Positions 1-64,000 of a DNA stretch of 64,000 bases are shown one piece after another; position 1 is the stretch's first letter; each line of letters opens with the position of its first letter. The notes under the pieces were generated by a model that was not told where the DNA came from, did no database searches, and saw only the letters and a program-made list of their open reading frames with translations. Position numbers and translations under genes: made by a program. This DNA comes from Antedon mediterranea (lineage: Eukaryota; Echinodermata; Crinoidea; Comatulida; Antedonidae), in assembly GCF_964355755.1 (NCBI RefSeq), contig NC_092676.1:30484871-30548870 (forward strand), read 5' to 3'.

Positions 1-747
1 ACACAGAACTATGTGATCGAAACATAAGTCGGAATTGGACTGACGCGATTGATTTATTAATGTAATGATTCATTAAAAACTATAATACCGATAAGCGTTT
101 GGTATTGATCAATGGTGCAAAAAACCCTGAGAAATAATGGTATAACGCGATTTGGTGATAGCTTAGCAATAATAAAACCCATATACTATTATTATAAATA
201 CCTATTACAAATCCATTCATATAACTTTTCATCGCGAACCGAAAATGTATAAATGTTATTCTACAGACAGTAATTATATATTCAAAAGCCATATTATTAT
301 TATTATCAATACCTAAATGCGATAGTAATAACCACATAAACATAAATAATTCCCAATACAAGTTTGTGCGTTTAATTCTAGAAAGAAACGACTGTGCTGA
401 CAGGCCAATGACATAAATCACAAGTAAAGTCCCAATTGTTCACTTGCGTTTTGATTGGCCGACCTATTATATTATATTAAATTAATGAAGACTGTTCTTA
501 CAACTGTCCAGTCAAAAAGTTACGCGGCGTTTTTTGTAAGAAATATTTCTTGTTTTATTGTGTATCATGACGCGTAAGAATCGATTGTCAAGTAACACCA
601 TGGACTTATCTAATTTATATGTGTGTATGATTATGGACATGCAGTAAACACATAACACACAGGTAAATTATATATAGATTACACAGCGCCCTCAATTATC
701 ATATTGTTACGTTGTTTGACGTGTGTTAATTTTTGTGTGTAGTGTGT
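1..747. other. AT-rich non-coding stretch
   Basis: I see no supported gene. The only sizeable open frame is on the minus strand, starts in low-complexity AT-rich sequence and has no recognisable domain or splice partners. Confidence 0.5.
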
Positions 748-1602
748 GTCGAATCAAAGAATATATATCACAAGAATGAGTAATCCGCGATTTTCCCTGT
801 AACAGTAATATTGTCCATGTGGTAGGGCGCCGCCATAAGTGTGGATGTATCTGGGATGTATACAACTTTTTGTGACGGTTTCACTAATCAAAGGCTGGAC
901 CACCGGTAGTATTTTCATGATAAAAAATGTTATCAACTACATGCCAACATCATGTTAAATACTATTTGGATATTTAATTGTTCGTTTTATGCAATTTATT
1001 TAGTAAAAACTGCCGTATAAACAGTTTGCTTTATCAACCGGGCGCTACAATAGCGTGACCGGGCGTGTTGGTGTTTACGCGTTTTCACGTAGGATAGTTT
1101 AATAATATTCCTATATTTAACTTGTTTCTGGTAAAACAAATAAATGTTAATGACATTTAACATTTTGTCCTATTAATAACATGTATTTTATACTAATTTA
1201 TATCATAAAAACAATACTTAATTTACCGGGCGTAGAGTAGTACACGGGCAATGGTAAAGAATAGGCCGTGCTGAGTAACGATTCGTTGACTTTTGGTGTT
1301 GCTGTGTTAGGCCTTTTTTGTGAACTAACTTAGCATGTTAGTAAATAATTGTCTGTAAAAGTGAATGTACACTAGTTTGTTAATAAATATGTATTATAAA
1401 ATAGTTTACAATTGCAAAACTATTATCATAATTCTATTTAATGTGACATGTATAATATCTATTAAATCAAGTCTTATTTAGTATGTATACATCCGCCCTT
1501 ATGAGGGCGGGCATCACTCTCTGGAGCTCTCTGTTACAAATTTCTCATGCAAAAATCGCGGAATACTCATTCTTGTGATATATATTCTTTGGTCGAATCG
1601 AT
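748..1602. mobile_element. Inverted-repeat element (MITE or foldback-like)
   Basis: The segment at about 748-870 reappears as its reverse complement at about 1483-1602. Shared blocks include CAAAGAATATATATCACAAG near the outer end and GTATACATCC plus CTTATG further in. The arms are about 120 bp with mismatches and indels; the interior is AT-rich with no convincing coding frame. This is the architecture of a non-autonomous DNA element. I could not fix a target-site duplication, so the exact ends are uncertain. Confidence 0.6.
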
Positions 1603-1724
1603 CATCGAAAATAAACGGTATTTTACTGTTAAGTTCTATGACACCATTATTTTCATTAACTTACATTATGTACTTGACAAAAACACCGTTGATTTAAACA
1701 GGTAAAATGAAACTTTTCATACTA

Positions 1725-1949
1725 CACTAGGGCCTACTAACTAGCTAGGCTATATTGGTAAGAGGAGAGGGTTGGCCTTTTCGTTGTAAAAATTCTCTAG
1801 CTAGGCCTAGCCTACTACTAGATAGACTAGGCTGGGCCTAGAGTAGTAGAGAGGCGGCCTAGGCCTACTACAGGGTAATTCTACTACAGTTAGGCCTAGC
1901 CTAGTAGGATTTACTACTGCAGGCCTACTTCTCCTAGCTAGGCCTAGGC
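1725..1949. repeat. AGGCCT/GCCTAG-rich simple repeat
   Basis: Dense short palindromic words (AGGCCT, CCTAGG, GCTAGGC, CTACTA) form a low-complexity tract. Similar tracts lie near 28420-28640, 41945-42135 and 51410-51510, so the motif is dispersed here. Its last 8 bases (GCCTAGGC) form the left target duplication of the next element. Confidence 0.7.
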
Positions 1950-3745
1950 GGTGTCAGATGAAATCGGTCGCGCTTGAAATCGGTCGCGTTTGAAATCGGT
2001 CGCGATAAAATCGACTTCCGGTATTTTGTATGGCGCGCCGCTAGAGCTATACTTTTGATTATATCGGTCGCGTTTGAAATCGGTCGCGTTTGAAATCGGT
2101 CGCGCTATTTTGTATGGATCGAGCGGGATGCATGCTAGAGCGGGATATACATTTTTCGTTTATATATATTTAATTGATATTTTTTAGGAACTAGATTATT
2201 TATGTGGATATTGTTAATCATTAAATTAATTTTTTTTTTGTATTTCACAGGTCTCGGAGAAGGACTGTGTCTGTTCAAAATGGCCATTTATAAACACGTT
2301 TAAATATTATATTAGGCATAATATTATATAAGGCATATAATAATTTACCTCTATTTATATGTACTGTAATTAATATATTATATAGAGAATATACGTCTGT
2401 CGTGTCTTTTATTAATAATTATGCAAACAATTACGTATGGTTTTAGGATATTAATAAAATATATAGATAATATGCCGTTATAAATCAATCTACCGGCCTA
2501 CAGTAGGACTATGATGTACAATGATTGATGTGAGAATAATAATGTATGGATAATAAAGGTGGACACGATTCTCAAAGACTGAGGTAATCTGCACTGATAT
2601 TTAAACATTTATATTTACGAACGGCGTATGAATGTGAGACACTGAGTTGCACTTACTTAAATTTACATTAAATGATTACTGTATTATAAATGAAGAAATA
2701 AAAGATATTAAAATTAAAATCTATAGTATCGCCGACGTATATACGTAAATTATATATAAATCAAACTGTCAACTGTCATCTTTACCTCGCCATGGACAAC
2801 GATCGTACGTGTTTTGTCCATGAGTTGACACACTAACAAGTGCGTGTTTTTTAAAAAAGGGAAACCCCGTCAGCAAAATAACGTATTGTGTTAGAGGAAA
2901 CAGCTGCACGATCATAGAAGGCGCATCTCCGATATGGCTTATGTGGGGGGTTATTTCAGTTACTCGCCTTTTAACCATCCGCATATAATGATCATTTTAC
3001 TAACAACTATTTTAAACCTCAGAAATAAAAATATACACGTGATTTGCCTCAACAATAATCATTATACACTTAATATTATCCTACATAATGGATAGAAATA
3101 AAATAGAAATAAAAATAAGGTGATCGAATAGTATGTTGTTAACGACATGGATATGATATAATCTGCCACAGTATGCATAAGTATAAAAATGGATACGCTG
3201 ACTTTACGGGCTATATTGTAAAAATTATTGTTTTTAAATAAATTGTTCTCTTTTACGTAATTGTTTGCATAATAAAAGACACGGCAGACGTATATTCTCT
3301 ATATAATATATTAATTACAGTACATATAAATAGAGGTAAATTATTATATGCCTAATATAACATTATGCCTAATATAATATTTAAACGTGTTTAGAAATGG
3401 CCATTTTGAACAGACACAGTCCTTCTCCGAGACCTGTGAAATACAAAAAAAAATAATTAATTTAATGATTGATAATAAATATTTATTAACCAAGTAAAAA
3501 ATATCCCCATAAATAATCTAGTTCCTAAAAAATAGCAATTAAATCTATATAAATGAAAAATGTTTATCCCGCTCTAGCATGCATCCCGCTCGATCCATAC
3601 AAAATAGCGCGACCGATTTCAAACGCGACCGATTTCATCAAAAGTATAGCTCTAGCGGCGCGCCATACAAAATAAGGAAGTTGATTTTATCGCGACCGAT
3701 TTCAAACGCGACCGATTTCAGACGCGACCGATTTCATCGTAAACC
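1950..3745. mobile_element. 1.8 kb DNA element with ~450 bp terminal inverted repeats
   Basis: Positions 1950 to about 2420 recur in reverse complement at about 3250-3745. Both arms carry repeats of GAAATCGGTCGCG, the word GGATCGAGCGGGATGCATGC and the stretch around GTCTCGGAGAAGGACTG. The element is bracketed by GCCTAGGC at 1942-1949 and 3746-3753, an 8-bp putative target duplication, although the left copy lies in a tract rich in this word. Eight bases fits hAT- or P-like transposases, but the termini (GGTGTCAGATG and GGTTTACGATG read inward) are not a standard signature I know. The ~800 bp centre holds only a 71-codon minus-strand frame (2769-2984) of no recognisable family. Probably non-autonomous. 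Confidence 0.75.
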
Positions 3746-3839
3746 GCCTAGGCTAGGGCTATTTTAATAGCCTGTCATCCTCGAGGAGTGTACGATACGA
3801 CGTTTGAATCCGGGACAATTCGGCTCACTCAAGACAAGA

Positions 3840-4010
3840 GCGGTGGGACTGTCACACCAAAATCAGTCCGGGCCAAAATCGGTCCAGCGGACCATTTATG
3901 GCTGCCAAAACCTGTCCGGCCGGACCAATTTTGGCCGCCAAAACTGGTCCGGCCGGACCAATTTTGGCCGCCAAAACTGGTCCGGCCTGGATAAAATTGG
4001 TCCGGGGAGT
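3840..4010. repeat. Cluster of GGTCCGGCCGGACC palindromes, left side
   Basis: A short GC-rich cluster repeats the palindromic core GTCCGGCCGGAC with TTTTGGC and GCCAAAA spacers. A related cluster lies at 6600-6710 and both are flanked by a GTGGGACT word in inverted orientation (near 3842 and 6743). This suggests one older inverted-repeat element later split by the LINE between them. Overlapping frames here on both strands are by-products of the repeat. Confidence 0.6.
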
Positions 4011-4388
4011 AGGACTTATTCTCTGCCTGTTTTTAATCCATTTTGTTCTTTTAACATCTTCGTTTCCCCATGATGTTAAAAACAATTTAATTTATTACTA
4101 ATTTATGGTTAATCAATCAATATCAATTCAGTACAATCAGTATAAAACAATTATCCAATATTGATTAGGCTGAGGAAGGAAAAAGGCCTCAATCATAAAA
4201 TAAAATCTGGCTGGCAATATCAGCGTCTCCTACCCGTTCATGTGAGTGTGTGGCAGGCTGAAATATGAGTGAACACCTAAGTCATGTTTTTAGATAAAAT
4301 ACATTTATTTATAGTATTTATCCGACAAGATAACTTACTTATATATATCATGGGATATTTTTCTAGCCATAAACAACTTAAAACAGCA

Positions 4389-5880
4389 TCATAGGCCTAG
4401 TAATTCAATTCCGGCTTTGAATATCAACAAGCTACCAGCCTTCCTCCCAGCAAGTGAACCACCAGTTATACATGAATGGGAAGTTCGTAAGGCTTTGAAT
4501 AAATTGAACTGTAATAAATCAAGCCACCCATCAGACTTACCAATTAAAATAATTAAGGAATTTGCTATTGAACTTGCTAACCCGCTAACTAAATTATTTA
4601 ATACGTGTCTCAATGAGGGACACTTTCCACATCAGTGCTTCAATAGTTCCAGTTCCAAAACAAAACAAGATCCGCTCTTTTGATGATCTTCGTCCAATAT
4701 CATTGACGCTGGTCTTTGCTAAGATTTTTGAAGCATTTATTGCCAAATGGATTATTGAGGATATTGATAATAAATTAGACACTAAGCAGTATGGTAATAC
4801 TAAAGGTTCATCTACTATAAATTATCTTGTGGGTATGTTAAATTATGTTTATGACAAGCCCAAACAATCAGTTGAACTCTGTACAATTGACTTTACTAAG
4901 GCCTTTGATAGAGTTAATCATACAATTATTATAGATAAATTAATTAAACTTGGAGTTAGGTCATCCATTGTTTCCATCGTCTGCAGCTTTCTCTGTGAAA
5001 GAACTCTACTACCAAACTTGGCACGCACATTTCTTCCACCAAATCAATCTCTTGTGGGGTACCACAGGGAACCAAACTGGGACCCATACTATTCTTGGTT
5101 CTAGTAAATGATGCTGCCATTGAAAGTTGTAGGCGTTGGAAATTTGTGGATGACCTGACTCTAGGGGAAGTAACCAAATGTGGTGTTTCCTCCAACTTAC
5201 AAAGTGTCCTTAACAGTGTCAGTGAGTGGTGTGCATCTAATGATGTTCTACCTAAACCAGCTAAATGCCAAGTAATTGAATTTAACTTTTTAAAGCAACG
5301 GCAGCTTAATTTAGTATACACTATTGATAATTTTAATCTTCCAATAGTTATAGCAAGTTAAACTGCTTGGTGTAATAATCCAAAATGACCTCAAATGGGG
5401 TTCAAATGTTAATGATATAACATCAAGAGCCTCGCGTAGACTATTCTCACTATGTATTCTGAAAAGGTCTAGTGCACCAGTCAGTGACCTGGTTACAGTA
5501 TTTACATCATATATCAGACCTGTGCTGGAATATGCCTGCCAGGTTTGGCATTCATCATTAACGGTTCAGCAATCTAATTTAATAGAAAAAATTCAAAAAC
5601 GGGCATTGCGCATAATTTTGAGCCCACATTATGTTAGCTATAAATTAGCGTTAGAGCAAGTGGGTTTGCCTTCTTTAAAGTCCCGTAGAGAACAGATTCT
5701 TCTCAAGTTTGGCAAGAGTCTTTTAGAATCTACCAAATTTAGAAATATGTTACCAGCATATAACTCTGATAGGCATTCAAGATCGTTAAGGAGCAATACT
5801 AGCTCAAAGTTGGATTCTTGCAGATGTCGTACAGAAAGATATAGGCGGTCTACTATTCCGCACTTAGCACGAATCCTTTA
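4389..5880 (+). pseudogene. Decayed non-LTR retrotransposon (LINE) reverse transcriptase
   Basis: Fragments of one reverse transcriptase-bearing ORF lie in successive frames: 4417-4640 (upstream RT region), 4613-5104 (core RT with DLRPISLT and an FTKAFDRVNH segment matching RT motif A), 5095-5361 (the motif C area, reading FVDDLT), and 5522-5881 (the post-RT region typical of jockey/CR1/RTE-like LINEs, with LEYACQVWH). At least three frame changes make it non-functional. The 5' half, including any endonuclease, is absent. The 3' end is probably the (AAATA)n-type tail near 6548-6575. Clade assignment is uncertain. Confidence 0.85.
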
Positions 5881-5885
5881 AGTTT

Positions 5886-6435
5886 AAAGATGTATTGTCC
5901 CTTGAAACACAAAAAATGAAGGTCAAAATTTTCTAAATTTAAATTGGCCATATCAAAGTAACAGTAAAGTTATTCACTTTAAGTTGAAAATTCGAGCCAA
6001 AAACAACAAGTTTACATAATTAACAGGTAAATTAATTTGATTACATTTTGTCTGATAAATCGTCGCGAGCGAAAGTAAACAAAGATTTCAAACCACGAGT
6101 ATGCATTATGCATGATGCTAATTAGGATTGTTTACAACTCGTCACGGTTGAGAAGGTGTTTTCACACAGATTGCGAAGAAATTTTATGATTATGCATACA
6201 GATGAGCCAAACAAGCGCGTTGCATTATGAGATATGGTTTGATCGAAAACTTTGACTGGAAGTCACAGTTATTTTTTTAACAAAAAAATGTCTGTATTTC
6301 AGTTAAATGATTTTTTTCCCGACTAATTTTTGGTGAAAGTTAATAACTATTATGATACTTCAAAATGACCCACTTTTTTTCGAAATCTTTTTTTTTTTAT
6401 TCTTTTGGAATTAGTCAAAGGGACAATACATCTTT
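5886..6435. mobile_element. 550-bp MITE with TIRs and 6-bp target duplication
   Basis: The left end AAAGATGTATTGTCCCTTG is mirrored at the right end as CAAAGGGACAATACATCTTT, about 19 bp of near-perfect inverted repeat. AAGTTT flanks both sides (5880-5885 and 6436-6441). The interior is AT-rich and non-coding. It sits just after the stop codon of the LINE remnant, so it inserted into the LINE 3' region and is younger. Confidence 0.85.
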
Positions 6436-6599
6436 AAGTTTAATGTTTAGTTTAGATCTCTTATGATGTATTTTACTTCTCAGTTTATGATTGTAATCCA
6501 ACCTTTTCAGCTCTTGCTGCTGGTTGGAATTTGATGTTTTTTATACCTTAATAAATAAATAAATAAATAAATAATTCAATTAAAATCGACAGAAGAAAA

Positions 6600-6760
6600 A
6601 CCCGGACCGATTTTGGCAGTGGCGGACTGCTTTTGGCCACAACTTTAGAGCCAAAACTGGTCCGGCCGGACCGATTTTGGCCCCGGACCATATTTGTCGT
6701 GACAGGACAATATCAGCCCACTTTTAGCCTGAATAAAAGTCCCACTTTTAGACCAAATCA
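6600..6760. repeat. GGTCCGGCCGGACC palindromes, right side
   Basis: GC-rich counterpart of the cluster at 3840-4010, with the same GTCCGGCCGGAC core and TTTTGGC spacers followed by an inverted GTGGGACT-type end. Interpreted as the other half of an element interrupted by the LINE. Confidence 0.5.
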
Positions 6761-6876
6761 AGATTGTTAATAAAATTAATAAATGATTGTGTGAATTTGT
6801 GTTATTTTTTTATCAGTAAGGTTAAATTAAAAATGTTTTTTTTTTTTAACTCGGCCTGATGGTTCAATCCTCTTAT

Positions 6877-7135
6877 GAAAGATGGATTGTCCCCAAAAAA
6901 CATAAAAAATGAAGATTAATAAATTCAGACTTTGAATAGTAGGCCATGTTTTGACTTATAAACATGATTACGGTAAATTCAACCAAAACCCCATTGGCTG
7001 GATAATTTGCTGTAAATTACAGTTTTTCAGGAAAATATTTTTTTTCGATCCAAAAACTATTATGTGACATTAAAATGGCATATTAAAAAAAATGTAAACA
7101 ATATTTTTTCAGGAGACAATAAAGCTTTAAAAGTC
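6877..7135. mobile_element. Shorter relative of the 5886-6435 MITE
   Basis: The left end (AAAGATGGATTGTCCCC followed by a CATAAAAAATGAAG-like stretch) closely resembles the left end of the neighbouring MITE. The right end (GGAGACAATAAAGCTTT) is a degenerate inverted copy. Probably a diverged, shorter member of the same family. No clean target duplication is visible. Confidence 0.5.
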
Positions 7136-7353
7136 ACAGATAAATAATAATCTTTATTATTGTCTTTCTTTCCCAAATATAAATAAAAGATACATAAGGT
7201 GTGGGTAAACTAGAGTGGACATTGTGTACAGTAGATGACCAGTGCATTGTTGACCAAATTGACTTTCCTAATTTAATATTAATAAATGGTTTTAAAATGT
7301 TAATTGATGTTCTGGTCTTTGTTTCTTTCAGTTTTCAAGCGAACTGATCAACA

Positions 7354-10300
7354 ATGACAGGTAAGCCATGTTCAATCTTTGATGCATAATAACACATATT
7401 TTCAATGACAATATAATAACAGTGATATTCATATTACATTGTTTTACTTGTTGTTTACTTGTTAGATCGATTACTGAACGATTGGGCAACACCAAGAATT
7501 GCAGCAACAAGTTCTTTTCTGGCTCCTCATTGTGAAACAACTAGCCCTCATTCCAAAAGTAGAAGTTTATTTTTGACTGGTTTAATTGAAGGTAATGACT
7601 TGTCAGATATTCTATTAACCAAATATACTGTGGGGGCCGTAGTAGATCTTTTGTATACAAATATGTTGACGATAAACTATTCATAACAAATGAACCACAA
7701 CACAAAGAAGTCTAAAGCTTTTTCTGGAGGCATAGCAACTATAATCTATGTATAGTCATTATTCTTGTCAGTGGGATTCAATTCACACACATAATTTAGC
7801 AACTCCTACAGTTTTTGATGGGATTTTGGTATACTCAGTACTGTATGTCATTTTCAATTTTTTACTGAAATTAACTGCTATTACTGTATGTTTACATCAA
7901 CCAGAGAGTTGTTAATTAAACTAATTAATGTTGATATCAAGTTTGCAGTAAACATGTATATTTAGTTCTGAAAAGAACTGTTGAGAGAGAGGGTTAGAGA
8001 GAAACTTTAAATCAACATTCGGTTTCACCATGCAAACCTTCAAACAATAAACTAATTAATTAACAACTTTGATTCAGATAATATCTACTAAAGACCTACT
8101 GAAGAAACAACAATATTTTGGTACAGTATAACATTGTATGCATTAGAATTGATATGTGATGGCTTTAATGAAATGTTGATTTTAGAACAAAGAAAGTTTC
8201 AGGAAGGATATGGCTGTTTAGAGGGTTTTGTGATGAACTAACTATTGTTTGATGTGTTACTAATTTAGCTTGTAATACCTAATATACAAATTTTTTGTGT
8301 ACAGTATTTTTCTATGTTGTACAGCAGTAATGATGAGGTACATACAAACTAAGTTGTAATTGATTGGCTTGTATTGTTCTGGCATTGTCTCTGGTCAAAG
8401 GTGGTTACCGCAACAGGCTGGTCCAACCTATTATTGTATTTATTCATTGTAGTCATCGCTGATGCACAAGCTGCTGTATGTTTTGCCAACTGAACACTCC
8501 CCGCATAATTTACTTCCTTGAATGATGGTAGGCGGTGATTGTTTATATTTTAGCATTTCTACAATACAGCATGGTAGGTTTAATTTAATTAACGTGCACT
8601 GGGTACATTCAGTCTATTCATATTTTGTACTGTAAAATCTTATTTTCCCAGCAGATTTTCACAAAATTTACAAGAATTAGTATGTAATTGTTAATTGTTA
8701 TTAATTAATATTCTTTGATCTCATTCTGAGTTAGCCTCACCAAATGAGTGAGCTATACAAAACAATTGTTTTCAGTAAATACTCTGTCCCCCGTATCTGA
8801 GTGTAAGGAACACCTTTTACTCAATTAAAACGGAATAAGATAGGAACCAATGCTTTGTTGAATATACATTTCATGTTCTGTTGGTTGTCGTGAGTTTGCA
8901 CTGAATTAAGTTTTGAGAGGTTTTAAATATTATTTACTTGTTGTACACATTTTACCATATCTACTACAATAGCCAAAGCTAAGTCAATTTTATTTAATAA
9001 AAACAACCATGTGTACTGAGGTCATCATCATCTGCAACTATTGTTATAGTGATGTCATCATCATCATCCTGTGTTATCATAGGATCTTTTTTTGACAGAT
9101 CATCCTACAGTAGTTTGTAGTCTACTAGCTTGTAATCACATGGTATAGTGATGTCATCATCATCCTGTGTTATCATAGGATCTTTTTTTGACAGATCATC
9201 CTACAGTAGTTTGTAGTCTACTAGCTTGTAATCACATGGTATAGTGATGTCATCATCATCCTGTGTTATCATAGGATCTTTTTTTGACAGATCATCCTAG
9301 TTTGTAGTCTACTATCTTGTAATCACATGGTATAGTGATGTCATCATCATCCTGTGTTATCATAGGATCTTTTTTTGACAGATCATCCTACAGTAGTTTG
9401 TAGTCTACTAGCTTGTAATCACATGGTATAGTGATGTCATCATCATCCTGTGTTATCATAGGATCTTTTTTTGACAGATCATCCTAGTTTGTAGTCTACT
9501 AGCTTGTAATCACATGGTATAGTGATGTCATCATCATCCTGTGTTATCATAGGATCTTTTTTTGACAGATCATCCTACAGTAGTTTGTAGTCTACTAACT
9601 TGTAATGACATGTTTCCTGTTTCTAATATGCGCTGCTAATAGTATCCTGCAGGAAACTGTACTATGACTTGTGCATATTGCTGCACAGTAAGATCTGTTT
9701 TAAAAGTTGTATTGTTCATACCATGTTTCTAGGCATACTGTATGTCTGCTAGATCACTCACTAATTTTATTGTGTCTAGGATCTGGTAAAATACTCAAAT
9801 ATACACTTATTTGGATTTAAATGAATCTTAGACATTAAGTATTGTGGACTTTATACTACAGTATTGCATTAGCAATTGATAAATTTATTTACTAAAGAAT
9901 TCTTCTTCAAGTATGAGTTCAGAGGATGATAGTCTGTATGAACCACCACGCTATAGGATGTCTTTACCCGCTAGATTCCTACGCCCTTCTACTTGGTATT
10001 CTTGTAGCATAGACGACCTCGATAGTCTTTGCTCAATCGATTCTATAGAAAGAGATGATCCTTTGATTGGTAAGTTTACATAAAAACATTCGGAATGCAC
10101 TTTGAAAGCGCCCTCAAGATTGGTTCCTAAATTAGCATGGCGTCAATAACAATGCATGCAAAGCCTGTAATGGTATTTTAGTGTGAGAAGACTCATAGAA
10201 TGTTTGTAGGAGCATCTGCAATGCTTAATGAGGGGTTTCATTAACTTTGTTCTCAATTGTATTGTGCTTAATGTAAGTATCATAGTTTAAAACAGAATTA

Positions 10301-13300
10301 TTAATCAATATTAATGGTTCAATGAGTAATAGCCTGAATAATAAATAGAGGTATGAGAAGAGCATATTATTTTGTATGACAACTCAGTGAATGCGAATAT
10401 TGTTTGTAGAGCTGTTTGTAATATCTTGCATGAAGCTTTAGGGGAAGTGAGTCATACATGGTAAGGCTAACACTGTAATATTGCATCTCTTAAGTATCTT
10501 TATTGTACAGTTAGATTGCACAAATGCTAAAAAATGTGTGTTTTTTAAAAATAAAATGTGTACTTTTAACAAGGCTATGAGAGCAGTTTTTTTATTGTGT
10601 TTTGTTTACACTTGTTTTATAGGTCATGAGTCGAGAAGTCCACCAGTTGCTCAAGTACTGCCTAATACTCCAAACAAATCTCGAACATTAACAGCAACTA
10701 AAGCAGACCTACATGAACCCAAAAACTTGTTCCAGCGGCATGATGTAAAGTATTCACACAGACCTTCTGAGCCATATAGCTCAACAACAGGGATACCTTG
10801 TGAGCCATATAGCTCAACAACAGGGTTTAAAGAAATGAATGCAGTAGATTTCTCATTTGCAGATCAGACATTTGTTATGCTTAATGAGGAAGATACACTT
10901 CATCAGTCTGCTATAGATAATGAACTAAAACGAAGAGGAGAAAACCTTGGAGCTGAAGAATTACGACGGGGTGGTGCAGTAGGTAGAGATTCTTTCATTG
11001 AACTACCTGAACGAAAACAATTTGATCGTGTTAAGCCATCAAATATTGCAATAGCCACATCATACAGTCAAGTGTTACCACGTCCACCTATTTCTGTTGG
11101 AGCAGAGATTCAAGCTAAACCATCATATTTGACAACAGAAAGTGCTTATTATACAGCAGCAGGTTACAACAACACAGCAGCAGGCAAAACATATGATATG
11201 CAAGCATGGCAACAATCACAAACAAATCCACATTTACAAGCTCATTTAGAACACTTACATTTGTCAAGTAAAGGTTTAAACACCGCATTATCATCTTTAA
11301 ATCTTGGAACTAATAATACTAATCAAGATGTTGGATCTGTTCAGGAACCATCAAGACTTAGTGCTGTTATACGAGCAAAAGATAATATACTTCAAGAAAA
11401 GAACATTATTATTGATAAGTAAGTTTAATACTACAGCCAATTTAATATAATCATTTCCATATTTCATATACTGTAGTATGAATAAAAATATAGTCAACAA
11501 TAAGTAATGTTAAAGCATAATTTATTTTGAGTGTCAACCTCCTAGACTATTTTAGCTACCATAATTGATTTTGTGTCAACCTGCTAAACTATAGCTACCA
11601 TAATTGATTTTGTGTCAACCTGCTAAGCTATACAGTAGCTACCATAATTGATTGATATTGTGTCAACCTACTAAACTATTTTAGCTACCATAATTGATAT
11701 TGTGTCAACCTACAAAGCTATAGCTACCATAATTTATTTTGTGTCAACCTGCTAAGCTATACAGTAGCTACCATAATTTATATTGTGTCAACCTACTAAA
11801 CTATTTTAGCTACCATAATTGATATTGTGTCAACCTACAAAGCTATAGCTACCATAATTGATTTTGTGTCAACCTGCTAAGCTATACAGTAGCTACCATA
11901 ATTGATATTGTGTTAACCTACTAAACTATTTTAGCTACCATAATTGATATTGTGTCAACCTACAAAGCTATAGCTACCATAATTGATTTTGTGTCAACCT
12001 GCTAAACTATTTTAGCTACCATAATTGATATTGTGTCAACCTGCTAAACTATAGCTACCATAATTGATTAGAATGTTGAATGCACAACAGAAAGTTGGTG
12101 ACACTTTGAGAATACAGTATATTGCAAAATGAAACAACTGAATTAATACAGGAAACAGTGTGTATGCTTGATATAACATATTTGCATATTTTATTAAAAT
12201 CAGGCATACTGTACATACATTCTGTGCTATTCTGTAAAATGATATTCAATGCTTAAAGTTAAACAATCATAATGGGATTATTACTATGTTTTTCAAGGCA
12301 AAAGTTGGAGTTAGCCCACTATGAGGAGCAGATAAAGGAGTTGAAGACCCAGGAACGTCACCGTCAATATGCACGTGCTTCAGAGGAAGGTGACATGATG
12401 CTTTTGAAGATACAGGTATGACATTTAAATTTTAATGTAATTGTTAAGTTTTTAAACAAATGATTTGGTAAATCATAAGAGACAATATTTGTTTAGAAAA
12501 CTATAACTTTCAATATACAAAAGAAGAACATAATAATAGTTACTAACCCTATCTAAAGTTGAATGATTACAATGTAATTGTATTCTTGTTTCAATTGAAT
12601 AATATTTAAACTTCCCCTAACCCTATCTAAAGTTGAATGATTACATGTAATTGTATAAATTGAATTGAATAATATTTAAACTTCCCCTAACCCTATCTAA
12701 AGTTGAATGATTACAATGTAATTGTATTCTTGTTTAAATTGAATAATATTTAAACTTCCTCTTGTGAAATAACAGGTAATTGACTGCTTAGATCATGTGA
12801 CCTACACAGGTTTGGTCAAGGTTTAGTAACTAGCAGTATAAATGCACACAAAATAATTTGTGTTAGTGCTTACACTTTTTGGTAACATCATATAATAATA
12901 TCCTTATCATATGTTAAGTAAGTATCTGTCAAATGGTGTTGTTCGTCCATTGTGCTTTAGTAACTAGCAGTATAAAACACAAAATACCAACATAATAAAT
13001 AAAAAGGCACACTGTTTTTTTTAACCGTTTTCAGTACATTTTTATCTTCACTACATAACTGATAATTTGGTCAAATGTTTCCTTTGTTTTTCACAACCTT
13101 GCAATTGACTTTGAAATTATTATTTTGCAGGAGTATCACTATGAGATCAGCTCATTAAAGGCTCAGTTAGCTGAAGTATCAACATCTAAAGTAGCTGACA
13201 TTGACACACTTAATAGAGCACTGGGGTAACATACATGTCTTGTAAAGTAAAGCAATCAGGTTGTCAATCCCAACATGGATTCCAACTGTTAATAGATTTT

Positions 13301-16300
13301 TTTGAAATGAGTAGTATAAGCTATACATATTTCATTAATATTAACATAGGGATATGTTGTTGTAGTGAATAATGTTATTATCTATTATTTGTATTCATTT
13401 ATAGAGAAAGGGAATATGAAATTGATCAACTGAAGAAGTCCTTAAAAGAGTCTACTGCATCTAAAACAAAAGAAGTTGATGATCTTAAAAAAAAGGTAAA
13501 TAATAAAAAGAAAGATACATACATACATATTGCTATTTAACTCATGTGAATGTTTAATGGTAATTAAATATCTGTGTAGAATCTTGTATAGATCAGCACT
13601 GAAAATAGGGACATTTGACATGGTATACAATTGATACACTGGTCTATGTTTAAGCTGAAGTGACAAATAGGGACATTTGACATGGTATACAATTGATACA
13701 CTGGTCTATGTTTAAGCTGAAGTGACAAATAGGGACATTTGACATGGTATACAATTGATACACTGGTCTATGTTTAAGCTGAAGTGACAAATAGGGACAT
13801 TTGACATGGTATACAATTGATACACTGGTCTATGTTTAAGCTGAAGTGACAAATAGGGACATTTGACATGGTATACAATTGATACACTGGTTTATGTTTA
13901 AGCTGAAGTGACAAATAGGGACATTTGACATGGTATACAATTGATACACTGGTCTATGTTTAAGCTGAAGTGACAAATAGGGACATTTGACATGGTATAC
14001 AATTGATACACTGGTCTATGTTTAAGCTGAAGTGAAAAATAGGGACATTTGACATGGTATACAATTGATACACTGGTCTATGTTTAAGCTGAAGTGACAA
14101 ATAGGGACATTTGACATGGTATACAATTGATACACTGGTCTATGTTTAAGCTGAAGTGACAAATAGGGACATTTGATATGGTATACAATTGATACACTGA
14201 TCTATTTTTAAGCTGAAGTGACAAATAGGGACATTTGACATGGTATACAATTGATACACTGGTCTATTTTTAAGCTTCTTTCAAGGGAATCAAGAAATGA
14301 AGAAATTAAAGGAAAGTTTGAACGTTTAAGAGAAAAATATGAGAAAGCAAAGCGTAAAGAAAGTACATACAGCAACTACATACAAGAACTACCAACGATG
14401 AAGGACCATCAAAATAATGTTGAAAGAATATCCTTTTGTATATCATTAATGTTAAGGTCAGCTTGAATTGAATATATCCTATATTCTGTTACTAATCACT
14501 TCAGTATTACTGTATTATTTCATCCACATTAATATTCTATATTTTAAATGATGTGCTTTAAAGAAATTTTTCCTTAATTTTGAATTTACTTGAAAAATTT
14601 GAAAGAAAAAGAGACATTATTAACCGAGAGAATACATCACTTGGAGAGTTCCCTCGCAGAAGTTCGTAAAGCCAGTCGAAGCAAAGATAGGGAGATCAGT
14701 GAGTTTCATATGTCAATAGAAAGGTAAGAATGTCATTTTCAATTTGGAATAACTGCCTAAAACCAATCAAAAATTCAATTTCTATAATATTTGCAATTAT
14801 TATGCTTTATTTGTTAATAGTTATAAAGAAGAAATAAGTAAATTACAAGTTGCTATTGGTGCAAATAGTGGACAAGACACCTTTGACAATTTAAAGTTGT
14901 TTAAGAAACAGGATGTGGAAGAATTAAAAAAAGATAACAATTTACTCAAAAGTGAAGTCAATCGTCTTCAAAAGGTATGTAAACTTGCTGTCAATTTAAT
15001 ATCAACAATAATAAGATTGATGTTAAAAATGATTATACATGTCGTTTATTTGTCAAAATTGTATTTTGTTGTTTAGCTTGTTCAAAGCAAGCACACAAAG
15101 TTAAAAAGTTTAAATGAGCAGACCGAAGACCAAGTGAAGTGTTTAGAGAGTAGAGTAGAACAGGAAGAAAGTACAGTCTATTCACTAAAAGAAGCCCTTC
15201 AAACTAAAGAAGCTGACCTACAAAAAATGCAAGTGTCAATGAGACAGGTAAGGAAACAAACTGAACACAGATGGTGGCAGTATGTTATGTTATACACTGA
15301 ACACAGATGGTGGCAGTATGTTATGTTATACACTGAACACAGATGGTGGCAGTATGTTATGTTATACACTGAACACAGATGGTGGCAGTATGTTATGTTA
15401 TACACTCAGAACAACAATAATAGTGGTTGTATAAATGCCTTGATTGAATGATTGAAATATATATTTATACTGGGTAACCTCTTCAGTAAAAGACTGGTCT
15501 CCCAGAGGGCCCAGTTGGTGATCAGTGTCTGTGATGTACTAATACACCGGGGTAACCCCCTACTCGTCTCGAAAGATGTACTAGGTTCTTTAAAGTGCAC
15601 ACGAGCTAGATGTGTACACTGGACCTACGGTTTATAGTCCTTATCCGAGAAGACTCGTTCTACCACCAGAACCATGGAGTGAGTGAGCCTCAAACCCCTG
15701 CCGATGTTATGACTAAGTAATGTTCATATTCACACAATGAACGGTTCATGAAATATCCTAAATACCATTTTTTTTAATGATTCATATGGTAGTTGACTGC
15801 ATTATTAATTATTTATAGCTTGCAGCCCAAAGCCAAGAAATGTATGAACATAATCTAAATCTAACAGAGAAATGTCAGAAACTAGAAAAAACAGTGTGCC
15901 AAGATTACTTAGAATGTAGCCAGCAGCTGCTGGTAGAGATTTCAGCATGTGTGGCAGACCTTCAATGTCTTGTACATATACTTGTTGAGCAAGCAGAAGG
16001 CAAAGAACCAGATATGTCCATGTTGCTGGGGGTCAAAGGTAAGTTATTACCTTACCTATATTCATTAATGGATGTCCATAATAATCCTAGTTGGGTACTC
16101 ATGTGTGTAATTTGAGTGTTAGGATTCGCATGTGTATCAATATTGGACACTTTCATTCATGGTAAACATTTGTTAATTTAAACCATCTTTATTTTTTGTT
16201 GAATTGAAAGTGATGAATGTGTCTCTCTTTTTATAGCGTTGCCGTCAATGCTGGAGGGTGACATGAATAGTACAAATAGAAAATCAATGAAGACTAAATT

Positions 16301-16400
16301 GAAACAAGTACAAGAGTTACAGGCAGAAATTGATAAACTTAGATCTATGTTGTCAGACAAATATGCTGAAGATCTTGGTGACCAGTGTATTACACAGTAA
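7354..16400 (+). CDS. CEP85-like: CEP85/CEP85L-like centrosomal coiled-coil protein, 13 exons, 791 aa
   Basis: Exons: 7354-7360, 7466-7591, 9923-10069, 10623-11418, 12298-12415, 13131-13225, 13405-13495, 14275-14427, 14590-14723, 14821-14974, 15077-15247, 15819-16038, 16237-16400. They join in one frame to 791 codons plus TAA. The N-terminal ~360 residues are low-complexity and Ser/Thr/Pro-rich. From SAVIRAKDNILQEK onward the protein is long heptad-rich coiled coil, ending in a conserved-looking tail (SDKYAEDLGDQCITQ) that resembles the end of vertebrate CEP85/CEP85L as I remember it, and the length fits (vertebrate forms ~760-805 aa). CEP85 family proteins act at centrosomes (PLK4/STIL and NEK2 pathways); function here is inferred. 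Intron 8 is AT-AC. Several introns carry minisatellites. An alternative in-frame start exists at 9913. The 10481-10622 upstream extension of the large exon's frame is intronic. Confidence 0.78.
9000..9610. repeat. ~100-bp tandem repeat in CEP85-like intron 2
   Basis: About six copies of a unit containing GTGATGTCATCATCATCC, a polypyrimidine run with TTTTTTTGACAG, and GTAGTCTACTAGCTTG. Copies differ mainly by presence or absence of a short CAGTA block. Each unit contains an acceptor-like polypyrimidine-AG, but no exon adjoins it. Confidence 0.9.
9913..9915 (+). promoter_or_regulatory. Possible alternative translation start in CEP85-like exon 3
   Basis: An ATG ten bases upstream of the chosen exon 3 acceptor is in the same frame as exon 3 (reading MSSEDDSLYEPP). 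An isoform using an alternative first exon beginning in this intron would start here and lack the 44-residue N-terminus. No promoter element was identified, so this is a possibility only. Confidence 0.3.
11530..12066. repeat. Minisatellite in CEP85-like intron 4
   Basis: About eleven or twelve copies of a unit built on AGCTACCATAATTGAT followed by TGTGTCAACCTGCTAA, with alternating short (CTATAGC) and long (CTATTTTAGC, CTATACAGTAGC) linkers. This gives a mixed pattern of units about 47-60 bp long. Confidence 0.9.
12540..12765. repeat. Three-copy tandem repeat, CEP85-like intron 5
   Basis: Three copies of a roughly 75-bp unit containing CCCTAACCCTATCTAAAG and TTGAATAATATTTAAACTTC. The second copy lacks a short block. 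Confidence 0.85.
13598..14274. repeat. 62-bp tandem array ending at a splice acceptor
   Basis: About 11 near-identical units of 62 bp (core AATAGGGACATTTGACATGG, then GATACACTGGTCTATG, then TTTAAGCTGAAG). The last unit runs directly into exon 8 of the CEP85-like gene, whose acceptor (CTATTTTTAAG) is the end of that unit. Every upstream unit contains the equivalent TTTAAG|CT. Confidence 0.92.
14428..14589 (+). other. U12-type AT-AC intron
   Basis: The 5' splice site is ATATCCTTTT, which fits the minor-spliceosome consensus. A branch-site match TTCCTTAAT lies at 14570-14578 and the intron ends in AC at 14588-14589, about 12 nt after the branch adenosine, the usual spacing. Joining phase 0 to phase 0 keeps the coiled-coil frame open; I found no GT-AG pairing that does so. 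Confidence 0.88.
15258..15408. repeat. 36-bp tandem repeat just after the exon 11 donor
   Basis: Four copies of a 36-bp unit (CTGAACACAGATGGTGGCAG plus TATGTTATGTTATACA) begin within about 15 bp of the exon 11 donor. Because 36 is a multiple of three, both strands stay open. These frames are not treated as coding because the exon 11 donor (CAG|GTAAGG) and downstream frame are clear. Confidence 0.9.
15465..15735 (+). repeat. Dispersed repeat (SINE-like), copy 1
   Basis: This stretch in CEP85-like intron 11 shares long blocks with a second copy in reverse orientation at 51828-51999. Shared words include AAAGATGTACTAGGTTCTTT, TATAGTCCTTAT and TCGTTCTACCACCAGAACCA. Two diverged copies 36 kb apart indicate an interspersed family. 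No internal promoter or poly-A tail is obvious, so its class is open. Confidence 0.75.
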
Positions 16401-16529
16401 TCATTGACAATGCATACTTTATGAAAACTAATCAATACATAGAGTTGAATAGAATTTATACAAATGTTATAGATCATTAACTTTAAGCTTTAAATCTTTA
16501 AATCTATTTTATTTTGTTGACATTAGTAA

Positions 16530-16535
16530 AATAAA
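16530..16535 (+). terminator. Poly(A) signal AATAAA, CEP85-like gene
   Basis: First AATAAA about 130 bp after the stop codon. The downstream tandem array supplies about seven further copies. Confidence 0.5.
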
Positions 16536-16734
16536 GACAATAAAAGACTGATGAAAATGGAACTCAATATAACCTTAAAACAGGTTGTAAGTATGAGTCC
16601 AGTTAAAGTTGAGAAAAGAAATATGTATATAAAATGGTAAAATTACATATTAAAATAGCAAAATGTTAAAACAAGAAAACTATTAAATCTTGTAAAATGA
16701 CATAATATTATATAAAAGTGAAATAATACACAAT

Positions 16735-17226
16735 AGTATATAAAATAAAGGAACAGAGATCCTGGGTAGAGATGGGAACATTTTGAACAGATAATACATG
16801 TGTTAGTATATAAAATAAAGGAACAGAGATCCTGGGTAGAGATGGGAACATTTTGAACAGATAATACATGTGTTAGTATATAAAATAAAGGAACAGAGAT
16901 CCTGGGTAGAGATGGGAACATTTTGAACAGATAATACATGTGTTAGTATATAAAATAAAGGAACAGAGATCCTGGGTAGAGATGGGAACATTTTGAACAG
17001 ATAATACATGTGTTAGTATATGAAATAAAGGAACAGAGATCCTGGGTAGAGATGGGAACATTTTGAACAGATAATACATGTGTTAGTATATAAAATAAAG
17101 GAACAGAGATTCTGGGTAGAGATGGGAACATTTTGAACAGATAATACATGTGTTAGTATATAAAATAAAGGAACAGAGATCCTGGGTAGAGATGGGAACA
17201 TTTTGAACAGATAATACATGTGTTAG
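16735..17226. repeat. 70-bp tandem array with an AATAAA in each unit
   Basis: About seven copies of a 70-bp unit (GTTAGTATATAAAATAAAGG, AACAGAGATCCTGGGTAGAG, ATGGGAACATTTTGAACAG). It lies 335 bp after the CEP85-like stop codon, in the probable 3' UTR or just beyond. Every unit has a plus-strand AATAAA. The open minus-strand frames across it are repeat artefacts. Confidence 0.92.
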
Positions 17227-19358
17227 GATATGTGTGTCAGCGTGTGTTGGCAAGTTTGCATTTCAGAGAGAGGGATGTTGTCAAAATAGATTTAAAATTT
17301 GCATTATATATATTTTTATACAATGTGTTACAATGTTTGATTTTGATTGTATACCAAGTCTTTATTCAACTATTCATATTGTGTGGGTGTATATAAACAA
17401 CTTGATTGTTTAGTAAACTTATTTCTCCATGGTTGTACAAACAGAGAGCTTCAGTTGCATTCTGAACTGTCCTCAAAAGGCACCAGTACTTAAGTAGAAA
17501 AGGAATTGATATTATTAAATGGAATATGACATGTATGTATATAATGCTGTTTTCTAGATTACAGTACTTCCATCAGTCACTTTATTTAGCATTTGAAAAA
17601 TTCTATTACCATTGAATCTTACAGTATGCCTACTAACTTATTTCATCATTTATTTATAATTTATGTTTTTGACCAGATTCAGTGCAATATTTGTCATTTC
17701 AAAATGTGTTAACTTATTGTCGTATTACTGAATTTAACAAGAAAAATATTTATTATACTGAAATTTGGGTAGACCAGGTTCATTATTCATTTGTTGTTAT
17801 GCATTGATTTATTCTACTTACAGGGTAGTATAGTAGGTTTAATGCCACAGTTAAATTGTGTTTTGTTTTTCTAGATTTCAATAGTATTCTTGTGTTTAAA
17901 TAAATTCAACATGCAGTATTGTACAAATGCTGGAACATAAATAGTGTATGTGCATTCATTTTAGTCATACATAATGTTTAACTTGTAATTGCTATTTTTG
18001 CTTTTATGACACATAATTGCATAAGTTTATTGTAGTCAGTATCATTTCTCTTGATCTCTGTCACACAACTAGTCATGCTAACAATAGAAATATGATCTGA
18101 ATAAACATTCCTATTTTAATAACCAACCCCAATAGAACATCATTTAGAAAAAACGCTCCTGGCGTTTATTTATTTCCTCGAATAAATGCCCTGCTACATG
18201 CATTAGCCTAGTAGACATTTAATATGAATTGAAAATTTGTATAATATAATTAGTATTTAGTTTTAATATTTTGTTTACAAAAAATGTTTCCCCACCAAAA
18301 CCTTTGAATATTTAATTTCCAATACAGTACCTAAACCTTATATATAATAATTCTCCTCCATGCCTAAACTAAAATCTGTGCTTACTGACACTGACAGACT
18401 TTTAGCCACAGCATGCAGGGAGAGTAAATTAATAATGAGACATCAATTTTCATGCTCCTCCTCCCATCATCATATAATATTTACTTTACTTGATTTACTT
18501 GATGTTGAGACTTATAAAGCCAAAGCTTGTGTGTGTCCCTCGACGTGTTTCTATATATTATCTTGTCTACTATAGGGGGAAAACTTGCAGAATATACACA
18601 CGTACATAGCAACACCAAGGTGTATATTTACTCTATTGTGTTACAGTAATACTGATGATGTGTGCATTGTAAATATCGCACACTCGATTTGAACTGGACC
18701 AAGGTTTCAAGCATGCACAATTTAGCTATGTACCACAGTTTTGTTTGTGGGCGGTAAGGGTGTAATCTATCAACTATTGATATGTAAAGTTTCTTTGAAA
18801 AAGCTTTAGGCTGCTGACAGTGACTGTAGTTGTGTCACACGAAGTACACCTGCATCATCATTTCTTGGCTGCTACTAACTACACACTGAGTATATACGGT
18901 AGGCTTTGAAGAAGACTTCGGGAGGCCTACATTTTAGGCCCTACACACTCAGTAATCTTTTATAATCAGCTAAAATGGTAATTATTTAAAGAAGGAAAGG
19001 GGAAGTAAGTTTTTGTTTGTCTTACATTTGTTATTATCTGGGTACAGCGGCCGTGGCCCGTGGCAGCACGGTTACAGTACGTCTTCCATAAATCAAAATA
19101 ATTAATACTCTCTCCTCCCACCTTGTTGTACATGCAACAATACATTCGGTTGGTATTGCTGCTATCACAAAAAAACAAATATATTCTCTGGTGAAACATG
19201 GTATTATCACAATGTAAAAATTGTTTGTGTCATCCAATCATGGAGCTAGATGATTGCTAAGAAACTTTAATTGTAAATTTAAATTAACAAATATTTGTTA
19301 TTGTATTTTAAAATTATGGTATTTATTATCTAGATGAATGATTTGATCTACAAAAAGA
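17227..19358. other. Intergenic region
   Basis: I see no supported gene between the CEP85-like stop and the next start. Small open frames (18360-18575, 18966-19237) lack domains and splice continuity. A GAATAAATGCC-type word near 18178 resembles the ends of the MITE at 43563-43961. The promoter of the following gene presumably lies in the right-hand part. Confidence 0.5.
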
Positions 19359-22300
19359 ATGGGAGCAGGAGCATCAAAAAAGGATAAAGAATTAGAACCA
19401 GTGCAACAAGAGAATAAGTGGCTGGTCCTCATCAGTAAATGTCTGAAAGACCTTCCCTTTCCAACAGGTTCTATTACTGAGCAGGTTATCCAGAATGTAA
19501 TCTCTAAAGCAGAACGGGTTGAACTACTTGCAGATCAAGATATCATCAAAAAAGGTCCTATTTATTAGGTTATATGCATTAATGCATATAACCTCTTGAT
19601 TCTGTCAGAATCTTTATTTATTTCTTTATTTATTTATCTATTTATTCTTTCCTTAGCACCATTTGTCCGTCAATTATCTTGATATCAGTTTCATCTAACT
19701 AAGTCAATTTTTCAGAGTATATTCCTTATGGCCAGGAATCGATGTGGTTATGTTTTCACGGTGCGCAATCAAACATTACGCGGTCTACGCGCGATTTAAC
19801 GAAATCACGTTTGTAATCATATCTTCACAAGCATGAATCACTTTTAAACAAAATTTGGTACTCATAAATTTCAGGTCATATTTCATCATATGGCATTACA
19901 ATTACGTGCGTAGCGCATATAACGCATGCGTACGCGCGCTTAAAATGTTCAAAATTGTCAGAATTTATTTTCGATGAAATTAGAGTACGTTTCAGGCAAT
20001 TTTAAGCGTTTAAAAAATTGCCATAAGTGCGCAGATTTTTGCACGCGCACTGCGCGTCAAACGTTATTGCGCACTGTTTTTGTCCGATTACTGTTGTATA
20101 ACCTTTCTTTAACAATATCATCATATTGTATTAACTTTTCAACGCGAAACAGCGTTATACGAGCACGTCAAAAGTGACAGGCTACGCACGTGTACGTTAA
20201 AAAAATGGTGAAAATATGCTAAATTTTAAAATTAATATATATCGTTAGAATTTTTATTTCATTTTCTTGAAGTGTATGTATCATATGTATGATTCATTAT
20301 GAAATTAAGAGAACAAAAGTTGATTAAGTCATCATTAATGGCATATTCAATTTACAAAAATTAATTTCGACAATCAAACAAATTATAACATTTTTTTAGG
20401 CCGAAATAACAAACTTAACATTAACTTTCTTCCTTAAGAAGTTCATATATTAAAGTTAAAAGTATATATTTTGACAGTGCATTATTTTTAAAAATCTTTA
20501 AAGATGTCATCATAGTAAAACATTCATTGTGGTATGTAATAATCTATCTGCACCAAAATGGTTACTGCATAGTAAATACACGGAGGTATATTTCCATAAT
20601 TTTTAGTCAGTTGTGTATGGCTCGGTGGTCTTTGCTCGTGTCTATAGCATTCAAGGTACCGAGTTCGAGTCTCACCTTGGGAAACGAAACGAAATAAAAA
20701 AAATTTTTATTATCCGTATTGTTTTGTTCAATTGTATTTCTTAGTGTATAGATTATACAGATGATTTGAAATTTATTTAAAAACACAAAATTTGTGTTTT
20801 TAAATAAATTTCAAATCATCTGTATAATCTATACACTAAGAAATACAATTGAACAAAACAATACGGATAATAAAAATTTTTTTTATTTCGTTTCGTTTAG
20901 GATTATGATACCGGCTATTGTATTTGCGTTAGCAAGATCCTATCATATTATAAATAACTAAAGATTCTGAGAAAATCAATCAATTAAAATATCTTAAATC
21001 AATCAATTATCTTTATTTACATCAATGCATATAACCTATAATTCGTCATAGTGACGAATTAAATCTAGTTATAATTTTCATTGTTATATAATTTTAAATT
21101 CCCTGTTATACAGTAAGTAATGGAGTTGGATAGCCGAGTGGTTAGGACACTTGACTGTCATACAGATAGACCCGGGTTCAATTCCCTAAAACTCCCAGTC
21201 CACTCAGCTGTAAATGAGTACCTAGTTGAAAATACTAGGGAGAAAAAAGGCGGCGTAGAAAGGAACTGGCCACCCTACCACATAATGCCGAGGTACAATG
21301 AGCTCCTAACAGCTTATTCCCCTACGTTCAGAATGAACACGGGACTCACCTTTACCTTTACAGTAACTCATCTGCGTCGCAAGACCAATTCTGCTGTCCT
21401 TGAATATTATAACCATATCATGATCTATGGACATATTTATTGTTTTTTAATATATTGTTTGTATTTATAATAGTTATTTATATATTCTTTCAGGTCAAAG
21501 ATCAACTGGCATTTATATTATATTATCGGGTGAAGTTCATGTTTTATCCTCTACTGCCACCACACTTGCAACATTGTTACCTGGTGATTTCTTTGGTGAA
21601 ATCAGCACTCTATTTTATATTCCTTGTACAGCTCATGTTAAAACCAAATCAAAGTATGTTATCTTGAAATTCACTTAGAATTTAAAGGAAATGCATTTAT
21701 CAACATTTTTATGGTCTGGTGGGTAGTATTAACAATAAAATGTCTTAGAGGTGGCCTATTGTAGATATCACCATTTATTATAATAACAGTACAATCTATT
21801 TTTATCATTAACAATAGAGCTGTATTAATTTTATTGAAGACTGAGAATTTACAGAGGTCATTAAATGATATTGTTGTTAATATGGACATGGCTGCTTATT
21901 ATGTATCTAAGCGTTACTTAGATACCAATGGTACACTTAGCCAGCCAGAACTCATGCATCGCATCGCAGTTTCTGCACTCAAGCAGGTAAAATATTGCTT
22001 TATGAGTCAAAATATCATACAGGTTATTAACATTTTATCGTCTATTTTCTCATTATTTTGTTACTAACAAATTATCCCCCCTTTTTGACTAGTGTGTAAA
22101 TAGAATTGGCTTCCGATCTCTATGATAATGTGTAAAGGGTATTTTCTTGTATAGATTCCAATGTTTCAAAATTGGGCAGAAAGTGCAACTGAGAGTTTAG
22201 TACAAATGATAGAGACAGATAGCTATGAAAGTTTGGTAATATTTCCAGCAGGGTCAGTAATACAGCAGCTAGGCCAACCAGCCAACGAAATAACAGTGAT

Positions 22301-25300
22301 TACTAGAGGAAGGTATGTTGCAGCATACTCTAATTTTATATACATTCACCACAAATTTGTATTTTTGTTTCTGATGATAATTTAGGTATACATACAATAA
22401 ATCATTATTAATGGTACAGTATATGTGATAGTATTAATTGTTACAAACAATTGGTCATTTCAAATTGGCAATAATTATGGAAATTAAACTTTAAAAAGCA
22501 TAAAACACCAGTCCTACTAATAACAAATCTACTACCGGCGGAGAGTAGAAATCACTTATTAATGGCAAATTAAAGACAAAAATAATTTAGCATTTTAAAG
22601 TAGGTGGCTACACCATGATATTGATATTTTATGTAGAAGGACCCCAGTGGTGTTTAGTACAACTGATTGAATAAAAGACTTATTGTATATAATAATAAGT
22701 TGATTGCTGATACCTACTGTAAATGATTTTGTTTTTTTTAAAGTGTTGAGCTTCAACATAGCAGTGGAAAGGTGAATTTAAATGTTAAACGTTGGCCAAT
22801 TTGGATTGCTGAAGAAGGTAAAATTTTGTAAAATCAGATTCACTCATCCCATCTAGTTTGTTTTATATCTGGATCAATTTTGAAAAAAAAACATTATATA
22901 TACCATTTGTACACCATTGGCCTAACATAATGCAATTATATATACCATTTGTTCACCATTGACCTAACATAATGCAATTATATATACCATTTGTACACCA
23001 TTGGCCTAACATAATGCAATTATATATACCATTTGTACACCATTGGCCTAACATAATGCAATTATATATACCATTTGTACACCATTGGCCTAACATAATG
23101 CAATTATATATACCATTTGTACACCATTGGCCTAACATAATGCAATTATATATACCATTTGTACACCATTGGCCTAACATAATGTAATTATATATACCAT
23201 TTGTACACCATTGGCCTAACATAATGCAATTATATATACCATTTGTACACCATTGGCCTAACATAATGCAATTATATATACCATTTGTACACCATTGGCC
23301 TAACATAATGCAATTATATATACCATTTGTACACCATTGGCCTAACATAATGCAATTATATATACCATTTGTACACCATTGGCCTAACATAATGCAATTA
23401 TATATACCATTTGTACACCATTGGCCTAACATAATGCAATTATATATACCATTTGTACACCATTGGCCTAACATAATGCAATTATATATACCATTTGTAC
23501 ACCATTGGCCTAACATAATGCAATTATATATACCATTTGTACACCATTGGCCTAACATAATGCAATTATATATACCATTTGTACACCATTGGCCTAACAT
23601 AATGCAATTATATATACCATTTGTACACCATTGGCCTAACATAATGCAATTATATATACCATTTGTACACCATTGGCCTAACATAATGCAATTATATATA
23701 CCATTTGTACACCATTGGCCTAACATAATGCAATTATATATACCATTTGTACACCATTGGCCTAACATAATGCAATTATATATACCATTTGTACACCATT
23801 GGCCTAACATAATGCAATTATATATACCATTTGTACACTATTGGCCTAACATAATACAATTATATATACCATTTGTACACCATTGGCCTAACATAATGCA
23901 ATTATATATATACCATTTGTACACCATTGGCCTAACATAATGCAATTATATATACCATTTGTACACCATTGGCCTAACATAATGCAATTATATATACCAT
24001 TTGTACACTATTGGCCTAACATAATACAATTATATATACCATTTGTACACCATTGGCCTAACATAATGCAATTATATATACCATTTGTACACTATTGGCC
24101 TAACATAATGCAATTATATATACCATTTGTACACCATTGGCCTAACATAATGCAATTATATATACCATTTGTACACTATTGGCCTAACATAATACAATTA
24201 TATATACCATTTGTACACCATTGGCCTAACATAATGCAATTATATATACCATTTGTACACCATTGGCCTAACATAATGCAATTATATATACCATTTGTAC
24301 ACCATTGGCCTAACATAATGCAATTATATATACCATTTGTACACCATTGGCCTAACATAATGCAATTATATATACCATTTGTACACTATTGGCCTAACAT
24401 AATACAATTATATATATACCATTTGTACACCATTGGCCTAACATAATGCAATTATATATACCATTTGTACACCATTGGCCTAACATAATGCAATTATATA
24501 TACCATTTGTACACCATTGGCCTAACATAATGCAATTATATATACCATTTGTACACCATTGGCCTAACATAATGCAATTATATATACCATTTGTACACCA
24601 TTGGCCTAACATAATGCAATTATATATACCATTTGTACACCATTGGCCTAACATAATGTAATTATATATACCATTTGTACACCATTGGCCTAACATAATG
24701 CAATTATATATACCATTTGTACACCATTGGCCTAACATAATGCAATTATATATACCATTTGTACACCATTGGCCTAACATAATGCAATTATATATACCAT
24801 TTGTACACCATTGGCCTAACATAATGCAATTATATATACCATTTGTACACCATTGGCCTAACATAATGCAATTATATATACCATTTGTACACCATTGGCC
24901 TAACATAATGCAATTATATATACCATTTGTACACCATTGGCCTAACATAATGCAATTATATATACCATTTGTACACCATTGGCCTAACATAATGCAATTA
25001 TATATACCATTTGTACACCATTGGCCTAACATAATGCAATTATATATACCATTTGTACACCATTGGCCTAACATAATGCAATTATATATACCATTTGTAC
25101 ACCATTGGCCTAACATAATGCAATTATATATACCATTTGTACACCATTGGCCTAACATAATGCAATTATATATACCATTTGTACACCATTGGCCTAACAT
25201 AATGCAATTATATATACCATTTGTACACCATTGGCCTAACATAATGCAATTATATATATACCATTTGTACACCATTGGCCTAACATAATGCAATTATATA

Positions 25301-26903
25301 TACCATTTGTACACCATTGGCCTAACATAATGCAATTACTATTATGTCTATTCTATATAATTTAAATAAATAAATAAATAAATAAATAATATAATTTAAA
25401 TAAACTATTTGCCAGATTCACAAAAGTTCTGTCGCCAAGTTTATGGTTTATAAATGTATATTACACCAATTTATTACACTAAACTGTCTATTAAACCTTG
25501 AATTAATATAATTGTTTAATATAATATAATTTCAGTTCTGATTCTGTCAGGGAACTTAGGAAAATGATTGTGTATGTATTTCAGGTTTGTACTCTGGTGT
25601 TGATCGTCAGTATAGTGTAAAAGCATCCACTGTATGTCAAGCTATCATCATAAATAATTCACACATAACAGATATTGCTGACAGGGTGAGTCAACTTAAA
25701 ATGTTATTTCAATATATTTATAATTTTAGAATGTGTAATCTCTCTAATTTCAATTTATTGCTTATTTTTTTTAGTACAAATCAGGTGCTGGTTTAACATT
25801 GACGAAAACTTTAGATCAGTGGAGCAAATTATATGAACGATGGTCTCCTGAATTATTTAAAAAATATCAAGCACATTTACAAATAGAGGTAAGTAGAGAA
25901 GCTGAATATTCTTTAATAATGCCTTTTAATTTTGTTGTTAAATCTAACCTATTTGCATCTTTTTCCAGACAATTTTAAAATACGTTGGTGATTGTCAATT
26001 ATTACAAGATGTTCCAGTGGGTTTTCTTTATTCTTTGGTTATAGCAAGTGCTGTACATGAATACCAGGAAGACATAACAATTGTAGGTAAGGATTATTTG
26101 GGTTATTACAACATCAATTGAGTTTGCTGTAGGAGTCCCCCTGGGTCTAGCATGTGTGATACGTGTTAAATTGAATTGAATTGAACATCTAAAACAAAGA
26201 CAGTGAAAATCAAATTTCGCTATTTAAAGTACAACTAACATTAAAAATCACCTTATTGTTTAAAAACTAATTTACATACATTTTTACAATTACATGATTC
26301 TTTTACTCTAAAACTATTAAACCAAATAACTAACACTTTATTATGTTGCATTTATTTACAAAGCTGATAAAGACAATCTTAATGCAAGCTTGAAAAGGAG
26401 CAACTCAAAAAGGAAGTCAATGAAAAAAGAATCTGCACAAGGAGGAGTGAGCTCTATCCTGAAACCAGGTCAATTTTATGCAAATGTTGCATCTGATCAT
26501 TTTAAAGAGGAAGACAGATTTTTACTATTATTTGAAGGATCTGTTAAAGTAAAATATTCTGGAAAAAGTTCTGGGAATTTACTTGAAACAGGCAAACTAT
26601 TTTGTAAGTGCCTATTGTAAAAATGTGTAAGCATATAAAATGTTACAGATGTTATTGCCTTATAATTGTCAATAGACAAGTTTATAGAAATAATGAAACA
26701 TTTGATGTGAATAATGACAATATACTAGTTTATATCCTTACTATTTTATTCTTTATACAGACATTCCATCAAGTAAGATGATGCAGTGTACAGTAATTGT
26801 GAAATCTACCGCCATTTTGCTCCGATTTACAGGAACAGTGTTTTTACATACTTGTAAAGACTACCCAAAGGCCATCCTCAACTTACCAAACAAATCAAGG
26901 TGA
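19359..26903 (+). CDS. Multi-CNB-domain protein with N-myristoylation-like start, 10 exons, 490 aa
   Basis: Exons: 19359-19554, 21494-21653, 21818-21986, 22155-22312, 22744-22817, 25585-25685, 25775-25888, 25969-26086, 26364-26603, 26761-26903. The start MGAGASKKDK fits an N-myristoyltransferase site. Residues ~45-135 match a cyclic-nucleotide-binding (CNB) fold: GIYIILSGEV, then PGDFFGEISTLF, which is the phosphate-binding cassette. The usual Arg of that cassette is Cys110 (YIPCTAHV), so nucleotide binding is doubtful. Two further degenerate CNB-like segments follow (about 179-300 and 340-480), the last preceded by a basic Lys/Ser-rich insert. No kinase or channel region is seen. The exact family is not recognised; a membrane-tethered scaffold or pseudo-sensor is a guess. 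The exon 1 donor (GTCCTA) is weak and lies next to the Helentron. The final TGA follows AAATCAAGG; that AG|GTGAAT could instead be a donor. Confidence 0.72.
19565..21068 (+). mobile_element. Helentron/HINE-type (Helitron2-like) non-autonomous element
   Basis: The 5' end TTAGGTTATATGCATT is the reverse complement of AATGCATATAACCTA at 21024-21038. That copy is followed directly by a hairpin (ATTCGTCA-TAG-TGACGAAT, 21041-21059), then AAATCTAG and T. Asymmetric terminal inverted repeats with a 3' hairpin and a CTAG-like end are the hallmark of Helentrons and their non-autonomous HINEs. The body is CpG-richer than its surroundings and includes a tRNA-like stretch near 20625-20680 and a long palindrome. 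No Rep-helicase frame is present, so it would depend on a helper. It begins about 10 bp inside intron 1 of the CNB gene. Confidence 0.78.
20682..20898. repeat. ~217-bp near-perfect palindrome
   Basis: Two arms of about 107 bp are almost exact reverse complements, meeting at CACAAAATTTGTG with no real spacer. Outer ends are AAACGAAACGAAAT and ATTTCGTTTCGTTT. Transcribed, it would form a very long hairpin RNA. It lies inside the Helentron-like element. Confidence 0.92.
21121..21362 (+). mobile_element. tRNA-derived SINE
   Basis: The head resembles a tRNA: A-box-like TAGCCGAGTGGTTAGG, a GTC anticodon position within ACTGTCATA, and B-box-like GGGTTCAATTCCC. A conserved-looking body follows (ACTCAGCTGTAAATGAGTAC, then GGCCACCCTACCACATAATG) and a TTTACC-type tail. 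The tRNA-Asp-like head is not intact enough to be a functional tRNA gene. The open frame from 21120 is this SINE. Confidence 0.8.
22895..25336. repeat. 42-bp tandem array, ~58 copies, CNB gene intron 5
   Basis: Unit: ATTATATATACCATTTGTAC, ACCATTGGCCTAACATAATG, CA. Copies are nearly identical, with marked variants (CACTATTGG, AATACAATT, AATGTAATT, and extra TA steps near 23903, 24413 and 25253). Several variants recur in blocks, so multi-unit segments were themselves duplicated. As 42 is a multiple of 3 and the unit lacks in-frame stops in one frame on each strand, 14-residue repeat frames run on both strands. These are not considered genes. Confidence 0.97.
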
Positions 26904-28155
26904 ATGTGAAGATTTCAATACAAAATCAAGCACAAATGAAAGTGTGTTACTTCCACAATATCCACATTATTTATTGACTTTTACTGATTGTATTGCTGAT
27001 TCTGAGATGATGATTGGAAAAAAGCACTTTGTAATTCTTTTCCAGTTAATGCACAATCAACGGTGAATTGCAAAAATTAATTCTTTATAAATCAAATGTT
27101 GTTAACTTGCTTTTATATAAATATGTCATCTATTTAAGTTTTGAATAAATTTAGTATACTACTATTAGTCTTTAGTTACTAAATGTACAACACAAAAGTA
27201 TATTTATAAACCAAAATGTTGCAGATATTTTCTAGTTCTATCTTCGCCCTGCACTAGAATCTTGTTGAGTATCTGAAATTGTAATAACATTATTAAGTGG
27301 TGTAGCTCTGCGTTGTTCCCATTCAAGTAAGATTGTGTTGATAATTATCTTGTAATGGCCGATCTACTAGTAGTACTATGATTTCAAAACATAAATTGTC
27401 GTGACATCTTTTGGTTGAATGCCATGTTTTTCCTGTTGAAAACTGAATTAAAAGAAAAAGAAATAATTAACAACGTTTACTTGCTTTATTTAAATTCTGA
27501 TAGACCTATACACAGTAAACTATGTGTATATTATTTACTATAGCAAAATGGACAACTTTAATGTGGAGCCTGAACCTGATCCACTACATTTATGTGTATG
27601 TCGACTACTATAAATCATAAGAAGGGCAATGTCTTGTCTTTCTGTTACCAAGTGGTTTCCAAAGAAAAGCTCCTCTAAAAGTAGATAGAACTCGATATTG
27701 ATTTTCTAGATGTGATTATTGACATGCACAGTTTTTATTATATCACAAAATTGTTAGTTTAATCCCAAACAGAAATTGTTTGAGTAAAGGTTTAATAATT
27801 TACAGTCATTGTCATTAAATCACACTAAAAATTATACAATGGATAAACTTCAATTACTTTGTGTCGTTTGTACAATTAGGCCTAGATCATTCCTCTAATA
27901 CCAGCTGGTCATATACTGTTGGGTTATCAGTTGTGTTACGGTACAAATTGCTTCAAACAAGATCTAATTCACATTTTGAAAAAAAACGAAAATCATTCTG
28001 ATAATCAAGTAAAAAAAACATCCAGCCAATCGGATCCATGTATACAAGGGCTCTCATTGATAGGTGTGTGTTGCTGTACGACTCTTGGGTGACGTATGGT
28101 GTGTGGCGGTGTGGGTAATACTGGCTGGTCAACAGAGGGCGTTATTTTAATAAAA
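26904..28155. other. CNB gene 3' region and PSMD2 promoter region
   Basis: No additional gene seen. An AATAAA at 27144-27149 is a plausible poly(A) signal for the CNB gene. The last few hundred bases lead into the PSMD2 start codon and presumably include its promoter, without a recognisable TATA box at typical spacing. Confidence 0.5.
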
Positions 28156-31100
28156 ATGGCGACTACCAATAAGCAAAACGAGAAGAAATCGGAACAAAAA
28201 ACTGAAAAGAAACAAGGAACAGACCAAGATCGGGAGCTTGTAAGATATATGCGATTAATTATATTTTATAATGTTATACGTGATGGCTGTTTTAAGTTGT
28301 TGTGTGTGTTTATTGTACTTTTACAAACGAAATAACTTTCTGAATATTTGCAGTGTCATGACTCGCATATCACATTGTCATGTTCAGGCACCAAACTTTC
28401 TACTTTGGGTGGGTAGCCAGGGCCCTATAGGCCTAGCCTTGGTAGGGTAAGCCTAGGAGGACATAAGTTAATATCGTACCTGGTTAATCTTTGTCCTAGC
28501 CTCTTTATTTTTAAAAGGCTCTTTGCCTTGCTTGATGTTTTATGTACTGCTCAACTAGCGGATGTTTTCCCTTTTCGCATTTCTTTGTTTGAATTTGTAG
28601 GCCTAAACCTAGGCTAGGCCTAGCCTAGATTTTAGTAATACTAATATTAGTATACCCTATTTACAATACTAGGCCTATTAAAAAGCATTTTATTTAATAC
28701 GACAAGAAACTAAAGTACTGTATGCTAATTTTTACAAAAACCATTTAAAAGTGATTTTTTTTTAGTTTGTAATGTATTGTTGAGAAAAGGAAACCTCTCG
28801 CAATGAACTGAGATGCTGAACTTAATTAAACATGTCTACTCAAATTTTGACACATTTTTCAATTAAGAGAGAAGAAAAACAACAGATATTTCAACTAAAG
28901 CTGTACAGTAACGTCCCATTTCAGATCGGAAGATGTTCACACACAGTCACTGAAGACAATAAAATGTAATTCACAACAAATAATCGACAAGAAATGGATA
29001 AAAAAACAGGAAAATAGAGATAAATGTAGAACTGGTTTATAAAATCTGCCCACCTTGAGCAATACCATCTATTTCTTAAAAGTTTAGATCTGGGATTGCT
29101 ATAGCCTATTACTATCCTTGCGAGTAATGTTTTTGTTTCTTTTTTTTATCTAGTCAGAAGAAGATAAGTTGTTGCAAGATGAACTTAATATGCTTGTTGA
29201 AAGACTTACAGTAAGCAATTTCAATATTTTTACATCCCATTTCATTTTAAATGTGTACAAATAAACCACTTTTTAAAGAAAAAATAGTCTGAGAATTATA
29301 CTTAACTTAAGTTCAATTAAATTATTAATCACTCATTTTCCACAAATTCATTTTATATTCAATTTCTATTTATACTGTATTAATTTACAGGAGGTTGATA
29401 AGACATTGTATAGTCTGTTTTATATTCTATTTCCATTTACAATGTATTTTACAGGAGTCTGATAAAACATTGTATAAACCTGCATTAGAACAGTTGCGCG
29501 TCTTAATCAGGGCTTCAACAAGTTCAATGACCTCAGTTCCTAAGCCACTGAAATTTCTGCATCCTCATTATAGCACATTGATTGCTATTTATGAAAAAAT
29601 CAATGAAGCAGAAAATAAGGTAATAAAATGATTAATAGCATACTTTACATATACAGCATAGCATACAATGCATTGACTCAACACAAAATAATACACCCAC
29701 CAACTCACTATGGGATAATACCTCTACACAAGTTAGATTTTCACATTGTATTTCAGTATCTACACCACTATTGCCTCTACACAGGGGTTAGGGTTAGTAA
29801 CCTGATTGTATGAATTCATTATCCACACTTTCTTCTACACAAATGTATTAACTAATTAAGATTTTGACGTTTCTGATTTTCACCCAAACCACTAATTGGC
29901 AAGTTGCCTCTACACAAATGTATTAACTAATTTAGATTTTCATGTTAAGCGTTCATTACACAAAAGACCACTGCCTCAACTGTATTATTAACAAAATTTC
30001 TATGTAAATTTACAGAAATTTTGTGCAGACATTCTATCCGTTCTGGGTATGACAATGAGTGACAGCAGAGATTGTCTTAAGTACCGTTTACTTGGATCCA
30101 AAGAAGAGATAGGCTCATGGGGTCATGAATATGTCAGGTATTTATTTTCTTTAGGGAGGGAGGAAGTGTTTAAGTGTATTTAAATAATTTGTAGGAAGGT
30201 TACATAGTGCCATGGCTTTTTGATAATATCAGAAATGATGTCCTCCTCACACATAAACTGTGCGCCCATTAGCCCTGATGAAGGAAACTTTTTAGTTTTG
30301 TTTAGCCTTTTGTTTTGTATCTCTATTATTGTTACCCACCTTATTGTTTTTTAGCAATTTGCTTTTGGATTTATATTTATTGTATGTTAAGTAATAGCAA
30401 ACAAGGTAAGTAAATTTACAGTCCTTCAATTAACAAATTAATTGTGTTAATTTTTGTTGTGTTTGTCTAACTAGGCATTTAGCTGGTGAAATTGGCCAAG
30501 CATGGAATGAACTAGAGGATGACAAAAAAACAAATGAAGAAAAAGAGAAACTCCTATATTTGACACGTGAAATAATACCATATCACATGAATCACAATGC
30601 TGAAGCCGAAGCTTGTGACCTGCTAATGGAAATTGATAGACTAGACCTTTTAGAATCATTTGTTGACAATGATGCATTTTCACGTGTGTGTTTGTACTTA
30701 ACAAGGTTAGTAGCATATTGATTGATTGTAATAAAATAATGCAGTGTTCAGCATATCTTGTAACATTATTAAAAGTTATTTTATTATTTATAGTTGTGTT
30801 AACTATGTTCCTGAACCAGAAGATTCAACCTTGCTCCATACAGCTCTTGGAATATTTCGTAAATTTGACCGTTACCCAGAAGCTCTTCGTCTTGCTATTC
30901 GTCTTAACAATATTAAGCTTGTTGAAGAAATATTTACAACATGTAAAGATAGGTATGTCTTTGTGTTTTAGAATGATATGTCTTTGTGTTTTAGAATAGT
31001 ACAACTGGCTTAAATGTTGTGTATGCAGCACATAACTTATCCAATTTTTGTTTCAGAATGGTACAAAAACAAATGGCTTACATGTTAGGTATGCAGCAGA

Positions 31101-34100
31101 TATTCTTGGAACTGAATGAAGAAATGGAAGAATATGATGACCTTGTTGAAATCATGTCAAATTCTCATCTAAATACAAACTTTTTATCACTTGGTAGAGA
31201 GGTTAGTAACTTTCAAACTATGGTTGTGTGTGTGAGTCCATTGGGTTATGTTTGAAAATGCATACAATATAATGTTTTCCTGCGTATCTATGTAACATTG
31301 TTATTTAATTTAAAACTAAAAAATACAAAATCAACATTACATTTTTTAGCTCGACATTATGGAACCAAAAGTCCCGGAGGACATTTATAAAAGTCATCTA
31401 GATTCAAGTAAGTTTGTTTTTCTTTTGTTTGAAAATCTTGCATTATCAATGTTAACAAACAATTTGTTTTAAACAAAATTTGTAGTTTTAAATCAATTTA
31501 TGTACTATATTTATTCGAATAAATGCCTTGAAGCATTTATTGTTGAGGAGGGATTTTTATTTTATCATTATATTTTTATTATGAGCTTTAATAAATTGTG
31601 ATTGTATCTTTAGGATCATCGTTTGGTCAAACATCGTCTCAAGTAGATTCAGCTCGACAGAACTTGTCATCTTCATTTGTTAATGGTTTTGTAAATGCTG
31701 GCTTTGGACAAGACAAGCTTATTACTGAAGATGGAAATAGCTGGATTTATAAAAATAAAGAACATGGTGAGGTCACACATTCTACCATTTTAAGATAGCA
31801 TTCCTGATATTTGCAATTTATTTTATATATGTTTAATTTTTAATGCAATTGTTTTAAAAACTACTTAAGCATTTTGTACTCAGATTGTCTGAAACCAATT
31901 TGAAATTATGTACTTAAACACATTTGACAATGTATAGTCATCATACTATTGTCATTATTGTTAAAGGTATGATGAGTACAACAGCTTCTCTAGGATTGAT
32001 TCTTCTTTGGGATGTGGATGGTGGATTAACCCAAATTGATAAGTATCTTTATTCATCAGATGATTATATTAAGGTAATTTTTTAACTGAATAATTATTTT
32101 ATTATTACTAATTATTTGATACTGCTCATTTATGATAATTAGAATAAGTTAATATCCAAGAGTACAGTTTAACTTAAAATATAAAAAATGCACTCTCCTA
32201 TTTATACACTTGTTTCAGTCTGGTGCACTGCTTGCTTGTGGTATTGTTAACTCAGGAGTGCGAAATGAGTGTGACCCTGCTAGAGCACTCTTGTCTGATT
32301 ATGTTCTGCATAGTAATAATACAATGAGAATAGGAGCCATATTTGGGTAAGTATAAAATGATTAAATAAATGACAAATAATTGCTACAGTTAAATCATTC
32401 CCTTATAAAACTTGACAATGTTAATTTATAAAGATATCCGGTATTCTTAGTTGTACTTTCTACAGCCAGACATTATCTATACTATATGCTTGGGAGTATG
32501 ATCCAACCAACTAACTTAGGATTAATTCATGTTTAATGCAATCCTAGTTTAAATTGGATACTCTATAATTTTCATTTCATACTCAGGCCCCCTGGAACTT
32601 GTTCATTTCATACCCAGGCCCCCTGGAACTTGTTTATTAATTCTTATAAGCTAACACAAAGGGAAGATGGGTAATAGTGCTTCATCAAAACATGCTTCAA
32701 ACATTTTTCATCCATATTTTCCTTGCTTAAATTTATTTTGTTTAGACTTGGTTTGGCTTATGCAGGCTCTAACAGTGAAGATGTACTTGGCTGCCTACTT
32801 CCAGTAATGTCTGATTCTAAGTCTAATATGGAGGTAATAGGAATAACAGCTGTAGCATGTGGTATGATTGCAGTTGGAAGTTGTAATGGGGATGTAACGT
32901 CTACCATTTTACAGACCATGATGGATAAGACCAAATCACGACTGAAAGAAACTCATGCCAGATTCTTAGCCTTGGGGCTTGGCTTAGCTTACCTAGGTAT
33001 GTTTGTTTCAATTTTTATAGACAGCTTAATAATATGTTCTCATCAGTAACAAGCAAACAATGAATGTATCAATATATTGATCTATAAACAGGTAAACAAG
33101 AATCTGTAGATGCTACTCTAGCTGCTTTAGATGTCATTCCAGAACCATTTAAACAGTTTGCTAAGATTCTTGTGGAGGTCTGTGCTTATGCAGGTAATTT
33201 TATGCTACTTGGATACAAACTTATTTCATATATAAAAGGGAAAAAATGAACAAAACATCTTCTGTTTACAGATAGGAGTAATATAACTGAACCCTCAATT
33301 ACATAGGGCACAGGCCTGCTGCTGTTATCTGGTGATTTACAGATAGTAGTAATTTAACTGAACCCTCAATTACATAGGGCACAGGCCTGCTGCTGTTATC
33401 TGGTGATTTACAGATAGGAGTAATATAACTGAACCCTCAATTACATAGGGCACAGGCCTGCTGCTGTTATCTGGTGATTTACAGATAGGAGTAATATAAC
33501 TGAACCCTCAATTACATAGGGCACAGGCCTGCTGCTTTTATCTGATGATTTACAGATAGTAGTAATTTAACTGAACCCTCAATTACATAGGGCACAGGCC
33601 TGCTGCTGTTATCTGGTGATTTACAGATAGGAGTAATATAACTGAACCCTCAATTACATAGGGCACAGGCCTGCTGCTGTTATCTGGTGATTTACAGATA
33701 GGAGTAATATAACTGAACCCTCAATTACATAGGGCACAGGCCTGCTGCTGTTATCTGGTGATTTACAGATAGTAGTAATATAACTGAACCCTCAATTACA
33801 TAGGGCACAGGCCTGCTGCTGTTATCTGGTGATTTACAGATAGTAGTAATATAACTGAACCCTCAATTACATAGGGCACAGGCCTGCTGCTGTTATCTGG
33901 TGATTTACAGATAGTAGTAATATAACTGAACCCTCAATTACATAGGGCACAGGCCTGCTGCTGTTATCTGGTGATTTACAGATAGGAGTAATATAACTGA
34001 ACCCTCAATTACATAGGGCACAGGCCTGCTGCTGTTATCTGGTGTTGTACAGAGAGGAGTAATATAACTGAACCCTCAATTACATAGGGCACAGGCCTGC

Positions 34101-37100
34101 TGCTGTTATCTGGTGTTGTACAGATAGGAGTAATATAACTGAACCCTCAATTACATAGGGCACAGGCCTGCTGCTGTTATCTGGTGTTGTACAGATAGGA
34201 GTAATATAACTGAACCCTCAATTACATAGGGCACAGGCCTGCTGCTGTTATCTGGTGATTTACAGATAGGAGTAATATAACTGAACCCTCAATTACATAG
34301 GGCACAGGCCTGCTGCTGTTATCTGGTGATTTACAGATAGGAGTAATATAACTGAACCCTCAATTACATAGGGCACAGGCCTGCTGCTGTTATCTGGTGT
34401 TGTACAGATAGTAGTAATATAACTGAACCCTCAATTACATAGGGCACAGGCCTGCTGCTGTTATCTGGTGATTTACAGATAGTAGTAATATAACTGAACC
34501 CTCAATTACATAGGGCACAGGCCTGCTGCTGTTATCTGGTGTTGTACAGAGAGGAGTAATATAACTGAACCCTCAATTACATAGGGCACAGGCCTGCTGC
34601 TGTTATCTGGTGTTGTACAGAGAGGAGTAATATAACTGAACCCTCAATTACATAGGGCACAGGCCTGCTGCTGTTATCTGGTGTTGTACAGATAGGAGTA
34701 ATATAACTGAACCCTCAATTACATAGGGCACAGGCCTGCTGCTGTTATCTGGTGATTTACAGATAGGAGTAATATAACTGAACCCTCAATTACATAGGGC
34801 ACAGGCCTGCTGCTGTTATCTGGTGATTTACAGATAGGAGTAATATAACTGAACCCTCAATTACATAGGGCACAGGCCTGCTGCTGTTATCTGGTGATTT
34901 ACAGATAGGAGTAATATAACTGAACCCTCAATTACATAGGGCACAGGCCTGCTGCTGTTATCTGGTGATTTACAGATAGTAGTAATATAACTGAACCCTC
35001 AATTACATAGGGCACAGGCCTGCTGCTGTTATCTGGTGATTTACAGATAGGAGTAATATAACTGAACCCTCAATTACATAGGGCACAGGCCTGCTGCTGT
35101 TATCTGGTGATTTACAGATAGGAGTAATATAACTGAACCCTCAATTACATAGGGCACAGGCCTGCTGCTGTTATCTGGTGATTTACAGATAGGAGTAATA
35201 TAACTGAACCCTCAATTACATAGGGCACAGGCCTGCTGCTTTTATCTGATGATTTACAGATAGTAGTAATTTAACTGAACCCTCAATTACATAGGGCACA
35301 GGCCTGCTGCTGTTATCTGGTGATTTACAGATAGGAGTAATATAACTGAACCCTCAATTACATAGGGCACAGGCCTGCTGCTGTTATCTGGTGATTTACA
35401 GATAGGAGTAATATAACTGAACCCTCAATTACATAGGTCACAGGCCTGCTGCTGTTATCTGGTGATTTACAGATAGTAGTAATATAACTGAACCCTCAAT
35501 TACATAGGGCACAGGCCTGCTGCTGTTATCTGGTGATTTACAGATAGGAGTAATATAACTGAACCCTCAATTACATAGGGCACAGGCCTGCTGCTGTTAT
35601 CTGGTGATTTACAGATAGGAGTAATATAACTGAACCCTCAATTACATAGGGCACAGGCCTGCTGCTGTTATCTGGTGATTTACAGATAGTAGTAATATAA
35701 CTGAACCCTCAATTACATAGGGCACAGGCCTGCTGCTGTTATCTGGTGTTGTACAGAGAGGAGTAAAATAACTGAACCCTCAATTACATAGGGCACAGGC
35801 CTGCTGCTGTTATCTGGTGTTGTACAGAGAGGAGTAATATAACTGAACCCTCAATTACACAGGGCACAGGCCTGCTGCTGTTATCTGGTGTTGTACAGAT
35901 AGGAGTAATATAACTGAACCCTCAATTACATAGGGCACAGGCCTGCTGCTGTTATCTGGTGATTTACAGATAGGAGTAATATAACTGAACCCTCAATTAC
36001 ATAGGGCACAGGCCTGCTGCTGTTATCTGGTGATTTACAGATAGGAGTAATATAACTGAACCCTCAATTACATAGGGCACAGGCCTGCTGCTGTTATCTG
36101 GTGATTTACAGATAGTAGTAATATAACTGAACCCTCAATTACATAGGGCACAGGCCTGCTGCTGTTATCTGGTGATTTACAGATAGGAGTAATATAACTG
36201 AACCCTCAATTACATAGGGCACAGGCCTGCTGCTGTTATCTGGTGATTTACAGATAGGAGTAATATAACTGAACCCTCAATTACATAGGGCACAGGCCTG
36301 CTGCTGTTATCTGGTGATTTACAGATAGGAGTAATATAACTGAACCCTCAATTACATAGGGCACAGGCCTGCTGCTGTTATCTGGTGATTTACAGATAGG
36401 AGTAATATAACTGAACCCTCAATTACATAGGGCACAGGCCTGCTGCTGTTATATCTGGTGATTTACAGATAGGAGTAATATAACTGAACCCTCAATTACA
36501 TAGGGCACAGGCCTGCTGCTGTTATCTGGTGATTTACAGATAGGAGTAATATAACTGAACCCTCAATTACATAGGGCACAGGCCTGCTGCTGTTATCTGG
36601 TGATTTACAGATAGGAGTAATATAACTGAACCCTCAATTACATAGGGCACAGGCCTGCTGCTGTTATCTGGTGATTTACAGATAGTAGTAATATAACTGA
36701 ACCCTCAATTACATAGGGCACAGGCCTGCTGCTGTTATCTGGTGATTTACAGATAGGAGTAATATAACTAAACCCTCAATTACATAGGGCACAGGCCTGC
36801 TGCTGTTATCTGGTGTTGTACAGAGAAGAGTAATATAACTGAACCCTCAATTACATAGGGCACAGGCCTGCTGCTGTTATCTGGTGATTTACAGATAGGA
36901 GTAATATAACTGAACCCTCAATTACATAGGGCACAGGCCTGCTGCTGTTATCTGGTGATTTACAGATAGGAGTAATATAACTGAACCCTCAATTACATAG
37001 GGCACAGGCCTGCTGCTGTTATCTGGTGATTTACAGATAGTAGTAATATAACTGAACCCTCAATTACATAGGGCACAGGCCTGCTGCTGTTATCTGGTGA

Positions 37101-39507
37101 TTTACAGATAGGAGTAATATAACTGAACCCTCAATTACGTCTGCTGCTGTTATCTGGTGATTTACAGATAGGAGTAAGATAACTGAACCCTCAATTACGT
37201 CTGCTGCTGTTCTCTGGTGGTGTGTGTGTATGTGATACAGAAATTAACTTTTGTTTCTTTTTAAGGTACTGGCAATGTGTTAAAGGTGCAGCAGTTGCTT
37301 CACATATGTAGTGAACATATTGAAGCTGAGAAGAGCAAAGACAAAGATAAAAAAGATAAAAAGAATGATGATACAACAAGTGATTTGGCAGCTCATCAAG
37401 GTGTGGCAGTTCTTGGTATTGCTTTGATAGCTATGGGAGAGGAGATTGGTGGTCAAATGGCATTAAGATCACTTGGTCATTTGGTAAACTGTTTTTTTTA
37501 TAGATATTTAGAATCAAGTCTTGCATCAATTTAAAAATAAATTGTATAGTTAACAATAGATTTTTACTTTCTTTAGCTTCGTTATGGTGAACCAGTTATT
37601 CGTCGCGCTGTTCCGCTTGCTTTAGCACTGATATCTGTATCCAATCCAGAACTTCAAATTTTGGACACCTTGAGTAAATTTTCTCACGATACAGATCAAG
37701 AGGTTGCTCATAATGCAATATTTGCCATGGGAATTGTAGGAGCTGGTAAGCATATCATTATTATAGTTTCTCTGGGAATTGTAGGAGCTGGTAAGCATAT
37801 CATTATTATACAGTAGTTTCTCTGGGAATTGTAGGAACTGGCAAGCATATCATTATTATAATTTCTCTATAATCTGTGATGACACAGGCATTCAGTTTTG
37901 GTAGTACAGTTGTATTCTTAAAAATATTAGAATATTTACTTTTTATTACCAGGTACAAACAATGCCCGTCTTGCAGCTATGCTTAGACAACTTGCACAAT
38001 TTCATGCTAAAGATCCAAACAACCTATTCATGGTTCGCATCTCACAAGGTTTGACTCACTTAGGTAAAGGTACATTGACTATGTCACCTTATCACAGTGA
38101 TCGTCAGCTGTTAAGCCAAGTTGCTACTGCCGGCCTTCTTGTTACAATCACTTCAGCTTTAGATGTTAAGAATAGTAAGTTTTTGAACTATGCTAATTTG
38201 TCTTTCTTTATAAAACAACCAATAAATGATTGGTAATATGCACCTGATTTACCATATTCAATGTTTCCTTAATAAGCACAAGATGTGAATTCAATAATTG
38301 TTGTGCAAGATGGTAATAGAGCTGTCTGCATCATCTCACAGCTGACCGCTATACTTATTTTAGAATTCTCACCTTGGTGATTCTTTTAAGTTTTCAGTTT
38401 ACCTATAATCTCGTCCTAAAGGCAGATTTTTATTCCTAGAGATCACCCAGTACAGTATAGAGAAATATATATACAGTATATATATACAAAATTATATTTT
38501 ACAGCTATTCTTAGAGAAGAAATATATATGTACAAATTTAAATTTTACAGCTATTCTTGGTAAGTCTTCATATTTACTGTATGGATTAGTTTCTGCAATG
38601 AAACCAAGAATGTTGGTTACATTTGATAAAGACTTGCATCCACTACCAATTCCAGTTCGTGTTGGTCAGGTAGGATTATACACTTTTTAGCATCCAAATC
38701 ATTCTTATCAACTGCTAAACCATTGTATAATTTAGGAAGCATAAACTACATGTTCAAACATCTGGTAAACAATTAATATGAAATACATTTTGTAGGCTGT
38801 TGATGTGGTAGGCCAAGCTGGTAGGCCCAAGACTATCACTGGTTTCCAGACACACACAACACCAGTATTATTGGCTCAAGGAGAACGAGCAGAATTAGCT
38901 ACAGAAGAATGTATCCTTTTAAAAACAATTTCAAACAAACATTTTCAATTGGAAAAAAATATCTTTTTATTTTACATTGCTCGGTGGTCATATCTATTTC
39001 TTTTCTGTTTTTATGACATAGTGTATAATAAGTGTATCCAGTTGGTATTTACAAGTCCTCTCAAAAGACCCACTCACACTTGACATAGTGTATAATAAGT
39101 GTATCCAGTTGGTACTTACAAGCCTCTCAAAAGACCCACTCACACTTTGAGCAGCTAGATCTCCTTAAAGAAGACCATTAGTGTATAATAAGTGTATCCA
39201 GTTGGTATTTACAAGTCTCTCAAAAGACCCATTATTTCAGTAATATTTGGTCAACAGAAAAACAGCTGTGTTTTAGCTATGATCCCCTTACCTCATACAA
39301 TTTGATTGTGTAACGAAGAAAACTTATTTTTTTATTATTATATTATTACACATTAATATACATGGAAATAATAATACTGCCCCATTGAATATTACCACAG
39401 ATGTAAGTCAATCCATTGTTTTCCTGAACTTGCTTTCAGACATACCATATACTCCTATTGTTGAGGGCTTTGTTATTTTAAAGAAGAATGAAAACTATGA
39501 AGAATAA
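28156..39507 (+). CDS. PSMD2: 26S proteasome non-ATPase regulatory subunit 2 (Rpn1), 19 exons, 890 aa
   Basis: Exons: 28156-28239, 29154-29210, 29455-29619, 30016-30137, 30475-30705, 30794-30952, 31057-31201, 31350-31407, 31614-31766, 31967-32073, 32219-32346, 32746-32996, 33092-33193, 37266-37483, 37577-37745, 37953-38174, 38551-38669, 38796-38910, 39440-39507. The frame closes at 890 aa against ~908 in vertebrates. Rpn1 is the base scaffold of the 19S particle that docks ubiquitin receptors, shuttle factors and the deubiquitinase Usp14/Ubp6. Diagnostic stretches include [35 protein letters not shown], the PC-repeat region (VEVIGI-like and LGLGLAYLG segments), a Lys/Asp-rich acidic-basic loop in exon 14, and the conserved tail [18 protein letters not shown]. 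The start ATG is followed by a charged N-terminus typical of the family. Exons 3, 7, 15 and 17 have duplicated splice junctions beside them. Identification is secure. Confidence 0.97.
33270..37215. repeat. 71-bp tandem array, ~55 copies, PSMD2 intron 13
   Basis: Unit: GATAGGAGTAATATAACTGA, ACCCTCAATTACATAGGGCA, CAGGCCTGCTGCTGTTATCT, GGTGATTTACA. Variants (GATAGTAG, GGTGTTGTACAGAGAGG, CTTTTATCTGATG) occur in repeating order, showing higher-order duplication. Each unit includes a TTTACAG or TGTACAG acceptor-like end and a GGTGATTT/GGTGTTGT donor-like word. The array ends about 50 bp before exon 14. The intron is ~4.07 kb, almost all array. Confidence 0.97.
37725..37870 (+). repeat. Triplicated exon 15 donor region of PSMD2
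   Basis: GGGAATTGTAGGAGCTG|GTAAGC, the last 17 exon bases plus the donor, is followed by two further copies within 100 bp. The second is GGGAATTGTAGGAGCTGGTAAGC split over the same junction. The third reads GGGAATTGTAGGAACTG with a GCAAGC donor. The unit is about 50 bp and includes ATATCATTATTATA. Confidence 0.9.
38911..39439 (+). other. Probable U12-type GT-AG intron (PSMD2 last intron)
   Basis: The donor GTATCCTTTT matches the minor-spliceosome 5' site. Near the acceptor, TTCCTGAAC followed by TTGCTTTCAG resembles the U12 branch site (one deviation from TTCCTTAAC) at the usual ~11-12 nt from the AG. The junction is phase 1 and gives the expected Tyr-Ile-Pro sequence. Within it, a ~65-bp block (GTGTATAATAAGTGTATCCA) is repeated three times. 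Confidence 0.75.
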
Positions 39508-39515
39508 TGACATCA

Positions 39516-39521
39516 AATAAA
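39516..39521 (+). terminator. Poly(A) signal of PSMD2
   Basis: AATAAA nine bases after the PSMD2 stop codon, giving a very short 3' UTR. It is the nearest canonical signal before the convergent METTL1 3' end. Confidence 0.6.
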
Positions 39522-39687
39522 GGATCTACTCAGCTAGTCAATCCTTTTAAAATGTATTGTAAGCAAGATGTGTCTTGCAATCCTTACTATTGAGTGGTCT
39601 TGCCCTCACAGCATATTAGAAAGAATTTTTATATATTTAATTCTTTTCACAACATTGTTAATGCATTACCCAACACATACGACTAAC

Positions 39688-39693
39688 TTTATT
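39688..39693 (-). terminator. Candidate poly(A) signal of METTL1
   Basis: TTTATT on the plus strand is AATAAA on the minus strand, beyond the 68-bp array relative to METTL1. If used, the whole array would be transcribed as METTL1 3' UTR. Confidence 0.45.
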
Positions 39694-40322
39694 GTTTGTT
39701 CTAAATGCATGTAACGTATTGATAAAAATAAATTGGATGAAAACACTAAGCCTTGTACCAAACTGTTTAATCAATTTTATTAGCACTAGTAAAAGGATCT
39801 GGGACCCTACAAAATACTGCCATGTGCTTAGATCCAGAATTCCTCTCTACTTTCTAGTAAAAGGATCTGGGACCCTACAAAATACTGCCATGTGCTTAGA
39901 TCCAAAATTCCTCTCTACTTTCTAGTAAAAGGATCTGGGACCCTACAAAATACTGCCATGTGCTTAGATCCAGAATTCCTCTCTACTTTCTAGTAAAAGG
40001 ATCTGGGACCCTACAAAATACTGCCATGTGCTTAGATCCAAAATTCCTCTCTACTTTCTAGTAAAAGGATCTGGGACCCTACGAAATACTGCCATGTGCT
40101 TAGATCCAGAATTCCTCTCTACTTTCTAGTAAAAGGATCTGGGACCCTACAAAATACTGCCATGTGCTTAGATCCAGAATTCCTCTCTACTTTCTAGTAA
40201 AAGGATCTGGGACCCTACAAAATACTGCCATGTGCTTAGATCCAGAATTCCTCTCTACTTTCTAGTAAAAGGATCTGGGACCCTACAAAATACTGCCATG
40301 TGCTTAGATCCAGAATTCCTCT

Positions 40323-42278
<1,956 letters not shown>

Positions 42279-42439
42279 TTTAAACGAATTGTTGTTGATC
42301 GAAGAACGTGGGTGTCACGCCAAATTAGGTTCTACAAAATTGGCCTCCGAATATGGAACGCCGTTTACGCAACATTTCGATGATATGAAATTTATGACGC
42401 AATATGTGAATGAAATGCATCGATATGAATTGAATGGCG

Positions 42440-42632
42440 CGTTATATGAATGAAATGTTTTGAGTGAAATGCTTTGAATTGAATGTTTTGAATGAAATGT
42501 TTTGAATGAAATGTTTTGAATAAAATGTTTTGAATGAAATGTTTTGAATGAAATGTTTTGAATGAATTGTTTTGAATGAAATGTTTTGAATGACCTGTTT
42601 GAATGAAATGTTTGAATTGAATTGAAAGTCAA
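42440..42632. repeat. 15-bp tandem repeat upstream of METTL1
   Basis: About twelve copies of TGAATGAAATGTTTT with small variants, about 170 bp upstream of the METTL1 start. Open frames here on either strand (for example 42265-42453) have no recognisable domains and overlap the METTL1 start, so they are not called. Confidence 0.85.
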
Positions 42633-42858
42633 ACTATTGGCGGCGTATGTCATTCCCGCTCGCGATTTTTTTCTCAACCTCTCTTAAGCCTGGGTACCCA
42701 TCTCCTCTCCACGCCGTCATCAATATGGACCTTTACACATGCTTTACAGAGAATCCTAACAGACGGGTTTGGAAATATAGTACAGGAAAACTATGAAATA
42801 TGGTTGAAAAAATTGCAACAGAATTTATTTCACCACAATGCATTTCTATAAGGTCCCT

Positions 42859-45816
42859 ATATGAACATACTAAAAGTCTAGAAAAATCCAGGTAGGGGAA
42901 ATAGGTTTTTTTAAACAAAATGGCCGCCAATGGCGAAAATTCCTAAAAAACGAAAAAAAAACATAAATGATAGATATAATTACCACTTTATAACAGTTTT
43001 TACAATGGCTTATATATTTCTTTACAATTTCGAAGATCTGACCTACAATAAACACATTATCTTAAGTGCTGTTAATTAGAAAATGGCCGAAAAACAAATG
43101 TTTAAGTATCTAGATATATCCCTATTGTTATAATAATATATAAAACGCAGTCCTTCCTATGCTTAATACATATGGATTACGGTGTCTATTAATAAATCAG
43201 TTCATTTACATTTGTACTGTTATAACAATATATTACAACATTGGTGGTGCCAGTGGGGAGGGGTATAGGGATGGGAGATCAAATGGGAAGGGTGAGGGAG
43301 TCTGTCCGTCCCCCCATCCCCTCTCCACAATTGGCTATTTTTTATGTAGACAATATGATGATATTTCCTAATATAAAACAATACCCCATTGAGTGCTGTT
43401 TCAAGGATTTTCATTTTTAAAAGTGAGTAAAACTACCCTTTACCGGTATAATATTATCGGAACCTCTGGGTGCGCTCCCATTGATGGCCCAGCCAATTGA
43501 TGCTGGCTGCGCTCTCCACCCCCCCCCCCCCCTCATCGGGAAAATCCTTGCGCCACAATCTATTACCGTATTTATTCGGATAAACGCTACATTTAGAAAA
43601 ATCGAATAAATTCCCCCCTCCCCCTCCAGGACATCATTTTGAATAACCTACGCCACCGCACCCCCTCCCCCGCTCCCATCGGACATCATTTTGAATTTAT
43701 TTCCTTGAATGTACGCCCCGCCACATGCATATTATACACAATATTGTATTTTAACACATCTCTATTTGTAATAGAATTCACTGAATGGTGTTGTATTTGT
43801 TCATATCTAAAGGGTGTATTTATTTGATTATACACGTTTCCCACATTACACCCACAAACATATACGCCTCTCCGAATAAACTCCTCACGACGATTACACG
43901 CCCCCACTACCCTCCTTAAAAATCAACCACCAAGGGCATTTATTCAAATAAATGCGGTAATTTCACTTTCATCTTGTCAGTATCTCATCCTCCATCTATT
44001 GGTGGGGAATTGAGCATGTGCTGATGCCGTGGCATTCTTAAAAAATAGTGGAGCAGCAGTCCAAACCATATTTTCTGCAACGGCAATTCATTTTACTACA
44101 ACCTTATTTGTAGGTACATCTAATCAACTTTAATAGTTTCTCTGGTGCTGGTAGTCAATTTGTCATCAATACTTTCCATCCCTATGTGGGATGTGGGTTG
44201 AAGAGTATTTCCTATCCACTGCTATACCTGGTAATAAAGACTCACGAAATGAAATTTTGCCGCAAGGGAATAGATTTGCTTTTTGCAACTTTCTCAAAGA
44301 AAAGAGGCTGTCTAAAGTCTCCATTGACTTCCCTCCATAATATATAGGTACCAATGCCAAATTCCTGATGCAATGTTTTCTTTTTTTTTTGGAAACTGTT
44401 TGGTTTACAGAATTTGACATACAACTCCTACTGTGATGTGATGATTTTTAAGACCAACACCTTTTCCTAAACCAAATTTACTTACGGCCCATAATTATAG
44501 CCATTAAACACAATAGTTTACTTTGCCTTCACATAACGTAACAAACATACATGGTACATACTAAGTGTCTTGAAATGTTGCTGTTTCGGGCCAAGAGGTT
44601 TGATGTAGCAAACAGTGGGCAGTGAGATGAAGGTTTCTGAGTAGTCTAGCAGTGTGTATGGAGTCAATGGAGTAAAAGAGGGCTGCAGGAAAAGTATAAG
44701 ATTCTTTTTCACCAAATGATGCATTGTGTATGACTGTCTCACATAGATGATGAAATAATATATGTGAGGGAATGTGCACTGCTTCTTTATTGATGAATAT
44801 AGTTGGTTTGACCCGCCCATGTGTTCTTTCCTCTTAAATTTATATTCTGTCACGGTTGCTTCATTCATTGATTTAATACTGTATGTTCTCGATGGGGGAG
44901 CACTGTGAATGCATGTAAAGTCTGTCCTTGGTGTGAAGCTCTGTAAAAATTAGTTTGCTTTTTATACATGGAATCCAGGGATATGATACTACATCCCATC
45001 TATTTGGTATAGGAAAAGGTCTTAAAAAGTCATAACACCTGGGCAGTAGTATGCTTACAAACTCTGTAAAACCAAACGTCTCCAAAAAAAAGAAACCATC
45101 GCATCAGAGGAATTGGCATTGGTAGTAGCTATATACTGTATGGAGGAATACGTTCTGGGAGGAAGTAGCAAAAAGCAAAACAGCACTTGAAATAAAGTCT
45201 ATTCCCCCTACAACAAATGCTGCAAAATGTCATTCCCTGCGTGTATATTACCATGGTACAGCAGTGGATAGAAAGTACTCTTCAACCCACAGACTGGGGG
45301 ATGGAAAGTTACAAATGGCGTGATGTGTCCAAATTTACCACCAGTACCACTGTTTGTGACGAATACCACGGCATCAGCACATGCTTAATTCCTACCTATA
45401 GACAAAGGATGATAACTGGACAATGAAAATGAATGGATTAATAGATTGTAAGATTGTATAATTCTATTGTTGTGACAGTACAAATGTAAATGAACTGTTT
45501 TATATTAGACACTGTAGTCCTGCATTATAATGCATAGGACTACGTTGTCTATTATTATAACCGTGGTGATATCTTGATACTTAAATGTGTGTTTTTGTTG
45601 CTAAATAGCATTTAAATTAATATGTATATTGCAGTTTAAATGTTTGACACTAAAGAAATATAAAAAGCATTATAAAAACTGCTATCAAGTGGTAATTAGA
45701 TATAAAATATATGTTTTTTGTTCATTTTTAGACATTTTTCGCCATTAGCGGCCATTTTGTTTAAAAAAACCTATTTCCCCTACCTGGATTTTTCTAGACT
45801 TTTAGTATGTTCATAT
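42859..45816. mobile_element. 2.96 kb foldback-like element with long inverted arms
   Basis: The left end (ATATGAACATACTAAAAGTC, TAGAAAAATCCAGGTAGGGG, then AAACAAAATGGCCGC) is mirrored at the right end for about 150 bp. A second pair of inverted arms lies inside at about 44160-44480 and 44990-45310 (TCCACTGCT, GGGTTGAAGAGTA, TTTGGTTTACAGA). Between them are only short minus-strand frames of unknown family (44518-44868, 44873-45085). The left arm is longer because it holds a nested MITE and a G/C-rich tract. The whole looks like a foldback element or two head-to-head copies. No target duplication was resolved. Confidence 0.7.
43563..43961. mobile_element. ~400-bp MITE nested in the foldback element
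   Basis: ATTACCGTATTTATTCGGAT at the left end is mirrored by a right end that reads inward ATTACCGCATTTATTTGAAT, giving ~26 bp of inverted repeat with few mismatches. It accounts for part of the asymmetry between the outer element's arms. Similar GAATAAATGC words occur near 18178 and 31513. Confidence 0.7.
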
Positions 45817-47102
45817 TGTTGGCCAATTCACCATCATATATTTTTTGTTAATTAATTAATATTGTATATTATTGAGTTATTTTACAATTGTGAGCATATT
45901 TATTTTATATTTTATTTATTCATTTCCCAACCAACAGTGAACTCATGGTTCACCACTTACAGGAGAACACAGACAAACACAAACATATACAATAAAAAAC
46001 ATTAAACTAAACTACTAAATGTTACGAAATACGGAAATTATGTCTCAAGGGAGTTCCTAGTGTATTTTCAACCGCTCGGAAACATACGAGGAGTTTGTAA
46101 CAATTTTACACTTAACGTTTACTTTGTACACAAAAAGAAATGTTTAAGACAATTTTAACTTTTCTGTATTACAGTATTTTCAAATTGTGTATAATAGTAC
46201 TACGTGCTTATTTTGCTGCATGTTATGCTATTTACCGTTTCTATTTATTTACTTTACTTTAGGCCTAATTAAAACCGTAACCATTTATTTTCAAAAGCAT
46301 TAAGTACTACTACGTTACTGAAAATTCAATCCAGTCAAAAAATATAGTTTTATACTACAGTACTAATAATGAATTACTATTATAAAGAGGAATGGCACAT
46401 GCATGACGTTACTCTACGTAGTAAGCCTACGGAGAGGGATTTTCGAAAAATGGCCAAATCGCTAACTAGCTATATAACAAATATGTAAATTTAATTCAAT
46501 TTTCTTTACTTTTATTTCATCATGAACTTTGATGAAATTGACCACAAAATATAAAAATAATAAATTACATAGGAAAAGTAATTACACATTATGGGGGTAG
46601 GCCTACTGTCTGTCAAATATTTTCCTTCGACTTAATATTTACCACTCTCTGGTTTCTGTACAGTTTTGTTTTGGTGGTAAATCTTGATATCGAGGTGAAA
46701 GTTCAACAATGAAAATCATCACACGACACGATACGGCAGCCGGGCCTCCTTGTGATGAAGTTTGGGGTGCCACAACGGAACGTGCTCGTGCCTTTGACGT
46801 TTTGTGTGTTGTTGTTTGTGTGCATACCATTTTATTCCAAAATTCCACTGGTCCATGTACCTTCAACTTCTCCATCTTTCATCTACTAAACTCTGTAAGA
46901 ATTTGTATGATCAATAATCGTTTTATATACTGTGAAATTATTTTCACGCTGTCAAAAGTTAAATACACGAACGTAATTAATTTAAATGTTTTCTTTTTAC
47001 ACAGACCAACAAAAAGCTAGGCCACACTGCGTTGACCACCTGCTGTTGATAGAAGGCCAAATAGTGGTGGTGTGTGGTGTAGGATAGGCTTAATATTAAA
47101 AG
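45817..47102. other. Intergenic region
   Basis: AT-rich, no supported gene. A minus-strand 78-codon frame (46639-46875), just upstream of the next gene, has ordinary composition and could be a divergent first exon, but nothing supports it. The promoter of the next gene probably lies in its right half. Confidence 0.45.
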
Positions 47103-50100
47103 ATGTCTTCGTTACCTTTCTCGGCAGTTGGCAAAGGAGGGGCAGTTGGTATTGGTATTCATAACTTTACAGCTTGTGGTAGAGGAACTGTATTGGCAAA
47201 TGCAATTCCATCACCAGCCAGTAAATCTCATGTAAGTGTACTGTGGACGGGATCATTAATTTATTATTAATAATTATTATTGACATTTTATTGTATTCGA
47301 TTTGGACTTTACTGTTTAGTTTTTTAGTATAGTTTTTCTGTTGACTTTAATGGAGTATCTTAAGCGTTGAGATTGTTCTCACTCAACGAAAGCCTTGTGT
47401 TGTTTAACATTTCTATTTGCGGCAATAAAGGCTAATCAACTTCACGAAGATATGAACACTTTTAATAAACAAACCAAAGTAATATCAATCGACACTAGGC
47501 CTACTAGAACCAACTAACACATGGCGACCACAATGTCACTCGATAGGGCGCAAGGAGGCGCACTGCAACAACAACACACGAGGACGTGCGAGTATGATGG
47601 CGCAACCGCCTCTTCCTTCCACCTTTCTTTCAAAAATAAAAAAAATAAAAAACGCAATAAAAGCAAAATAAAAGAATGTGGACAAGTAACTGGAATACAG
47701 AAATAAAAGTCCAATGGTATACAGAATTGGGCAATCTGAGTTGCTAGTGTCATAGGCATGTCAATAAAACAAAGTGATGCTTGAATGAGATTGGTAGTGG
47801 CATCAATGTCAAGTGTCGCCTTCACTGGGAAATGATGATAGGAATTGAGTAGAGATGGTGCTTGAATAACATTGACTCGGCTGGCTGAAGCTGGTTTGTC
47901 AATTAGGCCGGTGGGCAGATCATGTTGTGGACTTTGAGTGAGGTCTTCGTCGATACAGAGTTCTTCGTCAGGGAGTGTAGCATAGTCGTTCTCTGCGAGT
48001 ACGAAATGTGAATTGCCGAGACTATTTCTATCAGCTGCTGGAAGAAATCTGCACTGACTTGCTGAGTGTGAAGTGTGTGGTCGTTGAGAAGATTGGCACA
48101 TAATGCACGATTTACTAAAGGCTTGGTTAGGATCGAGCCATTTGTTTGGAGAAATTGTTATACTGTGGCCAGTGTGCTTTGTTGAAAATAGCTGTGAGAC
48201 ATGCTTTGGAGTGGGCCTGAGGTTTTTTGGCTGGTAGCGTTGTGATGTTTGGGAGATCCAAGTTGTGCGCTCCCAAAGACTGGAAACCAAAATGCTGGCA
48301 AATTTTTTGCCAAATATCAGACAGAGATGTCGATTGCTTTAGAATAGAATTCCTGGATAAAACTGGGCAAAAGTTGGCGATTTGGCTTAACATATATTCA
48401 AGTTGAGCATTTTTTTGGTGCGATGTTTTTCTCGATGTGGCTGAGACAGTGTCCTCATCGTCAAGTATTCCCCTTGTGGGGTTTCCTGTGGTTTTCTTTT
48501 TCCAAGTGAATGCGTCAGCAAGGATGGTGAAAGACTGGCGTCAAGAGAAAAAATATATAATAAATTCTGTCGCCAGTTTTCAAAGGAGTTAACTGTTTCA
48601 TTTTTGGTAAGTTGCCATTGTTCTGGGGCTCTCGTAGTAGCCATGTTGTGAGCAGTAACAAGGCTTTACTCATGTGTCGGCTGAGACAGAGGGAGATCGA
48701 TTTATCGGATTATCTATGCGAGCTAGACTTCGGGATCGAGTCCGGTAGCCTAGAAAAATGTTCAGTGATTTGTAAAGGTATGAGAAGTCTCTGTCTTCTG
48801 TTTATTGAAGCGATTTCGCGGTAGTGGGTAATGCGCTGCCACCACGGCAATAAAGACTAATCAACTTCACGAAGATATGAACACTTTTAATAAACAAACC
48901 AAAGTAATATCAATCGACACTAGGCCTACTAGAACCAACTAACACATGGCGACCACAATGTCACTCGATAGGGCGCAAGGAGGCGCACTGCAACAACAAC
49001 ACACGAGGACGTGCAAGTGTGATGGTGTTGAATGATTTTCATTTTACCATTTGAATACAAAAAGTACTCAACAAATCTTTACTACAAAAGTTCCCAATCA
49101 GATACTCCAATTGTCAACCGTGTGTGTGTATACTATTAATAAATCAATATTTTTGCGCGATGTATAATATTGTTAATAAATAGTGTCAACCATACTACTT
49201 GATCAGAATTGTATTGTCTTATCAGCACAGAGAACTTGCCAGGCTCAATGTTGACTGGGCCAATAATAATTATATATTCGTTGGTAGTCAACTGTGCCGA
49301 TAGCAAATAATTAATATTATATGACAGTGTGTAAGATCTGTACAGACTCTGTACCAGATATGGCAAAACAGAAGTAGTGTTGTTACTGGATTGTACATCA
49401 ACACACTAAGCCAGAAGGTATAGTCTAGTTAATTAGCATTAGCTTTTACCACTATACTATAATATCTCTATGCCTATACCCAGAGTAAACATACCAATAA
49501 TAATATTTAGAGACCGTGACGCTCTTTAATCTCTATTTTGATCTGTAGGCCTCTAATAGATTATCTTGACTAAAGTCATAACACAACAATATAATATGGC
49601 CCCAGCTAAAAGTGAAGCATTTTAGTTTTTCTTAGCTGATATTCATTTGTTGTAAAGTATCATTGTTTATTTATACTTCATAAAATATATTTTATTTATA
49701 ATTTGGATATTCAAAAGTTAAAAGCGCTTTTTAGACATTAATTACGGGTTATTAAATGGTTACCATCAATAAGATATACATTGCTGAGCTTTAGTACCAA
49801 AGCTTTTAGTATTTATTTATTTGTGCTATCTTTTTTATTATTTTCATTATTTATTATGTGCACATGAAAGGCTGATTTAAAAAAAAATATTTTCATTTTA
49901 AACATAAACTGGCGCCAATTTCACAATAATGTTCCTTGCTACTTGGATCTCTTTTCCATCTAATAGACTAAACAAATTCCTTCTGTCACTGAAACAATTC
50001 CCAAGTTATTATTCTTGATTAGAATATTGACATAATTCTGAAAACAATTAACCTGACACTGAAAGTTAACATTGTGTGATTTTATTAAAATGATTTAATT

Positions 50101-50354
50101 TATAATTTCAGAATTATGACCATCATGAACAGTTAGCCAAGCCTGTGTGCAACTGCTTTCGTAGTACATCTCAGGTGATTTGCCAAACTTGTGGATTGAT
50201 GTTTCATGGTCGATCACGAATGATATGTCCTCAACATCCACAAGTAATTCATCTGATGGATGCAGACAAGTGTCCAAAGTGCCATTCTAATACATTAAAG
50301 GAATTTATATCATCCCCAAAGGCAATAGAAAGTACTACAGAGCGGTGGGACTAA
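47103..50354 (+). CDS. Small conserved-looking zinc-binding protein, 2 exons, 123 aa
   Basis: Exons 47103-47231 and 50112-50354 join in phase 0 (SKSH|NYDH) to 123 codons. The N-terminal 43 residues are Gly/Ala-rich ([15 protein letters not shown]). The C-terminal part is Cys/His-rich: C56-x-C58, C67-x2-C70, C82-x2-H85 and C97-x2-C100, enough for two zinc sites in a ribbon-like arrangement, and the motif [10 protein letters not shown] is striking. The pattern resembles a small zinc-ribbon protein, but I do not recognise the family by name. It has few introns, and its single intron (2.9 kb) hosts an LTR element. Donor (CAT|GTAAGT) and acceptor (TTTCAG|AAT) are good. The poly-A-rich sequence after TAA could be 3' UTR. 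Confidence 0.75.
47420..49025 (-). mobile_element. Internally deleted LTR retrotransposon (gag remnant)
   Basis: Direct repeats of 181 bp at 47420-47600 and 48845-49025 are nearly identical, differing at a few positions (for example CGAGTATG versus CAAGTGTG). Read on the minus strand, TGGTGGCAGCGC directly follows the 5' LTR (a primer-binding site beginning TGG). A purine-rich tract (GAAAGAAAGGTGGAAGGAAG) precedes the 3' LTR. Between them are gag-like frames, starting at 48644 on the minus strand, shifted twice. They end in a Cys/His knuckle-like stretch (CIMC ... H ... C) and a protease-like segment with DIDA where DTGA would be expected. Reverse transcriptase, RNase H and integrase are missing. 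It lies antisense in the zinc-protein intron. No target duplication was resolved. Confidence 0.85.
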
Positions 50355-50584
50355 TAGCTATGTAACCACAAAAAAAAAAAAACACCTTCTTTATGTAAAG
50401 TTGTGTAATTCTATATAAAACTGTATTTTCAAAGTTTGTGTTCTCTGGCATTTTAAGATTATTTAAATTGTCTCTTGTTAACTGCTAAATATTTTGTTAA
50501 TTCAGATTTTACACCCAAATAGGTAAACAAATTAAAAGCAGTTTTTCTTCATGTATGTTTGTTGTTATATTTGGTGTTACACAC

Positions 50585-50828
50585 CAAGGATAGCCAACTA
50601 AGTTCGTAGACTAGTTTCCAGTGGGGGTCCTTCTGGTGGTGAATTGGTCCTCAAAGTGTACTGCATTCTGTAATAAGCATTTGGTGCACACAGTACAGTG
50701 CGCTATATACATGTATTCCAACCTGCAAGTTGGAACACACGGAAGAGTGGCGATGGGATTCTAACCGTGGACATGGAAACCGATGTTCTTTCACAGTTCA
50801 GCCAACTGCCGCTCTCTGATATCATATC
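50585..50828 (-). mobile_element. tRNA-like SINE remnant, minus strand
   Basis: Read on the minus strand, the right part contains a B-box-like ACGGTTAGAATCCC preceded by CAGTTGGCTGAACTG, consistent with a tRNA-derived head. The rest shows short words seen in other dispersed repeats. The ends are not resolved. Confidence 0.45.
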
Positions 50829-51736
50829 ACCAGTTAATTATATTATTGATACTTATAGTTAAACAAAATTTATTTATTCTATTAGTAGGAATATATTAGT
50901 AACGTTTTATGTTTTTTTATACTTCAAATGATTACTTTTGTTAAATAGAAGATGTTTTCTTGTTTCCTCCACAAGATGGTGGTGTTTAAAAAAACAAAAA
51001 TAAAATAAAAAGATGGGATATTAATAAAGCATTGCTACAGTAAATCAATTCATGCTGAATCATAATGATGATCTAAAAAATGACTGTATTTAGAAATATT
51101 TAATAACTTTTTATTTTAAGTTTGAACTTAAATATGTTTTACAGACTGTTGGTGATGACTAATGTAATGTCTGGGAAATGAAGTCTAACAAACATTTTGA
51201 AAACGCTGGGGGCCCATAATGTTAAGAATGCATGATTTCGACGGCGGCGGCGCGCGCGACACACGAGTCGAGTTCAGAGTTTTTATTGTTTATAAGCTTA
51301 CAATCATAATAATTATTATTGTCTTGATTATTTATGTGTTAGCTCTGGACGATGTTTGTACTGTTAATAGTATCCTTTTAATAAATGATTATATCGAGGC
51401 TAAGCCTGCCTATAAAAAGGGCTAGCCTAGGCCTAGCCAGCTCTAGTTAGGCCCACTCCACCATGCTCTGAGCAGCAGCTACTACTAGGCTAGGCCTAAT
51501 AACTAAGGCCTACGACCTAATCTATAAATCGTTTGTATTAGTGATTTTCTGATAGCCTACTAATATCTGAGGAAGTAGTCGATGATGACTTGTTATTAGT
51601 GTTAAATAAAAAAATATCCATGGCATAACATATGAATGGCCTGAGTCTTAGCTAGTTAAGTTAGGCCGCTTAATAATGTTTTTTTTCTAACTGTCTGTTG
51701 TGTGTGCAGAGATGAGCTTCAATCAAAGAATTTAAC

Positions 51737-54700
51737 ATGCTGGCTATGAATGCCTGGTTTGCTTTGGTTATGGGCTTTTGGTCAATTCTATACTTGTTGG
51801 ATGCATATGCAAAAGTAAGTTTTACACACTTTTTAATTAAGAAGATCTCAGTGGCTGCACTCATGGTTCTGGTGGTAGAACGAATCTTCTTTGAATAAGG
51901 ACTATAGCATAAACTAAAAAAAAAATAAATAAAATCTGGCACTTTAAAGAACCTAGTACATCTTTCGATACAAGTAGAGGTTACCCTGGTGTACTAGTAT
52001 ATATGTTATGCGCGATTTGAACGATTTGCGCAATTTGAAATTGCGCAAGGTTTTTCTTGCGCAATTTAAAATTGCGCAAAAAATTCCTTGCGCAATTTGA
52101 ATTGAAACATGTGTTTCAAATTGCGCAAGCAACATATTAAATTGCGCAAGTAATCTGCAAATTGCGCAAGGTTTTTCGACAGATTGTGAAATCATGCACA
52201 CCCATATTTTTTTTAGTAATTTCTAAGAATGATTCAAAATTAAAGATAATATCGCATTTTCTTACCCTCCCGGGAGCCTCCCTCCCAAAAATTTTTTCCG
52301 AATAAAAAAAATCTCGAATTCCCAATGGTTCTATAAAATACCATATTCACACATAATATGAGGAGAAGGCATAAATAAATACCAATAGTAATATAATAAT
52401 TTCAATTCAAATATCAGTACTAATGACGATTAATAAGACTAATAACGATTGGATTTTTTTTAGAAACAATAATTATTACGAATTATTAGACGTTTACTAT
52501 TTAACTTAAAAATTAAATTTAATGACAAAAAAGACTAACCTTTCGGTACCATTCTCAACAACAAATGAGTACAATAATAAAAATAACAAACAGTTCGTTT
52601 TCAAATTGCGCAAAGGTGTCATATTGCGCAAGAACTATTGCGCAATTTATAAATTGTGCAGCGCAATTTGAAATTGCGCAAGGATTTTCTTGCGCAATTT
52701 GAAATTGCGCAAGTTGATTGCGCAAGAAAATCCTTGCGCAATTTCAAATTGCGCAAGAATTCTTTGCGCAATTTTAAATTGCGCAAATCGTTCAAATCAC
52801 GCATAACATATACACAGCCACTGTCACACACCGACGCTTATCATAACACATCAAAAGGACCCCTTGATTGTTAGCATACGCTGTTTAGGGTCACCCTCTA
52901 TAAATAATGTGAAATGAATAAATAAAAAATAAAAATGTTAATTACGGCCTGTATTGCATGTGTCCACAGTTTATCCATGTGTGTTTGCGTGGGTAAATGT
53001 AAACACAAATAAAATGACTGATACTAACAAACAACGGCAGTTCAGAAGTACTAAGATGGTGTTCATGGGATGGATTGGTTTTGTGGTAAGACCGTACCAC
53101 CTCAGCCTCACCATGGTTGTGATTGGGGTAAAACAATATCAACTGTCAGTGTTACAGTAGTTGCCCAGCACTCATACTAATTAGACCGGATTATCTTCAG
53201 AAGGTTTGAAATAGACTAAGCCATATAGGCATATTATAGATCCCCACTCCAATGTTAGATTTGAAATAGACTAAGCCATATAGGCATATTATAGATCCCC
53301 ACTCCAATGTTTGGAATATAGACCTTGCCAAGTAGTTTTCCCTTTTTTATTACAAACACAGTATTGTGTGCAATCATTCAATGTTGAACTCGGCACTCTA
53401 TAAATGATTAGTGGTTCTTGTTCAAAAAAAGAATTTATTTAAAAAAAAATGTTTTCATTTAATCAAGTTGTTAAATTGTCGGCCCTGGGGCCGATTGCAA
53501 TAAAGGTCTTAACTGCGGTCTTAGACTTAAGCCCAAGATGAAACCATTAGCAACGATGGTCTTAGATTTAAGACCATTGCAATAAGAAGTTTAAGCCTAC
53601 TGTAAGACTTTCAGCGCAGTGGTCTTAGATTCTAAGCCTCCTCCAGGCAGGCTTACGCTAACCGCGCAACGCGAGCGCTCCTAGGTTAGCTAGTAATATC
53701 ATTACTACCTATTAGCTGTCCCCAACCGCACCAACATACACGCTGTACTCATATTCTCCATACGCGGTCTAGCGCTACACTATTTTGACCAAGAAAAGAC
53801 TACATATAGTAGCATATTTAAAATTTATTTTTTTGAAATATTTGTTTGTAAAGTTTAAGCATGTATATTAATTAACCAATATTTACTATCAAAACATACA
53901 ATTGTGTGTCCATTCATGCATTAAAATGGCCTCAATATGTCCTACTGAGAAGCTTGTCGCTACTCCTTATTGTTAACTTACTCTATTTGCACTTGTTGGT
54001 ATAGCGCCCTCATTTTTCGGTAACTATAGGCTGGTTTGATTGTTTGAAATTCTTTACTTACTAATAAAGTCTCAGTTAAGACCGCTATATTGCAATCGAC
54101 TTTGCTGAGAGGCCTAACTAAGACTTTCGCGAGGGGCTTAGGGCTTAGATCTAAGCCTGAGACAAAGTCTTTATAATACAATCCGCCACTGGTTTTATTC
54201 ATTTTAATATTTAATTGTTTTGAGAAAATTTTCAATTCAAAATAACAGATATTTTCTTCTTTCATATAGAAACAGTAATGGAAAAATATATTAATATAAC
54301 TATAAATAATCTAAATTTGAGGTAATATAAAAAGGAAGAAACTATACTCTAGATGTAAAATATATTAATATAACTATAAATAATCTAAATTTGAGGTAAT
54401 ATAAAAAGGAAGAAGGCAGGATTCCAGAAAGAAACTATACTCTAGATGGCTTGAAATTGCACTCGTAATCAATTACAACAAATTATGGGTTTTTGATAAA
54501 AAATATAAAAAAATATAAATGTTTTGAAGGATCTGCAGCGTATTTGTTGAATTTTATAGTGCTCTTTCAGGCCCGTATGCAGCATTTATAATGGGGGGGG
54601 GGGTGCGAGCGAAGCGAGCAACAATGGCTGGGGGCCAGGGGGCCGCCAAGGGCCCCCGGTCAGGGTCCAAAATTTGCGTTATTTGACGTTCTAAAGACTG

Positions 54701-57700
54701 ATGTAAGACTCTCTGTTGTGGCTTGGGCTGGTTGAACGATGGACACCAGAACTTAACGCTTTCATGATGAGGCCAACTCAGCAGGGGTGGCGCCAGGATC
54801 TTGCCGACGCGGGGGCTACATTCCCCGACGAGGGGGCTATGCGAGCGAAGCGAGCATCACTAGGCTGAGGGCCCGGGGCCGCCAAGGGCCCCCGGTGGGG
54901 GTCCAGGGGGCGAAGCCCCCGGAAGCAACGCGTTCTAGCGTCATTTGAGGTCTTTTTAATCAGATTTAGGGTAGCCATTTTTTCCATTTTTTATAATGCA
55001 TAAATAAAATACTGCGTGCAAAAAAACGATGCGCGATGACGGTTTCAATCCATATTTTTCAATTTAAAAAATAAAAGTTCAAAGAAAATTTTGAAAAATA
55101 GAGTTGGAGGTCCCGGAAATTGGACTTATTATACTTCAAAACATGAAAAAAAAATATATAAGTCCCTATCATGGGTTGTGACTGAGCTAAGAAATGTTTG
55201 AAAAATAGAGATGTTAGGTCCCGGAAAATGTACTTCTTGTTCTTCGAAATATGACCAGCTTTATTGTTGGGGCTGAGCTAAGAAAATGTTTAAAACTAGA
55301 GCTGCAGGTCTTCAAAAAATTGCATTTTATACTTTGGAAACATCAGGCCTAGAGGCTTAAAAAACGCAAGCGTAGACCTTTTTCAGTCGGGGAAAAAAGT
55401 TTATTCCTCCCAGGTGTATGCATGCGTACCATCTGGACTTCCGAGTGGTGAGAAATTCATGACATACAGGATATTGAAAATGTAATAACTATAGCTATAA
55501 TGTTGGCTAAGCGAAAATGGCATGTTTTTTATGTTTAGTAATGGATGAAAAATTTATTTTAGGTGCCCCACGGTACAGAAGGTTACTTGTAAATTAAAAA
55601 ATTGGTGAACAAACGAACAATTAACATAATTCGTTTTTGCTGTAGTGTAGCGTACGTCGACGCAGTACACGACGTAACCGTCGGTAAACTTCGCCTGGAA
55701 AATAACACATTACACATTTTGATCCCTGGATGAAACTTGATATCACGCGTCTCGACCCAACGTTGAACGATTCGTACAAAGGGATACCGCCAGACAAGTG
55801 CGTACCTAGCTATTGTTTAGTAGTAAGTTAGATCGCTGGCAATAATGAATGCATATAAAGTGCATAATATCACTCTGACGTACTCTCACGGTCAATGAAA
55901 CGTCGCGGTTTTCTAGGCGCTGAAGCTTGCTACGAAGTGAACGCGAACGCTTTTTACTGTATATTATATTCCCCGACAAAAAATATACGTGTTCCCTGAC
56001 GTTAAGTTGTCTGTATTTCTCCAGCAAACACTTTACCGCGTACATGAAGCGCTAAGCTATTGCTTGTCGTCACATGATCGACTGCGCATGTTTTACATCG
56101 AGTTTGTAGTCAGTTCAGATTCCGTAATTTAATTACCGGTATTTTTTCATTTTATATTAGCATATTTTTGTTTGTATACCATTGATAATGTAAATGTTGT
56201 ATATATATAATGATATTGTCTTTAGTTAAACAAGACAAGAAAAAATACCAACCGAGGAAATAGTGGACCTTTTGGGACTTGGGGGGGTGCGTCTGCACCC
56301 AACGCACCCCCCCTGGATACGGGCCTGTCTTTATGGATATGCATAGTTTGATTTATATATTAGAAAACTGTGAATGAATATAATAAAATAGCAGGTTTAT
56401 CTATATAATTTATTATACTCCACTTACACATTTTGGTCACTTTTTATACATACAGACGCATCAACGTTATGGACAACGCTATTGTGAGTTCAAAGAACGA
56501 AATGGATTCCAGGTTACAATGGCCCAAGTTCGTTGCTACTCTACTTGCCTCAACCATATTTTTTTAAGGATTGGCCAATGGAAGCCCACATTAACACGAA
56601 TTTGGTTTACTGGTGGTGTTTGGTTTGGTATTATTGCGATGGTTTCTTCAATTGGCCTTCTCACATGGACATTGGTTAAATCTTTTTCAGTAGAAAAGAA
56701 GGAACGGGTGCTGACTCCTGTGGTACAGTATATTCATAGGTTATAAATACTGTAAATGGATTTTACACATTAGGTCATTTTAACCTTTTCTAAGTTAAAT
56801 TTGTTGTAATTTCAGATGCCAGGTGTGAATTTACCCCTCAATCAAATTGTGTATTACTTTTCTGTTTTGTTTGTAAGTGGAATTTTTCATGAATTAGGAC
56901 ATGCAGTAGCAGCAGTAAGGTAAGTACAGTGTAAATAACATAAGGTTCACAGCATGCAAATAATTACCTGTAAACTGAAATCTCAATTTGGAAGACACTA
57001 TGAAACAGGTGTGACTATTTAGAGAAATTGTAGTCCATTGCCTTAAATCAGGTTACTATATATCAGGTTACTATATATCAGGTTACTAAACTTGTATAAA
57101 ACATTGTAGTCCATTGCCTTAAATCAGGTTACTATATATCAGGTTACTATAAATCAGGTTACTATAAATCAGGTTACTATATATCAGGTTACTATATATC
57201 AGGTTGCTATACTTGTATAAAACAAAGAAGATACTGATCATGTAAAAGGTATTGGAAGCCTTTCTTTTTATTAAGCTCATCATTCTATTCCTTTCTATTT
57301 GTTTGATATGTTGCAATTTTGTATATTTTCATAAATTACTAGTAGTTTTTGTGTTTTTAGGGAACAGGTTCGAGTAAATGGTTTTGGGATATTTTTGCTG
57401 GTGATTTATCCTGGTGCTTTTGTTGATCTGCATACAGATCATCTTCATGCTGTGTCTGCTATACGCCAGTTGAGAATATATTGCGCTGGAATATGGCATA
57501 ATTTTGTTTTAGTTGTTACTGGTGTTCTTGTAATGTCAACATTACCAACTCTTCTTTCACCCATGTATGTTACAGGAACTGGCGTGGTACTTACTGATGT
57601 TGTTAAGGTATGTTAGGATGTATTTGGGAACTAGTAAAATTGATCTAAAAACCAATACAAAAGTGTGCAATTTGAATCAAAATACCCAATTCAAATTGTA

Positions 57701-60700
57701 CAATGCTGACATTCAGAGTGATAGAATTTACCAATGACATAATGGGCCATAGAGTGATAGAATTTACCAATGACATAATGGGCCATAGAGTGATAGAATT
57801 TACCAATGACATAATGGGCCATAGAGTGATAGAATTTACCAATGACATAATGGGCCATAGAGTGATAGAATTTACCAATGACATAATGGGCCATAGAGTG
57901 ATAGAATTTACCAATGACATTATTGGGACTGGACCGTTTTAGAGGTGTTTACCACCTGTTGGTCCAGATCCAGAAGTCAAATAAAAAAAAAAAAAATGGG
58001 CCATAGAGTGATAGAATTTACCAATGACATAATGGGCCATAGAGTGATAGAATTTACCAGTGACATAATGGGCCATAGAGTGATAGAATTTACCAATGAC
58101 ATAATGAGCCATAGAGTGATAGAATTTACCAATGACATATTGGGCCATAGAGTGATAGAATTTACCAATGACATAATGGGCCATAGAGTGATAGAATTTA
58201 CCAATGACATAATGGGCCATAGAGTGATAGAATTTACCAATGACATAATGGGCCATAGAGTGATAGAATTTACCAATGACATAATGGGCCATAGAGTGAT
58301 AGAATTTACCAATGACATAATGGGCCATAGAGTGATAGAATTTACCAATGACATAATGGGCCATAGAGTGATAGAATTTACCAATGACATAATGGGCCAT
58401 AGAGTGATAGAATTTACCAATGACATATGGGCCATAGAGTGATAGAATTTACCAATGACATAATGGGCCATAGAGTGATAGAATTTACCAATGACATAAT
58501 GGGCCATAGAGTGATAGAATTTACCAATGACATAATGGGCCCTAGAGTGATAGAAGTTCAGACTAGTTATATAGGGTTAGGGTTATAACATAAATAATCA
58601 CTCTTTTATTCCTCATAGAATTCTCCAGTGTTTGGTGCACATGGTCTTCAGACAGGTGACTATATTAATGCTCTAAATGGTTGTCCTGTGAACAGTATTG
58701 AGGACTGGAGTCGATGCATGGGGGCTATTGTTTATTATCCTGCACCAGGTTATTGTATGCCTATTGGTAAATTACAGCAAATGAGTCACACCATACCGTG
58801 TAAGTTATATATGCAGTTAGCATATTCGTTGTCCTGGTAATGGTTTTCCTTAAACAGATGGAATATTATTTTCCACAAACAGATTTCTTGCACTGAGATA
58901 TCTTGACCTAACAATAACAGCATGCGGAAAGCGTCATTATAACATACTTTAAGTCGATTGATATCCTTTTTAAAGACCATGAAAGAGAATAATACATATT
59001 AATACAATATGATCTATACAAGTAACACAATGTTTCATATTTCATTATACAAAGAAGTAATTGTATTTTTATGCTCACAATTATTACAAAAGTCTGTACA
59101 CAATAGAAGCGAGGGACATAATATTAATTCTACTTTTTCCCCTGTTAGAGAGTGATACAAGGTTGTTTAACATTTGACCATTTTACTGTCTTTTTGGAAC
59201 TTTTCTCCTCATCATTTGTACATTCTCTATTGTGGATAATATTACAATTCAAATACAGGAAAATGACCAGAACCAATATAATCATATAGTATACGAATAT
59301 CACTAATACATTTATGGGCACTTTCAATGCCCAGGCCTGTATATGAATATCACTAATACATTTATGGGCACTTTCAATGCCCAGGCCTGTATATGAATAT
59401 CACTAATACATTTGGGCACTTTCAATGCCCAGGCCTGTATACGAATATCACTAACAAAGTTATGGGCACTTTCAATGCCCAGGCCCGTAGCCAGAATGCA
59501 TCAGAGGGGGGTTTGCGAGCAACTGTAGGCTGGGGGCCAGGGCCCATGGAAGCTTTTGCTCTCAGAGCAATTTCGGTAGTTTTAATCAGCTTACAGAGAC
59601 ATTTTTTACCTACTATGCAGAGAAATTATATAGTATACTACAATATTCTATACAGTTATTGATAATTAATTGCACGATTTTGGAAGTGGGGCCTTTGTTT
59701 TTCAAGGGGCTCGCTTGTAAAAGGGGGTTCGCGCAAAAGGAGAGGTTCGTCCGAACCCCAAAATACCCCGCTGGCAACGGGCCTGATGCCAATAGACAAT
59801 ATATGGTCCAGCTGACTTGTAGATCCATGAACCTCACTGACAAAAGTAAACATATTTTATTTGATGAATAAAAGATTTTGTATTTGATGACGAAGGTATT
59901 GATTGATTGGGTTCAGTTCCGTATACATTTTTTGTTACCTAGATTTGTGAGAAATTCAAAATTATTTCAATTTTAATTAATTTATAAGAGGTAGTTTATG
60001 TAGTTACAATTTTAAAAATTGTAATATTGTATTCTCAAATTGCACAACTTTATTTTATTAGTATTTGTTGGATATGGTGGACATCCTGAATGCTGTAGCA
60101 ATTCAAGTGTATCAGACTTATGTTTCAGCTATGAAATTGTTTCAGATGCTAATAATAAAGAAAAGGTAAAAATGATACTGTTTATTATTAAATAGGGTCT
60201 GTCTACCTATGCATAGAGCAAAATATGATAATGTATCCACTGTATGTCTCCCTAACCCTAACCTATGCATAGGGCATCTAATAATAATATGATCATGTAT
60301 CCACTGTATGTCTACCTGTGCATAGGGCATCTAATAATAATATGATCATGTATCCACTGTATGTCTGCCTATGCATAGGGCATGTAATAATAATATGATC
60401 ATGTATCCACTGTATGTCTACCTGTGCATAGGGCATGTAATAAAAATATGATAATGTATCCACTGTATGTCTACCTATGCATAGGGCATCTAATAATAAT
60501 ATGATCATGTATTCACTGTATGTCTACCTGTGCATAGGGCATCTAATAATAATATGATCATGTATCCACGGTATGTGTACCTGTGCTTAGGGCATCTAAT
60601 AATAATATGATCATGTATCCACTGTATGTACCTATGCATAGGGCATCTAATAATAATATGATGATGTATCCACTGTATGTCTACCTGTGCATAGGGCATC

Positions 60701-63123
60701 TAATAATAATATGATTTATAAAGCACATGTATCCACTGTATGTCTACCTGTGCATAGGGCATCTAATAATAATATGATGATGTATCCACTGTATGTCTAC
60801 CTGTGCATAGGGCATCTAATAAAAATATGATCATGTATCCACTGTATGTCTACCTATGCACAGGGCATCTAATAATAATAATATGATTTATAAAGCACAT
60901 GTATCCACTGTATGTCTACCTGTGCATAGGGCATCTAATAATAATAAGGGTTAGGGTTAAGCCTTCTCTAACCCTGGTACTAGCAATGAACCTGTCTGGT
61001 TAACTGGAAATTACATTTTAACCTCCAAAGTTGTATATTTTCAGAGCTATTCATGTGTAGAAGCTAGGCCTGTGACAGAACAGCCCAGATGTCAAAAGAA
61101 CAGCGATTGTCTTGCTGCAAGAAGAACTGTGTGTGTCCATCCTTTTTTAGAAAAGAGTACTAAGCTTATTAAAATCATGAAAAGCAAAGGAAAATCAGTG
61201 TTATATGTTGGGGATCCTTATTTGTTTGGTCATTCAGGTAATTCTTTAATTTCTGTATTTATCTTGTACTATATTTGATAAAGGCCCCTTAATACTAGAA
61301 CGATAATGATCATTGATAAATAGATATACAGGCATATTTTTGTCAAAGACAGTATAAAATGTTTATTCTATAGTTCTGCAACGCATGTTTATTTATCATC
61401 GATCCTAGATAAATGGGCCTTAATGAATTTAATTTTAACTTTTTTTCTTTGACAGTGAGTGTCAGTAATTATATACCATAGTATTCATTCTTACCACTGT
61501 CTCTTTTTTTCTTTGACAGTGAGTGTCAGTAATTATATACCAAAGTATTCATTCTTACCACTGTCTCTTTTTTCCTTTGACAGTGAGTGTCAGTAATTAT
61601 ATACCAAAGTATTCATTCTTACCACTGTCTCTTTTTTTCTTTGACAGTGAGTGTCAGTAATTATATACCAAAGTATTCATTCTTACCACTGTCTCTTTTT
61701 TTATTTGACAGTGAGTGTCAGTAATTATATACCAAAGTATTCATTCTTACCACTGTCTTTTTTTTTCTTTGACAGTGAGTGTCAGTAATTATATACCAAA
61801 GTATTCATTCTTACCACTGTCTCTTTTTTTCTTTGACAGTGAGTGTCAGTAATTATATACCAAAGTATTCATTCTTACCACTGTCTCTTTTTTTATTTGA
61901 CAGTGAGTGTCAGTAATTATATACCAAAGTATTCATTCTTACCACTGTCTCTTTTTTTCTTTGACAGTGAGTGTCAGTAATTATATACCATAGTATTCAT
62001 TCTTACCACTGTCTCTTTTTTTCTTTGACAGTGAGTGTCAGTAATTATATACCAAAGTATTTATTCTTACCACTGTCTCTTTTTTTCTTTGACAGTGAGT
62101 GTCAGTAATTATATACCAAAGTATTCATTCTTACCACTGTCTCTTTTTTTATTTGACAGTGAGTGTCAGTAATTATATACCAAAGTATTCATTCTTACCA
62201 CTGTCTCTTTTTTTCTTTGACAGTGAGTGTCAGTAATTATATACCAAAGTATTCATTCTTACCACTGTCTCTTTTTTCCTTTGACAGTGAGTGTCAGTAA
62301 TTATATACCAAAGTATTCATTCTTACCACTGTCTCTTTTTTTCTTTGACAGTGAGTGTCAGTAATTATATACCAAAGTATTCATTCTTACCACTGTCTCT
62401 TTTTTTATTTGACAGTGAGTGTCAGTAATTATATACCAAAGTATTCATTCTTACCACTGTCTCTTTTTTTCTTTGACAGTGAGTGTCAGTAATTATATAC
62501 CAAAGTATTCATTCTTACCACTGTCTCTTTTTTTATTTGACAGTGAGTGTCAGTAATTATATACCAAAGTATTCATTCTTACCACTGTCTCTTTTTTTTC
62601 TTTGACAGTGAGTGTCAGTAATTATATACCAAAGTATTCATTCTTACCACTGTCTCTTCCAGATGTAATTGACCTTTTTTGCAGGTAGGCTTTTTATTTG
62701 TAATTATATTTCATGTTCAGATAAAATAGTTTGTTGATTATGTTGTTAAACACCTTATTGCATGAACCACTAGGTTTATTGTATTTCTTGTACTAAATGT
62801 AAATCTTTTAAACATTAATGTTGCATGAAACAATACACCCCCTCCCTCTATTTTTTTGTTAGGTATACATAAGTGATGCTTGATATGTTTATTTTTTTAG
62901 ATATCTCATCTCACTATCTGGAGCTCTGGCTATCCTGAATGCTGTGCCATGTTATGCCCTGGATGGCCAGTACATTCTCACCGCTTTTATAGACTATGCT
63001 TTAAAAGTAGTTTTGCCAAACAAAGGAGATAGGGAATCTTTGCAATTCATAACATTACTTTTTGGTACAATACTGCTGGCATTTAATATTCTACTAGCTC
63101 TTTGGACACTATTTGTGACCTGA
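51737..63123 (+). CDS. MBTPS2: Membrane-bound transcription factor site-2 protease, 9 exons, 490 aa
   Basis: Exons: 51737-51814, 56456-56722, 56816-56919, 57361-57607, 58619-58799, 60062-60165, 61045-61237, 62609-62684, 62901-63123. The frame closes at 490 aa (vertebrate ~519). S2P is a Golgi intramembrane zinc metalloprotease that makes the second cut releasing SREBPs and ATF6 after S1P. The N-terminus is a membrane segment (FALVMGFWSILYLLD). The active site is HELGH at 140-144 within a hydrophobic helix, followed by REQVRVNGFGIFL and YPGAFVDL. A PDZ-like luminal region with many Cys comes next (HPECCSNSSVSDLCFSYE). The third zinc ligand is in LDGQ (Asp438), preceded by LISLSGALAILNAVPC. The Ser-rich linker of mammalian S2P is absent. 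The exon 8 acceptor is the last of 19 tandem copies. Intron 1 (4.6 kb) is packed with MITEs. Confidence 0.96.
51828..51999 (-). repeat. Dispersed repeat (SINE-like), copy 2
   Basis: Reverse-oriented relative of 15465-15735, sharing AAAGATGTACTAGGTTCTTT and TCTACCACCAGAACCAT on the minus strand. A short A-rich insertion splits it. The next element is inserted into it at a TA. Confidence 0.75.
51999..52812. mobile_element. MITE with TTGCGCAA-palindrome-rich termini
   Basis: The left end (TATATGTTATGCGCGATTTG, AACGATTTGCGCAATTTG) is mirrored at the right end (inward TATATGTTATGCGTGATTTG). Over ~60 bp the two are almost identical. Each end holds a cluster of the palindrome TTGCGCAA separated by 10-12 bp A/T spacers, about 15-20 copies in all. 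The centre (52200-52600) is AT-rich and non-coding. A TA on each side is compatible with a TA target. Frames rich in NLKLRK here are repeat by-products. Confidence 0.8.
53225..53320. repeat. Short direct repeat
   Basis: GAAATAGACTAAGCCATATA plus GGCATATTATAGATCCCCAC occurs twice in tandem in MBTPS2 intron 1, with the first copy starting near 53206. Confidence 0.8.
53485..54190. mobile_element. ~700-bp MITE with TAAGAC/TAAGCC-rich ends
   Basis: The left end (GGGGCCGATTGCAATAAAGG, TCTTAACTG) is mirrored inward at the right end by GTGGCGGATTGTATTATAAAG. Both subterminal regions are dense in TTAAG, TCTTAG and AAGCC words. The interior is AT-rich. Inverted-repeat identity is moderate, so ends are approximate. 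Confidence 0.6.
54280..54440. repeat. Tandem duplication (~80 bp)
   Basis: AATATATTAATATAACTATA, AATAATCTAAATTTGAGGTA and AAAGGAAGAA occur twice in direct orientation, the second with a short insertion before ACTATACTCTAGATG. Confidence 0.85.
54568..56327. mobile_element. 1.76 kb element with CAGGCCCGTA termini and 5-bp target duplication
   Basis: It begins CAGGCCCGTATGCAG and ends GGATACGGGCCTG, inverted repeats of about 10-12 bp. TCTTT precedes the left end (54563-54567) and follows the right end (56328-56332), a clean 5-bp duplication. Both ends have long G or C runs. A second GCGAGCGAAGCGAGCA and GGGGCCGCCAAGGGCCCCCG block near 54780-54920 suggests a related element nested near the left end. 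No transposase frame is seen. Same family as 59480-59785. Confidence 0.82.
57005..57215. repeat. 15-bp repeat in MBTPS2 intron 3
   Basis: About nine copies of CAGGTTACTATATAT in clusters separated by a duplicated block containing GTAGTCCATTGCCTTAAAT. Confidence 0.85.
57713..58556. repeat. 36-bp tandem array with a polyadenylated insertion
   Basis: About 21 copies of AGAGTGATAGAATTTACCAA plus TGACATAATGGGCCAT in MBTPS2 intron 4. The array is interrupted at about 57921-57997 by a ~75-bp insert ending in A13, with an internal GGACC...GGTCC stem; this looks like a short retroposed fragment. Because 36 is a multiple of three, both strands have long open frames, which are not genes. Confidence 0.95.
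59295..59479. repeat. ~53-bp repeat, 3-4 copies, MBTPS2 intron 5
   Basis: Unit: GAATATCACTAATACATTTA then TGGGCACTTTCAATGCCCAG then GCCTGTATA. The last copy is interrupted by the CAGGCCCGT MITE, whose end overlaps the unit's CCAGGCC. Confidence 0.9.
59480..59785. mobile_element. 306-bp MITE, CAGGCCCGT family
   Basis: The termini CAGGCCCGTAGCCAG and CTGGCAACGGGCCTG are a 15-bp inverted repeat with one mismatch, flanked by ATGCC on both sides (59475-59479 and 59786-59790). It shares the ends, the 5-bp duplication and the GGGGGCCAGGG subterminal block with the 1.76 kb element at 54568-56327. Small size and lack of coding capacity make it a MITE derived from the same family. Confidence 0.88.
60190..60945. 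repeat. ~53-bp tandem array, MBTPS2 intron 6
   Basis: About 14 units of CATGTATCCACTGTATGTCT, ACCTGTGCATAGGGCATCTA, ATAATAATATGAT with CTATGCA/CTGTGCA variants and occasional TTATAAAGCA insertions. A CCCTAACCCTAACC insertion sits in the first unit and AGGGTTAGGGTTA follows the last one. Confidence 0.93.
61440..62650 (+). repeat. 64-bp array: 19 copies of the MBTPS2 exon 8 splice acceptor
   Basis: Each unit has a polypyrimidine tract (TCTCTTTTTTTCTTTGACAG) followed by the first 44 or so bases of exon 8 (TGAGTGTCAGTAATTATATA, CCAAAGTATTCATTCTTACC, ACTG). Unit length is 64-65 bp. The last unit continues into the rest of exon 8; the others run into the next unit. Some copies have ATACCATAG (a stop in the exon frame), the others stop after crossing into the next unit. 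Confidence 0.96.
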
Positions 63124-63233
63124 AATCTCATTATGAATCATTTATGAGATTTTTTAATGAACAACTAAAAATGATTACCATCATAGCTCAAACAGTTGTA
63201 TTTTAGACTGAGTAAATTGTATATTTTGTAGAC

Positions 63234-63239
63234 AATAAA
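63234..63239 (+). terminator. Poly(A) signal of MBTPS2
   Basis: AATAAA about 110 bp after the MBTPS2 stop codon, in the GACAATAAAC context; the nearest canonical signal. Confidence 0.6.
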
Positions 63240-63739
63240 CAATTCATAGTAAATGATTCTGTTAATAGTTTCTGTTAATATCACATCCCTCCCATTATCT
63301 ACTCATCAAATTTTAATGAAGGAATATATGCGTGAATAATTGAAAAATAAGTGTTAAATGGAAATCAACTAAACATCAAGTTGAATGTTATGTGCTAGAA
63401 ACTAAATTGTACTAACTTACTACACTAGAATAGACAATACAATTATTAAATAGACACTATTTCAGCGTCTTGCTTTTGCGTGCAGATAATTTTCGAGTGA
63501 TTATAAAAATGATGAATGTTTATGAAATGTAGGCCTTGGCTAGGCTCGCCTACCTTTTGTTTGATTAAAATTACAGGAATCTATTTAGATGAATGAATGA
63601 ATAATGAATGTTTTATTTTTGTGTGATGGTACAAATAATGGCATGAGGTGAATGATGAGTGAACATTCTCAGAACGTACTCGGAACATACCCGGAACATA
63701 CTCGGAACATACTTTGGAACATACTCGGAACAGTTAATG

Positions 63740-64000
63740 TCATACCTTATTAATTTTAATTTGTTAGACCCATTCCAATCAGCATATAAAGAGGGTCACT
63801 GTACTGAAACAGCACTTCTCAGGATACTAAATGACATTAACAGTTGCTATGGACAGTAAGCAAGCAGTTGCACTTGTAATGCTTGACCTATCTGCTGCCT
63901 TTGATACAGTTGACCACCAAATACTTCTTGATCGTCTTCATTCTTATTTTGGCATTTCTGGCTTTGTTTTGAACTGGTTTATTTCATACCTTCAAAACCG
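63740..64000 (+). pseudogene. Second LINE reverse transcriptase fragment, cut by the window edge
   Basis: The translation contains DPFQSAYKEGHCTETALL and, after a frame change near 63858, [18 protein letters not shown], which holds RT motif A, then [11 protein letters not shown]. This is a CR1/L2-like non-LTR signature. At least one frameshift or stop (63857-63859) suggests decay, though the element continues beyond the window. Short ACATACTCGGA repeats precede it at 63663-63732. Confidence 0.8.

Follow-up and report, generated by a model that had tools for sequence, protein, structure and literature searches.

How does a splice acceptor come to stand 19 times in front of its exon, and what does such an arrangement do to the gene that carries it? 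The question is raised by MBTPS2, the gene of the site-2 protease, which activates SREBP and ATF6. In the window (the whole 64,000-nt stretch of DNA analysed here, which is the last 64 kb of its contig in an assembly of 354 Mb and 18 contigs), the junction of intron 7 and exon 8 of MBTPS2 lies in a segment that is tandemly amplified to 19 near-identical copies. Very probably, this array is a mirage-type minisatellite, fast-evolving and born by chance at a splice site, and for the most part a neutral by-product whose consequence is a longer intron.

Structure of the MBTPS2 gene and its junction array

With human S2P as tblastn query, the exons of MBTPS2 were matched in their proper order on the + strand, between 56444 and 63105; the exon borders, which are GT-AG, were refined by spliced alignment to the same protein. 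The match in identity and frame confirms the gene assignment made in a first-pass annotation of the sequence, and tblastn and spliced alignment likewise confirm the exon 7 end proposed there. MBTPS2 retains the active-site motifs HELGH and NAVPCYALDG. Peptidase_M50 was found at one place in the genome, which gives no hint of a second MBTPS2 copy. Exon 8 encodes VSVSNYIPKYSFLPLSLPDVIDLFCR, which aligns with a stretch of human S2P; the exon cannot begin later, because conserved residues of this alignment would then be lost. Intron 7 is 1371 nt in length with the array and 218 nt without it; other introns have a median length of 216 nt.

With a period of 64, 19.0 copies, 98% matches and a score of 2354, Tandem Repeats Finder recovered the array in the window, in agreement with the 19-fold amplification first described. 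Direct parsing of the units gave 19 acceptors of the sequence TTTGACAG, immediately followed by the exon border. The acceptors are spaced by 64 nt, and the final spacing is 65 nt, owing to one extra T in the last copy. To each 64-bp unit the intron contributes its last 17 nt, with pyrimidine tract and AG, and exon 8 its first 47 nt; the earlier description of the unit as a splice acceptor plus the start of exon 8 thus holds, and the exonic length of ∼44 nt given there is corrected. The mean pairwise identity among the 19 units is 0.983 (98.3%), and each unit differs from the consensus by 0 or 1 substitution per 64 positions. A search of the 354-Mb assembly placed the 64-bp sequence at this single locus and found no second genomic copy of the unit. 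The array itself cannot be explained by chance.

As revealed by frame analysis of the 19 copies, copy 19 alone reads through to the C-terminus. Spliced use of copies 1 and 9 leads to a stop after 8 codons, that of copy 18 after 20 codons, and that of the remaining upstream copies after 25 codons. Both the claim that only the most downstream copy leads into the rest of the exon and the claim of premature stops from the upstream copies were therefore borne out.

Table 1. Positions of the MBTPS2 and PSMD2 features in the window
Feature	Position	Strand	Basis
MBTPS2 exon 7, ends ...YLFGHS + 1 nt, phase 1; donor CAG/GTAATT	61045..61237	+	tblastn, spliced alignment; donor score 10.7
Intron 7, unduplicated part	61238..61438	+	sequence
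64-bp minisatellite, 19 copies	61439..62658	+	Tandem Repeats Finder, unit parsing
18 decoy copies, acceptors before 61456, 61520, ... 62544	61439..62591	+	unit parsing, frame analysis, site scoring
19th copy, with the sole acceptor into full exon 8	62592..62655	+	unit parsing, frame analysis
MBTPS2 exon 8, 76 nt; donor CAG/GTAGGC	62609..62684	+	tblastn, frame analysis, site scoring
MBTPS2 exon 9 (last), YLISLSGALAILNAVPCYALDGQ...LFVT, stop	62901..63123	+	frame analysis, tblastn; Peptidase_M50 match
PSMD2 acceptor and exon start, 2 copies of ∼64 bp, decayed (83%); true exon start 29455	29351..29476	+	Tandem Repeats Finder and gene mapping
PSMD2 exon end and donor, 3 copies of ∼48 bp; true donor 37746; third copy GT>GC	37728..37868	+	Tandem Repeats Finder and gene mapping

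Splice signals and other junction-spanning arrays

The splice sites were scored with a weight matrix derived from PSMD2 and MBTPS2 (24 introns), in which differences of 1–2 bits mean little. The acceptors of copies 1–18 score 2.1–4.4 bits and bracket that of copy 19, which scores 4.0; among the 19 copies, there is no systematic trend for the upstream acceptors to be weaker or stronger than the true one. The scores being nearly equal, the true site is not distinguished by its strength. Real acceptors, left out singly, score from about −2.5 to 13.6, and the exon 8 acceptor is weakish on this scale; the donors of exons 7 and 8 are both strong (10.7 each). The AG and pyrimidine tract are retained in all 19 copies. 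In copies 2–19, one branch-point-like CTTAC motif lies 27–28 nt before the exon and is derived from the exonic part of the unit, and copy 1 takes its branch-point-like motif from native intron sequence.

Tandem repeats are common around MBTPS2: the window contains 33 arrays, which account for 22% of its bases. PSMD2 was mapped to 29154–39501, with 17 introns, from the human sequence as query; its identity was checked against solved 26S proteasome chains. Two PSMD2 arrays span exon–intron borders, one at an acceptor and one at a donor (Table 1). Several further repeats of the window lie elsewhere. In intron 12 of PSMD2, one 3.9-kb array (33265–37198) contains 55 copies of a 71-bp unit with TTTACAG, so that dozens of weak acceptor-like sites lie inside one 4.07-kb intron. 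At 22893–25338, 58 copies of a 42-bp unit give long repetitive open frames on both strands; as 42 is a multiple of 3, such frames follow, and they are probably meaningless. Reverse-transcriptase-like open frames of non-LTR elements are located at 4315–5878 and 63760–64000; the latter runs off the contig end, where there is no telomeric repeat.

Three more junction arrays were found at sampled ABC-transporter loci. In one ABCB-type gene, seven identical 70-bp acceptor units are located at L051:297-790, and the joined exons show ABCB homology. One ABCA-like gene (L040:3301-3465 with L067:1-445) carries about twelve 36-bp donor units. Its assignment rests on a neighbouring ABC_tran exon, as the ABCA-like peptide surrounding this donor array matched no family in Pfam. 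An ABCA-like paralogue (L066 with L041:1-489) has at least 15 donor units of 72 bp, which correspond to a single copy in the L040 gene; the paralogy is based on 72–99% nucleotide similarity over shared stretches, and the exon assignment is less certain here than for MBTPS2 and PSMD2. The presence of the L041 array against the single copy in L040 suggests that junction arrays can be recent. Altogether, six junction arrays were observed in a limited genome sample: one in MBTPS2, two in PSMD2 and three at the ABC-transporter loci. None of the 30 Wnt exon loci scanned has an array at an exon border, which indicates that not every gene family has such arrays.

Are junctions preferred targets? With one unit per array dropped at random in the gene bodies of MBTPS2 and PSMD2, 1.06 junction-spanning seeds were expected versus 3 seen (P(≥3) = 0.08); with the arrays collapsed, the expectation is 1.77 versus 3 seen (P = 0.25). 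In these two genes, the excess of repeats at junctions is therefore not significant under random placement. With P values of 0.08–0.25, no targeting to junctions is necessary, and a high birth rate of minisatellites together with tolerance would suffice.

Origin of the array and competing explanations

In the explanation we prefer, the first duplication would have occurred by chance, through slippage or unequal exchange, in a minisatellite-rich genome, and further unequal exchange and homogenisation would have expanded the array. The array would survive because splicing can discard, as part of the intron, all sequence ahead of the last copy; the same property, removal of all copies except the exon-adjacent one, may explain why junction arrays are tolerated in general. 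Productive mRNA would arise from splicing of 61237 to 62609. The last copy may be favoured through exon definition, as no other copy opens a complete exon, here a short one of 76 nt that ends at a strong donor, and transcripts using the upstream copies would be degraded by nonsense-mediated decay. A point against this explanation is that closeness to the donor would make the first copies the preferred ones: they lie 218 nt from it, near the median length of other introns (216 nt). From the identity of the units and one paralogue comparison, in one assembly, we infer that the MBTPS2 array may be recent and polymorphic.

The strongest competitor, although an unlikely one, is that the array serves as a control device: 18 decoy acceptors would divert pre-mRNA into nonsense-mediated decay, and the length of the array would set the output of MBTPS2. 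Consistent with this, all 18 upstream acceptors are intact in pyrimidine tract and branch-point-like motif, and all are followed by stops within 8–25 codons. However, like arrays occur in unrelated genes, which encode a proteasome subunit and ABC transporters, and occupy donors as well as acceptors; the sites do not differ in strength in any way that hints at tuning; and the amphioxus precedents are reported to splice normally (PMC3087553). On these grounds, the earlier suggestion that MBTPS2 output is tuned by how often the spliceosome fails to skip the upstream copies is unsupported. Regulation of MBTPS2 through acceptor choice would, as judged from the sequence, be possible but is likewise unsupported. 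Slightly less probable again is a related proposal, in which array length sets the rate of splicing failure via nonsense-mediated decay or 63-nt insertions; MBTPS2 output would then be heritable, rapidly mutable and copy-number-like.

Could the assembler have inflated one or a few copies? Near-identical units are a classic trouble spot, and the window is located at the very end of its contig. The order of the units nevertheless makes such an artefact highly improbable. The units fall into six variant classes, arranged as s o c o a t o a s x o a o c o a o a t; the variants are interspersed without strict periodicity, and the block o-c-o-a appears twice. This order fits unequal exchange and not an assembler looping on one unit. 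In addition, long reads easily span 1.2 kb, and many other arrays with different units are present in the window.

Even less credence is given to the idea that the copies act as in-frame cassette exons. Every unit contains one donor-like ACA/GTGAGT overlapping the acceptor, and the distance from the acceptor of copy k to the donor of copy k+1 is 63 nt, in frame. This exact geometry would define a phase 1-1 exon, by which 21 residues (VSVSNYIPKYSFLPLSLFLFD or a closely similar sequence) would be inserted; the frame of this exon is open except in copies 1 and 9, which have TAG. Against it, the donor scores 2.9, whereas the median of real donors is near 8, and higher scores are reached by 18% of all GT sites in the window; a length that is a multiple of three arises by chance in one case out of three; and the insert would land in a conserved stretch. 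The least likely explanation of all, that MBTPS2 is decaying and the array marks a dead gene, has nothing in its favour beyond the oddity of the acceptor, and is contradicted by the colinear, in-frame match of the exons to human S2P, by their GT-AG borders, by the two active-site motifs and by the failure to find a second copy.

Genome context and comparison with known systems

Genes closest to Wnt1, 2, 3, 4, 5, 6, 7, 8, 9 and 10 are present in the genome, as judged against reference Wnt segments. Tunicates are without Wnt4 and Wnt8 (PMC6060547), and the presence of Wnt3, 9, 4 and 8 suggests a non-tunicate deuterostome. Wnt1, Wnt6 and Wnt10 lie within 33 kb of each other, and Wnt9 and Wnt3 are located about 10–12 Mb away; different from this order, the Branchiostoma linkage is Wnt9-Wnt1-Wnt6. 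The GC content of the window and the Wnt loci is 34%, compared to about 41% for Branchiostoma. Searches of the genome gave no match to GFP, as a weak negative, and GH6 was not found. Two weak innexin matches were present, and one 47-residue ferritin exon was uninformative. Mitochondrial COX1 was not found in the assembly.

Myosin loci were also observed. On contig C3, at least 19 loci matching one myosin-head exon, nearly all on one strand, extend over 5.5 Mb (19.6–25.1 Mb). They recall the 19 striated-muscle myosins of B. belcheri, compared to one in hemichordates and echinoderms (PMC5888912). At L065:745-850 and 934-1024 (C1:19159516 and 19159687), there are two adjacent versions of one myosin exon, possibly mutually exclusive alternatives.

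The MBTPS2 array most closely resembles the mirage minisatellites known from the amphioxus Adh3 and globin genes (PMC3087553) and also described in troponin C and PGBD5 (PMC3902484). As in those minisatellites, each unit combines intron and exon sequence of one junction, its length is within the range of 10–160 bp, several copies have AG/GT signals, and the real site is located at the exon-side end of the array; the cephalochordate mirages occur at acceptors or donors. In MBTPS2, too, the copies keep their splice signals, and only the exon-adjacent copy is predicted to give a coding transcript. The amphioxus mirages were reported to leave regular splicing undisturbed (PMC3087553, PMC3902484). 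Judged by its structure, the MBTPS2 array is a new and large example of this described class of minisatellites: it contains 19 copies, compared to 3–6 reported for globin BflGb6 (of the mirage globins BflGb6 and BflGb9). The hosts of the cases found are all cephalochordates, and our literature search found no papers on splice-junction minisatellites outside this group. The genome analysed here recalls B. belcheri in its myosin loci but differs from Branchiostoma in GC content and Wnt linkage, with GFP as a weak negative; it may belong to a cephalochordate of another genus or to a different deuterostome.

With 19 near-identical complete acceptors in a gene found at one locus, of which only the last can be productive, the array is a natural experiment well suited to asking how a 3′ splice site is chosen. 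Given six arrays in a limited sample, RNA from one species could reveal general rules of acceptor choice (first or last, proximity or exon definition). Tandem alternative (NAGNAG) acceptors and regulated unproductive splicing (poison exons) are similar in that competing acceptors are followed by premature stops. However, those systems involve one or few evolved sites, often conserved, whereas MBTPS2 has a homogenised array without sign of regulatory selection. The Rogers model of intron gain, by tandem duplication of an AGGT proto-splice site (discussed in PMC3087553), shares with MBTPS2 the possible conversion of exonic into intronic sequence through a duplicated splice border. Different from that model, which makes a new intron, an existing intron has grown here from 218 to 1371 nt, and the MBTPS2 array thus shows one route of intron growth.
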